From: Pomphorhynchus laevis
Taxonomy: Eukaryota; Acanthocephala; Palaeacanthocephala; Echinorhynchida; Pomphorhynchidae
Assembly: GCA_012934845.2 (NCBI GenBank)
Contig: WNNJ02002155.1
Coordinates: forward strand, 1 to 64,000
Length of the DNA: 64,000 nucleotides
Direction: 5' to 3'
This document shows, in pieces, positions 1 to 64,000 of this stretch; within the stretch, counting starts at the first letter, position 1; every line of letters begins with the position of its first letter. The notes under the pieces are model-generated. The model was not told where the DNA came from and searched no databases. It was given only the letters and a program-made list of their open reading frames with translations. The position numbers and the translations under genes are program-made.

Positions 1-195
1 AAAAAAATATAATATTAATATTATAATATTTATACTATATTTATATAATATTAATATTAATATAATATTAATACTTAATATTTAAATATTAAATATTTAC
101 ATCATAAATTTAATAGGCTTATAGTGCTCATTGGTTTTACATTGGTTTTTATATGCCATAGATGTTATTTTCAATAAATATTATGTCGTAATATA

Positions 196-227
196 TTTTC
201 AGGTTTTTTTGTAAAAAAACCTGAAAA
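196..227. repeat. Perfect 15-bp-arm hairpin
   Basis: Arms 196-210 and 213-227 are exact reverse complements with a 2-base centre (GT). Each arm is T-rich around a CAGG/CCTG core. Function unknown. Confidence 0.8.
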
Positions 228-1578
228 AACATGTTTTTTTTTCTTGATGTGATGTTCATTGGCTTCATTTCCACTGTTTAGTGGAAGCATTATACATTGC
301 TACAATGCTATGTAAGCTAGGTTATTACTTTAATATATCAGTTGGAGGGCCGACCTTAGTTCACCGTGATCGAGATCTTTATCGTTTTCAGGTAATTGCG
401 TTTAAATGACATTTACACCGCATTGTTTCAGGCTCCTTACTACTGGGTTACAGTTAACAGTCGTATTAACCCAATTGAGTACGGTGAGTGATTTTTCAAC
501 AAATTACTTATATCTCTTTTAGATTTTACCTACAAGGATAAAAATAAATCTATTTATTCACTTTTTATAATCGAAATTTGGGCAATTAAAAATTTATTAG
601 CTGTTCGTAGTCAATCTATTTATAAATTAACAAAAAATGATACATTTATAAAAAAATGTATATTTTCAACGTGCACCCTGTATACACCATTTATATGTAT
701 ACAACGTGTATACACCCTTTCAGAATGTCCTCTATATACATGGTGTACGTACAGTTTAGAAATAAGGACAAATTTTTATTTAAACAAAATCGGTATCATG
801 ATTTTTTATATTTGAAATAAAAAAATTGTTGCAAATTTACATTGCGTTTATTTTGGTGTATTTACTCTTTATTTGTTCAACTAAGTGCATCTTATATTGA
901 AGCTTCAATATAATGATAATAAGTTTATTGCTTCTATAGTATTTGACCTGGTTGTTTTGTAAATACATAACTTTTTAGACCTGGATGCATTTTAGATACA
1001 ACAATTCCATTTATCTCGACAATTATAGTTAGCCGTCCACAATGCGGTTTGTCTATGATACTGCCTGTCTGCTTGAATTTCCCAATAAACTCTGCTACTG
1101 TTAAAAAATCAATTGAACTTCCTTATATATAACCATCCTTCACTTCCTCAAAGTGTTAATTCAATTTTTTTCTTTCCAAAACTTTATTATTTTCTTTCTA
1201 GGCAAAAAATAATTCATTTAATTCATTTAATTAATTTTTTCAAGTAATTTAAATAAGCGCGTTTACGTGTTTAGGCCTGACCGGCACCCTGTATAATATA
1301 ATCTATTGTCAAAAGCGTTGACTATATAATTATCTCGATATTTAGAATCGTCACTTATGATTACCCAAAACTGCCAAAACTGCCAAGGATAGTAAACTCC
1401 TATTATTTGCCGTCATACTCTCTAGACTAAGAGAGTGCAAGTGTTTTCTTTCGCGGTCAGATCTTAATAATTCAGATCTCTTAACTTGGGCTGCATATTT
1501 TGTTATAAGTGTGAAAATGTAAATATCTAAATCTTAAAAACAGCTTTTATAACCCTATATTTTTGTGCTGATCAATAG

Positions 1579-1660
1579 ACAATATACAAGTTTAAGGATG
1601 AAAGATAAACTTGTATATTGTTTACCTGATAAAAGATGAGGAACTCATCTTTTATCAGGT
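1579..1660. repeat. Two adjacent perfect hairpins
   Basis: The first hairpin pairs 1579-1594 with 1606-1621 (16 bp, 11-base loop). The second pairs 1624-1640 with 1644-1660 (17 bp, 3-base loop). They lie two bases apart and have unrelated sequences. No coding context. Confidence 0.8.
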
Positions 1661-3675
1661 TTTGGACATTCGCTATCAACGCAACTTTGCGGTTAATGCC
1701 AAATACAACTTTGCGATTGAATTTGTTCGCTGACTACTAAGCAGGATTGTATAAGCATGATGTTTATCCAATATTTATTGCCTTGCGAGATAAAAAGCTA
1801 AAACTATGCCTGGATTATCTAATCTTGTAACTGGATATTCTAAAAAATCTTGAAATTATGAAGCAATTTGTATAAAAGTTTATTAAATTACATTCAGAAG
1901 TGTTTTTTAAATGGAAAATTACGATTTTAAATTTGAGAACTTGAAATTTCGTGTTAATTCGTTTTTCGTTGCTCTTAATAGCAATTTACTTGACGAAACA
2001 AACTCTACGGCGTGCGGATCGGAATAATTTATATGATTCCGAAATGGTTCGTAAAATAGTCAACGTTGTAATATTTTAATCTAAAATAAAGACTGGATGT
2101 TTTCAAATTGTATATATTGAAATTTTTCGTTAGCTAAGCATGATGTTAACCCACACTGCTTTCTTTAAACAAAGCAATGCTTAGGCTAGACATAATGAAG
2201 TAACTCAAGCTCATTCAAACATAAAAATGCAAAAATTTCATAAAGGAATTCAATACATTTTAATTTTATACTGTTAACAAAAATCTTTAGATTGTAGTTG
2301 GACTTGTTTCCTTGCATGTATTCTCCACTTTCATTAATATGCATTGACTCAATTACTGACCGATATTCTTTTCTACATAACCTATGTTCAAAAAGCTTAA
2401 ATTAGTCATATGTTTCAAGAGCTTTAGAATGTACTGTATAACATTTTATTCGAATAGTAAGATCTTCAACAACTTTATTCAGATCTCCAACTTTATATTG
2501 TTTTGATTAAAACACAAAATTCACATCTTATTTAATTTATTTGAACAATACACGGAAGAATGCGAAAACTTGTCTTGTTATTCGATGATGTCAACAGGAA
2601 TATTTAAATTATTGTTTGACTTGTTATCTTATGATATTATTTGAAAATTATTGAGGATATTTATATTAACATTTATTAAACCATAATTATCTTAAACATA
2701 AAATCAATTTACTCATTTCTAATTATAAATTTCAAATACAAATATGAATAATTAAGTAAAATACAGTATAAATAATAAGTAAGAATGATTAAGTAAGAAT
2801 ATTATATAATATATAATCAAGAAAGAATATTAATATTATATAATATTATTACCAGATAATAATATGACCAGATTTTATATAATTATGGCTTTATCACACA
2901 TGTATATATACAATTGTGCAATGTATAAAATATAAATATATTTTTTATTAATTTTTTTTTATTTTATTTATTTACTAAGGCCCTATTTTTATAAAGGCAA
3001 CTTTACAAGAAATGAAAAAGTCTTTTCAAGATCAATGGAAACTTATTGTACAAATAGCAGAAGCGCAGCTCAGGTTGGTCTGTTTAGATTACTTATCATA
3101 TTAAAAATTTTACAAATTTAATTTATGTTAAATTCATTTTATTAGTTTATTTTTATTTATAAATTTGTAAAGTTAACAAATTTATAAACTTCTTTTAACC
3201 GCTTTAATCTTTTTACAATTTAATCGTTTGGTTTCAGAAGATTAATTTCTACTGACGATATTATTGACATTGAGTTAAATTGCCGCACTATTTACATATT
3301 TTATCAGATAATATATAAATATATTAATAATATATCAGATTATAAATGATTTAATTATAATGAAGCATTTATTAGCCATTGGATGACCACATGCCTTGTT
3401 TTTAATATATTAAATCTTTTTGAAGACCTTATATATGCTTTAACATAAGTAAATATTTATGTAACTAACTATCGGATTATTACAAACGTATTATTTACTT
3501 GCTTAATGTAGAAAATGATATATGGTGTTCAAAATACTGTCATCTTTAATAAATCAGAAGCTTCATCAGAACAATATCATAGTTTTGTGTGAGGACGAAT
3601 AGCAAATGATAATGGCAGTAGATAGCGTATTAATTAAGGAAATATTATAAAAATATACGCTTTTAAAAACACGTT

Positions 3676-3950
3676 TATATATAGGATTATGATTATTTGT
3701 TTTGTCTCTACTAACAAAAAAACAAAAGTTAATTCTTCAATTTAGGTTTCATCTTGCGGCTTCTTCAAACAATTGTATGTTATTTTACCTCTCAAACGTT
3801 TTTTTGGAAAAGTTTGAGAAACTTAAAAAAAAAGTTTGATAGATAAAATAACATACAATTTTTTGAAGAAGCCGCAAGACGAAACGTAAATTGGGGAATT
3901 AATCTTTGTTTTTTTTGTTGGTAGAGACCAGTAATCATATTTCCTATATA
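3676..3950. mobile_element. Foldback / MITE-like inverted repeat element
   Basis: Two arms of roughly 115-125 bp, about 3676-3797 and 3830-3950, are near reverse complements with a short T/A-rich centre. Both ends carry TATATAGGA or its complement. The arms share distinctive words such as CTTGCGGCTTCTTC and GAAGAAGCCGCAAG. It lies just upstream of a transposase remnant, so it may be a non-autonomous foldback element. That link is inference. Confidence 0.65.
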
Positions 3951-4009
3951 TTTTGGTCATAGCGTTGTCCCAATTGGAAGTAGCTTATAAATTGATTTTA
4001 ATTTATACT

Positions 4010-4850
4010 TACTATATATACAGCTCTGCCATTTGCTCTTTCAACCCAAAGTCGCATTTGGCGTAAGTAGCTTTCATAATAAAATCTCCAGCATCTAAAA
4101 CATTTTCTATTATACCAATAATTGCGGCATTCATCATGCTTATACCTCTCTGTCTTGCATGGGCCTTTACACATGAAAAAATTCCTTAATAGGATTGAGT
4201 TGTGGGAATGATTAAGATATAGTTCTTCTGAATAAAGGCCTCGCTAACTTCTCTAGTCTTATGGATTGTAGCATTGTCCATAACGATGTACTTCTTTTCA
4301 TGTGTTGACAACATGGGTAAATCTTCACATATAAAAGAATTTAAATCACAGTCTTTAAAACTTCCTACCTTTATTTTGTATGCAAATATTCCTTAAATAT
4401 CAATGGCACATAACAAGGATATATTAGTACCATTCGAGTTTGCTACATTGGCATAACACTTCGTGTTTTTAGACGAGTAGCCTAAATGCTGGAAGGAAAT
4501 TAAATAAAATCCGGATTCATCCAAAAATATAAGCTAATTATCCTGTATATTATTTAAGGAGGCTTCATACGGGTATCTTATTTCCTTATTTATATTACTG
4601 TTTTGATTAATTGGAACTACCGTCATCTTTTTTCGAGTATAATTCATGGATTTTATAATTCGGCATTCCGTCGATGGCGAAGATGAATATGTATTCTGTC
4701 CACTGTATGAAACGAGCTTTTCACATATTGATTTAAGGTTAACGCAAGAATTTGCATCAATCTCGGAAGCTTTTTTGTTCTTTTCATTGGAAAACTCTTT
4801 CTTGGTAGCTCTCTTCTTTTCATCTGCAGATTTAAAAATCGATAAATCTT
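4010..4850 (-). pseudogene. IS630/Tc1-mariner-like DDE transposase, broken
   Basis: Reading the minus strand, translated blocks follow the DDE_3 (IS630/Tc1) order. First is a helix-turn-helix-like tail ending CRIIKSMNYTRKKMTVVP. Then comes FLDESGF (first catalytic D), then NGTNISLLCAID, then YIVMDNATIH (second D in the usual MDNA.IH box), then a degenerate LIIPTTQSY where the family normally has a proline-rich stretch followed by the third acidic residue. Internal stops occur before FLDESGF, after AID and at the third acidic site, so the protein is dead. Recognition rests on motif order, not on a search. Confidence 0.75.
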
Positions 4851-5125
4851 GAAACTATCCATTCAGATATCTCTTATATAATCTTTTAGCTGTTCTATAA
4901 GATTAACTGAATTATTTTTGGGATTATTACAAAGAGATGTCTCGTTAATTGTGATGTCTATCATACTTAATTTATCTTATAGAACAGCTAAAAGATTATA
5001 TAAGAGATATCTGAATGGATAGTTTCAAGATTTATCGATATTATTTATCGATTTATCTGAATTATTTTTGGGATTATTACAAAGAGATGTCTCGTTAATT
5101 GTGATGTCTATCATACTTAATTTAA
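4837..5125. repeat. Interleaved inverted and direct duplication
   Basis: About 65 bp at 4837-4902 recurs inverted at 4976-5040. Another ~64 bp at 4910-4974 recurs directly at 5058-5123, so the order is arm, D, inverted arm, D. This sits at the 5' side of the transposase remnant and suggests a local rearrangement or template switch. Confidence 0.75.
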
Positions 5126-5129
5126 TTTT

Positions 5130-6945
5130 TTATTTTACATGTCCGGGTTTCCTTTGAACGTCTTCTGTATCATTATCATTTATCTCTCCTCTGTCTTCAG
5201 TGCTATTATTATTTTCATTATAATTTATATCTTCTGGATCTAGATACATTTTCTAAGGGTAAAATTATAATATTTCCGTAATAAAAAGGTGACTTTAAAA
5301 ATGAAATGTGGTTACTGTAAAAATGAAATGTGGAAACTATAAAAATGAAAAGGGCCATATTAATTAGATTTCCTAAGATAACACTATATCGCTTAGTAAA
5401 ACTTTTTCCAATCAGACTATTACGCCTGTTTGTATAAATACGATTTTATTCATTGCAGTTTATATCATATTTATGAACTAAATTCGTCTTTGTGAACTGT
5501 TTCAAATCGTATTTACTAACTGAACGAACACATATTTCAAAATAGATTTTATAATATCATCGAGACACATCATCAAGGAACGTTTGGCATTTAGATAAGC
5601 GGTTAGATAGCCAACCGTTAAATGTATTCACAAAGTCGTTCTCTAATTGATGAGGTTAACATTGCAGTTAGTGTAACCCAATGGACCAATTTTTTATATG
5701 GAATTATCATTGATTATATATCATATACGAATATGATACGTATTCGAAAGATAACGTAAATATTATATATAATATGTGAATATGTCAATAATTTAGATAA
5801 TACTGCAACGTTAATAACTTTATAATACGGCTGTTATAATAACTTTGTATGGACTGTAAAATTATATTCATTTTTGAAATTACTACGACATTTTTCATTT
5901 TTTTACTCCTTAGAGTGAAAAGGTTTTAGTTAATACCTTATATTACATCATATTATGATACTGCATATTATAATACATCATATTATCAAATATAATACCT
6001 TATATTTGATAATAAATTATATATTACATCTATTTAATAATGTAGATTTTACTACCTTTTATTGAATCAACAGAGATTGTATATTTCGATCATTCATAGG
6101 AATTTGCACAAAATGTTTAATTTAAATGGTTCATGAAAGAGATACCATATACATATGAAATAGCAGATTATTCACATGAAATAGTACATAATTATTATTA
6201 CATAATTAAATATTACATAATAGTTCTTGTATATGGAAGAGAAGAAGATGGAATTTATATTTTTTTAATCGTATCAGTATTTTTAATGTTTTAAATTAAA
6301 ATACAAAGTAATAAATTCATATATCAGGAATATTTTTAGATATATTTTTACATTATATCTTTTTATTATATTATTAGTTACATAATACAAATTATGTAAA
6401 AATTTTACATAATATGTAAAATTCACATATTTCGAAAATACAGTTTTTAAAATGCAATGTAATTGCAAAATTTGCACTTCAGAGTGATGAAAGGAAGAAA
6501 GAAGAGTGATCGAGTTGTTATGGAAAGTCAAGAGCGAGCATTCTGGAGTTTGATAAAAATGGAGGTATGCATAAGAAAACAGTTGTTTATTTTATTCAAA
6601 TTTTTATAATAATTTCGACACTTAATTGCGGTTTATTTAGCCTTCTGATATCGAGTAAACTTTAAAGGTTTTTTTGCTGACATATAACTAAGCGTAATCT
6701 TACATTTAGGGATTCGATAATTTTTATGAGGTTTGTACAATTAACAATTTGTGGATCATGTTAGGGTGAATCACGTGTCATATATTACAGATTTTAGGTA
6801 TCTACACCTCAATAAATAGTTGGAAGCAAGTTGTTAAGATTTAATATTTTTATATTAAATATGGAAATATATATAGTGATATAGACGAGTTATGAAGTTG
6901 GCCTAACTGCATAACTATTAGCTTTTAAAGCAATTCAACGTATAT
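5130..6945. other. AT-rich intergenic DNA, nothing recognised
   Basis: No coding exon, RNA gene or repeat family was recognised here. Base composition is like the surrounding spacer, and the one long open frame near 6283-6531 is AT-rich low-complexity protein. Confidence 0.5.
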
Positions 6946-6948
6946 TTT

Positions 6949-7640
6949 AATCTGTGAAATGTAGAGATGTTATACTGTTCTACGCTTTAATCCTAAACAT
7001 TTATCTGCATACTAGTTTACAAATATCGTCACGAACTAGTTGCAACACTATTTAAACACCAGCATCATCCTGCGCCGATGGTAGTATTCAGTGGATCATC
7101 ATATCGCAGGCACTAAACATTAACAATCAACATGATGTAGATGGTCACTTAGATGGTCTTTAATGAATACAGGAGGAGCAAGCTCACTCCTTGCTCTCCG
7201 CTGATATCATCTCAACTTACTACGTATCAAAAGCAACTCCTTGCAGCATAAAATTAATATCAAACACTCTTTACTTTTGAGCTGAATGAAAATGGAATGA
7301 ATAACACTTTTCCTGGTTAGACACTATCAACATCTTGAGAAATTCAAATTATTTAAAATAAGGATTATTTTTACACCTCCTAATGAACCGTTTCAATTTT
7401 AAACTAGTTCTTTTTAATAAATAGATTTCCAGAGCAGTTCATTAATCTGTGAAATGTAAGGATGTTATACTGATCTATGCTCTTATCCTAAACATGTGTC
7501 TGCAAACCAGTGCACGAATATCGTCACGAACCAGTTGCAACACTATCTAAACACCAACATCATCCTTCGCCTACGGTAGTACTCATTGGATCATTAGGGC
7601 GCAGGCACTGAGCACTAACATTTCAACATGCTGTTATACT
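6949..7640. repeat. Diverged ~190-bp direct repeat, two copies
   Basis: Copy 1 (about 6949-7137) and copy 2 (about 7445-7640) share a series of words in the same order: ATCTGTGAAATGTA, ATATCGTCACGAAC, AGTTGCAACACTAT and GCAGGCACT. They are separated by about 310 bp of unrelated sequence. The repeats are less AT-rich than the spacer. No coding potential or known element was recognised. Confidence 0.75.
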
Positions 7641-7649
7641 TAAATTGTC

Positions 7650-10070
7650 CAGATAGAATCCAGATAGAATAACGCTTTTTATAATATTATTATATTAATT
7701 TCAAATTGTAAATAAATTATTTAATAAATCATTATTACATAACTATAAATTCATAAATTATCAAATTGAATTTTTAATTTTTACTAATTTTATATTATAA
7801 AATATCGTAAAAAGTATGCATATATTTTTTATATTTTACGAAAAAATTCATAAAGATTAGCATCTGATTGATTTGATAGGATAAATCTATTTTTGACTGT
7901 GATGTTCGAATGACATTGTTGACACAATTTCCTACAACTGAACAAAAATTGAAATTTCAAGTAAGAGTTTTATTTCTTATAAATGTAATTGGTAATATTA
8001 TATTAAAAATTAATGCTAGATTAATATGCTAGATCAAGTACGGTTGTATAATTTATCAAACTAAGTTGGCAAATTCATAAATATTGCATTAATGAAACAG
8101 TTGAAATACAATTGAATAGTTAATTGTTGAAGATGCCAAGGCTGAAAGCATTTATTGAGCCAAATAACAGTTTGTTATTAATACCGTTATTTGGTTCAAT
8201 AAATGCTGCCAACATTCATATCTTCAACAAACAAAAGTGGAAACTTTTGACAACAAAATAGTTAACTATTAACTAAAACATTTGATCGAACATTTTAAGA
8301 TTATTTTCTCCTGGAATAAATTTTGTTTATTGATTTTATTCAATGATCATATTCAAAAAGATGATTCTTTTAATCAAAATATTTTGATAGTGCATCGCCA
8401 ACAGGTATATTAGCCTTCTTAGCAAATGCACTGATATCATAATGGAAAATAAGTGCTCTTTGATTTTACATAATTCCTTTGCTATTATCAAGTAAAACAT
8501 TTTGCAAATAAAATCATAATCACTTGAGGAATACGGTCAATTCAATGGTAAACAATTAACTAAAATATTTTCATCTAAATGATTATTTTAAAATCAAATC
8601 ATCGATGAAATTATTATACTGCTGAAGTAATCAGGAAACATTTTAAAAACACGATTTGACTTGCAAAACAAGACTAGCATTTTAGTGACTTAACTTCTTA
8701 TATCATCATTTCTGATTCAAATGCTTAACGAAAAGCTTAGCTTGATTATTTCAATAAACAAAAACGGGATGTGGTGAGCATTTGAGATTTTGAATTTAGA
8801 TGAAATGTCACATCCCAATGTTTTGGCGAACGAGCAATCAGGATTTTATATATAAATTTTTACTACAAATTTTGAACGTTTAAAATTTTAATTCATAAAA
8901 CATATAATCGTCTACTATTATATGAGCATCTTTGGTTTATATTTAAACTTTGATTTAACAAAATATATAATTTTGTAGTGTTATGGATTAAACATCTTGA
9001 GTATATATAAAGATATTTCCATTTACATTTTATATGAGGAATGAAATCACCTTTTTCAACACAACGAATATTGCTAAAACGTGTAAGCTTCACCCTTGAA
9101 AGCTTCCACTTTTAGAGGAAGATTTCATCTATTATTCGTTTATTTTTAAGAAACAACTATTCCTTATTAGCTATATTATAAACTTGAATTCTATCATTTT
9201 TATGCGATCTACGATTTCGCTAAGAGTATACTCGAAATAAAACATTGCGTGTGTACTTAATAAAATAAACATTTTTGTATTATTTAATTATATGTATCCC
9301 TCTAACTCGCATAAGCGTTCCATATTAATTACCAAATTGTATTATTAATAATATTATTTTCAAGTTATTTAAAATCATTGTAAACTATAATTTGAGCAGC
9401 AATCCATTACACCGTGGACGATACCCGTTTGATCATTGCCTGTTTAACAAAATAGTAGTTTTATTTCGTATTTAGACGATTCTGCAATAGACAAGTATAT
9501 TTGTTCAAATAAACATTTTATAAAGATTCTACTGAATATGAATTTAAATAATTAGTTCAATATATGAACATATCTTGAATTAACTAATCTTATATTTCAA
9601 CTGGCTATCCATAACAAAACCATTTTCAATGTTTTCAATATATTCTAATAGACTATTTTTACCTAGTCGATTTTAACATAAATATTCGTAGTGCATTGCA
9701 CGATAGACTTAAAACAACTTTAAACTACATTTTCACGGGCAATCGTCAATATGAATCTTTTACGAATCCTCTATGGATCTTTTATTGTCATTAGCAACAC
9801 ATGGTATAGCCTGTCCCTATAACCACGCATCGATATTCTCTACATATTAATAATTCATTATATTTTGAATTCCATGTCATCGAAGTGTATTTTCATTTGC
9901 ATTAAAAATTAGAATTCGTCAAATAATTTTATTTTAAAGTTATCGAAATTTTGTAGATGCTTATTTTAGCTAGTTGATATTATAGCCTAGGTATCTGTAT
10001 TTACGCTTATGAGATAAGTGTCAAAATCTTTCTTGCAATTGTGACCTGAGAAGTTGAGAGCTTGAAAGCT
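7650..10070. other. AT-rich intergenic DNA with one long hairpin
   Basis: Apart from the hairpin at 8124-8230 I see no gene, RNA or element in this stretch. Confidence 0.5.
8124..8230. repeat. Long imperfect hairpin, ~45-bp arms
   Basis: Arms 8124-8168 and 8186-8230 are reverse complements except for a short mismatched block near the middle. The 17-base loop gives a hairpin of about 107 nt. Words GTTATTTGG and CTTCAACAA match their inverted partners. The size is like a microRNA precursor or a small MITE. I cannot tell which. Confidence 0.65.
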
Positions 10071-10074
10071 GGAG

Positions 10075-10312
10075 ATATTCGTTATTAAAGCTTGAGAGAC
10101 GGTATACAATTGAGATTAATATTAAAACCTTCGTTATTAAAGCTTGATAGACAGTATACGATAAATCGTCAATTCTCGGAGTGATGATAGGCATTAAGCT
10201 ATCATTTTCGGAGCTTGAGAGACAGCTCCGAAAATGAGCTTGAGAGCTAAAGCTTGAGAGACAGTATACGATAAATCGTCAATTTTCGGAGTGATGATAG
10301 GCATTATTTGAT
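10075..10312. repeat. Local direct repeats plus perfect 13-bp hairpin
   Basis: The block AAGCTTGAKAGACAGTATAC followed by GATAAATCGTCAATT and GGAGTGATGATAGGCATTA occurs twice, starting near 10140 and 10252, with partial copies upstream. Between them is a perfect hairpin with arms CATTTTCGGAGCT and AGCTCCGAAAATG. Confidence 0.7.
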
Positions 10313-11327
10313 CGTTAGTAAATATTATGATGTAACTGATTTAATGTATACGTGAGAGTTGCAGAAACGTTAAAATTTGTTGTTTCTTTCTTGACACAAT
10401 CTAAGTGTTTTTGATATCATCAGAAAATCGAAAATAATTCTAAGTGTTTATTTAATTTTATAATTAAAATTTATTTTATAATTTATATTAATTTAGTTCT
10501 CAAAATTTACTTTTGTCTGGACATAATAGAAAATTGGTTAGAATACTAATTTTGACCGTCACCTTCTAGCAATTTGGTAAATAATGTTGCGCAGTATTAT
10601 GTCTCACGGAGTATATTGAAAAAATACTCGGGCATTATAAGTTGTATTTATGTTGAAGATTACGAAAGCCAGGCCGTTACTTTATTCAGTTAGATAAAAT
10701 CCAACTAAATGTATTAACATTTGATGGTTATAAAATCTATTTGAACAAATAATTTATTAAAAGAAGTATTCAAATCTATAATAGGTGATTTAATCATAAT
10801 AACCATCCATAAACAATTTATAAATTATGGAATTCATTTTAAATGCCATTTTTGTTTCGTAGATTGATCATATTAAAAATCAGTTGATAAAGCAGGATTC
10901 TATGCAGAGCAGATCACATACGCATCTACTGTAAGTTCCGCAAATTTGCAATCAAAAGTATCTTTAGGAGCACAAATTAAATTAATTGAAGTGATACAGA
11001 AAAGGAAATTTACAATTTTATAAAAAAGTTTGTGAACCGGTAAAGACCAAAACAATTTATTTTAATGTATTGTCCCTTACTAGGACTTCTTCAGAACAAT
11101 CTAAAATACAAAGAAACAGCAGAGTAGTTAACAATAATCAATTATATCATAATTAGTTAGTTGTTAAACTAATATAATATATCATATCAAAATATAGCTT
11201 TCTATGCTATATCTTGCCACATAAGTCGTGGAACTTGTGTTAGGCCTTGTAGACATTCTGACATTAACTGTGCAATTCAAAACATTTCCTCAATTTACGT
11301 ACTTGAGTATCCACCAATCCACATCGA

Positions 11328-11603
11328 TTATGATGTAGTTATAGGTTTTTGGTGATACGTAAGTGCGTGTGCTACTGCGCCATCTGTTAGACTTCGTCTT
11401 TTAATGTCTGCACGTTTGTTATTTATTCTTATATTCAGACCATTAGAGGTTTCATCGACATATTGTTTGTCACATCTTCGGCATATCGCCAAAAAGAAAA
11501 TTGTTCGTAATACAGTTTGTGTTGGCTCGTATATTGTAACTAAGACCAGTGATGCTACTGAAAAATATCTTTGATATCGGATCAGTCCGCATGATCCGAC
11601 CAA
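11328..11603 (-). pseudogene. GIY-YIG endonuclease relic, Penelope-like element
   Basis: The 91-residue open frame contains CRRCDKQYVDETSNGLNIR followed by a R-A-D-I-K block and a final AHAL segment. This resembles the C-terminal GIY-YIG nuclease of Penelope-like retroelements, which usually reads C-x2-C-x-xQYVGET-x-L--R---H--DI and ends in an H-containing segment. Here the usual G of GET is D. No upstream reverse transcriptase was recognised, so this is a fragment. Assignment is from memory of the family pattern. Confidence 0.5.
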
Positions 11604-11923
11604 TCAGTCCGCACAATCGTTTGTCCGACCCTAAAATATACAATGTACGGTTTTCTATTAATATAATTCTCCTTGAATGCCGCTTACATACCCCGATTTA
11701 AACCACTTAATGATGGATGATATGGGAGTAAGCATACAGTATGCATATACCGGTGTGTGTCGAAGGGCAGGTTTAACAAATTATATTTTATATATTTGTA
11801 CACTTGAAAGTGTCAATGTAAACAGCATTTCTATTAAAAAGAATTTAGTGTCTGATGCACGGTTAAACTGCAATACGCACTGCCTTAAGGGTTGTTCTGT
11901 TTTTCAAGCTTTAGACATTGTTT

Positions 11924-11997
11924 AAGCGTGTGTTAAGGTGCCTATGGATGATTATCGTGGTCCAGGTACTGATAAGCTTTGCTAGAGCGAAACGCTT
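11924..11997 (+). ncRNA. Possible degenerate type III hammerhead ribozyme
   Basis: Reading 5' to 3': AAGCGT (11924-11929) pairs with ACGCTT (11992-11997) as stem III. TGCCT (11939-11943) pairs with AGGTA (11964-11968) as stem I. CTGATAA (11969-11975) stands in the place of CUGAUGA. GCTTT/AGAGC (11976-11988) forms stem II, followed directly by GAAA. The strand order is that of type III. Against activity: core G8 is A, and nine extra bases lie between stem III and stem I. Low confidence. Confidence 0.3.
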
Positions 11998-12478
11998 CTA
12001 ACGTTGTAAAAGTTTGTCGTCATACATAGGATGACTGGGCATACGTAGCCTCTTTGAATATTGCGAGAATAATCCGGTTCTATTTCTCGGTCTGATGAGG
12101 ATATATAGAATGCTGCTTGGCGTTTATGCCTCCTTTTGAGGAAAACATAATGATTTATTCACGAGTACACCGTTTGGTGTCCCTTGGCAGGTGTAACAAC
12201 AAATTATATATAAATTACATATATATTATATATGCATATTACATATATAATACATATATATAACATTATATATTACAATATATAATATTGTATAATATAT
12301 ATAATATATAATACATTATACGTATATATTCATTATTATATTCGTATAATTCATTGTAAGTTTTTTAAACAACTGTTTTAATCATTTATTAAATTAGCTA
12401 ACAACAATAAATTAGTTATTATTATTTATACTATGATGCTGTGGGTATACTACGTCGCGACGACCACTGTATTGTATT

Positions 12479-14213
12479 TTGACGATAGGCGCATTAAATG
12501 CTTTAGACAAAACGAATCGAGCGGTGGCATTACACAACATTGAATTCGTATGCCCTTCGATTTCTCGGGTTCTTCGTAAAGTCTACGCAAACCCTGCACA
12601 ACTCATAGTGGGAAGCCACAGCTTACACTCTACCGAAGGATTCACTCAGGGTGATCATTTTGCGATGGCTGGTTTTGCCATGACATTTCTTCCGTTGATA
12701 AAAACAATTCAACGTAAAGCCCCATCAGTCTTCCAAAAATGGTATGCAGACGACGCCAACTTTGTTGGAACCACTGAAGTTTTCAAACAGGTATGGGAAG
12801 TACTTCATACCGATGGACCAAAGTACGGATATTTTGTAAACACGTAAATCACACTTTCTGTCACATCATCATCTCAATCAATCGCACCTTCCCGACCCCG
12901 AAATAAAAATTTCCATCTACGGAACCATCATACTCGATATTCAAGTCGGGTTCAACGATTTTGAAATTGCAGCAACTGCAAAACTCCTGTTTACATGGAC
13001 TACAATGCTGCGACGTATCGAGTCAGTTACCAAGATGAATCCACATGTCGATTTTGCAGGATTAATCAACTCCGTCTAATTTAAGTGGACAAATATAATG
13101 CGAACCTGTTATTGTTCAGCAACAGTGTGGTCTGATCTGTCATACACCTTAGCCACACAGCTTCTCCCAAACTCAGTCTCCTGGGACATAAATAAAGATT
13201 GTAAGTTAATACTGTGCTCGCCCTTAAAATTTGGAGGTATTGGTAAAACGGACCTCGCAATCATAGCCACACTTGAACGCAAAACCTCAAACTTACTGAT
13301 TTCAACGTATGATTCCGGTTTATGTGGTGATACTTTAAGAGAGAAGCAAAAAACCATGCTTCGCAAAATCAAGAAGCTACGATCACAATTACACCAAGAA
13401 CGTCTCTCTAAAGTTCTGATTTTAACGATACCCGCAAACAGCGAACTGATCGCACATGCTGTTCGCAATGGAGCGTATTCGTGGTTAAGTGCTCTTCCGC
13501 TCAAGCATGAAATTTTTTATCTTTCTGCTAACGAATTCAGAGATGCTTTGAATGCACGGTACAGTCACTGCATTTGCGGCATTTGAATCAGTCTTGCTCA
13601 TTCCTTATCATGTAAACGAAAAACAATGCCTTCGATCCGGAATAATGCGGTCCGGGACATCGTCTCATACTACCTTAGCCGCATATCTCACTGCGTAGCC
13701 AGCAAATCTCAGCTAACCAAGATTCCTGAAGATATTCATTTGAACGAACAACAACCCGTGATCCAACAGCGCGCCTTGACATCGTTTGTTCAGGTCTGCA
13801 CAGTGATCGATTTGAGCGAACGTTTTTTGACGTTAATTTTTTTGCTGTACTTGCTCAATCAAACATTTCACGGAATCCTGAGTCTATCTTCGAGCACAAC
13901 GAGCTGCGCAAGAAAGCCAAATACAGTGAGCGGATAACGCTAGTTGAACGAGGGCTTTTATACCTCTTATTTTCTCCACTTCGGGAGCATTGACCAAATG
14001 AGCGGAAAGATTAATCAAAACCACGGCTTCGATATTAACGCATCGGTCAACGAGTCCTTATCCCGATCTAACCATAAAGATGAAACGAGACATCAGTTTG
14101 AAAATCTCCCCCTCAGTTTCAACATATTTACGCTCAACGTACGTTCTAGCTATTCCAACCCTATTAACATCATGAAAGCTCAACACAGCGAATTCGGCGC
14201 TGTGTTCGAAAAC
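12479..14213 (+). pseudogene. LINE-type reverse transcriptase relic (WYADDA family)
   Basis: The first frame (12479-12847) has a TEGFTQGDHFAMAGFAM block and KWYADDANFVG, the palm motifs of reverse transcriptase with the catalytic Asp pair. Coding resumes at 13098-13586 with LKFGGIGKTDLA, then SWLSALPLKHEIFYLSANEF and a RDALNARY block ending in C-x-C. It resumes again at 13626-13937 with SIRNNAVRDIVSYYLS, and a last block is near 13944-14213. This order is one I recall from retroelements of many invertebrates. Stops and frameshifts separate the pieces, so it is inactive. The exact LINE clade is uncertain. Confidence 0.7.
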
Positions 14214-14225
14214 TGATCTCTCTTA

Positions 14226-15490
14226 TTATTTTGCATGCCTAGTGCATTTTTTCACTCTGTAATAATGTATGGGCCCATTTGCGGCAACCCCCTCCATATA
14301 TAACCTTGAATTGTAATAAATTATTATTAAATAATAATAGTCGCGAGTTTTAATGTTGCGAGTTGCTTTGACTTTCATGCACAAAGATAAATATCTAAAT
14401 ACAAAGAGCGAATACAAACTATTAAAAGAGACAATTTTATTCCTGTTATTCTCTCCATAGATAACGGAATGGGTAATTATTTGCTAAAGTTGATTATAAC
14501 ATGTGCGTCTAGAAGTGCGATGAAGTCAGAAAAATTATACGCTGATTACTTGCATAATTCGTTGAAACGACCAAGTTTTACATTGATGAAATTAGTGGAA
14601 TCATGCCTCCACATGAGAAAATCGGAATTCAAATTAAATGATAATGCGTCCATCCGGGATATGAACGGGTAGAAACAGAATTGGCGCAATGAACGACGAT
14701 AAAATGCTAACTATAAGTATTAATAGATGTATTACTTGATGTAATACATTAATTTATTATTAATAAATTAATAATATCAAAAAATAGTTAATTTTGATAA
14801 TTATTTTAATTAAATGATAAATTTTAATACAAATTTTTAAATTGTAATGTAATTTCTTACATTATGTTAGTATTAATTACACTATTTAGATTTTTATGAT
14901 AATTCAATTTAAAATATATTTATTCAATAAAACAAAATATAATGATTATTCAATTGTCTTTATTGTTCCAAATACATTATTGTCGGAGTTAAGGTAAGTT
15001 TACGCTATAAAAACTTAATAGCTTATTAGCATTAAAAAACCAATGGGTTTACCTTCGATACCGGTTGACATATATTAATGCTATAATATAAATAACAAAT
15101 TAATAATTATTAAATGATATTATAATTAAATAATATTAATATCAGCAAATAATTCACTAAATTTATCAAATACAAATATGTTGTTGATCCTATTTTTATG
15201 ATAATATGATTAATTAATAATTTATAATTAATCTGATAATAAATATTATTTTTAAATTTAATAATTATTATTTATTTGTAAATAAATAATTTTCTATAAT
15301 AAATTTATTGATCTTTTTCTTTCAAGTAGTATTTATAGTTACTCTAGTTTCGATTTCTAGTGATTCTATTATTATTTAAAGATATTTAAACTTCGAATTA
15401 AAATTTTCCCATTTGCATAAAATTGCATCTAATTTTAAATTAACATTCACGTTTCTTAAAATCATAATATTGTATTTTTTATTTTCTGAT
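14226..15490. other. Intron or intergenic DNA upstream of the RGS exons
   Basis: Open frames here are short and AT-rich. The N-terminal part of the RGS gene (DEP, DHEX and GGL regions) should lie upstream of 15493, but I could not find convincing exons for it. The frame at 14469-14672 does not resemble those domains. Confidence 0.4.
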
Positions 15491-15492
15491 AG

Positions 15493-15606
15493 ATTATGTC
15501 ACTTCGTAGATATTGAATCTGACTACGATGCCTTTATTAACAAGATATTTCCACTAAACCCGTGGATCGTCGATGACGCTTCATTATGGCAATATTCTCA
15601 AGATAT
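15493..15606 (+). CDS. RGS gene (R7-like), exon with NPWIVDD linker
   Basis: First recognised exon of a regulator-of-G-protein-signalling gene. R7-family proteins speed GTP hydrolysis by G-alpha i/o subunits and bind G-beta-5 through a GGL domain. This exon encodes the end of the GGL region and the linker to the RGS box. DYDAFINKIFPLNPWIVDDA matches the family pattern Y-D-P-F-x-x-P-x-x-P-S-NPW-I/L-S-D-D. The acceptor is tgatag at 15492 and the donor gtatgc at 15607. The intron is phase 2, like all the following ones. Earlier exons were not found. Confidence 0.8.
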
Positions 15607-15654
15607 GTATGCATTTTAAGTAGTTGTTCTTGTATTTTTAATGTTTACATACAG

Positions 15655-15858
15655 AGTAAGTGATCCAGATCAACACCGTATAAAGCACTGGTCGGTGTCG
15701 TTCAAAAATTTACTTTGCGATCCGACCGGTATTTCAAAATTTATGGAATTCTGTTGTACGGAATTCAGTCAGGAAAACTTAAAGTTTTACTTAAATGCCA
15801 GAGATATGAGAACATGTTCTTACAGTAAACTGAAAATAATACTTGATATTATTGTACG
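15655..15858 (+). CDS. RGS gene, exon for first half of RGS box
   Basis: Encodes SDPDQHRIKHWSVSFKNLL followed by GISKFMEFCCTEFSQENLKF. The segment W-x3-F--LL-D--G---F--F---EFS-ENL-F is the diagnostic first half of an RGS domain. The EFSxENLxF part normally contacts the switch regions of G-alpha, and E, N and L are kept. One residue often seen as W (F-W) is F-Y here. Acceptor tacatacag, donor gtaata at 15859. It enters in phase 2, leaves in phase 2, and is open throughout in that frame. Confidence 0.88.
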
Positions 15859-15906
15859 GTAATATTGAATAATATAGATTCTTTAATTAAACGTTTTCTT
15901 GCTTAG

Positions 15907-15996
15907 AGAGCACATATTACCTAATGCAGCAGGTGAAGTGAATCTAGAAGATATTGTACGATCAGATATTTTAAACAATCAAAACAATCCAACATT
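15907..15996 (+). CDS. RGS gene, middle RGS-box exon
   Basis: After splicing, CG plus A makes Arg and the exon reads REHILPNAAGEVNLEDIVRS and ends NNQNNPT. In the family this position holds the helix and loop between the two halves of the RGS box. Acceptor tgcttag at 15906, donor gtacgt at 15997. The next intron is about 1.9 kb and AT-rich with no recognised feature. Phase 2 at both ends agrees with its neighbours. Confidence 0.8.
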
Positions 15997-17894
15997 GTAC
16001 GTTACACAATATAAATGAATAAACATGCAAGCGTAAAATTTTTGTATTGTAAAATACATAATTATTCAATTGCATTCACAACTTATCGTATACCCAGTCA
16101 CACCTAATGTGTAACTTTGATTATCTATACGGCATTATTTATCTCTTTTCGAATGAATAAAGAAATAATCGACTATTTTCTGCAGTGAATTAATTTTGAT
16201 CAAGATTCGTGTGCTAACGTAAAATATTTCGTTAAAATATCATAATAATCGAGATATGTGTGATAATGATTGAGGCACACGTAATCAGGTTCTCCCAAAC
16301 GTATAATATTTTCAGAGATATCTATGTAAGAAAATGTTTTTGATTCATTAGATTAATACTGATTAAATACTGATTGAATGAGGCAATCCTTTAAATGCAT
16401 TATATTTGCTTGACTCTAATCAGTTAAATTCAGCATTTGCAAAGGGTTAATCTTTGCTCGTTTAAACTAAAGTAATATTTTATATTTTAAATTTTTATAT
16501 TTAATATGAAATATAAATACTATTAAATATTATTTAATATTCATAATTAAAACACTATGGATTAACGTTTTTTAATAATTTTAAATTAATAAAACATTTC
16601 AAATATCTTATCAATTTTAGCTATTTTACTTCACACAAGTAATTAATAATTAATAGAGAATATAATGCGTTAAAAATAATAAGATTTACATCATCCTTTA
16701 ACATTTTATACAAATAAGCATTCATCTTGGTGAATTTTATAAAATTTATATTTATTTATGCTTATATTAATTTTAAATTGAAATTAATCGCAATTTATGA
16801 TCTTAAAAATATTGATTGAGAAAAATTAATTTATATTAATAAAAATTATAATTATTAATAAGTTATAACTTATGTTCGATCATAAATTATTATAATTATA
16901 TAAATTATAATATATACATTAATATTGATAGTAAATATAATATTGTTTTATATTCATAATTTGAAATTTATTTTAAATAAACGCTTATATTTTTTAATTG
17001 AAATTAATAAATTGCAGAAATATTCAAACTTCGTTATAGGATATTTAAAATAATAATATTATAATATTATATAATAATATTATGATAATATTATAGTCAT
17101 ATTAAATAATGTTATTATAAATATGAGTATTTTCTGTTGCTCAAGAAATAAGATACTCTGCATTACTGTATACTAATTAAAAAAAATTCGACTTGTACAG
17201 ATTTTAAATAATTTTGAATAAGGAACTTTGATAGATGATTTTTTAAATGAGAAACAACTTGTATAATAATCAATTTTGCTATTGATTATTTGCGTTTAGT
17301 ACAAAAAGGAAATATATTCTAATTGAATATGATTTACATATTGCGACTTCGAAAATTTTCTTGACTGATAGATTCGATTACTATAAATGCTAGCTCGTTA
17401 TTACTAATCGTTTTTGTAACTCACATTTTCTTAATCCAATTATGCTATTATAAAGTATTACCTCGTTTTAATATTCTGGCATAAAATTGTGTTATTAAAA
17501 ATAGAATTTAATATACAAATGATTTAATCCACAAAACCATAATCTACTTTCCATAAGCGCTCATAGCACATTGTACTTTTTTACTAAATTCATCTACCAT
17601 TTAATTTTGCGAACAATTTCTACTTTATAAAACATTAAAACAATTAATAAAAGACGAAAAATTTAATTAAATTCAAATTATTGGATAATTAAATCCAAAA
17701 ATCGAAACACTTGTGTATTTTCTGTTTATTTTATTTATTTTTTAATTAAATTGGGAAATAAAATAAATTCAATTGAAATAATATAAATTAAAATAAATTG
17801 AAGTTTTCTGGTATTATTCGAAGTTTAAATAAGTGCGCGAATCGAAAATAAAGATCGATGAAGTCACTAAGCACTTGTTTGCTTTTATTTCTAG
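15997..17894 (+). other. Long RGS intron, nothing else recognised
   Basis: The sequence between the middle and fourth RGS exons starts gtacgt and ends ttatttctag. It is very AT-rich with low-complexity A/T runs, including an AATATTAT-rich block near 17050. I see no element or RNA in it. Confidence 0.6.
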
Positions 17895-18023
17895 TGGAAT
17901 ATGCTTTATTGCCGAACAACATATCTTTGAATTAATGAAGAAAAATTCGTATAATCGATTTCTTAACTCCGACTTTTATCAAAATTTACTTAGAAACGCT
18001 CCAATTCAAATTACAAAAAAATG
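17895..18023 (+). CDS. RGS gene, exon for second half of RGS box
   Basis: Encodes AEQHIFELMKKNSYNRFLNS followed by DFYQNLLRNAP. The family pattern is A-x-x-H-I-x-x-L-M-x-x-D/N-S-Y-x-R-F-L-x-S-x-x-Y-x-x-LL, the last helices of the RGS domain. Acceptor ctag at 17894, donor gtacca at 18024. Frame and phase fit the exon before it: TT plus T gives Phe, where the family has the TF/YTF before this helix. Confidence 0.9.
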
Positions 18024-18077
18024 GTACCAATGATTTTAAATTGCTTCTATTTTTATTATTAATATTATTGTTTCTAG

Positions 18078-18189
18078 TGGATTGCTTCAGTTTGTTAAAC
18101 AATCCACCAGTATGCCAAACTTCAAATTTGAAGATAGCGAAATCTTTTCTGGTGAATTGGATGGATGTGTGGCCACATTGCGCAAGTAG
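18078..18189 (+). CDS. RGS gene, terminal exon
   Basis: Joined in phase 2, this exon encodes GLLQFVKQSTSMPNFKFEDS and continues to VATLRK and a TAG stop at 18187-18189. It gives a short polar tail after the RGS box, as in R7 proteins, though the tail itself is not recognisably conserved. The acceptor is tttctag at 18077. The five exons found encode about 215 residues. The C terminus of the gene is therefore inside the window and the N terminus is not located. Confidence 0.7.
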
Positions 18190-18420
18190 TGTTTGTTGGG
18201 ATACTGCAGCATCAGAGGATACTTCCTTATAATAAGATTTTATCTTTGTGGAAAGATTTTATCTTTTTATTATAGTTTTGATTTTCCAATTATATAATTA
18301 AATTGCTAATTCATTATTTTAACTATTCTTGTTATTCTGATGATCGCAATGCAATTACTAGAGGAAACTAATTCTTGATGCAATATCGTACAAATTTACT
18401 ACTTTTACAAATCATCACAC

Positions 18421-18422
<2 letters not shown>

Positions 18423-18501
<79 letters not shown>
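18423..18501. repeat. (AT)n microsatellite
   Basis: An uninterrupted AT dinucleotide run of about 78 bp lies just downstream of the RGS gene stop. Confidence 0.97.
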
Positions 18502-18506
<5 letters not shown>

Positions 18507-18682
18507 ATTACATTCTTGTACATTCTATATACCACTTTTGATATAATAATGTCGATTTCAATTGATAATTTAAGTCTATGATTTCAAAATATTTTATTTG
18601 TTGCTCAGCTGTTCCTTTAACGTTTTGCTTATACGCGAATTTCTATAGATTTATATTATCAATCTTAGCTCTGTGCACGCGT

Positions 18683-18713
18683 ACTGGGTTCAGTTCATGA
18701 AACTGAACCCAGT
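18683..18713. repeat. Perfect 13-bp hairpin
   Basis: Arms ACTGGGTTCAGTT and AACTGAACCCAGT enclose a 5-base loop CATGA. It lies about 500 bp downstream of the RGS stop in otherwise AT-rich DNA. Confidence 0.8.
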
Positions 18714-18719
18714 GGTTAA

Positions 18720-21540
18720 AATGAGCGTTTCCACGTGAACCCGTTTAAAGTTTTGATGAAAAGTTATACCATAATCCGAGTTTTCATATCTTCTTGACAA
18801 CTTATCCCTTATTCAGTTTATTGTACAATAATGCGACATATGTCATATTCTTGTTGCAACAAAGTGACTTACAAACTCATATTGAAGATATCAGCTATTT
18901 ATTCTTGTGTACATTTGGCAATATACTATTTATCACCATTTAATACCATATAATATCATATATCATTTAATATTATCATATAATACATCTGTATTATAGA
19001 AAAATGCATATGTATTAGGTGATCTAACACGTATATATTTGAGCAATATAAAATTTTATGGTGACTAATACTTTTTATACAATTTTAAAAGCTCTGAGTC
19101 TGTAAACCTTGACGAAGGTATTTAATTTTGGTATTAAACCTTTAATAATATATTTTAGATCTAGAATTAATCCATCATATCATCTTCCTTCCTATCATTC
19201 AATTATATTTGCTGGTGATACATTGAATATGTCACTTTTGATTGACAAATGTGTCTAGTATAAACTATAATTTAAGCATAATTAGTTAAGCAGCCAATAA
19301 CATCGCCAAAATTATTGCAGATAATATATTGCATGTATAACGTTTTTTAACCTTATATGTGAGCTAATACTCTAGAAATTCCGCATTGCTAAAGTATTCT
19401 CTAGAAGTTATAACACCAAGACAATAAAAAAGTTTCTTAACTTCAAAATTTATTCAAAATGTCCAATAAATCGATTTCAAGATAGTTTTACGATGTTGTT
19501 GGCAATCTAGAATATTAGATATAATGATATTGAATACTAAATGTATCAAAATATAATATATTGAATGATTGTTCGTGTATAATTTTATAACGGAATATTC
19601 AATTTCCAGATTATGTAATCCACTGATCACAACTTTTCTATCTTACGTCAAAAATATAAATAGCTCGTTCTTAAGATTACGATTTTAATAATAAGACTGA
19701 CTATTCTTGGTTACAAATATAAATACTTACAAGAATAATATCTGAATTATTAATAACTGATTACAATAATATATTTCAAATTATGATACCTAGATTAGGA
19801 GATCTGGGTATTTCTACAATACCTAGATCTGATAAATTAGAAAATATCCGATAAATTAGAAAATACAACCTTAAGATATAAAAATCGGTCAAATGCTAAA
19901 AGTCAAAGCTCTACAACCACATAAAATCTGATGTACTGAATTAAATAAACGGCACTACTTCGGTAATTCAGCAAATTCGACGACTCTATCAAAGTTGGTT
20001 AACAATTTCAAGATATATATCGCTAAATACAAAATAGTTTATTGCGGATCCCACATAGAACTGAAATAAGTCTTTTTTTAGATCGTCACCGTGATCGGAC
20101 TGCTTGAGTATAAGTTCTGCTTCTGCGGTTGTTTTGCACTTAAGCATTTCGATGAACGTTTTCTGTAGTCGATTAACTAAAAATCAAGCAGAAAAAGGTA
20201 AGTACAAACGAGCGTTGGTAGAGCATACTATAAACGCTGAACAACGGATGCATGTCGAGAAGTACGAGCTGACTAATACAAGGTGACAAGCGATCAATCG
20301 TTGAGTTACTATATTTTTTCGTTTGTTTGTAGAAATTTTCAAGTTCAACTATAATACTTTGTAGTACATCAAATATTGGCCTGCAAATAAAAAACAATTC
20401 AGCTTTTAGAAACAGAATACTTTAAGATGTATCATTACATATCATCTTCATTTCTATCTAAACTACGAATTGTTTTTCGCAGATTTAGTAACTTTTAATT
20501 TATATTTTTTATACAAAACATCCTTTTCATTGAATTTATGTAAAAAAGATAAGCTATCACTTGAGTTTTAAGAAAAATGTCATATATTTAAAAGCTTTAT
20601 CAAATTTATCGATTTTTAGAAAAAACATTACAGTCAAATTAAACCATCAAATTTTCGTTTAAAAGTAAATTTTTATAATTGCAACTCAAGAATGTTATTA
20701 CACTAGGCAGCTGCTAGGTAGTAATTATTGTTGTATGGTTTACTTTAACCTTACAGGAGGGATGAATTGAAGTTTCCTTTATGTACGACTTAACAAAAGA
20801 TTAGGATAATGCAAGAGCGTTTCAGTTTCTGACATGAGACGAATGATATTCAGAAATAACTGCCATTTGTACAATTAAGTTGTAGAATGCAATCAATTAC
20901 TGGTAGTTTATCAATACTGTAAAAACATTAAATAATTATTAATCGGTTCATAAAAATTCAGAATTATAAAAATTATTTTTTACGATTAAGATATTTTAAT
21001 TTTTAATTTTACATTAAGAACAAAATATATAGCCGCGGTAAAGTGATCTGATTTAGTCACTTGACCTATTTAATAACTAATAAATAACTATCAGTGATAT
21101 ATTATTGATATATAAGTGACATATTTCTGAAGTAATCTTTTAGTTTGTACAATTAAGTTGTATTATTTGAACATAAATGATAATAATTGAAAATTATTAT
21201 AAATTAATTTAATATAATTATTTTTTGGCATATATTTTCATAACACAAAACTGTTTGACAATTGTAATCGCATCGGAATCACAAGCGATTAATGCTTGTA
21301 ATATAATAATTATATTTAAATTTATAATTATTATAAAAATTAATTATTAATAATTAATAATTATATTTAAGTATATAATACTTAAATATTATATTTAAGT
21401 GTATGTAATATTATACAATATATAATATTGTATTTATAATATTATATAATATGCTTAATTAGATTAAATATACTTTATAAATTATCCATTTTAAACATTT
21501 GTGAACGATCTCTGAACACTATTGATCAATATCAATAAAC
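18720..21540. other. AT-rich intergenic DNA, no gene recognised
   Basis: I found no coding block, RNA gene or known element. The short frame at 20104-20286 is unlike any family I know. Confidence 0.5.
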
Positions 21541-21549
21541 AAAATCCGA

Positions 21550-22550
21550 TCATTAGAATTGATTATCAATGTCCGCTTTTTCGGTTTACTTTTCTCACTT
21601 CAATCTTGCTTCTCTTGTAATAATGTTGCGCGGTTCGCATTTTACCTCTCCAAGCGCACCTTCTCTATCTGTTGTGGCTCAACCTTTTCATGTCTATATC
21701 ATCTTACACACGGCAAGGATCCGGCCTTGGCCCCATTCTTTTCTCTCTTGATGTTGGTGACTTGTCCAATATCGGTGATCTTGCCTTGTGCTTCATAGAA
21801 TGCTTAATCGCAGTTTCCAATTACCTTAATTCAATTCAGATGATCATCAACTACGACAAATCTAGTGTCTTATGGATGACTCCTCTCAACGTGATATTCC
21901 TTTCTTCCCTATACTTCTTTATAACAAACCTCTCCCCATCGTCGACCATTTGAAATTTCTTGGTGTTTCTTTTGATAACAATCTTCCTCTTTTACCCTTT
22001 GTTCGCGAAAAGGTTCGTTCCTATTATTTTCTTCTTCGTAATCTTTGACGTATTAGTAGAATAGTTAATCCGCACATATGCAGACAACTTATTTCCTTAC
22101 TTCTCCTCATGCAATTGAACTATTGTATCAGTTTACTATTCAACTTACCCTAATTCTTACTACACCCTCTTCAACTCGTTATCCACACAGCCACTCGTAT
22201 TTATTCAATCAGCTTTGTGGATATTACACTTTCAATGCTTTAATCATAATTATTGCCATCTATTGTTTCTCATTTTGCATAGCATTTCTCAACGCGTCAC
22301 CATACGCTTACTATTTATTGTTTTTCGTTTTAGTGCATCAGACTCACCATTCTATCTTAAACTTCTTCCTGCCACTCAGCAATAAATCTTCTCTAACTCT
22401 ACGATCCCTTCACATATGTATCTTAGGCAGTCCTGGATATTGCACTAATAATGGCCTCCGCGCATACAATGTTTCTGGGCCACTAACATGGAACCGCTTT
22501 CCCATTTACATTCTCTCATCTTCCTTTGTTCACACCTTTAAATAGCGCCT
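21550..22550 (+). pseudogene. LINE reverse-transcriptase relic
   Basis: Frame-hopping translation gives RQGSGLGPILFSLDVGDLSN (the QGS-x-LGP-x-LFS palm motif), then KSSVLWMT, then LKFLGVSFDNNLPLLPFVRE, the KFLGV-x-D block of I/Jockey-type LINEs, followed by a thumb-like region. The YADD block is not intact. Several shifts and stops make it a pseudogene. The 3' side runs into a T-rich stretch near 22680-22780. Confidence 0.65.
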
Positions 22551-22559
22551 TTCAATCAA

Positions 22560-23650
22560 ACTCTTCTCCCTCTGCATATATATCTTTCACATATGTGAAA
22601 TATATATAGCATATATTACCTGACATATTGCATCCTTTACATATTATTTGACAATGTACAGTACTAGATTTAATTATTTTCTTTGTTATTTATATTTTTC
22701 TTTTTTATTAATTTTTTATATTCATTTATTTATTTCTTTTAATTTTTATTTTTATTTATTTATTTTTTATTTATTTTTATTTATATGGCTCCGTACACAT
22801 TTGCCACATAAATTCTATTCTCTAATTTAAATAAGTGTGTCAACTAATTAAAAATAATTGCATATTCAAATTATTTGTTTGAATGTATCTGTATATTTAT
22901 TTAGTCGCAGTAAATTTGAAAACTAAAACATGAAAACGTAAGATATTAAAAATAATATTCTGTTTTATTTCTAAATTAAATAATTTCAAGAATCAGAATG
23001 CCAATAATTTTATATTCAAATTCTTATTTTATATTAATTCTGTCCAATATACAGTAATGAAGTTGATTTTTTATTAATGGACGTGTAAGTGACCCAGTCC
23101 ACATTGGCCCATAAAATAAATTTTATTCCGTTTATCAATCAGAACAGGGCACGCTTTAGCAATATTTTCCAAAGTCTTTTGACTATTTAAGACTATAAAC
23201 TTTATATCAAGTTTTGTCAGTTTACACATTGTTTTATCGGTTTCTAGATATTTTTAATTTAAATAAATTTAATGTTTCAAAATGTATTTTTTCTAATTAC
23301 ATGGATTAGATTAGAAACGCCATTATTAATAAAATGAAATACTCTGATTAAATAAAAGTATTCTCAGCGTTGTGATGATTTAGCGTGAGTGACTCGTGAT
23401 TTTACTACTGAAATTTGCTGATACGTATTATTTATAAATAAATAATAATTATAAATAATTAAAAAAATATTATAATTATAATAAAACAGACGTAATTGTT
23501 AACGTAATTGTTAAAACAGACGTAATTGTATTCTTTAGTTTACCTAATTTTAAATTGCGACTTTAAAAAGTAAATTAATAAAACAAAAAATTATAAATAT
23601 GTAAACCTCTTTAAGTTAAAGCAGCTAAGATACATGCTTTTTTCAAACAT
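22560..23650. other. T-rich and AT-rich spacer
   Basis: A T/A-rich low-complexity block at about 22670-22790 is followed by sequence in which I recognise nothing. A short AT-rich palindrome with a TTTCACATATGTGAAA core lies near 22590. Confidence 0.5.
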
Positions 23651-23657
23651 ATTGCAC

Positions 23658-23974
23658 TTACTCCTTCGGATAGTCTTTGATAAGAACATTAATGTTATCG
23701 TCCATAGTTTGAGGCCATTCGTCCAAATTTAGCTCATTTACTATCATGTGAATGCACTTGAGCAGCAGATGACTGTATAGGTTCGTTTTTACCTCGCTTA
23801 AAGATTTGGCTTCAAATTCAAGCGTACATGGAAACGGAGGTAATTTGTTCGATGTCAGAAGATTAGCAAATGCACGTTCGATGAGATGTTCTTTCGTTCT
23901 AGATTCCGGTTCATCACTGGTGTATGTGTTCTTTAGCCATTGCCGCGTATCTTGTAAAATGTCAATGTCGTGAC
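23658..23974 (-). CDS. Unidentified gene, 3'-most recognised exon
   Basis: In the minus-strand frame this exon reads RQWLKNTYTSDEPESRTKEH, then TLEFEAKSLSEVKTNLYSHL and NELNLDEWPQTMDDNINVLI. It is charged, helical-looking and unlike the surrounding AT-rich DNA. The acceptor is aatatgtag before 23974. At the other end either GAG-TAA is the stop (to 23658) or gtaagt at 23661 is a donor. I do not recognise the family. It lies downstream of the other - strand exons and probably belongs to the same transcript, but the link across 24.0-25.4 kb is inferred. Confidence 0.55.
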
Positions 23975-24260
23975 CTACATATTAATTGTATATTAACAGA
24001 TGTGTATTAGATGAGTAATTTTTATCATATTATATGTATAATATTATTTTATCATATTATACGTATAATCTTGACATAAACTTTATTACATAATTTTATT
24101 AAGTATTATTAATACTGAATTATATTAATTATATACATTATTAATACAATATATTATATATTATTTAATATATAATAAATACATATTATTATATGTATTT
24201 ATATTGTTTAGGATGGTTCGCACAGCGATTCGATTATGTATTACAACGCTTCGAAACACA

Positions 24261-24372
24261 ATTTTTCACAACGTTTCAAAGCACCCGCTTTATCAATTGA
24301 AATTATCTTACAGATTCTGAGAGATAATTTTACTTGATAAAGGAGCGTGTGCTTCGAAACGTTGTGAAAAAT
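24261..24372. repeat. Long imperfect hairpin, ~48-bp arms
   Basis: Arms 24261-24308 and 24322-24372 pair with a few mismatches and a 2-base bulge around a 13-base centre. Shared words are TTTTTCACAACGTTTC and TTTATCAA. The hairpin lies in an intron of the - strand gene. It could be a small foldback element or a microRNA-sized hairpin. Confidence 0.7.
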
Positions 24373-24495
24373 TGAAAAATAAATTATTGTTTTCAAATCC
24401 AGTTCGAATATAAACTTTTGAATTCAATGTATATACTTTCCGCACCTGAGCTTCGTATAGCATCGTGAGGAATTGCTGGTGTCTTTATACATAGT

Positions 24496-24580
24496 TATCA
24501 CAAAGCAGTCGAAACGTATCCTAACCACTTCGTCCGACTGACGATGACTGCTTGGTGGTTAGGAACGTCTCGGAGTGATA
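24496..24580 (+). ncRNA. Hammerhead-core motif in a non-standard strand order (copy 1)
   Basis: An 85-nt block with four helices. Helix d pairs 24496-24501 with 24575-24580 (6 bp). Helix a pairs 24503-24510 with 24546-24553 (8 bp). Helix b pairs 24514-24528 with 24555-24568 (14 bp, A24518 bulged). Helix c pairs 24533-24537 with 24570-24574 (5 bp). The helices abut the words GAAA (24511-24514), CTGACGA (24538-24544) and GTC (24567-24569), as stems II, III and I do in a hammerhead, with one extra T after CTGACGA. The 5'-3' order is II-GAAA-III / I-CUGACGA-II / III-GUC-I, so a, b and c cross each other. None of types I, II or III has this order. Read on the other strand, it is a nested pseudoknot with some resemblance to the HDV fold but no P4. 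Confidence 0.55.
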
Positions 24581-24829
24581 CATTAGACTTATAAAGCTGA
24601 TGATCGAAGTCCAGTTATTTAGCAGCAAATATGGATTAAAAATCAATCGTAACCAGCTTTGGCTCCTGGACCACAGTTTCAAACGATTTTTCGCAATAAC
24701 AATTTATATGTATAATATATAATAAGAGTTTCGTTTGAATCGGTATTGCTCGAGATTGCGATTAGCAATTCTTTCCATATGTTTGTGTAGGTGTTTGAAT
24801 CGAGCATATTCTTTAGTTTGCAAATTTTC

Positions 24830-24913
24830 GTCACTCCTAGACGGTAATGTGATAGCCAGCAGCCATCGTCAGTAAGATGAACTGTCACACGCCGCTTTGG
24901 CTGCCTCTGTGAC
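24830..24913 (-). ncRNA. Degraded copy of the permuted hammerhead-core motif
   Basis: This is the first-copy counterpart of 25184-25267. CTGACGA and GTC are kept, but the GAAAC word is CAAAG and helix b has a C-A mismatch. Helix a keeps pairing with a terminal G-U. It is best read as a decayed copy. Confidence 0.5.
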
Positions 24914-25183
24914 ATTGTGAAAATGCATTTCCGACATCTAGCTTAAATTGTAGGTGGCGTTAGCTCTTAAATCCTACAATTTGCAATGTAGACCATCATT
25001 AACAATCAGAGGATCAAACTTTCGGATGCTTGACTGTAAGAAACTAAAATTGAGTGAATCGATTCTTTCTATGTAATTAGAGTTTCGTTTGAATCGGTAT
25101 TGCTCGAGATTGCGATTAGCAATTCTTTCCGTATCTTTAAGTAAGTGTTCGAATCGAGCATATTCTTCAGTCTGCAAACTCTC

Positions 25184-25267
25184 GTCACTCCTAGACGGTC
25201 ATGTGATAGCCGGCAGCCATCGTCAGTAAGATGAACTATCACACGCCGTTTCGGCTGCCTCTGTGAC
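25184..25267 (-). ncRNA. Hammerhead-core motif in a non-standard strand order (copy 2)
   Basis: On the minus strand, helix d pairs 25263-25267 with 25184-25188. Helix a pairs 25253-25259 with 25212-25218 (7 bp). Helix b pairs 25246-25249 with 25195-25198 and 25236-25242 with 25203-25209. Helix c pairs 25227-25231 with 25189-25193. The core words are GAAA (25249-25252), CTGACGA (25220-25226) and GTC (25194-25196). Compared with 24496-24580, helix b is entirely different in sequence yet fully paired in both. Helices a, c and d also change while keeping pairing. Outside the helices the conserved words are exactly the hammerhead core, plus a 4-base linker UUCR. Unit context: 354-bp tandem repeat in an intron. 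Confidence 0.55.
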
Positions 25268-25323
25268 ATTGTGAAAATGCATTTCCGACATCTAGCTTAA
25301 ATTGTTGGTGGCGTTAGCTCTTA

Positions 25324-25542
25324 AATCCTACAATTTGCAATGCAGACCATCATTAACAACCAGAGGATCAAACTTTCGGATGCTTGACTGTAAGAAACCG
25401 AGATTGAGTGAATCGATTCTTTTTATGTAATTCGTAATATGTAATTGAACACAAATGTTCAAATGTTCCCAATTCTGTTGTCTACCCTTAGAAACTTTTT
25501 CGATTTCGAAATTGTACAGCACAGTATGCGCCACAATATCTC
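25324..25542 (-). CDS. Unidentified gene, exon 5
   Basis: Begins at 25542 after the acceptor ttttgcag. The preceding exon ends in C, and C plus GA gives Arg, so the reading is RDIVAHTVLYNFEIEKVSKG then RQQNWEHLNICVQLHI. The frame stays open to a stop near 25324 (ending GLHCKL), but the last third also occurs in the neighbouring 354-bp repeat. The true exon probably ends earlier, at a donor I cannot place. No family recognised. Confidence 0.6.
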
Positions 25543-25791
25543 CTGCAAAATAAAATTAGCAATGGCATCGCTGATCGAAAATATCAAGAATTTCGAACGA
25601 TTTTCATTTGAAGTGATAAGCTAGAGACAACCGATAGTTATTAAAAATATTTATTTGAAACATATTCATTAGCTATTATAAAAAAAAACAATATTATAAA
25701 AAAACAACATATTCATTAGCTATTATAAATATTTAAACATTTATCGTGTATAATTATTTATGATTGTAAAATTTAAATAATGGACACTTAC

Positions 25792-25928
25792 GTGAACTTA
25801 GCTGCATAATTTCATCAAATTTCTGCCTGACCCATGGTTTCCAGTGGCTTCGGCATGTCCCCCGCACAGCCATTATCATGTAGTTTGCCAAATCAATAGC
25901 CATTTCTTTCAGGGTAACTAAAATCCCA
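25792..25928 (-). CDS. Unidentified gene, exon 4
   Basis: The exon runs from a phase-2 acceptor (tctcccaaag before 25928) to a donor cac-gtaagt at 25791. It encodes GILVTLKEMAIDLANYMIMA then VRGTCRSHWKPWVRQKFDEI and MQLSS. GG from exon 3 plus T makes Gly, so the frame runs on without a break. An alternative acceptor nine bases further in (gattttag) would break the frame. The product looks helical and soluble. I do not recognise it. Confidence 0.7.
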
Positions 25929-26169
25929 CTTTGGGAGAATAAAAACAAGAATTTGGAATAAAGCATTATAGTCATTAGATTGGCACTATTTAAAATACAA
26001 CTTGATAATAATAGCAATAGAAATTAGGATCTAGTAACAAAATTCTAGATATTTCAAAATGATAAGATGCTTGATACAAACGTTTCGTATGTGGGATGAT
26101 ACAATAATTTATTTATTTTTATAGCGAATTTGAGGTAAAGAAATGTTGAGAATAATATAAATACTTAGT

Positions 26170-26323
26170 TATACTTTTATAGTTTTTAACTATGTAAATT
26201 ATGTTTTAACTATAAGGTTAAGTCAGTAAAATTTGTATATGCCGTTATACTTTTATAGCTTGTAACTCTTTATGTAAATTATGGTTTAACCATAAGGTTA
26301 AGTCAGTAAAATTTGTATATGCC
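26170..26323. repeat. Tandem duplication, ~77-bp unit
   Basis: Two adjacent copies share TATACTTTTATAG, TATGTAAATTATG and the block AAGGTTAAGTCAGTAAAATT followed by TGTATATGCC. They lie just before the hammerhead palindrome. Confidence 0.85.
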
Positions 26324-26400
26324 TCAAATTCTATAAATTCGAATGAAGATATAGGAATGGAAAATATAATTTACAAGAAATATTTGAAAAACGGTAGAAA

Positions 26401-26481
26401 GTACCGTTTCGTCATCACAATGACTCATCAGTGCCAGATCCCTCCCACTACTGGATGCAGAGGAGGACTGGCAGACGGCAC
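26401..26481 (-). ncRNA. Type III hammerhead ribozyme, inverted copy
   Basis: On the minus strand the order is GUGCCGU-C (stem III 3' strand and cleavage base C17, 26474), then stem I UGCCAG...CUGGCA, CUGAUGA (26425-26431), stem II GUCAU-UGUG-AUGAC, GAAA, and ACGGUAC (stem III 5' strand, 26401-26407). All invariant core bases are present. Together with the + copy at 26491-26571 it forms a long palindrome with a 9-base centre. Expected cleavage is between 26474 and 26473. Confidence 0.9.
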
Positions 26482-26490
26482 ACGAGTCAT

Positions 26491-26571
26491 GTGCCGTCTG
26501 CCAGTCCTCCTTTGCATCCAGTAGTGGGAGGGATCCGGCACTGATGAGTCATTGTGATGACGAAACGGTAC
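26491..26571 (+). ncRNA. Type III hammerhead ribozyme, copy 1
   Basis: Self-cleaving RNA motif of 81 nt. Stem III is GTGCCGT (26491-26497) with ACGGTAC (26565-26571), 7 bp including one G-U. C17 is 26498. Stem I is TGCCAG paired with CCGGCA next to the core, with one A-C mismatch, and a TCCTCC/GGGAGGGA part further out. The core CTGATGA is 26541-26547. Stem II GTCAT/ATGAC has loop TGTG (26548-26561), and GAAA is 26562-26565. The GUC cleavage triplet and every conserved core base are present. Expected cut after 26498. Confidence 0.93.
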
Positions 26572-26735
26572 TTGCTACTGTTATCGTCTTTCTTCCGTGT
26601 CTTGAAAAAAGAGACCTGCGCTGGCATTTGCCTGTGCTTTTGCTAATGATCCTATTTGGTAAAGCAGTAGTGCTGATTTAGCACTCAATGTGAAGTTATC
26701 AGAAATCTTTCTGCTACTTCATACACATGACTCGT

Positions 26736-26816
26736 GTGCCGTCTGCCAGTCCTCCTCTGTATCCAGCAGTAGGAGGGATCTGGCACTGATGAGTCATTGT
26801 GATGACGAAACGGTAC
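26736..26816 (+). ncRNA. Type III hammerhead ribozyme, copy 2
   Basis: Same 81-nt layout as copy 1, with stem I next to the core fully paired (TGCCAG/CTGGCA). The core CTGATGA is 26786-26792, C17 is 26743 and GAAA is 26807-26810. All invariant bases are intact, so it is predicted to be active. Cleavage here and in copy 1 would free a 245-nt RNA (26499-26743). Confidence 0.94.
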
Positions 26817-27056
26817 TTGCTACTATTATCGTCGTTCTTCCGCGTCTGGCTAAAAATGATCGCGTACATAATTCACGCGGAATAATTTCACACTCTCTCT
26901 AGAAAATTAAAAAGATACTAGCCGATAAAAAGAGATTTGCGCTGGCATTTGTCTGTGCTTTTGCTAATGATCCTATTTGGTAAAGCAGTAGTGCTGATTT
27001 AGCACTCAATGTGAAGTTACCAGAAATCTTTCTGGTACTTCATACACATGACTCGT

Positions 27057-27137
27057 GTGCCGTCTGCCAGTCCTCCTCTGTATCCAGCAGTGGGAGGGAT
27101 CTGGCACTGATTAGTCATTGTGATGACGAAACGGTAC
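27057..27137 (+). ncRNA. Hammerhead ribozyme copy 3, core mutated (G8 to T)
   Basis: All three stems are kept, but the core reads CTGATTA at 27107-27113. The changed base, 27112, is G8, the general-acid guanosine of the hammerhead, so this copy should be inactive or very slow. Confidence 0.9.
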
Positions 27138-27301
27138 TTGCTACTGTTATCGTCGTTCTTCCGTGTCTGGAAAAAAGAGACCTGCGCTGGCATTTGCCAG
27201 TGCTTTTGCTAATGATCCTATTTGGTAAAGCAGTAGTGCTGATTTAGCACTCAATGTGAAGTTACCAGAAATCTTTCTGGTACTTCATACACATGACTCG
27301 T

Positions 27302-27382
27302 GTGCCGTCTGCCAGTCCTCCTCTGTATCCAGCAGTGGGAGGGATCTGGCACTTATGAGTCATTGTGATGACGAAACGGTAC
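27302..27382 (+). ncRNA. Hammerhead ribozyme copy 4, core mutated (G5 to T)
   Basis: All stems and GAAA are kept. The core reads CTTATGA at 27352-27358, with G5 changed at 27354. G5 is invariant in hammerheads, so this copy is predicted inactive. Confidence 0.9.
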
Positions 27383-27488
27383 TTGCTACCGTTCTTCCGC
27401 GTTTGGCTTCAATGATAACAACGTATTTCACGCGGATTTGTCTCACTCTCTTTTGAGATTTGAAAAATAAATGAATAACAAACGCTAC

Positions 27489-27727
27489 CCAATTTTCTTA
27501 GGAATTGATGTAACTTTTCGTAGTTGAGCAATGTTTACATCTCGAGCCTGAGAGCACATAACCGCCATACAATCCACAATCGATGTTAACAATCCATCAA
27601 TGTCAACAGTTACTTCTTCATCATTGCTATCGGCAAGCAGCAATGCACATATCGGCTCGACATTCGCTTTAGACTCTATGATTGCTGCCAATGTAGGCTT
27701 GACAGGATAATTGATTTCTTCAAGCTC
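27489..27727 (-). CDS. Unidentified gene, exon 3
   Basis: The exon enters in phase 0 after tgcttgtag and encodes ELEEINYPVKPTLAAIIESK then ANVEPICALLLADSNDEEVT, VDIDGLLTSIVDCMAVMCSQ and ARDVNIAQLRKVTSIPKKIG. It leaves in phase 2 at a weak donor, gtagcg. The sequence looks like helical repeats with a short acidic loop. I considered HEAT-type scaffold proteins (condensin II, FANCD2) but found no convincing match. Confidence 0.72.
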
Positions 27728-27989
27728 CTACAAGCAAAAATAAAATGCTGATTAATAACTCAAAATTACGAAATACATCTACGAAATCTATTTTTTATAT
27801 TGAAAAATAAAAATGATAAAATGTGAATTATAAAAAATACAGTAAAATGTATGTTTATTACATTAACGAAGACGACTTGAACTGTAAGCAACATCAAATA
27901 AGCTATGTATATACTTGTATATTTGATATCAGACAAATTCGCTTCATTAAATACGATTATTAAAATAATGACGACAAATTTAAAATGTT

Positions 27990-28460
27990 TAACCTCAGAA
28001 TTTTTTAATCTCAGAAAGCGCGGTTATATAAATCTATTGCATTGAAAGTTTCATAAACAGAAGAAAAAATAAATAGTATAATATAATAAATATTATCAAA
28101 AATATTAAAAATAAACTAATTATATATATAATTGAATCAGTGCTGGTGATCCTTTAATGTATTCTAATAGACTATAATAAATGAAAAAATCAATTTAAGG
28201 ATCACCAGCACCTATTCAATTATCTCCTGATCACGGCAGTGTTAAATATAAGAAAGAATGCTTTGAATAATCCATCTCAGAAATTCATGATCAAAATTAA
28301 TAAAGGAATACACCAAAGAATCACCAGCACAGATTCAATGATCTCCTGATCACATAAATGTTAAACTTAAAAAATGTGGCTTTAAATGCATCTCAGAAAG
28401 CGCGGTTACAGGAATCCATTGGATTGAAGGTTTCATATACAAAAGAATTTCTAGCTGTAC
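27990..28460. repeat. Diverged direct and inverted repeats in intron
   Basis: Two direct copies of CTCAGAAAGCGCGGTTA followed by a similar 40-bp stretch occur near 28012 and 28390. The block GGATCACCAGCAC occurs directly near 28200 and, with one change, near 28320. It occurs inverted near 28140, where the arms around 28132-28156 and 28192-28216 can pair. TCTCCTGATCAC recurs near 28225 and 28342. These probably belong to the same repeat family as 28550-28920. Confidence 0.65.
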
Positions 28461-28561
28461 TGGATAGTTAGCCTTGTCCGTAAGGCGTAGCCCCAATAAT
28501 CGAAAAAAAAACTTAGGTGTGAATCTGAAAGTGCAAATAGTGTTCAAGAAGAATCTACAAC

Positions 28562-28660
28562 GATTCACAGCCTTCTGATGAGTCCATGAATACCATTGCA
28601 GGAAGTAAACGAACGAAACAATACCAATATGTCAGGCTGAAATCTACCATGTTGTGAATC
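28562..28660 (+). ncRNA. Likely type I hammerhead ribozyme
   Basis: Stem I is GATTCAC (28562-28568) with GTGAATC (28654-28660), 7 bp, and AGCCT (28569-28573) with AGGCT (28634-28638), 5 bp, with a 15-base one-sided internal loop. CTGATGA is 28575-28581, after one extra T. Stem II (28582-28614) is long and imperfect. GAAA is 28615-28618. Stem III is only ACA/TGT, as in many animal hammerheads, and ends at a GTC cleavage triplet with C17 at 28633. The extra T and a mismatch in stem II are the weak points. Confidence 0.6.
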
Positions 28661-28733
28661 AAGGTGTATGGAGTTGGAAGTAATATATGAATTATACCGT
28701 AGCTGCTGTTTCTGCCGAGAAATCGCCTTGTGT

Positions 28734-28772
28734 GATCTAGCAAAATTGACAGATTTTGCTAGATCTGTCAAT
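28734..28772. repeat. Two mutually exclusive hairpins
   Basis: GATCTAGCAAAA (28734-28745) pairs perfectly with TTTTGCTAGATC (28754-28765). ATTGACAGAT (28745-28754) pairs with ATCTGTCAAT (28763-28772). The two helices overlap, so an RNA could adopt one or the other. It lies between the two 229-bp repeat copies. Confidence 0.75.
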
Positions 28773-28965
28773 TTAAGAGGAATCTACAGTGGTTCACAGC
28801 CTTTCAGTTCAGTGTACCATTGCAGGCAGTAACGAACAACTACACCAATATGTCAGGAAAAAATCGGTCATGTTGTGAGTAAAAGTGCATGGAGTTGAAA
28901 GTAAGAAAAATGTTACCGTAGCTAATTTTTGCTGCGAAATCACCGTGTTCGAAATTGTTTTTTAC

Positions 28966-29975
28966 AGCAAAATTGTTTATTCACCCAAAAATTATTTATT
29001 TACAGCAAAATTGTTTATTTACAGCAAAATCGTTTTTTTATCGTAAAATACGTTTTTGACTCCAAAATTGTTTATTTGTTTATGTATCGCAAAATTGCTT
29101 ATCACAAAATTTTAATTACAAAAATATTTATTTATCAGAAATGCTTATTTACAGCAAGATTGTTTTACATCAACCTTGTTTATTTATAGCAAAATTGTTT
29201 TTTTTTACATCAAAATTGTTTATTTATCGTAAAATTGTTTATTTACCCGAAAATTGTCTATATACTAAAAATTTTATTCACATCGAAATTATTTATTTAC
29301 AGCAAAGTTATTGTAAAATTGTTTATTTACCTCAAAATTGTTTATTACCTCCAAAATTGTTTATTTACAGCAAAATTGTTTATTTACAAGAAAATTGTTT
29401 ATTTACAATAAAATTGTTTATTTACAATAAAATTGTTTATTTACAACAAAATTGTTTATTTACAGCAATATTGTTTATTTATCTAAACTTCTCATCAGGG
29501 TGAAAAAATACTACATTTGTAGAGATGGTGAAACGTTCATTGTTTGACCATATTAAAACTCAAGCAGTACAATATATGAAAGAATTATAAAAGATGTTTT
29601 TATTCTAAAATAGTTTATTCACCCAAAAATTGTTTATTTACAACGAAATTATTTTATTTACAGTAAAATTGTTTATTTGGCGTAAAAGAGGTTTTTTACT
29701 CCAAAATTGTTTATTTATAGCACAGTTATTTATTTACATCAAAGTTGTTTATTCATAGCGAAATTTTTTATTTACACCCGAATTGTTTATTTACAGCAAA
29801 ATTGTTTATTTACACCAAAATTGTTTATTTACAGCAAAATTGTTTATTTACAGCAAAATGGTTTATTCATAGCGAAATTTTTTATTGACAGTAAAATTGT
29901 TTATTTACAGTAAAATTGTTTATTTACAGCAAAATTGTTTATTTACAGCAATATTGTTTATTTATCGCAAATTTG
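28966..29975. repeat. 19-bp minisatellite in two blocks (FOX-like unit)
   Basis: The unit is CAAAATTGTTTATTTACAG, repeated with variation at 28966-29485 and again at 29606-29975. Each block is followed by the same ~100-bp flank (TACATTTGTAGAGATGG, GTGAAACGTTCATTG, CAAGCAGTACAATATATG), so block plus flank was duplicated as one unit of about 482 bp. Each 19-bp unit contains GTAAATAAACA in inverted orientation, which matches the forkhead core RYMAAYA twice. The open frames through it are products of the repeat, not genes. Confidence 0.9.
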
Positions 29976-30340
29976 TCATCAGAGTAAGACATTGCTACAT
30001 TTGTAGAGATGGGTGAAACGTTCATTGCTCGACCATATTAAAAATCAAGCAGTACAATATATGAAAGAATCATGAATCATTAAGTTTAAATGACAAATAC
30101 AAGTAGCTTTTATAAAAATGATCTTCTACAAATGCAAAATACTTTCTGTTTTCATGTTGCACAAGTTATAAAATAGTGATATATCACCTTACCATGTAGA
30201 CATCCAGATAAGATTCAAAAACGGCAATTATAAAATGCGTTTACCCACCATTCCTTGTCTGTAAATTAATATTGTTTTAATTAATATTGTTTTAATCATA
30301 ATTTTAAAATACAGTATCTTGCAATTGTATTTTAACTTAC

Positions 30341-30458
30341 ATGTCTTATATTCCTTAAGCAAGCTATTATTGTGGTATAATTAAGTGAGCTATCTTTCAA
30401 TTCCGCTTCCATCAAAGGAACAAGTTCATTTACTTCCTCAAGTTTCTGTTTCGAGGCT
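30341..30458 (-). CDS. Unidentified gene, exon 2
   Basis: The acceptor is gatttag, and CG plus A makes Arg. It encodes ASKQKLEEVNELVPLMEAEL then KDSSLNYTTIIACLRNIRH, and ends in phase 0 at a good donor, gtaagt. The content is helical and charged, with no recognisable motif. The exon is too short to have been called as an open frame, but both splice sites and the phase fit its neighbours. Confidence 0.72.
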
Positions 30459-30866
30459 CTAAATCAAAACTATAAAAATAACATTATTACTTTTTTATCT
30501 TTTCAAATTGTTCAAAACATAAATCATCTTAAATAAAAGCCGCAAAATATTTACATTTTTACTACTGTTATAAAAATATGATGGATTATTTTGCGAAGGT
30601 GGGGATTTTAATATCAAATCGAAAACTTTAAATATATAGGTAACTCCCGAAATAAAAAGATTACAGCGTCAAATGCAAAATATTTGTTGCAAATAACTCG
30701 AGTTTATGGCCGCTTCTTTAGTAGCAACATTAAGTCTTGACATAACAAAATAAAGTAATAAATTTCATTAATGAAATATTCATTTAAAATTAAAAAATTA
30801 ATTTAATGTTCTTGGCGATAGAGTTGAATTTATAAATACAATTATAACATATTATAAATAACGTAC

Positions 30867-31030
30867 CGTTCCGAATGTAAAGAAAACTGTTCATCAGTAG
30901 CCAATCTATATATAATGTGAGCATTATATACTTTTTCAATTGCCTCTAGCAGATCATTACATCCTTCATCAAAAACAAAAATGTTGCATAGCTTACGAAT
31001 TAACAGATTCGATACCATCGTCTTTTCCAT
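30867..31030 (-). CDS. Unidentified gene, probable first coding exon
   Basis: The start codon at 31028-31030 gives MEKTMVSNLLIRKLCNIFVF then DEGCNDLLEAIEKVYNAHII and YRLATDEQFSLHSE. An in-frame stop lies four codons upstream, so this Met is the likely start unless an upstream exon joins at the AG just before it. The donor gtacgt at 30866 is good. Exons 1 to 5 join with consistent phases (2, 0, 2, 1), which is the main support for this being a real gene. Function unknown. Confidence 0.7.
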
Positions 31031-31039
31031 TACTTGGAG

Positions 31040-32828
31040 TCATCTAAAATCAAATATAGCAAGTTGGTATAAATTAACACATACAAGTTTGATATAAGCT
31101 TATATAAATGAGTTTATTTTTAAGTTGATAAAGTGTATATAATTTAAAAATTGATTTCTTGTGCAGTCATTGTTGAAATTGAAAATTTGATGACTTCATT
31201 CTTCATGTTGATCTAATCTTATTTATAAGCCAACATCAGTACACTAGATTTCAGTATTAGTAAACCTCTTCAGTTACTGATCCAATACCTACGTTAAACG
31301 TTTCGATTATTTTAACGTTGACTTACGATCATTCGACTATTTTGTTGTATTGGAAATAAGATTGATGAAATACATTCATTTTAATCATTTAAAATTAAAT
31401 CGAAATAATGACTGATTTCAAATTGAATCAACGTAAATAATGGGAAGGTGCAACCTTTAATTTGAAAACCTATAAATTTTAAACAAATTACAATTTTTAA
31501 ACTAGTCATATATAGTTTGCTTCCTAATTTTAAGTTGATATAAGTGTGCAGTCATTGTTGAAATTGAAAATTTGATGACTTTATTTAATCCTATAATTAT
31601 ATAATCATATAGACAGGATTAATCCTTTAATCCTATCTATAAGCCAATAGCAGTAAGCTACATTTCAGTATTGGTAAACCTCTTCAGCCACCGATCATAT
31701 ACCTAAAGAATTAGAAAATAAAAAATAAAAAATTAAAAAATACGTAGACAGTTATCTGATCTGACTATTTCGTAAACTAACAAGTAAAAAAGAAATATTA
31801 TTTTTTAAACAAAAATTAAAATCTTGAAATATGACTATCCTAGCTTTTAATTATTTTTACTATCCTAGCTTTTAATATCCTAGCTTTTATCCCGTCTTTT
31901 AATACCGTCTCAAAAGACGATTAAACACGTATGTATTTTACTAATACATTACGTTATGCAAAATATAAGAACCAGAAGGCGGTATTTAACTAAACATTAC
32001 CCTTCCTTTGGCGAAAATACAGTAAAATACAAAAATATAGTAGTATTCACTTGGTATTTTTTGATGTGTGGATTCAAAGAATATCCTCTTGGATTTTCGA
32101 TCAACCTTAATGACAGCCTATTTGGCGAATCACGATCTTACAGTCATCCGTTAACATTTCTCTGAGCAAATTTTCAAAGGCATTAGCAACAACGAAGTAG
32201 CTAACGATATCTTATATCCTTAGCTATCTTATCTTGTATGATACATAAGTAGACCAGCGAGGAGAATTTCACGTAATATTCAGTTGCGATATAACTCAGT
32301 TATAATCTTATACTCACGTCAAACCAGCACATCAAGAAATGCTATCGATTGTTCGCAGTCTTTTAACTGTACCTGTCATTGAATAGGCGGATCTTTATTG
32401 TTATACACGTTTAGGAATGATACATCATTTAGATACGTGTCGAAAACCATAAAACAGAACATCTACATAGCGCTCATACGCGCATAGGATGATAATTTGT
32501 GATATCAATGCCTGTTTATCAATGTTTGTTTGGTCCAAGCGGAGAGCCTATAGCACGATTTGATCGAATTTTTCTCATCGGAAATAAATGCTGACAACAC
32601 AATAACTCTATCCACTCAGAAATATTTCGTATCGGATTATCACATTCATCAGATAAATAGCGCGTATTATATTACTAGTATTTATATTTTAAGCAATTAC
32701 AATATCTTTTATTTAAGTCATTTACATAATTCAGAATTCATTATATTTATCTTTATGATTCGTAATATTAAAAATTGTCTAATCGTATCTGAAACCTCTG
32801 AAAAATTAAACTATCACAATACTATCTA
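31040..32828. other. Upstream region of the unidentified gene, with a diverged repeat
   Basis: Contains a diverged direct repeat (about 31135-31300 and 31550-31690) sharing GTCATTGTTGAAATTGAAAA, TTTGATGACTT and TAAACCTCTTCAG. No exon or element was otherwise recognised, and the open frames at 31956 and 32560 are not convincing. Confidence 0.5.
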
Positions 32829-32829
32829 A

Positions 32830-34432
32830 ATCAAAAATTAACACTTTATTTTATTAAAACTATATAGATAATCAAATATCTTAAATCATAAAGATAAATT
32901 AGCTAAATTCTGGTTTATTAAATTTACAATTTATTTTATTAAAACTACATAGATAATCAAATATCTTTAATCGTAAAGATAAACGAGCTAAATGCTCTTT
33001 ATTTAATTAACACGCTATTTTATTAAAACTATATTTAATCAAATATCTTTAATCGTAAAGATAAATGAGCTAAATTCTGGTTTATTTAATTTATAATTTA
33101 TTTTATTAAAACTAAATAGATAATCAAATATCTTTAATCATAAAGATAAATGAATTAAATTCTAGTTTATTTAATTAACACTTTTGCTTATTAAAACTAA
33201 ATAGATAATCAAATATCTTAAATCATACAGATAAATTAGCTAAATTCTGGTTTATTTAATTAACAATTTATTTTATTAAAACTACATAGATAATCAAATA
33301 TCCTTAATCATAAAGATAAATGAATTAAATTCTAGTTTATTTAATTAACACTTTTGCTTATTAAAACTAAATAGATAATCAAATATCTTAAATCATACAG
33401 ATAAATTAGCTAAATTCTGGTTTATTTAATTAACAATTTATTTTATTAAAACTACATAGATAATCAAATATCTTTAATCATAAAGATAAACGAGCTAAAT
33501 TCTCGTTTATTTAATTAACAATTTATTTTATTAAAACTATATATATAATCAAATATCTTTAATCGTAAAGATAAATGAGCTAAATTCTGGTTTATTTAAT
33601 TTATAATTTATTTTTTTAAAACTATATAGATAATTAAATATCTTTAATCATAAAGATAAATGAGCTAAATTCTCGTTTATTTAATTAACAATTTATTTTA
33701 TTAAAACTATATAGATAATCAAATATATTTAATCATAAAGATAAATGAGCTAAATTCTCGTTTATTTAATTAACAATTTATTTTATTAAAACTACATAGA
33801 TAATCAAATATCTTTAATCGTAAAGATAAACGAGCTAAATGCTCTTTATTTAATTAACACGCTATTTTATTAAAACTATATATATAATCAAATATCTTTA
33901 ATCGTAAAGATAAATGAGCTAAATTCTGGTTTATTTAATTTATAATTTATTTTTTTAAAACTATATAGATAATTAAATATCTTTAATCATAAAGATAAAT
34001 GAGCTAAATTCTCGTTTATTTAATTAACACGCTATTTTATTAAAACTATATAGATAATTAAATATATTTAATCATAAAGATAAACGAGCTAAATTCTCGT
34101 TTATTTAATTAACACTTTATTTTATTAAAACTATATATATAATCAAATATCTTTAATCGTAAAGATAAATGAGCTAAATTCTGGTTTATTTAATTTATAA
34201 TTTATTTTTTTAAAACTATATAGATAATTAAATATCTTTAATCATAAAGATAAATGAGCAAAATGTTAGTTTATTTAATTAACAATTTATTTTATTAAAA
34301 CTACATAGATAATTAAATATCTTTAATCATAAAGATAAACGAGCTAAATTCTCGTTTATTTAATTAACAATTTATTTTATTAAAACTAAATAGATAATCA
34401 AATATCTTTAATCATAAAGATATTTGATGATT
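32830..34432. repeat. ~85-bp AT-rich satellite, left block
   Basis: About 19 copies of an 84-85 bp unit. Typical words are ATTTTATTAAAACTA, AGATAATCAAATATC, a perfect 8-bp dyad TATCTTTA-ATCA-TAAAGATA, and GAGCTAAATTC. Units differ at a few positions. The same satellite resumes at 39065-39985, beyond an inserted retrotransposon. Confidence 0.95.
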
Positions 34433-34539
34433 TTTATAAATTAATTTGTTTAATAATAAGGATTTTGCTAACAACTATATAACCACTAAAACGTTTAAAA
34501 CGTTTTTAAAAGAACAACATGAAGAAAAATAAAACAGAA

Positions 34540-36775
34540 AACAAAGTCAGTTCAGTCGTTAATTGAGCCTTCATTGTGTCACGGCCTTAGGTCCATAGGG
34601 ATCTGAGCACTTAAGCCAATCCAACACGCCGCCCTCCGACTTAACCACCCGGGGTCTCTCACTCTACGAAGAATCCAATCGAGGCGTACTATGATCGGTA
34701 ATCGCGAGATGTGGAGCTTGAGAAACCTTAGTCTTTGCTTTGGGGGACGTCCTCTTGAAAAGAAGACTAATCTCGAGATAGCACAAGTACCCCAGTGGCG
34801 CACCTGGGTTTTCCCTTTCAATGATAGATGCTGAGTCTGTTTCAGGGCCCACCTAGCTTTCTTCAAGATACGCTTGAGTCTATCCAGGTCAGCTTTCGCT
34901 GACCAGTTCACCGTAATGGTGAACCCCAGATATTTTTCTCAACTTGTGAAGGTAGGGAATGATTGAGGCTGCGAAATGGAGGAAAGTGCAGAGAGTGCTA
35001 ATCTCTTAAGTTTCTTTTTGGTGGTAGGGGTGCCATGAAAGACAACCACCTGCGATTTAGAGGAGTTGAAAACAAGATTTGATATGGGTAGCTGGTCTTT
35101 TAATCTTAAAAAGAAACGGCTAATGTCGGAGACTACATCTTTGCACCTGCGTCCAGAGAACAGGGATTTGGTATCATCAGCCTATACCACAAGATGTTGA
35201 TCGCGTTTAAATTTTTTGTAGAGTATAACGGAAACAGCAAGATACAAGATTGGAGAAAGTGGAGATCCTTGAAGCACACCTGTAATAGGGTATAACTGAC
35301 GCGCATTAGGGTCGTCTTCATAGAAGAATCGCTTGGTATACAGCAATATTTCCACCATGTTAACAATTCTCGCAGGCAGCCCAAGGGACCTGAGAGAAGA
35401 GATAACAAAAGGAATAGAAATGCGGTCAAGTGCAGCAGAAAAATTAAGAAAGACAGCCACAACAAGCTGATGACTGTTATCATAACAAAACTGATGCACT
35501 TCATCTATTGCTGAATGGATCGAGCGATCTTTTACGTACCCATGAAAACCTGATGGGATAAAATATCCTTAACCCAGGAGTTAAGGATATCTGACAGATA
35601 GATCCCTACTCCAGAATTTACACCAAGGCGGGATTGGTTAAGGAGATTGAGTGGCTCAATAATTATGTAAGGATAGTGACTAAAACTTTGTCAAGACCTA
35701 TGCTACCAATCCAAACCAAGGCTCTATTCTTACAGTAGACAAACTTCTGCTTCTTGAATATCTTCCAGAAGGAAGCCTGAGTATAGTAAAGGTAAACAAT
35801 GCTTGCTCTATCTCTGCTCAGCTGGAACCTATATCAACAGCTCCAGTATTCATTCGAGAGGGTCTGTCTGGCGGAAACAGAGAGATTGGGAAGATGTAAC
35901 ATTTTAGCGATGACCATGAGTTTTGTTGGAGTGGGATTGTATATGCAACCTTTATAGGTAGTCGAAAGCAATGTGGTAACTTGCGATGAGAGGTAGGAAT
36001 TAAATTCGGTCAAACTCTTATTACCAATTCTAGGGAAGAGTTGAATAGCTGCCTGAAAGAAGGCCACTCTGATGGGATCAAAGTAAAATCTCCTTCTAAG
36101 CAACGTAACTTCCTCTATCCGCCAACGAATAAGGTCATGAGAGGTGGTTTGATGTTGGCGCGACTGCTCAGTACAGATGGATTTCAACAACCACTTCTAA
36201 TAAAGCAGTAATATGTGGAGGAGAGAATTAGTTGTTGAGGAATGAAAGGTGAGGGAAGGTGGTTTGTGAATACGATAGTCGTTCCTGGTTCTGCGGTTTG
36301 CTGCATTAATCCAACGACCAGTTCTGTCGTTGAAGTCACCAAGTAACATGTCATAACCGCTATATAATATACGATCCAGGAGGTCACGGTTCTTGTAAAT
36401 TTCTCCTGGCCGGATATAGATATTGGCTATGCTAATGCGTTTACCGTTTTTATAAAATGATATAGCTAAAAAAGAAAGGGCAACACAAGAATAGTTAAGT
36501 AAGAGGGATGATCTTAAAGAGCTCTTTACATGGTTAAAAGACCTTAAGATGAAGAGGAGTGAGGTGGGGTTATGTACGGAGTATAGTGTGTACATGTGCT
36601 TAGGGATAAATCGAGTAATGTCCTGGGGGAGACGGATAGACCGCGTCTCCTGAAAGACTATAACATCTGCATCTCTACCAGATAGAAGGCTAAGGGCAGA
36701 AGCATCTCCCGAATTCCACTGAAGAATATTCAGTGAAAAGGTTCTTGATTAATTTGCATTGTGTTAAATTAGCTG
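34540..36775 (-). pseudogene. LINE family A, copy 1: ORF2 (endonuclease + RT), broken
   Basis: Minus-strand ORF2 of an I/Jockey-like LINE, in pieces: an endonuclease block with YDMLLGDFNDRTGRWINAA (36197-36595), a linker region (35834-36190), RT palm parts with AVFLNFSAALDRIS (35182-35499), and the C-terminal block LDRLKRILKKARWAL ending in a Trp-rich tail (34579-34911). Frameshifts separate the pieces, and one T is lost just after the ORF2 start. The 3' end lies next to the satellite. Confidence 0.9.
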
Positions 36776-38930
36776 GAGTAGGATGCCTCCTCTTAGTCCG
36801 AACCAGAGGTGAGAAGGTTGCCCTTCCCACACCCAGCCGGACAAGTTAGAGACGCTTGCCAACGGGCGTTATCATCATTTCCAATCGTGACCCCATCTAC
36901 CAATCTCCATAGGTTTCCATTCTGCTTCTTCTTTTTCTTTAGCGTCTTTCCCGTGTAGGGACGGTGGTCCGCTGCTTTTGAGAGTTGCCTACACTTGGCT
37001 CTATCAAGGGCGTCTTTGGCTTCCAGCCAACACTTATCAAATCATTCCGTATGACGTCCATCCATCGTAGTTTCGGCCTTCCTATCGGACGCTTTTCATT
37101 CACTGTCACGGCGATGGACTTATATAATGGTTAGTGTTCGCTTGCGCGGATAACGCGGCCGTACCATCGTAGTCGCCTTTCGCGAAGTTTCTCTATTATT
37201 GACACTATGCTAAACTAGTTACTTATTTCTTCGTTTCGGACATGATCCTTTAAGGTTTTTCCTGCTGTCTATTGGAACATCATTGCCCCCATTGCGGCAA
37301 CTTTGCGTTCTTTATATTTTGATATCGGCCAACATTCGGCACCGTAGAGGACCATGAGTCGTATTACAGTTTTGTAAATTTTCGACTTCAGTCGGTCTTT
37401 TATCTTTGGATCGCGGAGAATACCTGTAACTGACATCCTTTTCATCCAGACTACATTTACTCGAGAAAATACCTCTGCATGTAGGTTACCATCTGCCGCT
37501 ATTGTAGAGCCAAGGTATTTAAACGCAGTTGTTCGGTTCAGTATGTGCCTTCCAAACTGTAGTGGATGATCATCATTCATATTTGTGGTCAGGTATTCCG
37601 TTTTACGCGCGTTCAGGCGTAGACCGAACTGCTTGAGTCGAATTCCCCAGCTGTTTATTTGTTGTTGGAGGTCAACTTTATCTACGGACGCAAGCATGAT
37701 GTAATCGGCATTTAGAATCGTCCACGGAAACTGTCTGTTCAGATTGTTGGATACGGCATCCATAATGAGGATGAATAGCAACGGAAACAGCACAGACCCT
37801 TGATGAACTCTAACGGTGGTTGGGAAGTCATCCGTATATCCCACTGTCGTAGATACCATTCTGCATGGTAATTGTAATAGGAGGTTTCCATTCTGCTTAG
37901 TAATTGTAATAGGGTACACTGTCTTGGAAGAAGGCAGGATTGGTTTCTTGGAAGAGGAGGTGAATCTCCTCTTAGAATTCATACTTGAAGAATTTGATTT
38001 TGCTCGCTTCTTTGAAGATTTAGCAACATGAAGAGATATTATGGAAGGCTTAGAGGGTGTATTTGCCATCAGTAATTCAATCAATCGAGTTGTTTCTTGT
38101 TGAAGTGTTCTAAAGAAGTTGAACATTTCGTCCATATTAGGTCCAGATGAGTTACACACCGAATTTGCCGTTAAGGGGGGAGAGTAGACATTATTCTTCA
38201 CTGTATGTCTTCTCACATAGCTCTTGAATGCTGAACATCTTCTTGAACACGCAGGATGTTCAAGTCCGCAATTCGTACATTTTGGGGCTAGTTTGCATTG
38301 AGTGTCATGGACGAATTCATCACATCAACACACTCCGCATTTCTTCATTCTACCACAGGTGGAGTTCTAGTGTCCCCACACGTGACACTTGTTACAATGT
38401 GGAATGTTGCATTAGACAGGTGATGAGCATTGTCCTCTTCGGTATTTTCGAATGCAATAGGAAGAGTTTGGTGGTCTTTGTTTTTTATAAATCTAATGTT
38501 TAGAAGAGAATAACGCTTTTGAAGCTCTGCAATATCTTAATTTTCTAGGTCGGGGATTATATTAGTAATCTTTACTGACCACATAATAGGCTTTAATACT
38601 AGAGTTCCTTTATGGGAAAAATTTTCTTTGCAGAACTTAGCAAAAGAGGTTGCGAAGTCCGAGGATACGAAGGATATCCTGAAGTAGTTATTCATCATTT
38701 TTGCAAAGTTAATAATAACTCTATTTGGTTGTGTATTAATAAATTTTCGCAAAAATTCGTTAAAATACTGTTTTTTTTCATTGGAATTGTGGGGGTAATG
38801 TTAACTAGATTAACGAGTTTCCTAATCAGATGAAGCCCCTCCATTTCACGATTTAGAACAGTAAAGTTACTAACCCGAATTTTTTTAGTTTCCATGAGCA
38901 GTTTTTGACAGCAGAGAATTTTAAATTAAA
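36776..38930 (-). pseudogene. LINE family A, copy 1: ORF1, split by an RTE insertion
   Basis: ORF1 starts at 38895. It has an N-terminal RNA-binding-like region (38537-38895), cysteine-rich zinc knuckles around 38250-38450, and a Lys/Ser-rich C-terminal part. The knuckle region has stops. The ORF is cut at 37881/36928 by an RTE fragment. The coding sense resumes after it with an N-D-D-N-A-R block matching ND/ED-NA-G in the other copies. Confidence 0.85.
36911..37898 (-). mobile_element. 5'-truncated RTE element with perfect 17-bp target-site duplication
   Basis: The minus-strand reading gives VHQGSVFPLLFILIMDAVSN, then LKQFGLRLNARKTEYLTTNM, FKYLGSTIAADGN and VWMKRMSVTGILRDPKIKDR with KSKIYKTVIRLMVLYGAECW. 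These are the RT and thumb blocks of RTE/BovB-type LINEs. The insertion (36928-37881) is flanked by AGGTTTCCATTCTGCTT at 36911-36927 and 37882-37898. It lacks its 5' end and endonuclease. The frame at 37269-38216 joins LINE A ORF1 to this RT across the insertion point, so it is a chimera, not a gene. Confidence 0.93.
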
Positions 38931-39064
38931 CACTTGCTAGTATTTAACTAGTGTTTAATTAATAAATTAATTTTATTAATTAAAAGTGTGTTTGTTTAAT
39001 AGATAAAACGATATTGAATTTTATTGTAAGTATTATTGTTATCAGTTGTTGACACTGATATAAA

Positions 39065-39985
39065 GTAGTTATAAAGATAAATTAGCTAAATGCTAGTTTA
39101 TTTAATTAACACTTTTGCTTATTAAAACTATATATATATAATTAAATATCTTTAATCGTAAAGATAAATGAGCAAAATGTTAGTTTATTAAATTAGCACT
39201 TTTGCTTATTAAAACTAAATAGATAATCAAATATCTTTAATCGTAAAGATAAATTAGCTAAATGCTAGTTTATTTAATTAACACGCTATTTTGTTAAAAC
39301 TACATAGATAATTAAATATCTTTAATCATAAAGATAAACGAGCTAAATTCTCGTTTATTTAATTAACAATTTATTTTATTAAAACTACATAAATAATTAA
39401 ATATCTTTAATCGTAAAGATAAACGAGCTAAATGCTCTTTATTTAATTAACACGCTATTTTATTAAAACTATATATATAATCAAATATCTTTAATCGTAA
39501 AGATAAATGAGCTAAATTCTGGTTTATTTAATTAACAATTTATTTTATTAAAACTACATAGATAATCAAATATCCTTAATCATAAAGATAAATGAATTAA
39601 ATTCTAGTTTATTTAATTAACACTTTTGCTTATTAAAACTAAATAGATAATCAAATATCTTAAATCAAAAAGATAAATGAGCTAAATGCTAGTTTATTTA
39701 ATTAACACTTTATTTTATTAAAACTATATAGATAATCAAATATCTTAAATCATAAAGATAAATTAGCTAAATTCTGGTTTATTTAATTAACAATTTATTT
39801 TATTAAAACTACATAGATAATCAAATATCTTTAATCATAAAGATAAACGAGCTAAATGCTCTTTATTTAATTAACACGCTATTTTATTAAAACTACATAG
39901 ATAATCAAATATCTTTAATCGTAAAGATAAATGAGCTAAATTCTTTTTATTTAATTAACAATTTGTTTTAATAAAACTACATCGT
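39065..39985. repeat. ~85-bp AT-rich satellite, right block
   Basis: About 11 copies of the same unit as 32830-34432, in the same orientation, with the same variants (for example AATGCTCTTTATT and the ACGCTATTTTA form). This shows that the LINE between the blocks inserted into a pre-existing array. Confidence 0.95.
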
Positions 39986-40019
39986 TAATTTTTCAAGTCG
40001 GAAAAGGTTTTTTAATTCA

Positions 40020-40545
40020 GTAGATAACTGCTCCAGATGATTGAATATAATAAATATACCATTATCACATACTTCACATGTGCCAAAAAAGCTCTTCAAA
40101 GTGTTTCTTCAAAATTAAATCTCGGCTCAAATCAATAATAGCAATAATAAATCTTTGCTTTTACATCAATAATAGGTTTATCTCTCAATTGAAGTTGCTT
40201 GTTTAGTATATTAAGCTTTTCAGAAATATCAGCAAGATAACTGACAAATGTTATACCATCGCCTGTTAAGACTTTATTCATTTCAGGCTTGTCCTTCAAA
40301 AAATCTTTAGCATTATCAAATCGTTTCATAAATCTTTTTAGGCAGTTTCCTTTTGAAAGCCATCTTACATCAGTGTGAAGTAAAAGTCTTAAGTAGTCTG
40401 TACTTTGTCCTTCACAAAACGTTTTAAAAATACGTTCTGCTTTCGAGTTAGCCATGATAAAATTAATACATTTCACTACAGAGATTAATATCTCACTAAG
40501 AACAGGAGAAATTTTTGCGGCTTAGTTTTCGCGGTGAATGATACA
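40020..40545 (-). pseudogene. hAT-type transposase fragment (ZBED5/FAM200-like)
   Basis: The minus-strand reading starts HCIIHRENLAAKN, continues through VKCINFI to LLLHTDVRWLSKGNCLKRFM then LADISEKLNILNKQLQL, and ends, after a frameshift, with HLEQLSTELKNLFRLEK. These blocks (CIIHREN-L, H-x-VRWLS-G--L-R, L-x-D-I-x-x-KLN-LN-QLQ) are those of the hAT transposase catalytic region shared with domesticated ZBED5/FAM200 proteins. Both ends of the gene are missing. Confidence 0.85.
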
Positions 40546-40654
40546 GTGTAACACGAGCATTTCAGGATTTTCATTTATCTTTTTTTCAACGACAGAAAAA
40601 ATTGTAAAAAAATTTACCATCGGTGCTTCAAACAACTTACAAAATCAAGCTAAT

Positions 40655-41856
40655 ATGGAACGGAACTCAGGTATTTCCAATGTAACATCGAATTTTCAAG
40701 CCAAAGAAAACAAGGTTAGTCCTATTTCGTCTAATTTTTTAATCTCAAGCACGGATGGAGAACTCCCTCCTGTGCCTAAAGTGGTGAATCTGGTAATAAT
40801 CAGACTTCTTCAACCATTTGAAAGGAAGAATCTTTTCAATATTTTTCTGAGAGAGTTTACAAGCTCTTATAAGAAGAGAATTCTATTTAATTCGATAAAA
40901 TATTTAGATTCCGAAATCCGGGTTTCTTTCAGCTCTCCAGATCTGGCAGCATCGTACCTAGAATTTTTCGAAACACACCTAAAAGAATTTGGGTCAACTA
41001 CTTACAGGCCTATTCAGGCGACTCTGAAAATTAATAATTTTCCGCTTTTCGCAACGGAGGAAGATATCATTGCTCTCACATCTGAGTTCAAAATTCATAT
41101 AATATTCGCCCAATCCTGGGCAAGAAAGGCCAGGCTATACCAATAGCATTATGTTCTACCGCAGTCGATCAGGCGGAATGTCTGGCTAAAAGCAAATGTA
41201 ACCCCTTTCTGGGGTACAATCTTTCTTTCAATATCGTAAATGCTGGTGACTTAACATACCCCCATTGCAATGGGTGCCACCTCTGGGGGCACTGGTCCTC
41301 GAACTGTACTAGGCCCCATACGTGTGGGGTTTGCAGCTCTTCCGAAGTCCATGAGGGGAAATGTTCTCTCCCCCCTCTGTGTTCCAATTGTGGTGGTCAG
41401 CACCCGGCCTGGTCTAGAAGATGTCCTATCTTCAAAGAATACAAATTAAGGCATTGTGGGGCACCGGTCAAACCGGCCCACTTTGCCGCTGCCAGCTTAT
41501 CCAATTCAAACGGTTATGGTATGTCGGACACCGACATTTTCAAAATTGTTGACGCAAGACTACAGATATATAAAGACGAGATTCGAGCCTTAACGAACCA
41601 TCTGATAGATAAATTCGAGGAGTCTCGTTCTCCTCCATCGACGATTCTTACCTCTTCAAAGAGAGCCCCCCCCCGTTCTAAGAAGAGATCATCTTCTAAA
41701 CAAAAGTTGGCTTCCTTGAAGTTGGCAAAGAAAGATGATATATGTTGGGAGTTGTTGGCCTCAAAGGGAGATGAAGATAATGCCGGTGGGCAAGTGTCTT
41801 CTCCTGGTAGGGCTGGGAGTGAGAAGGGCAACTTTCTCTCTCCTAGTTTCTGCTAG
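40655..41856 (+). pseudogene. LINE family A, copy 2: ORF1 (one frameshift)
   Basis: ORF1 protein of an I/Jockey-like LINE, which coats the element RNA. It starts MERNSGISN, with an RRM-like middle region. After a single -1 frameshift near 41110 it carries three zinc knuckles: CNGCHLWGHWSSNC, CGVCSSSEVHEGKC and CSNCGGQHPAWSRRC. A Lys/Ser-rich tail follows and it stops at 41854-41856. ORF2 starts 34 bases further on. Confidence 0.9.
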
Positions 41857-41890
41857 GAGGTAGGCATCCCACTCCAGCTGTCGTAACATA

Positions 41891-44348
41891 ATGCAAAGTA
41901 GTCAAGAGCCTTTTTCACTGAATATACTTCAGTGGAATTCGGGAGGTGCTTCTGCCCTTAGCCTTCTATCTGGTAGAGATGCGGATGTTATAGTCCTTCA
42001 GGAGACGCGGTCTATCCGTATCCCCCAGGACATTACTCGATTTATCCCCAAGCATATTTACACCCACTTCACTCCGTACATAACCCCTCCTCACGCCTCT
42101 TCATCTCAAGGTCTTTTAACCCTAGTTAAATGCTCCTTAAGATCATCCCTTCTTTTAAACTATTCTTGTCCAGCCCTGTCTTGTTTAGCTGTTTCACTTT
42201 GTAAGAATGGTAAACGTATCAGCATAGCCAATATCTATATTAGGCCAGGGGAAATTCACAAGAACCGTGATCTCCTGGACCGTATTTTGGGTAGTGGCTA
42301 TGACATGTTACTCGGTGACTTCAACGACAGAACTGGTCGTTGGATTAATGCAGCACTCCGCAGAGCCAGGAACGATTACCTTATTCACAAACCACCGTCC
42401 CCAAATTTTCATTGCTCAACAACTAATTCTCTTCTCGACATATTACTGCTTCATAAGATGTGGTTGTTGAAACCCATCTGTACTGTGCAGTCGCGCCAAA
42501 AACAGACCATCTCTCATGACCTAATTCGTTGGCGGATAGAGGAAGATACGTTGCTTAGAAGGAGGTTTCACTTTGATCCCATTAGAGTGGCTTTCTTTCA
42601 GGCGGCTATCCAACTCTTCCCCAGAATTAGTAATGAGAATTTGACCGAATTTAATTCCTTCATCTCCTCGCAAGCTACCGCGTTTCTTTCGACTACCTAT
42701 ATAGGTCATATTTACAATCCCACTCCAACAAAACTCAAGGTTTTGGCTAAAATGCTACGTCTTCCCAATGTCTCTGTTTCCGCCAGGCAGGCCATCTCGA
42801 ATGAATACTGGAGCACTAGATATAGGTTCCAGCTGAGCAGGGATAAGGCGAACATCGCTCACCTTAACCCTTCTCAGTCTTCCTTCTGGAAGATATTCAA
42901 GAAGGAGAAGTTTGTCTGTTGGAAGGATAGAGCTTTGGGTTGGATTGGTAGTATAGGCCTTGATAATGTTTTGAAGGAGTCACTATCCCTACATAATTAT
43001 GGAGCCACTCAATCTCCCCAACCAATCCCGCCTTGGGGTGACTTCAGGAGCAGGGACTTATCTGTTACAGATATCCTTAACTCCTGGGGGCCACTTCCGG
43101 GCACCTCTAAATCCGTCGCTCCACTATCTTCTCGAGTCTGTCAGCTTTTGACAGCCGATCAAAGAAGAGAAGTGGCCGTCACAATGCTTTTAGCCTCACC
43201 ATCCGATGTAGCCGGCATCAATATTAGTCGTAGAATTTTCTTACCAAAGCATAGTCCGGTTTCATGTCCCAAAGATCTGCGTCCCATTTCGATTCAAAAC
43301 TCCCTCATCTCCATCTACGAAAAAGCGCTTGCGCGTAGAATCCGCGACCATTTAAGTAGGCGTAATTTGATCCCACCGAGTTTTCACGGGTTTGTCAAGG
43401 GACGCTCGGTTCATTCAGCAATAGGTGAAGTGCATCAGTTTTGTAGGGATAATAGCCATCAACTAGCTGTGGCTGTTTTCCTTGACTTTTCTGCTGCATT
43501 TGACCGCATTTCCATTCCCTTTGTTATCTCCTCTCTCAGGTCCCTCGGGTTTCTGCGAGAATTGTTAACAGGGTGGAGATATTACTGTTTACCAAGAGGT
43601 TCTACTATGAAGACGACCCTGATGCGTGTCAGTTCTACCCTATTACAGGTGTGCCCCAAGGATCCCCACTTTATCCTATCTTATTTCTTGCTGCCTCCAT
43701 TGTACTATTCAAGAATTTTAAACGTGATCAACATCTAGTGGTATACGCTGATGATACCACGGCCCTGTTCTCTGGACGCAGGTGCAAAGATGTCGCTTCG
43801 GACATCAGCCGTTTCTTTTTAAGATTAACAGACCAGCTGACCCTATCCAATCTTATTTTAAATTCATCCAAATCGCAGGTAGTTGTCTTTCATGGCACCC
43901 CTGCGACAAAGAAAAAATTAAAGAGACTAGCACTCTCAGCTCTATCTTCTATATTGACTAATCAACCACTCCCTACCTTCACAAGTCGAGTAAAATACCT
44001 GGGGTTCACTGTTACGGTGAACTGGTCGGCGAAAGCTGACCTGGATAGACTTAAACGTATCCTGAAGAAAGCTAGGTGGGCCCTGAAACGGGCTCAGCAT
44101 CTGTCGTTGAATGGGAAAACCCAAGTGCGCCTCTGGGGTACTTGGGCTATCTCGGGATTAGTCTTCTTTTCGAGAGGACGTCCTCCAGAGCAAAGACTAA
44201 GGTTTCTCAAGCTCCTCATCTCGCGATTACCGCGCATAGTCCGCCTAGATTGGATTCTTCGGGGGTGATAGACCCCGGGTGGTTCAGTCGAAGAGCGGCG
44301 TGTTGGATTAGCTGGAGGGCTCAGATCCCGCTGGACCTGAGGCCGTAG
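41891..44348 (+). pseudogene. LINE family A, copy 2: ORF2 (endonuclease + RT), nearly intact
   Basis: The best copy of family A. Starts MQSSQEPFSLNILQWNSGGA. APE-type endonuclease motifs are LQWNSGG (residues ~12-18), VIVLQET with the catalytic Glu (~33-39), and LLGDFNDRTGRW (~137-148). The RT has DLRPISIQNS, VFLDFSAAFDRI (~528-539), GVPQGSP and, after a one-base deletion near 43555, VVYADDTTALF. A second indel near 44260 separates the last 28 residues, which end at 44348. About 810 residues in total. The 3' UTR ends in CTTATC repeats at ~44457-44485. Confidence 0.93.
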
Positions 44349-44577
44349 AATAAATAGAAGATTGAATGATTATCGAATTTATATTATTTTTGTCTTCTTG
44401 CATGTTTTGTTCTGTGTAACACGTTTTTTATCGGTTACAAGTTTTGTTTAAGAAAATCCTTATCTTATCTTATCTTATTTATCTTTTTTTATTATATCCA
44501 CAAAAAATGTGCAGTAAAGTAACATCGAAGCGATCAAAGCATTCAATGAAATCAACTTAAAAAACAGCGAATAAAAC

Positions 44578-45483
44578 ATGCAGTCGGAGCCTTCAAAGGT
44601 TACAATTTCCAACGAATATTTTCACAATTTACAAGGAGAGAATATGGTGAGTTTTGATACTTCTACAACGATAACTCCAACTTCTGAGGTCAGTAACGTT
44701 TTTTGTTTATCAAATGATAGGGAGGAACTTTCCACCATCCCGAAAATGAAGAACTTAATCATCATTAAGCCTACGAAACCTATAGCTAAAGATCAATTAT
44801 ACAACATTTTTTACGAGATTTTGCTAAAATTTACAAGAACAGAGTTTTTTTAACAAAGTAAAACTTTTTTCAGGGGAGATTAAAATCTTCTTTGTATCTT
44901 CAGACCTACTAACTACTTATTCTGACTTCTTAAATAATCTCAAAGAACAAGGAGATATAATTATTAAGCCTATTATGGCGTCATTAAAAATAAATAACCT
45001 TCCTTGCTCGTTAGAAGACGAAGATAAAAAAGTACTTATGGACAGATTCCAGGTTTCCAATCTACGACAATTACTGGGTAGGGATGGTAACCCTATACAG
45101 GTAGAATTCTATTCCGCCTCTGTCGACAGAGCGGAAATTCTATCTAAATCAGCATCAAACCCTTTCATGGGATTTAATCTACACTTTTCGATTGTGGACA
45201 TTGACGAGTTCACCTACCCCCACTGCAGATGGTGTCACAAATCGGGGCACTGGGCCTCCAGCTGCAGTGGGACACCCACATGTGGTTCGTGTGGATTCGC
45301 CACATGTTCTTCCCTTTCTTCCAACGACTCCTGCAAGGCCATTCCATCGTGTGCAAACTGCGGAGGAAGCCATCCGGCTTGGCGCAGGTCCTGCCTCAAG
45401 TTTAAGGCGTACAAAGCTCAATTTATTCAACCGTCCAAAACAAAAACATCCTCCTCCTATTCAAACATCCCAGGTCCATAGCG
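44578..45483 (+). pseudogene. LINE family A, copy 3: ORF1
   Basis: Starts MQSEPSKVTISNEYFHNLQG, breaks near 44850, and resumes at 44975 with SLKINNLPCS. The zinc knuckle series is CRWCHKSGHWASSC, a degenerate C-rich second knuckle, and CANCGGSHPAWRRSC. The tail toward ORF2 (45484-45790) contains stops and shifts. It follows the 3' tail of copy 2 directly. Confidence 0.88.
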
Positions 45484-45820
45484 GATGCACGATTCTGATA
45501 TCACTAAATTAATGGACCTAAAAATAGAAGCATCACACAAGAGGCTAGAAAATTTCATCCTGATGGCCATTGGGGCCGTTTACACGAATCCTACAGTGCC
45601 AGCACCACCGATTATTCCTATATCGAAGAAAAGGGGAGGCTAGGCCCATCCCGTTCCCCTAAATCAAGATCGGGAAGCTCCTCAAGAGCAAGAAAGGGGG
45701 AAATGAAGATATTGCCCAGGGGCAAGTACCAACCCCTGATGGGGCTAGTGGAGGGAATAAAACCTTCCTGCACCTAACTCTGTCTAGGTAGGCAATCCCC
45801 CATCCAACTAATCCATCACA

Positions 45821-48336
45821 ATGCAGAGAACCCGTGAGCCTTTTTCACAGAATGTCCTTCAATGGAATTCGGGAGGTGCTTCTGCTCTTAGACTTTTATC
45901 TGGTAGAGATGCAGATGTTATAGTGCTTCAGGAGACGCGGTATATCCGTCTCCCCAGGGCATTACTCGAGTTATCCCAAAGCATGTCAGTTCCCACTATA
46001 TTCCGTACGTAACCCCACCTCACTCCTCTTCTTCTCAAGGACTGTTGACCTTAGTTAAGTGCTCCTTAAGATCTTCCCTCCTATTTAACTACTCGTGTCC
46101 AGCCCTGTCTTGTTTGGTAGTTTCACTCTGTAAGAACGGTAAACGCCTCAGTCTAGCCAATGTCTACATACGTCCTGGGGAGATTCGCAAGAACTGTGAC
46201 CTCCTGGATAGTATTATTGATAGCGGCTATGACATGATACTTGGAGACTTCAACGACAGAACTGGTCGTTGGATCAACTCATCACTTCGCAGAGCCAGAA
46301 ACGATTACCTTATTCACAAACCACCGGTACCCACATTTCATTGCACATCAACAAATTCAATCCTCGACATTCTACTGCTTCACCTGAGGTGGTTGCTTAA
46401 ACCCCTCTGTACGGAGCAATCGCGCCAACAATTATTCACATCTCATGACCTAATTCGTTGGAGAATTGAAGAGGATACGTTACTTAGAAGGAAGTTTAAC
46501 TTTGATCCGATCAGAGTGGCCCTCTTTCAGGCGGCTATCCAACTTTTTCCCCGAATAGGAAATGAGAGTCTTACCGAATTTAATACCTATCTCTCTTCGC
46601 GAGCTGCCGCGATTTTATCGACTACCTATAAAGGTCGCTTATACAATCTCACTCCGACAAACTCAAGGTCCTAGCTAAATTGCTGAACCTTCCTAATATC
46701 TCTGTTTCCGCCAGACAGGCTCTCTCGAATGAATACTGGAGCACTAGATATAGGTTCCAGCTGAGTATGGATAGGACGAGTATTGCTCGACTTAATCCTT
46801 CTCAGTCTTCCTTTTGGAAGATTTTCAAGAAGTAGAAATTTGTTTGCTGGAAGGATAGGGCATTGGGTTGGATAGGGAATGTAGGCCTTGATAAAGTTTT
46901 GGAAGAGTCACTAGCCTACACAACTATGGAGCCACTCAATCACCCCAACCAATCCCGCCTTCGTGTAACTTCAGGAGTAGGGATCTATCTGTTACGGATA
47001 TCCTTAACTCCTGGGGTCTACACCCGGTCACCTTCAAATCCGTCGCTCCACTTTCTTCTCAGGTCTGTCAGCTTTTGACAGCTGATCAGAGAAAAGAGGT
47101 GGCCGTAACAATGCTCTTAGCCTCTCCATCCGATGAGGCAGTCATCAATGTTAGTAAGCGTGTTTTTATTCCTAAGAAAAATCCTGCTCATGCCCTAAAG
47201 ATCTGCGACCCATTTCGATTCAAAACGCCCTCGTGTCGATTTACAAAAAAGCGCTTGCCCGTAAAATCCGCGTCCATCTGAGTAGGCATAATTTAATCCC
47301 ACCTGGTTTCCATGGGTTCGTTAAAGGTCGCTCGGTTCATTCAGCAGTTGGTGAGGTGCAGCAGTTTTGTCAAGAGAATAGCAATCAACTCGTTGTGGCT
47401 GTTTTCCTTGATTTATCTGCCGCATTTGACCGTATCTCCATTTCCTTTGTGATCTCTACTCTCAGGTCCCTAGGGTTGCCTGCGAGAATTGTGAACAGAG
47501 TGGAGATTCTGCTGTATACCAAGCGATTTTAATATCAAGACGACCCTGATGCGCGTCAGTTCTACCCTATTACGGGTGTGCCTCAAGGTTCTCCACTTTC
47601 TCCAATCTTGTATCTTGCTGCCTCCATTAACTTATTCAAAATAGTTAAACGCGAACAACGTCTAGTGGTGTATGCTGATGACACCACAGCCCTGTTCTCT
47701 GGGCACAGGTGCAAAGACGTAGTTTCTGACATCAGCCGTTTCTTTTAAAGATTAAAAGACCAGCTACCCAAATCTAATCTTATTCTAAACTCCGCTAAAT
47801 CGCAGATGGTCGTCTTTCATGGCACCCCTGCTACAAAGCAAAAACTTAAGAGATTAGCACTCTCTGCGCTCTCCTCCATATTTGCCTCTGAACCACTCCC
47901 TACCTTCACAAGTCGAATAATATACCACGGGTTCACCGTTACGGTGAATTGGTCGGCGAAAGCAGACCTGGATAGACTTAAACGTATCTTGAAGAAAGCT
48001 AGGTGGGCCCTGAAACGGGCTCAGCATCTGTCGTTGAAAGGGAAAACCCAGGTGCGCCTTTGGGGCACCTGGGCTATCTCGGGATTAGTCTTCTTTTCGA
48101 GAGGACGTCCCCCAGAGCAAAGGCTAAGGTTTCTTAAGCTCCTCGTCTCTCGTTTACCCAGCATAGTCCGCGCCGATTGGATTCTTCGGGGGGGGGGTGA
48201 AAGACCCCGGGTGGTTCAGTCGGAAGGCGGCGTGTTGGATCAGGTTGGGGGGGGCTTAGATCCCCTTGGATTTGAGCCCATGAAGAAAGGGAAGACTGCA
48301 AGAAAGAAATGGACTGTGGTTTCCGTCTTTAACTGA
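45821..48336 (+). pseudogene. LINE family A, copy 3: ORF2, several frameshifts
   Basis: Endonuclease start MQRTREPFSQNVLQWNSGGA at 45821, then YDMILGDFNDRTGRW in 46045-46674. RT pieces follow at 47075-47532 (VFLDLSAAFDRIS) and ~47560-47760 (a VYADDTTALF block), then the C-terminal block at 47806-48336. At least four shifts and stops. The end has a run of eight G and a later eight-G stretch where the reading shifts. Confidence 0.9.
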
Positions 48337-48429
48337 CACTTGCCTGACTGTTATTACTTTTTGTTTCATTTATATTTTGTGATTTAATAAAATCTTTATT
48401 ATTCAATGAAATCGGATTTTCCAGAGCGG

Positions 48430-49515
48430 AAAAGGAAGTAAGTGGAGTTTTTCTTTAAATTTGATACATAGCACGGAGAGTGAACTAACTTTTGTAGCAA
48501 AACAGGTCAATCTTGTGACCTTGAGACTCTTCGCACCATAAGAAAGGAAGAACTTATTCGACAAGTTCCTGAGAGACTTCACAGAACTTCACAAACAAAG
48601 GATAATATTTAATTCTATTAAATACTTTGAGGCTGAAGTTCGAATATCCTTTTGTACATCTGACATTTATATTGCTTACATGGAATATTTCAAGAGGAAT
48701 TTTTCCGATTTTGGTTCGATATCATTCAAACCGATCCAGGCATCACTAAAGATAAACAATATTCCGGCCTTTCTCATAGATAACGATATAAAGGCGCTTG
48801 AAAAACAATACAAGGTGCCAAATCTACATTTTATCAAAGATAGGAATGACCTTCTTATTCCCGTGACCTTTTGATCTACTTCTTTGAACCACGCCGAATG
48901 CCTAGCGAATTCAACATGCAACCCCTTTCTGGGGCACAACCTCTCATTCACAGTTATAGATATTGACTCTCTTACATACCCCAATTGTAACAGCTGCAAC
49001 CAATGGGGCACTGAGCCTCTAAATAAAATCTTTCCAAAACTTGTGGCGTTTGTGGTTCTTCTAAAGAGCATCATGGAAAATGCGACAAAACTCCACGTTA
49101 TTCTAACTGTGGTGGAGAACACCCATCATAATTACGTAAATTCAGTATCATTCAACACTACAAGAAGCAGAACTGCCGATCAACATCTATTCAATCCAAC
49201 TTCGCCGAAGCTTGATCAGCCAACATTAGTACAATTGAGAATAGGATGACTAATGTAGAAATTATCCAATTAACAGATGCCAGGCATCAGGCAAACCATA
49301 GCGAGATGCAATCCCTAATTCAACATCTAATTTCTAAAATTGATGAGTTACGTATTCCTGCGATTACTACTAAGACTTATGCGAAAAAAGCTCCCTACTC
49401 GAAGAAGAATGCCTTTATGCAAAGTCTCATTTCCCTAAAATTGACCAAGAAGGACAAGTTTTGGGAAATTGCGGTCACCCCGGCGGGAAATGAAGGTAAT
49501 GCCTGTGGAAGATAA
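48430..49515 (+). pseudogene. LINE family A, copy 4: ORF1 only
   Basis: ORF1 remnant in three frames: 48680-48874 (SLKINNIPAFLIDNDIKALE), 48884-49249 (CNPFLGHNLSFTVIDID and a damaged knuckle), and 49246-49515 (Lys-rich tail ending EIAVTPAGNEGNACGR). It is truncated before ORF2. It follows copy 3 directly and in the same orientation. Confidence 0.85.
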
Positions 49516-49519
49516 TGCT

Positions 49520-51560
49520 CAATAGGGATGAGCGATCATTGCGTACTGTCCTTTTTATTTAAATGTGCCCACAATGTAAGGTCGGTCAGTCCCCTGCAAG
49601 AGTAAGCCTCTAAATTTCGGAAAGGCTGATTTCGACGCAATTATCTACAGATTAAAACTGGTTATATGGCCAGATCCGTATATATGCGGAATTGACGAGG
49701 CTTGGAATGTTTTTGAAAGCACACTCTATAGCTTACTGATATCGCATTCTCCCAAGTTAAAAACACATATGGAAGTTTTTCCTTGGTTTGATGGACTTCT
49801 CCGGTATCACTCACGCGCACGTAAACATGTGTGAATTTCATTTCGTTGTAAACAACTATCTTATGAGTCTTCAAAACAAATTTCGAATAGATTTACCACT
49901 ATCAAGAGGAAGAAGCGTGGTCAGTTTGAAGATAAGTTGAGTTCTATGGATGGCAAGGTTCTATTCTCTTACATTCGCAAAATCAGGGGCTAGAATATTC
50001 CATTAGTATTGTTGAAGGATGATTCTCAAAGCGAGATCACGAGAAATAGTATCATAACAAACTTATTTACCCATTAGTTCTCGTCGATGTTTTGCTCTTC
50101 GCCAACATAGTGTAGTTCTTAATCAGAAAAGGGTTCAGAAGCATTCGATCAATCTAATCTGTTGTTTTGTCCTGGCGATGTTTTGAAACTTCTCTGTAAA
50201 CTAAAACCGAACACCGCTGCAGGTTCAGACGGATTTCCCTCACTTTTATTGAGAAATATCGCCTAATGTACGAACTATCGTACATTTGCCTTGGCATGCA
50301 TTACTTGTAAGTTGCTTGAAAAGCAAATAATCAAAAACATATCTTCTGATTAGGAAAGCAACAATAAACTTCCTGACTCACAGAACGGTTTCAGACCAAA
50401 TAGATCAACAATAAGTAACCTTTAGATTTCTTCCAACTCATGGCAGTCTTCATTAGATGGACGAGTTCAATCAAATATACTTTTAGTATGTCTCTCTCAT
50501 GCTTTGGATTCAGTTCCGCGTGATCGTCTCATTCACAAACTAAGGTCACTTAATGTTTGTCCAATGTATGTAGCCTGTATCGCAAATTACTTAAGTTCAC
50601 GCTCTTTCAGAGTACGTGTAGGTGCAGATATGTCCACCTCATTCGCGATTCGTTCTGGCGTTCCACAGGGTGCTGTTATCTCGCCACTTCTTTTTATTGT
50701 CTATATCAATAATCTTTCATCTGTAATTCGTTCTGATGTCGTTTTGTATGCTGACGATGTTAAAATATGGCGGCATATTAGAAATGGGCGGGACATAAGA
50801 TCCTTTTAGATGATTTGACATGCCTAGAAAATGGACATTGGAAAATGGTTTGAGGGTAAACCCCTCTAAATGTGCGCACATGTCCATTGGTTCTTCACTA
50901 AACTCATCGTGTCAGATAGGTTAGATTCAGATAAGTCAAGTAAGTGAATTTAAGGATCTTGGTGTGATGATGACCAGTAGCTTAAAAACTAATGTCCACG
51001 CTAGATATATTTGTAATCGAAACTATCGTATATTATGGATGGTCTTTAAGTATTTTGATCGGATAAGACCATCAATGTTCAAGCTACTATTTTGCTCATA
51101 TATTCTACCCATCCTTGAATACGGTTTACCTGTAACTTATCCACAGACCTTAAGGGATCTTGTGACATTGAGAACCTGTTACGTAAAGGGTCACGAATGA
51201 TTCCGCATTTCTCCAATTTGAGATTTGCTGAACGTTTGATATTTCTACGTGCCGGCACATTGAAATATTGCAGATCGGCCATTGGTTTATAATATACAGT
51301 CAAAATTGTTTTCGATGGCTTTTTGGGTCTATTTAGCTTACTATCCGTTAATGATAGACGAGAAACTCGTGGGTATGTGTGAAAATTAATAAAGCCAACT
51401 ACAAGAATTCCTGTTCACCATCGATTTGCAACCAGGGTAATTAACGGGTGGAATCACTCAAGTGCATGAATATCTCTCGTATTGTATCTAGTGATAAAAT
51501 CAAGAAAATCATCGAAGCCGAGATAAAGAATTTGCGACTTATTTTTTATTGAATTCTTTA
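49520..51560 (+). pseudogene. LINE family B, copy 1: RT relic (CR1-like)
   Basis: From about 49900 the + strand gives LKPNTAAGSDGFPSLLLRNI, then ALDSVPRDRLIHKLRSLNV with SGVPQGAVISPLLFIVYINN and VLYADDVKIWRHI (50504-50809). A thumb region follows to about 51250. The YADDVKIW form is typical of CR1/Jockey-type elements. Many stops and frameshifts. 49520-49900 holds nothing I recognise. Confidence 0.8.
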
Positions 51561-51564
51561 TTTG

Positions 51565-53240
51565 TTGACGTTTTTAATCATGTTTTGTAATCGTTTTCTA
51601 ATCATTTTAAATAGATCATTAATCCTTATTAATCTTTAATCTCATTATTATTTGATTATAAACGGGTATTTATCGAATATCCGTTTCGTATAGATATCTT
51701 CATTTTCGATAATTTTTCTACGTTAGCGTTTACCAAAATAATTTTGAAATTAAATTATACCCGGAATAATATCCAAAATAGAAAAGGATAACGAACGCAG
51801 TAAGTAGACGATCAAAATAATTCTGGTTTTTAAACAATGCATATAAACTTTTAAGTTAAATATTTATCGATACCTTTATTACAGGCTCGCCATACTAGGC
51901 TACTACAAAAAAGAAACGTAAAGTAATATTTTTTTTGAGATTATCGTTGTTCAGGAATTGCATCGTTGCCAGGAAGAAGGAGTTGTAGTAGAGTTAGGCA
52001 AAGTTTCGATAAAGTAAAATTTTTAATTTAATGATCAAATCAAATTCATTTCTTGATATAAAATAATGCAAACGAGTAGTCGTTTGTTAAGTAAGATTAT
52101 GAAGTTAAAATTTATAATAAAATAAACTGAAAATGAATTAAACAATTTGAAATAAGTTTTACTTCTATGTAATTTATTACCAAGTAATAATATTTTTCTT
52201 AAACCGTTTATCAATCACAAAATAAAATATGTGAGTAAATAAACCTACGAGGGGTTGATTACTATTAAAATATCATATAACTATTGGTTTTATCATATTT
52301 ATATTTTTATTTCTATTACATAATTATTGAAACAAAGGAATCCATGTTGCCATTCGTTAATAACGGTTACTGGCATTATAATTTGCCAAGTCATTTTATT
52401 CAAGGTACTTTTAATAATCATAGGTATTGAAATAATGTAACGAATCATATTTTTTGGCTTATAAAAGTTCTCGTTAACTGATTATATATCACCAGGAAAG
52501 ATAATATTCGACTAAGATATTCTTACAGGTAGAAGTTACTACATTTTATGCTTTTACATACTGTTTTATGTTGCTGTTAATGTCCACTTTAAAATCAAAT
52601 ATCATCTCAGATTAAGGTACATTTAATATTATAATATTATGCTATATTATATATTTTGATATTATACTATATAATTAATATATAATACTATATAATTAAT
52701 ATATAATACTATATTATACTATATTATAATAAACAAATTCATTTAATAATTTGAGTTATTAATTATAATTGTTCAAATCGTAAAACAGCGAAAGTCAAAG
52801 TGGTGATATATCTAACTCTATTGATTTCCATCTGTATCCCATTGTAGCAGTAGCAGTGATACGCATGCAAACCAATAACTGTAATTATTAAGTCGTCAAC
52901 TTAAACTTTTCTTGGAATATGTCAAGAAAAATTACTCTTCTCGATGAACAACCCGTATCATCTTTTATTTGCTACTCTAATTTTGTATAAACTTGATATT
53001 TTATGTGCCACGGAAATTAGTTCACAACTAATAAATAAATATTTTCTTAAAAAAACCTTAAAAAAGTTGAGAACTAAAGTAAATACAATTAACAGAAGTT
53101 TGATTACTAATAAACATACAATCTAAAGTAAATACAATACACATTTAAACCAAGCCTAGAAGAATTAGTAAATTGATATCCAGTTCCGAAACAATAGCGA
53201 AAATGATAAAAACAAGGCAGTAAAAAGAGAGTGTAAATGG
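51565..53240. other. AT-rich spacer between LINE family B copies
   Basis: No coding block or element was recognised. There is a TATAATACTATATTA-type low-complexity run at about 52620-52740. Confidence 0.55.
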
Positions 53241-53241
53241 T

Positions 53242-54447
53242 TTGTATAGACGAATCTGTTCTGGCGAACAAGAAAACGCGAGTAGTGCCACAAGTTTTTG
53301 TGTCCAGGCTGTCGAGAGGGTTCTTTGTGCCAAGCCAGACAAGATGCCATCTCGGTCCGTGCTTATTTCTGGAGAGTTGAATACCTGTCAAGTATTTGAT
53401 ACTGGCGACGGGCTGAAGGAAAAAGTAGAACCACCGTTGATGGTCAATGCTGTTAGTGACTCAGACGATACAATAAAATCAAACGATCCTTCTCATCACA
53501 GAACGGAAACGACTTATCCTAACTCCTTTAGCTGCACCTGGATGATGGAGCATAGTCACAGCATTATGGTTCCCAATATATCTCCCACCCCTGACACGCT
53601 TGACGTCACTACTGCTGATTTGCAGAGTTCGGTGTGTCGAACAAACCGATTCAAAAGTGATGCAATGCAAAGCGAAACTTGCGAAGTTACGAAATGCAAT
53701 ATTGTACCAGATGGAAATGAGCAGTACCAGCCACGTGTACCATTGGTACCTACTTTCAAACAAATTCCTTCACCAAGTATCGGTAGCAGAGCTTGCAAGA
53801 TAAATAGAATTTCTGATCGAGGATCACAAACAGACCATGCAACAATAGATCAATGCACTACAAAGAAGATCGTCCCAATTTCGGCAACTCATTCTGGAGC
53901 CCCTCATGCGGCAACTCGTCTGGAGCAGCGATCTATCCGGACCCCACGTTCGAGTAACATACGAGATAAAAGATCTGTTATAGATAGATCCAAATGTGTG
54001 ATCTTTGCCAACGTTTATGAGTCCCAATCCGACAGTGCTCAAAATCGTATTAATGATGATGTTGGCTCAGTGCGGCAGATCCTATCCGGCGTTTTCGTTG
54101 AGGGTGAGGAAGGTTTGGCAGAATCTCTACAGGTCTTGGCCCTTCACAGAATCGGCAAAAGAGACGGAAATGGTAAGACTAGATTACTAAGATTAGTTTG
54201 TGCGTCTTCTAATCAAGCCGCTTCCATTCTTAATAGAGCTTACAGATTAGCGGGTACGTCTATGCGCATCTTTAAGGACCTTTCAATCGAGGATCGCCGT
54301 CAATTGCCTCTTGCTAGGAAGGAACTATATAACAGGCGTCAATTAGGTGAGGAGGATTTATGTATCCGAAATTTTCGGGTGGTTCGACGCCGACCATTTG
54401 TACGGTGGGAGAAGTTAACTATAAAAACTCAACGAAGGGAGCTTTAG
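53242..54447 (+). CDS. LINE family B, copy 2: ORF1, intact 401-residue frame
   Basis: An uninterrupted frame. The N-terminal 240 residues are low-conservation and rich in Ser/Thr. The C-terminal part from about residue 250 reads CVIFANVYESQSDSAQNRIN, then LALHRIGKRDGNGKTRLLRL, DLSIEDRRQLPLARKELYNR and NFRVVRRRPFVRW. This order (short RNA-binding-like domain, RIGK-x(4-6)-R-LL, S-x-E-x-R, NFRVVRRRP) is that of the first ORF of CR1-type LINEs. The annotated start is the first Met in frame, and earlier Met choice is uncertain. It overlaps the ORF2 start region in another frame. Confidence 0.8.
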   Translation: MYRRICSGEQENASSATSFCVQAVERVLCAKPDKMPSRSVLISGELNTCQVFDTGDGLKEKVEPPLMVNAVSDSDDTIKSNDPSHHRTETTYPNSFSCTWMMEHSHSIMVPNISPTPDTLDVTTADLQSSVCRTNRFKSDAMQSETCEVTKCNIVPDGNEQYQPRVPLVPTFKQIPSPSIGSRACKINRISDRGSQTDHATIDQCTTKKIVPISATHSGAPHAATRLEQRSIRTPRSSNIRDKRSVIDRSKCVIFANVYESQSDSAQNRINDDVGSVRQILSGVFVEGEEGLAESLQVLALHRIGKRDGNGKTRLLRLVCASSNQAASILNRAYRLAGTSMRIFKDLSIEDRRQLPLARKELYNRRQLGEEDLCIRNFRVVRRRPFVRWEKLTIKTQRREL

Positions 54448-57145
54448 GAGACTTGGTTTTATTTCGTACCATCTTATCGAAAAGTCAGGTGAATTACTGT
54501 AGTAATCCTATCAGGATTGCATGTTCCAATGTTCGCAGCTTAGTCTCTAAATTTGATGAGTTTAACTTTTATTTATCAAACAGCGACGTGTCTATTTTCG
54601 CACTCACTAAGACCTGGCTGCACAGTGGTATTGATGACAATTGTGTTAACATTTTGGGCTTCTCACTATTAAGAACTGACCGAGGAAACACCCGCCGTGG
54701 TGGTGGGGTTGCGATCTATGTAGACAACAAAATGATTGTGACCAACGTCATGTCATATCGAGATGATGATCTATTGGAGTCGCTCTCTTTAACAGTGAAA
54801 TCGGGTGATACGACAATGTCGATTTGCGTTTGCTATCGTACTCCGCGCACTTGCTGCTTGAAACATGACATGATCAGTTATTTCACGAAAGTGTCGAAAC
54901 CGTCCAATTTCATCCTTCTTAGTGACTTTAATATTCCGAGTCACTCAGTCAACTAGGTTTATGGAAAATAGCTCCTCGTTATTGGATTTAGTTTTCAGTA
55001 AAACATTTCTTGACATACGTGAAGTTCAATACGACCCTCCCATTGGACTCAGTGACCATCTTGTCATTAAGTTTTTTACTGGTTTATGTGCCGAAGCCCC
55101 ACCTAACGCAGTTAAGTACTTCAAACGCAAATAGAATAAGGTGGATACGGATGCCCTCTGTAAGCTTACAGTACGATTGGGTCTTCACAACAGTGTTGTC
55201 AGTGATATCGATGGTTGGAAAACTTTGTCTGTTTCTCTCAACTATCTTACGGTTGCGTAGCCCCATTGAAAACCGTACAATCCTCTTCATAACTTAAACC
55301 TCCGTGGTTTGATCATGAGTTACTTGACATTTTGAAGATGCGAAATAAACTATTTAAGTCATCTCTGAAAATTCAGGGTCTTCGGTCAGAATACCTTCAA
55401 TATCGTCGTCGTTTCAGCTCTATAAAGAAAATAAAAAGACAAAGGTATGAAGCTGGAATAATATCATCATATCGAACTTCTTCCAAACCATTCTGGCGGT
55501 ATGTGAATCAAAATAAAAAAATGATTCAATCAATCACAGTGTTAAATCATGGCGGCAGAATTGTACGAGAACCTGATGAAATCGTGAGTGTGCTAGCGAC
55601 AGCGTTTGAACTTGATTGTTACACGCCATCTAAAGGCTTCCGTATAGCGCACACACCTGAGGCATTCACGTCGTATATGCCGCTTGTTCACCCGGCTGAG
55701 GTTTCGCGGGAACTGCACGGATTGTCACCATATACTTCGGCCGGCCCAGACGGTATACACCCCTTTATCCTCCGGAATCTCCATGATCTATTAGCATCGC
55801 CACTATCAGAGATGTTTAACATGTCGATACATACTTCGCGCATCCATGATCACTGGAGACAATCTTACGTCATCCCCATTCATAAAAAGGGTAGCAGAGA
55901 CGATCCGTTCAATTGTCGTGCAGTATGCCTGACGAGTATTGTATGCAAATGCCTCGAGAGGTTTGTGCATAAATACATTAGCACTCACATGGAAAGAGGT
56001 AAGCTCCTACACCCATCTCAGCATGGCTTTCATACCGGCAGGTCCTGCCTTAGCAATCTAATTACGGCACGTGAAAGTTGGACAGACATAGTTACAAACG
56101 GGGATATGGTTGATGTAATTTACATTGACTTTAGTAGGGCATTCGACTGAGTACCGCACGATATTTTGCTCTTACTGTTGGCTCAATACGGGATTGATCC
56201 GAGTGTAGTTCGTTGGATCGAGTCGTTCCTGAAAGGTCGATCATATCAAGTTAGGTTAGGGAGTAGCCTTTCTCCTCCACGAAATGCTTACGCAGGTGTT
56301 CCTCAGGGATCGGTCCTGGGACCCTTGTTATTCAATATTTTTCTTCAGGATCTACTTATAAGATTAGAATGTGATGTACTAGCGTTTGCGGATGACCTGA
56401 AGTTATGGAAGTGTGTTCGTACATATGATAACTGTTTGGAGCTTCAAGATGACCTCGACACTATAAGCATATGGAGCAGGACGACGGGCTTGCTTTTGAA
56501 TACCTCAAGGGGCAGTCACATACACTTAGGAGTTAAGAAATTTTCTTTTGTGTATAGTTTAGGTGGTGAGCCAATTGAGCAGGTACGGTGCACTAGAGAC
56601 TTAGGGGTACTTGTGCACGAATCGTTAAAGAGTCGTCCAAACACAGACAGGATTATTCAGTCGACCAGAAAATTGAGCTATGTGCTTCGTAGGTGCTTTC
56701 GTTACCCATCTGTGTTTTGTCTTAAAGTGATGTACAACTCAATAATTAGGCCCATTCTTTTATACTGTACACCAGCAACATTTCCGTGCACGCGAGGCGA
56801 GCTGAATGATTTAGAAAATGTTCTTCGCAGGTTGACGAGGTGCTGTCGTCTTTCGAGTAGTTATTCTTATAGGGATCGCTTGCGAGAGATAGGCATACCG
56901 TCGGTTCGGTCTGCGATAGTGTGTAGCGACATCTTATGCTTCAGAGATATGTTACTCGAACGTGATGGGTGGCCGGCAAACTGTATCCAGCGGAACAAAC
57001 GCGATACGAATCGGGGCCACTCTTTGACTGTGAAAACGCTGCACCATGGGAAGCTGTCTAGAATCAGTCGCCTATCGCACTGGGCGGTGAGGATGTGGAA
57101 AGCGCTATTTAAGCTATCCTCTCTGAGGAGAGTAGTTAATAAAGC
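54360..57145 (+). pseudogene. LINE family B, copy 2: ORF2 (endonuclease + RT), two or more breaks
   Basis: 54360-54956 gives the APE endonuclease: IACSNVRSLVSKFDEFNFYL, FALTKTWLHSGI, RRGGGVAIYV and ILLSDFNIP. It shifts near 54930. 55332-56150 gives GPDGIHPFILRNL, the LTSIVCKCLERFV block and VIYIDFSRAFD, then a TGA codon at 56148-56150 where Trp/Arg is expected. 56166-57145 gives GVPQGSVLGPLLFNIFLQDL and LAFADDLKLWKCV, the RT active site, then the thumb. The C terminus is lost at the junction with LINE A. Confidence 0.88.
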
Positions 57146-57868
57146 TGGTCTGGAAATCCCTGTGGCATTTGCCACTGCTGATTCCTCTCAAGCAGATATA
57201 CTGGAGCGCTCCTGTACGAACCCATTCCTAGGGTTTAACCTGAAATTCGTTAAGATTGATGAGGATGGTTTTACATATCCTCACTGTAACATTTGTCACC
57301 AGTGGGGGCACTGGGAGTCGTCTTGCAGTCTACCTAGGATTTGCGGTCTCTGTTCTTCTGGGACCTCTTCTCTTACCTCTGGAGTTAAATGTGATGCTAC
57401 CCTTTGCTGCTGTAATTGTGGAGATGGTCATCCCTCATGGTCCAAGAGATGTCCTTTTTTAAGAAGTATTCTAACCTATTCTCAAAACAGCGTCCTGCAG
57501 TTGATCACCGTGTTACTTCTTCTTTACCGTCGGAACGGAAGATGACTGGCATTGATATTTTGAAAACTTATGGATGATAAAATTCAGGCCTCCAGTAACC
57601 GTCTGAAAGCCTTGATTTCCAACTTATGCAACTTTTTATGCTGCCCGCAGCCTGTTACTCCTGATGTTCATATGCCTGTTTCAAACAAGCGTACTGGTTT
57701 GGAAACAGTGCCCCCTCTAAAGATTATAGACCTTAAGAAAAAGAAGGCAAGGGGATCTTCTCAGCCTGTAATCTTCCTGAAAAATGATGATGCTGCTCGC
57801 GGGGTAGTGCCGGTCATGGACCTGGCTAGTGGTGGAGGGGGTAACCCTTCTATCTCTAGTCATGTTTA
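57146..57868 (+). pseudogene. LINE family A, copy 5: 5'-truncated ORF1 fused to LINE B
   Basis: The ORF1 part starts at about AGLEIPVAFATADSSQAD and has knuckles CNICHQWGHWESSC, a C-rich second one and CCNCGDGHPSWSKRC. It then shifts to 57570-57869 for the Lys-rich tail. The fusion with the LINE B thumb is in frame, giving a 459-residue open frame at 56166-57545 that joins two families. No poly(A) or target duplication is visible at the joint. Confidence 0.85.
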
Positions 57869-57902
57869 GGGTCCGGTATTCCCGTATAACTGAGCCAACT
57901 CT

Positions 57903-60345
57903 ATGTCAAGTATCGGTGAACCTTTTTCACTGAACATTGTTCAGTGGAATTCGGGAGGAGCTTCGGCCCTTAGACTTCTCTCAGGCCGAGATGCAGATGT
58001 TATAGTCCTTCAGGAGACGCGGTCTATCTTTCTCCCCCAGGACATTACTCGATTACTAAGCACATTTGTTCCCACTATACTCAGTACATAACCCCGCCTC
58101 ACTCCTCTTCATCTCAAGGACTCTTGATCCTACTTAAATGCTCTTTAAGATCCTCTCTTCTTTTAAATTATTCTTGTCCAGCCCTTTCTTGTTTAGTAGT
58201 TTCTCTCTGTAAGAACGGTAAACGTTTCAGTCTTGCCAACGTCTACATTCGTCCAGGGGAGATTCACAAGAATCGTGACCTCCTGGATCGGATCATTGAT
58301 AGCGGCTATGACATGGTACTAGGTGATTTCAACGACAGAACTGGTCGTTGGATTAATGCAGCACTCATCAGAGCTAGGAACCGGTACTTAATTCATAAAC
58401 AACCATTCCCTAACTTTCATTGCTCTACAACAAACTCACTCCTCGACCTTCTACTGATTCATGAGAGGTGGTTGTTAAAACCCCTCTGTACTGAACAGTC
58501 GCGTCAACATCTGTCCACCTCTCATGACCTAATTCGTTGGCGGATAGAAGAGGACATGCTGCTTCGGAGGAGATTCCACTTTGATCCAATCAGAGTGGCG
58601 GTCTTTCAGGCAGCTGTCTGGCGCTTCGCCCGAATTGGGAATGAGAGTTTAATGGAATTCAATTCCTACCTCTCTTCGCTAGCTACCGGGATTTTATCGA
58701 CTACCTATAAAGGTCGCCTTTTCAATCCCACTCCAACAAAGCTCAAGACCCTTGCACATATGCTCCATCTTCCCAATCTCTCTTCTTCTGCACGTCAATC
58801 TCTCTCGAAAGAATACTGGAGCACTAGATATAGGTTCCAGCTGGGTAAGGATAGGGCAAGCATTACTTCCCTTAATCCGTCCCGGTCTTCCTTCTGGAAG
58901 ATATTCAAGAAAAAGAGATTTGTTTGTTGGAGGGAGAGTGCATCTGGGTGGATTGGTAGCATCGGTCTTGCTAATGTTTTGGAGGAGTCACTTGCCCTAC
59001 ATAATTATGAAGCCACGCAATCACCGCAACCAATCCCGCCTTGGGGGGGACTTCAGGAATAGGGATCTCTCTGTTCCAGAGATACTGAATACCTGGGGTC
59101 CTCTTCCGGGCACCTCCAAGTCCACCGCTCCACTCTCTTCTCGGGTCTGTCAGCTTTTGACAGCCGATCTAAGGAGAGAAGTGGCCGTCAACAATGCTAT
59201 TTAGCATCGCCCTCTGATGTAGCCGGCATCAATATTAGCAAGAGAATTTTTATCCCTAAGAGAAATCCAGTTTGCTCTCCAAAAGACCTGCGGCCCATCT
59301 CGATTCAAAATTCCCTCGTTTCGATCTACGAAAAAGCGCTTGCGCGTAGAATCCGCGTCCATCTGAGTAGGCATAATTTAATCCCACCTGGTTTCCATGG
59401 GTTCGTTAAAGGTCGCTCGGTTCATTCAGCAGTTGGTGAGGTGCAGCAGTTTTGTCAAGAGAATAGCAATCAACTCGTTGTGGCTGTTTTCCTTGATTTA
59501 TCTGCCGCATTTGACCGTATCTTCATTCCCTCTGTGATCTCTTCTCTCAGGTCCCTCGGGTTGCCTGCGAGAATTGTTAACAGGGTGGAGATACTGTTGT
59601 ACAAAGCGATTCTTATATGAAGACGACCCTGATGCACGTCCGTTCTACCCTATTATAGGAGTGCCTCAAGGTTCACCACTTTCTCCTATCTTGTATCTTG
59701 CTGCCTCCATTCAACTGTTCAAAATATTTAAACGCTAAAAACGTCTAGTGGTATACGCTGATGATACCACAACCCTGTTTTCTGGACGCAGGTGCAAAGA
59801 CGTAGTCTCTGACATCTGCCAGTTCTTTTTAAGATTAAAAGACCAGCTTCCCAAGTGCAACTTTATTTTAAACTCCTCGAAATCGCAGGTAGTTGTTTTT
59901 CATGGCGCCCCTGCGACGAAGAAAAAGCTTAAGAGATTAGCACTCTCTGATCTATCCTCCTTACTGCCCAACGAACCACTCCCTGTCTTTTCTAGTCGAG
60001 TAAGATACCTGGGATTTTCTGTGACCGTGAACTGGTAAGCTAAGGCTGACCTGGATAGACTTAAACGTATCCTGAAGAGAGCTAGATGGGCCCTGAAACG
60101 GGCTTAGCATCTGTCATTAAGGAAGAAATCCCAGGTACGTCTCCGGGGTACCTGGGCTATCTCGGGATTAGTCTTCTTTTAGAGAGGACGTCCCCTTGAG
60201 CAACCGCTTACCTGGCATCGTCCGCCGCGATTGGATCCTTTGGGGGGGTGGCATGTGTGGTTTAGTCGTAAGGCGGCGAGTTGGATTGGTTGGAGGGCTC
60301 TGATTCCTCTGGACATCAGCTTGTATGAGGTTTTGGATGACTACA
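57903..60345 (+). pseudogene. LINE family A, copy 5: ORF2, broken
   Basis: Starts MSSIGEPFSLNIVQWNSGGA. Endonuclease: QETRSIF then YDMVLGDFNDRTGRWINAAL (58124-59062). RT: KDLRPISIQNSLVSIYEKAL near 59285, VFLDLSAAFDRIF near 59490, and VVYADDTTTLF at 59740-59780. Stops and shifts occur near 58090, 59060, 59205, 59600, 59735 and 60030. The segment 59340-59520 is almost identical to copy 3 at 47260-47440. Confidence 0.9.
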
Positions 60346-61320
60346 GATGAACAATTATGGTTCTGCTGTGTATCGAACGTTGTCTAAGTACTGGCTGTTG
60401 TGTTGTGTTCTGTTGCCTTGTGTTATCTTTCTATTAATTTATTTATTTATCGTGTTTAGCTACTATAACAACATGGAATATTATTTGTTTCTAAGGTTCA
60501 AAAACTTCACATTGTATTTGTCACGAAACTAACTATTAAGTAAATAAGTCACAAGTTCACAAATTCTTTACTAAGTTAATTTAGTCATAAGCAAATGAAT
60601 TTATTAAAAAACTGATTTTAAACAATCATAGATTTAAGTCGTTAATATTTAACAAATATCTGAAGTCCGTTCACAAAGTTGTCAAAGCATCATAACATTA
60701 TCTGTTCGAAACGTGGGAAAACAGGATCTGTTTGTTGGAAGATTTTTGCCAAAGATTAAAGAAAATAAAATAATATTCGTCATAGTTCAAGATACAATGT
60801 TTCCATTATATTTTAAAATGTACTTGAACAATAAAGTATGTTGCGGTATCTGATTGTAACTATAAGTTATTAACACGCGATGTGGTATTATAGATGATAC
60901 TACGGATTCGTTTATTGAATAGAGATGTTGTTATTTTGTCCATTTAATCAATCATTTTTTAGTTATAAATTCAAACTGAACAATTCAGATAATGATTCAC
61001 AGAAGAAAATACATTTTCGTTAATCAAACCCATTTTTCAATATTTCGCTAGCGCATAGATACTGCGCAGCTAATTCTTCAGCAAAATATTGTTAAACATT
61101 ATAATTATCAACAAAGTAAGTATCGAAAATGAACGGCGAATACACCAGAAGAGCCGAAGACATTTTGCCGACATAATTCAAGAATGCTGTTCAAAGCACA
61201 GAGCCGCTGGTTACTATACCCTAATATTTAAACGAGCTAACTGTTTTTAGATCGCTTTGATCAGGTGCGACCCGACCTGACTAACCAATTACTGAAGGTT
61301 CATGCAGTAAAGCGGTTGGG
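60346..61320. other. AT-rich spacer
   Basis: No gene, RNA or element was recognised between the LINE A copy and the RTE relic. Confidence 0.5.
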
Positions 61321-61329
61321 GGGGACAAC

Positions 61330-62155
61330 CAAGTAAGCCCAACAACGAACACAACAAATATCCGTGTGGAACACTAAATGTCGGATCGTTGAGTGAACGA
61401 TCCATTGAAATCGTCGGAGCTCTAAAACTACGATGCATCGACATATATGCAGTACAGGAAACTCGTGGGTCGGTGATAAATTAAAAAACATTAGTCACGG
61501 TTTAAAGTGCATTTTTACGGCACACCAAGGGCAAAGTACGGTGTCGGTATTATCGTATCTGCCCGTTTCCAAGATAAGGTTGCAGAAGTTCATCAGTACG
61601 CGACCGGTTGATGAAGATCATCATCGCATATAGTAATTACAAACTACACCTTTTCAGCATATACGTCCCACAAACTGGCTGCGATGAGACACTTAAAGAC
61701 ATATTTTTCGGCGCTGATACACGAAAAGACCATGGAAGTACAGAAGGGTGACACGATCGTTATTGCTTGAAATTTGAACGGCGACGTCGCAGCACAAAGG
61801 AAGGATACATGTGTCACGACGGAAAAGGTTTCGGAAGACGAGACAATGATGGCTAACGCATCCTTGATTACGCGAATGCACATTATTTGATCATTTGCAA
61901 TACATAGTTCCAAAAGCGAATATCTCATTTTAGAGAGATATATCATCAAGCGAATATATCATCAAATACCACGAAGTGTGGATGAAGTGGCGGTCAGTAA
62001 CCGGTGTCTTGTGCGATCCTAAAATTAAAGATCACATAAAAGCAAAGGCTTCTAGAAATGTAGTCAGATCGGTCGCGATTTATGGCGCCGAATCATAACC
62101 AATGATGATGAGTAAATTCGAGATTAGATTTTGTTGAACGTCCACTACAAAAAAC
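61330..62155 (+). pseudogene. RTE-type LINE relic with internal deletion
   Basis: At 61365-61500 the + strand gives CGTLNVGSLSERSIEIVGAL, then CIDIYAVQETRGS, the start of an RTE-type APE endonuclease. From about 61980 it reads WMKWRSVTGVLCDPKIKDHI then NVVRSVAIYGAES, the RTE thumb. The RT palm between them is missing, and several stops occur. It is a different copy from the RTE at 36928-37881. Confidence 0.85.
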
Positions 62156-62169
62156 ATCTTGTCTATCTT

Positions 62170-64000
62170 ATGCAATACCTAGAAAACATTTCCCATTCCC
62201 ATCTTATCAGCTCACGGAGTATGAGTTGCTCCAGAATTTTTTATTGAATAAAGGTCAGTGAAATAGGACGGTAACTTGCACACACAAAACTATTACCAGA
62301 TTTATGAATAGGTCGAATAATGGAAGTCTACCATTCTAAAGGCAACTTACTGTAGTAAAGTGAATAAGAAAAAATTTAATACATGGTTTTCGCGATTTAA
62401 TCGGCAGAAGTGAGATAGATGATAAATTATCTGGACCAGGATTGCTATGAAGTGATAATTTAGAAAGAGTGCTAGCGGCATCGTAAGTAGGAAACTGAAT
62501 ATCAGTATTGCTATTAGAGTTTATGGCAATGGGAGGATCAATGCACTCGATGAATTGCTCGGCAAAAAAGCGAAGCAATAATATTAGCACGTCCCGAATT
62601 GTCAAAAGCTACAATATTGTCTTCATCATACAGCGGATGCATATTATATCTATTTATATGTGGTTTCTATTTATATGTGCATAAAGTAGTTTTTAATTAT
62701 GTACTGCAAGCTCAATAGCATACTCATCATATCGACGACGCAAAATTCTTTTTAGTGATGCACATTGATTACATAAGATTTTGTAACAATCAAAATCAAG
62801 ACTTGTAGAGCGAAAACGATCCCAAGCCAAATAACGTCTAGATATGAGAAATTTGTATATAGATGTGAACAATGGAGGAATTGAAAGATTATTTAATTTA
62901 GATTTTGGAGCATTTGTATGAAGCAGGTGGTTGAGTGTTTTGACTAGATAACACAATAGTAATCAACGCCCTAAGTTTCTGGACCCGACTAAATGATCTT
63001 ACTCAGAGAATTGCGAATGGAGAAAATGAGCTTTAAATGCACTTACTTTGAAATTAACGTAAGATCTCTTATATGAACAAATATCTAGACCTATTATGAT
63101 AGTATGGTATATTAAAGTCCCCCAAAACAACACATGAGAGAGAGCAGGCTTATGATACAGATCGATAAATAAGGTTGTTACGGAAATCGAGTTCAATCGA
63201 ACATCTACCCAAATAGCGTCAGATATATGATTTTGATCAAGAAAGTTAGCTAATAAGCGCGAGTGCGATAAATTAGATACATCAAGAATTACACTTCCAC
63301 CCCTTTTAACTTCTTTGTCTATACAAAATATTCGATACCATTCAATTTAAATTTCTGCATTGGTAACACCGTTTAAAAGCCAGATTGTACAAATCTTACA
63401 ATATCAGGGTTACTAAACGGTACAATAAGTCGAACTTCATTTATCTTATTCAACAAGCCACTCACATTAGCAAACAAGACAATAAAGTTGTTACTGGTAT
63501 GATAGGTTCTTATTACAGACTGAAACGCTTGCAAACAACGCGAAAATTTACGATTTTTAGATATTTTTCTTCGTACGTTACTCTATTATATAGCTCAGTT
63601 TTTGCTGAACGAAACGAATACGATCTTGTAAAAAATATATCTAAACATCCTAATGTTTTATTATTTCTAATCATTGCCTAAACGACTTGATCTTTTCATA
63701 ATTTCTAACACAATACATTCCTCCGCAAATATTATTTTCACGGGACGAGAGTTTTTTAAATTCTTGAGCCTACCAACTCTGAACACATTACGAACATAAA
63801 GAGTTTGCAACTTGGAATACACCTGAATGGGAAAGATCAGCAAACATAAATCGAATAGCGGATATATCATGATTCAATCGATCTTGAACGTTTACTGAAG
63901 CAGACTCATATATACCTGTTACCATCAAATAGCGCTTGCGACGATGAACAGTATTTCTGACTATGATCTGGAGAAATTACATTTAGCAAATTGAGTAAGA
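62170..64000 (-). pseudogene. CR1/Jockey-like LINE, minus strand, cut by window end
   Basis: Reading from 64000 downward: an ORF1 part near 63667-63960 (HRRKRYLMVTGIYESA, NVFRVGRLKNLKNSRPVKII, VLEIMKRSSRL), an endonuclease region with VVLGDFNIP-like sequence near 63110, a linker ORF (62693-62956, CASLKRILRRRYDEYAIEL), and an RT start (62336-62605, LSKLSLHSNPGPDNLSS). Stops and shifts occur throughout. Both ends are incomplete: the 5' end lies beyond the window and the RT is truncated near 62170. Confidence 0.75.

Follow-up and report, generated by a model that had tools for sequence, protein, structure and literature searches.

A type III hammerhead array in Pomphorhynchus laevis belongs to a large mobile family of predicted retrozyme-like retroelements

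Five hammerhead copies of about 81 nt, at 26401-27382 of a 64,000-nt stretch of contig WNNJ02002155.1 (hereafter the window), belong to a single insertion from a large mobile family in Pomphorhynchus laevis, an acanthocephalan parasite of fish. Here, we describe this array and its relatives in the P. laevis assembly (GCA_012934845.2; 249.4 Mb, 3,242 contigs), and predict, with a probability of roughly 0.8, that they form a non-autonomous, apparently non-coding, retrozyme-like retroelement carrying a type III hammerhead instead of the type I usual in animals. The first-pass annotation of the window had called type III hammerheads in a tandem repeat of an animal genome unusual, and this topology is supported by fold and descriptor; what it had pictured as an isolated array of five active ribozymes is instead a single head-to-head insertion from a family with 1,786 genomic cores, with two of its five copies mutated in the core.

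Results

Copy 1 (26401-26481, minus strand; predicted cut between 26474 and 26473) is inverted with an intact core, and lies head to head with copy 2 (26491-26571, plus strand; predicted cut after 26498), whose core is intact and whose stem I has a single A-C mismatch. Copy 3 (26736-26816, plus strand; predicted cut after 26743) is fully intact. G5 and G8 of the hammerhead core are held to be invariant; G8 is changed in copy 4 (27057-27137, plus strand; CUGAUUA) and G5 in copy 5 (27302-27382, plus strand; CUUAUGA). The NUH triplet, CUGANGA and GAAA are therefore together intact in three of the five copies (1-3), and the earlier statement that five copies match completely stands for their number, size and position but not for their completeness, given the inverted first copy, the mismatch in the second and the mutated cores of the last two. 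In copies 1-3 the motif is as first described: helix III is GUGCCGU/ACGGUAC with an open end, the cleavage triplet is GUC, helix I is UGCCAG/CUGGCA (one mismatch in copy 2) with a long apical extension, and CUGAUGA and GAAA frame a 5-bp helix II (GUCAU/AUGAC) closed by a UGUG loop. Helix I comprises 42 nt in the window hammerheads. Copies 1 and 2 together make a near-perfect palindrome (26398-26574, arms of about 85 bp), which is what the Rfam microRNA matches at 26402-26573, all below their cut-offs, reflect.

Copies 2 to 5 are spaced by 245, 321 and 245 bp. As previously proposed, cuts after 26498 and 26743 would free a 245-nt RNA (26499-26743, plus strand) that might then circularise; this unit is 76 bp shorter than its 321-bp neighbour (26744-27064, plus strand), which serves here as the full-length reference unit, position 1 being the first base after the cut. 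Among 31 distinct units from the window and elsewhere, 28 measure 303-325 bp, so that 245 bp, at first taken for the basic unit, is the length of a deletion variant.

For copy 3 with short flanks, the minimum-energy fold is the hammerhead with three helices and helix III open (-36.9 kcal/mol, against a shuffle mean of -24.1, sd 3.3, z -3.88; one of the 200 shuffles folded as stably). A three-helix type III descriptor matched three times in the window (copies 1-3) and once in 200 dinucleotide shuffles, and a type I descriptor matched nowhere in the fetched loci or the window. A family model from 69 aligned copies, three of them window copies 1-3 (locus L001), has exactly five matches in the window, at 106.7-116.4 bits. 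Over these 69 copies 93.2-97.4% of cells are paired per helix, in a structure derived from one of them; changes at hammerhead pairs are mostly one-sided, between G-C and G-U, and covariation inside the hammerhead is no better than in shuffles (score 0.106 versus 0.109; 415 of 500 shuffles as high). The covariance match above threshold, whose absence had been named as one half of a refuting outcome, was not obtained: Rfam gave no match over the window at the gathering score, which is a library threshold and distinct from a structural feature, and RF00008 reached 19.1-19.8 bits against a gathering score of 48.5, in copies 1-3 only. The shortfall appears to arise because the 42-nt helix I misaligns the 54-position RF00008 model, whose alignment misplaces the 5' part and fails at helix I. 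Self-cleavage at the sites named above is predicted from these motifs.

Across the assembly, the 26-nt window core has 1,786 matches (925 + 861) at up to one mismatch, against none for the reversed control, and a 246-bp query matches at least 140 times in the 40 regions that were scored out of 1,799 candidates. From the 1,786 cores we infer that hundreds of genomic places must hold the element. Eighty array loci were fetched as a non-random sample (the best 40 regions for the one 246-bp query and the first 30 core-pattern places in contig order), of which 61 were used for element structures and 60 for end positions after overlaps and duplicates were dropped. Units of three subfamilies, compared pairwise, are 88-90% identical at positions 1-42 (helix I) and 62-77% at positions 69-313, and share an identical (100%) hammerhead core, partly by selection because two of these units come from core-pattern loci. 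Outside the hammerhead, two hairpins of the unit show double changes that preserve the pairing, G-C to A-U at columns 256/266 in 5 of 24 units and A-U to U-A at columns 278/302 in 9 of 24, which follow subfamily lines and may be single events. Reading frames in the array are only short (stop to stop, at most 100 aa), and the element is apparently non-coding.

The whole inserted element of the window spans 26392-27457 and consists of an inverted partial unit followed by plus-strand tandem units. It lies between two copies of a putative target-site duplication, ATTTGAAAAA, at 26382-26391 (left) and 27458-27467 (right); this 10-bp junction match has p=0.019 against mismatched pairs, with the ends set by hand before the test. 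All element ends in the junction test were set by hand from the structure listing, some having been moved a few bases beforehand. Junction repeats of at least 9 bp occur in 25 of the 55 elements whose two ends could be placed, compared with 4.2% of mismatched pairs of flanks; where found they are mostly 9-14 bp, and those in L008, L039, L042 and L050 fail to abut both element ends. The other 30 of the 55 elements lack a 9-bp repeat. At L035 the element interrupts a Penelope-like element at a 13-bp repeat, and when the flanks are joined, 40 of 40 scored Penelope-like copies match across the joint and are therefore taken as empty sites, although they fall some 8 nt short of the joined query (405 versus 413), a gap that may lie anywhere in the alignment. 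The interrupted element holds an open frame for a Penelope-like reverse transcriptase (L035:3465-5000). Its leader has 40 scored matches, mostly at 86-87% identity to the query and many with equal scores, which suggests recent amplification.

Outward 3' ends fall in two clusters, with 31 of 89 at unit positions 113-133 and 37 of 89 at 155-176, and in 17 of 25 head-to-head elements the two outward ends are divided one to each cluster (bounded here at 105-135 and 145-178). The window element departs from this pattern on the left, its ends being at 80 and 170 by BLAST, or about 82 and 161 minus the repeat. No long A-tail is seen at the 3' ends printed in the element listing.

The apparent setting of the array is an intron of a Tcp11-like gene on the minus strand: an exon-like frame at 23658-23981 matches PF05794 (E 4.8e-4, below the curated cut-off), and frames at 25754-26023 and 27485-27727, which would be further exons, have no family match. 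Nearby, a 354-bp unit is present twice in tandem at 24716-25432 (93% matches) and may be a dispersed repeat, with a similar reading frame in L062. Two arrays of a similar 85-bp repeat lie at 32836-34422 and 39071-39989, with reverse-transcriptase-like minus-strand frames between them. A reverse transcriptase of the window shares 81% identity with a P. laevis protein over 81% of the query, and an intact LCAT-like frame on another contig of the assembly shares 100% identity with a P. laevis protein over 99% of its length. Among the fetched loci, L081, L082 and L083 hold COX1-like pieces interrupted by stops and frame breaks; these are probably pseudogenes of mitochondrial origin, or mitochondrial DNA that was assembled poorly.

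Free 5' ends of elements suggest that the RNA cut may be used when the element moves, as judged from the edges of other copies. Eight of 35 lie at unit position 1-2, the predicted cut, where a uniform distribution would place 0.2 (p 4.6e-11): seven at position 1 (L049, L016, L017, L018, L058, L061, L062) and one at position 2 (L022). L041, at position 321 by script and 1 in the structure listing, is outside the eight; one free end is counted twice (L052/L055) and L032 and L033 share flanks, none of these being at position 1-2. Inner ends of head-to-head elements also fall there (5 of 57, p 3e-5 versus uniform). The remaining 27 of 35 free ends are elsewhere, those of L002 and L039 at 40-42, where the helix I hairpin has its 3' base and a polymerase stop would be expected. 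Two elements that start at the cut, L058 and L061, are each less than half a unit long, as expected from an internally primed cleaved monomer. L017 and L018 each hold one more complete hammerhead, and their template therefore kept at least one ribozyme uncut. At L062 a 7-nt inverted repeat lies just upstream of the position-1 end. Genome-wide, core-start words without an upstream GTC number 195 of 761 (25.6%) versus 248 of 1,273 (19.5%) at a control boundary (p=0.0014), a weak pointer to ribozyme use, the control boundary itself sitting at the hairpin base where element ends also occur.

The simplest explanation for elements that start at the cleavage site would be that a linear, cleaved RNA served as their template. 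Position 1 could instead be a transcription start site, or a stop at the ligation scar of a circular template; either would likewise put 5' ends there, and circular RNA is the published retrozyme intermediate (PMC7229834). We think this unlikely, since a start site would fall on the predicted cut only by chance, and on a circle arrays of more than one unit need the scar to have been passed in earlier rounds.

A further possibility is an ordinary satellite or dispersed non-autonomous repeat, spread by DNA recombination or LINE machinery, in which the hammerhead is present and idle. The head-to-tail tandem units, the two core-mutated ribozymes among the five of the window, and the standing of LINEs as the largest P. 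laevis repeat class (36% in RepeatMasker; PMC7310846) would all suit it. Short arrays that are dispersed, have repeats at their junctions and end at defined 3' positions are nevertheless unlike a satellite, the 3' ends listed carry no long A-tail, no other part of the unit is as well conserved between subfamilies as the hammerhead, and the surplus of 5' ends at the cut would go unexplained, all of which makes an idle hammerhead improbable.

We give slightly less weight still to the idea that the unit serves an autonomous Penelope-like element as its pseudo-LTR, in the way that minimal type I hammerheads do in other such elements, with solo arrays as its remnants. Fragments of one Penelope-like reverse-transcriptase family do flank 10 of about 60 distinct loci, several of them downstream and in the same orientation. 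Orientation is mixed, however (L073, L009, L061), and L035, the clearest case, is an insertion into a Penelope-like element, as the matches across its joined flanks show; in 40 of 45 L035 matches the Penelope-like homology starts at query 261-264, the end of the array, the other five being one match to L035 itself, two to arrays of that locus and two to short pieces. Through L035, residence of the unit in the terminal repeat of an element with reverse transcriptase and GIY-YIG is rejected for the one Penelope-like family covered. Proximity of such fragments to arrays is to be expected because Penelope-like elements are very abundant, and as a link it is explained by nested insertion together with this abundance. 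Integration of an HDV-like or viroid-like agent is hardly credible: such RNAs have a delta antigen ORF and ribozymes of both polarities, whereas the unit here is about 320 nt, type III motifs occur only in its own sense on scanning both window strands, and no exogenous relative was found by exact core match in viral_contigs.

Discussion

In the mechanism that we propose for the retrozyme-like element, the array would be transcribed to multimeric RNA, and hammerhead cuts after GUC would yield RNAs whose 5' end is unit position 1, as the motif and the element 5' ends suggest. A reverse transcriptase supplied in trans, most likely by the abundant Penelope-like elements, would prime at one or two favoured places, close to unit positions ~125 and ~165, around which the outward 3' ends cluster, and would copy to the RNA 5' end or stop early. 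The cDNA would be inserted with the observed duplications, mostly of 9-14 bp, and priming on both target strands could produce head-to-head elements of the structure found in the window. The strand just upstream of the ribozyme is predicted to pair with the core, and may restrain cleavage and thereby preserve multimers. The minimum-energy fold is the hammerhead when 0-10 nt of upstream sequence are included; at 20-100 nt an alternative is better than the forced hammerhead by 2.2-5.8 kcal/mol (tertiary contacts ignored), and the consensus fold of 24 units includes an upstream decoy helix between columns 46-58 and 308-320. The full version of this scheme, a linear RNA template with a hammerhead-made 5' end and fixed internal priming, in which the upstream decoy regulates cleavage and sets the number of units copied, is offered tentatively, as possible yet doubtful.

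Head-to-head insertions are known for Penelope-like elements, and those described here fit mobilisation by their enzyme; twin priming by LINEs can also give head-to-head insertions and is an alternative. Penelope-like reverse-transcriptase sequences were found in the genome, as were GIY-YIG sequences (at least 75 matches, from 150 scored of 795 candidates). LINEs are more abundant than Penelope-like elements, and nothing was found that ties the element directly to a particular reverse transcriptase. Penelope-like elements make up about 15% of the P. laevis transposable element content (PMC7943196), and a partnership between them and retrozymes has been proposed (PMC7761336). On the minus strand of L008, two copies of a hammerhead-like core that is unrelated to the one described here and has a weak helix III, CTGATGAG...GCCGAAAC, lie 319 bp apart (~2830 and ~3149), and are perhaps the minimal type I motif of a Penelope-like element.

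Metazoan non-LTR retrozymes, as described by Cervera and de la Pena (2020; PMC7229834), have type I hammerheads and shown circular RNA. Like them, the family here has many copies of short tandem units (published range 150-450 bp), as dimers to multimers, each unit with a hammerhead, and its insertions are retrotransposed with target-site duplications (25 of 55 versus 4.2%, and the empty site), which in the published account exceed 4 bp when present, as they do here. It differs in that their hammerhead is type I whereas the one here is type III, with helix III open and a long helix I, and in that circular RNA, hypothetical here, was shown there. The element appears to work like an animal non-LTR retrozyme, minus the type I feature of the published members.

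Tandem hammerheads also occur in Penelope-like elements and Terminons, retroelements of the rotifer-acanthocephalan group, which share the tandem arrangement and, for Penelope-like elements, head-to-head insertions with the family here; theirs are type I, without helix III, and part of an autonomous element. Such minimal type I hammerheads are described in PMC7761336 and PMC6431247. Plant LTR retrozymes (PMC4918200) resemble the family in having a type III hammerhead in a dispersed non-autonomous retroelement; a plant LTR retrozyme was nonetheless rejected as an identification on layout and duplication length, since the account describes LTRs of ~300-400 bp around a centre of 300-600 bp and 4-bp duplications, whereas the family here consists of simple tandem or head-to-head units, and its junction repeats, where found, are mostly 9-14 bp long. 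Extended type III hammerheads of toad and termite HDV-like RNAs, and of Drosophila pseudoobscura, Rhagoletis, Musca, Hermetia and termite genomes (PMC7936874), likewise have a long helix I with an apical hairpin, and a GCCR/YGGC loop pairing is described for them; their sequence differs from the one here, which has a helix II of 5 bp and a UGUG loop.

Type III hammerheads are reported, in the accounts cited here, mainly from plants, subviral RNAs and some insect genomes (PMC7229834, PMC7761336, PMC7936874), and within open-licence PMC literature no paper combines 'acanthocephala' with 'hammerhead ribozyme'. The presence of such a type III family, at high copy number, in an acanthocephalan would mean that host kingdom does not dictate the type of ribozyme. 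With the junctions, sequence alone can be used to ask if a ribozyme acts during retrotransposition and, if so, at what step. If the linear-template reading is true, the template would differ from that of the published circular-RNA model, and genomic junctions would be a fossil record of ribozyme cleavage in an animal.
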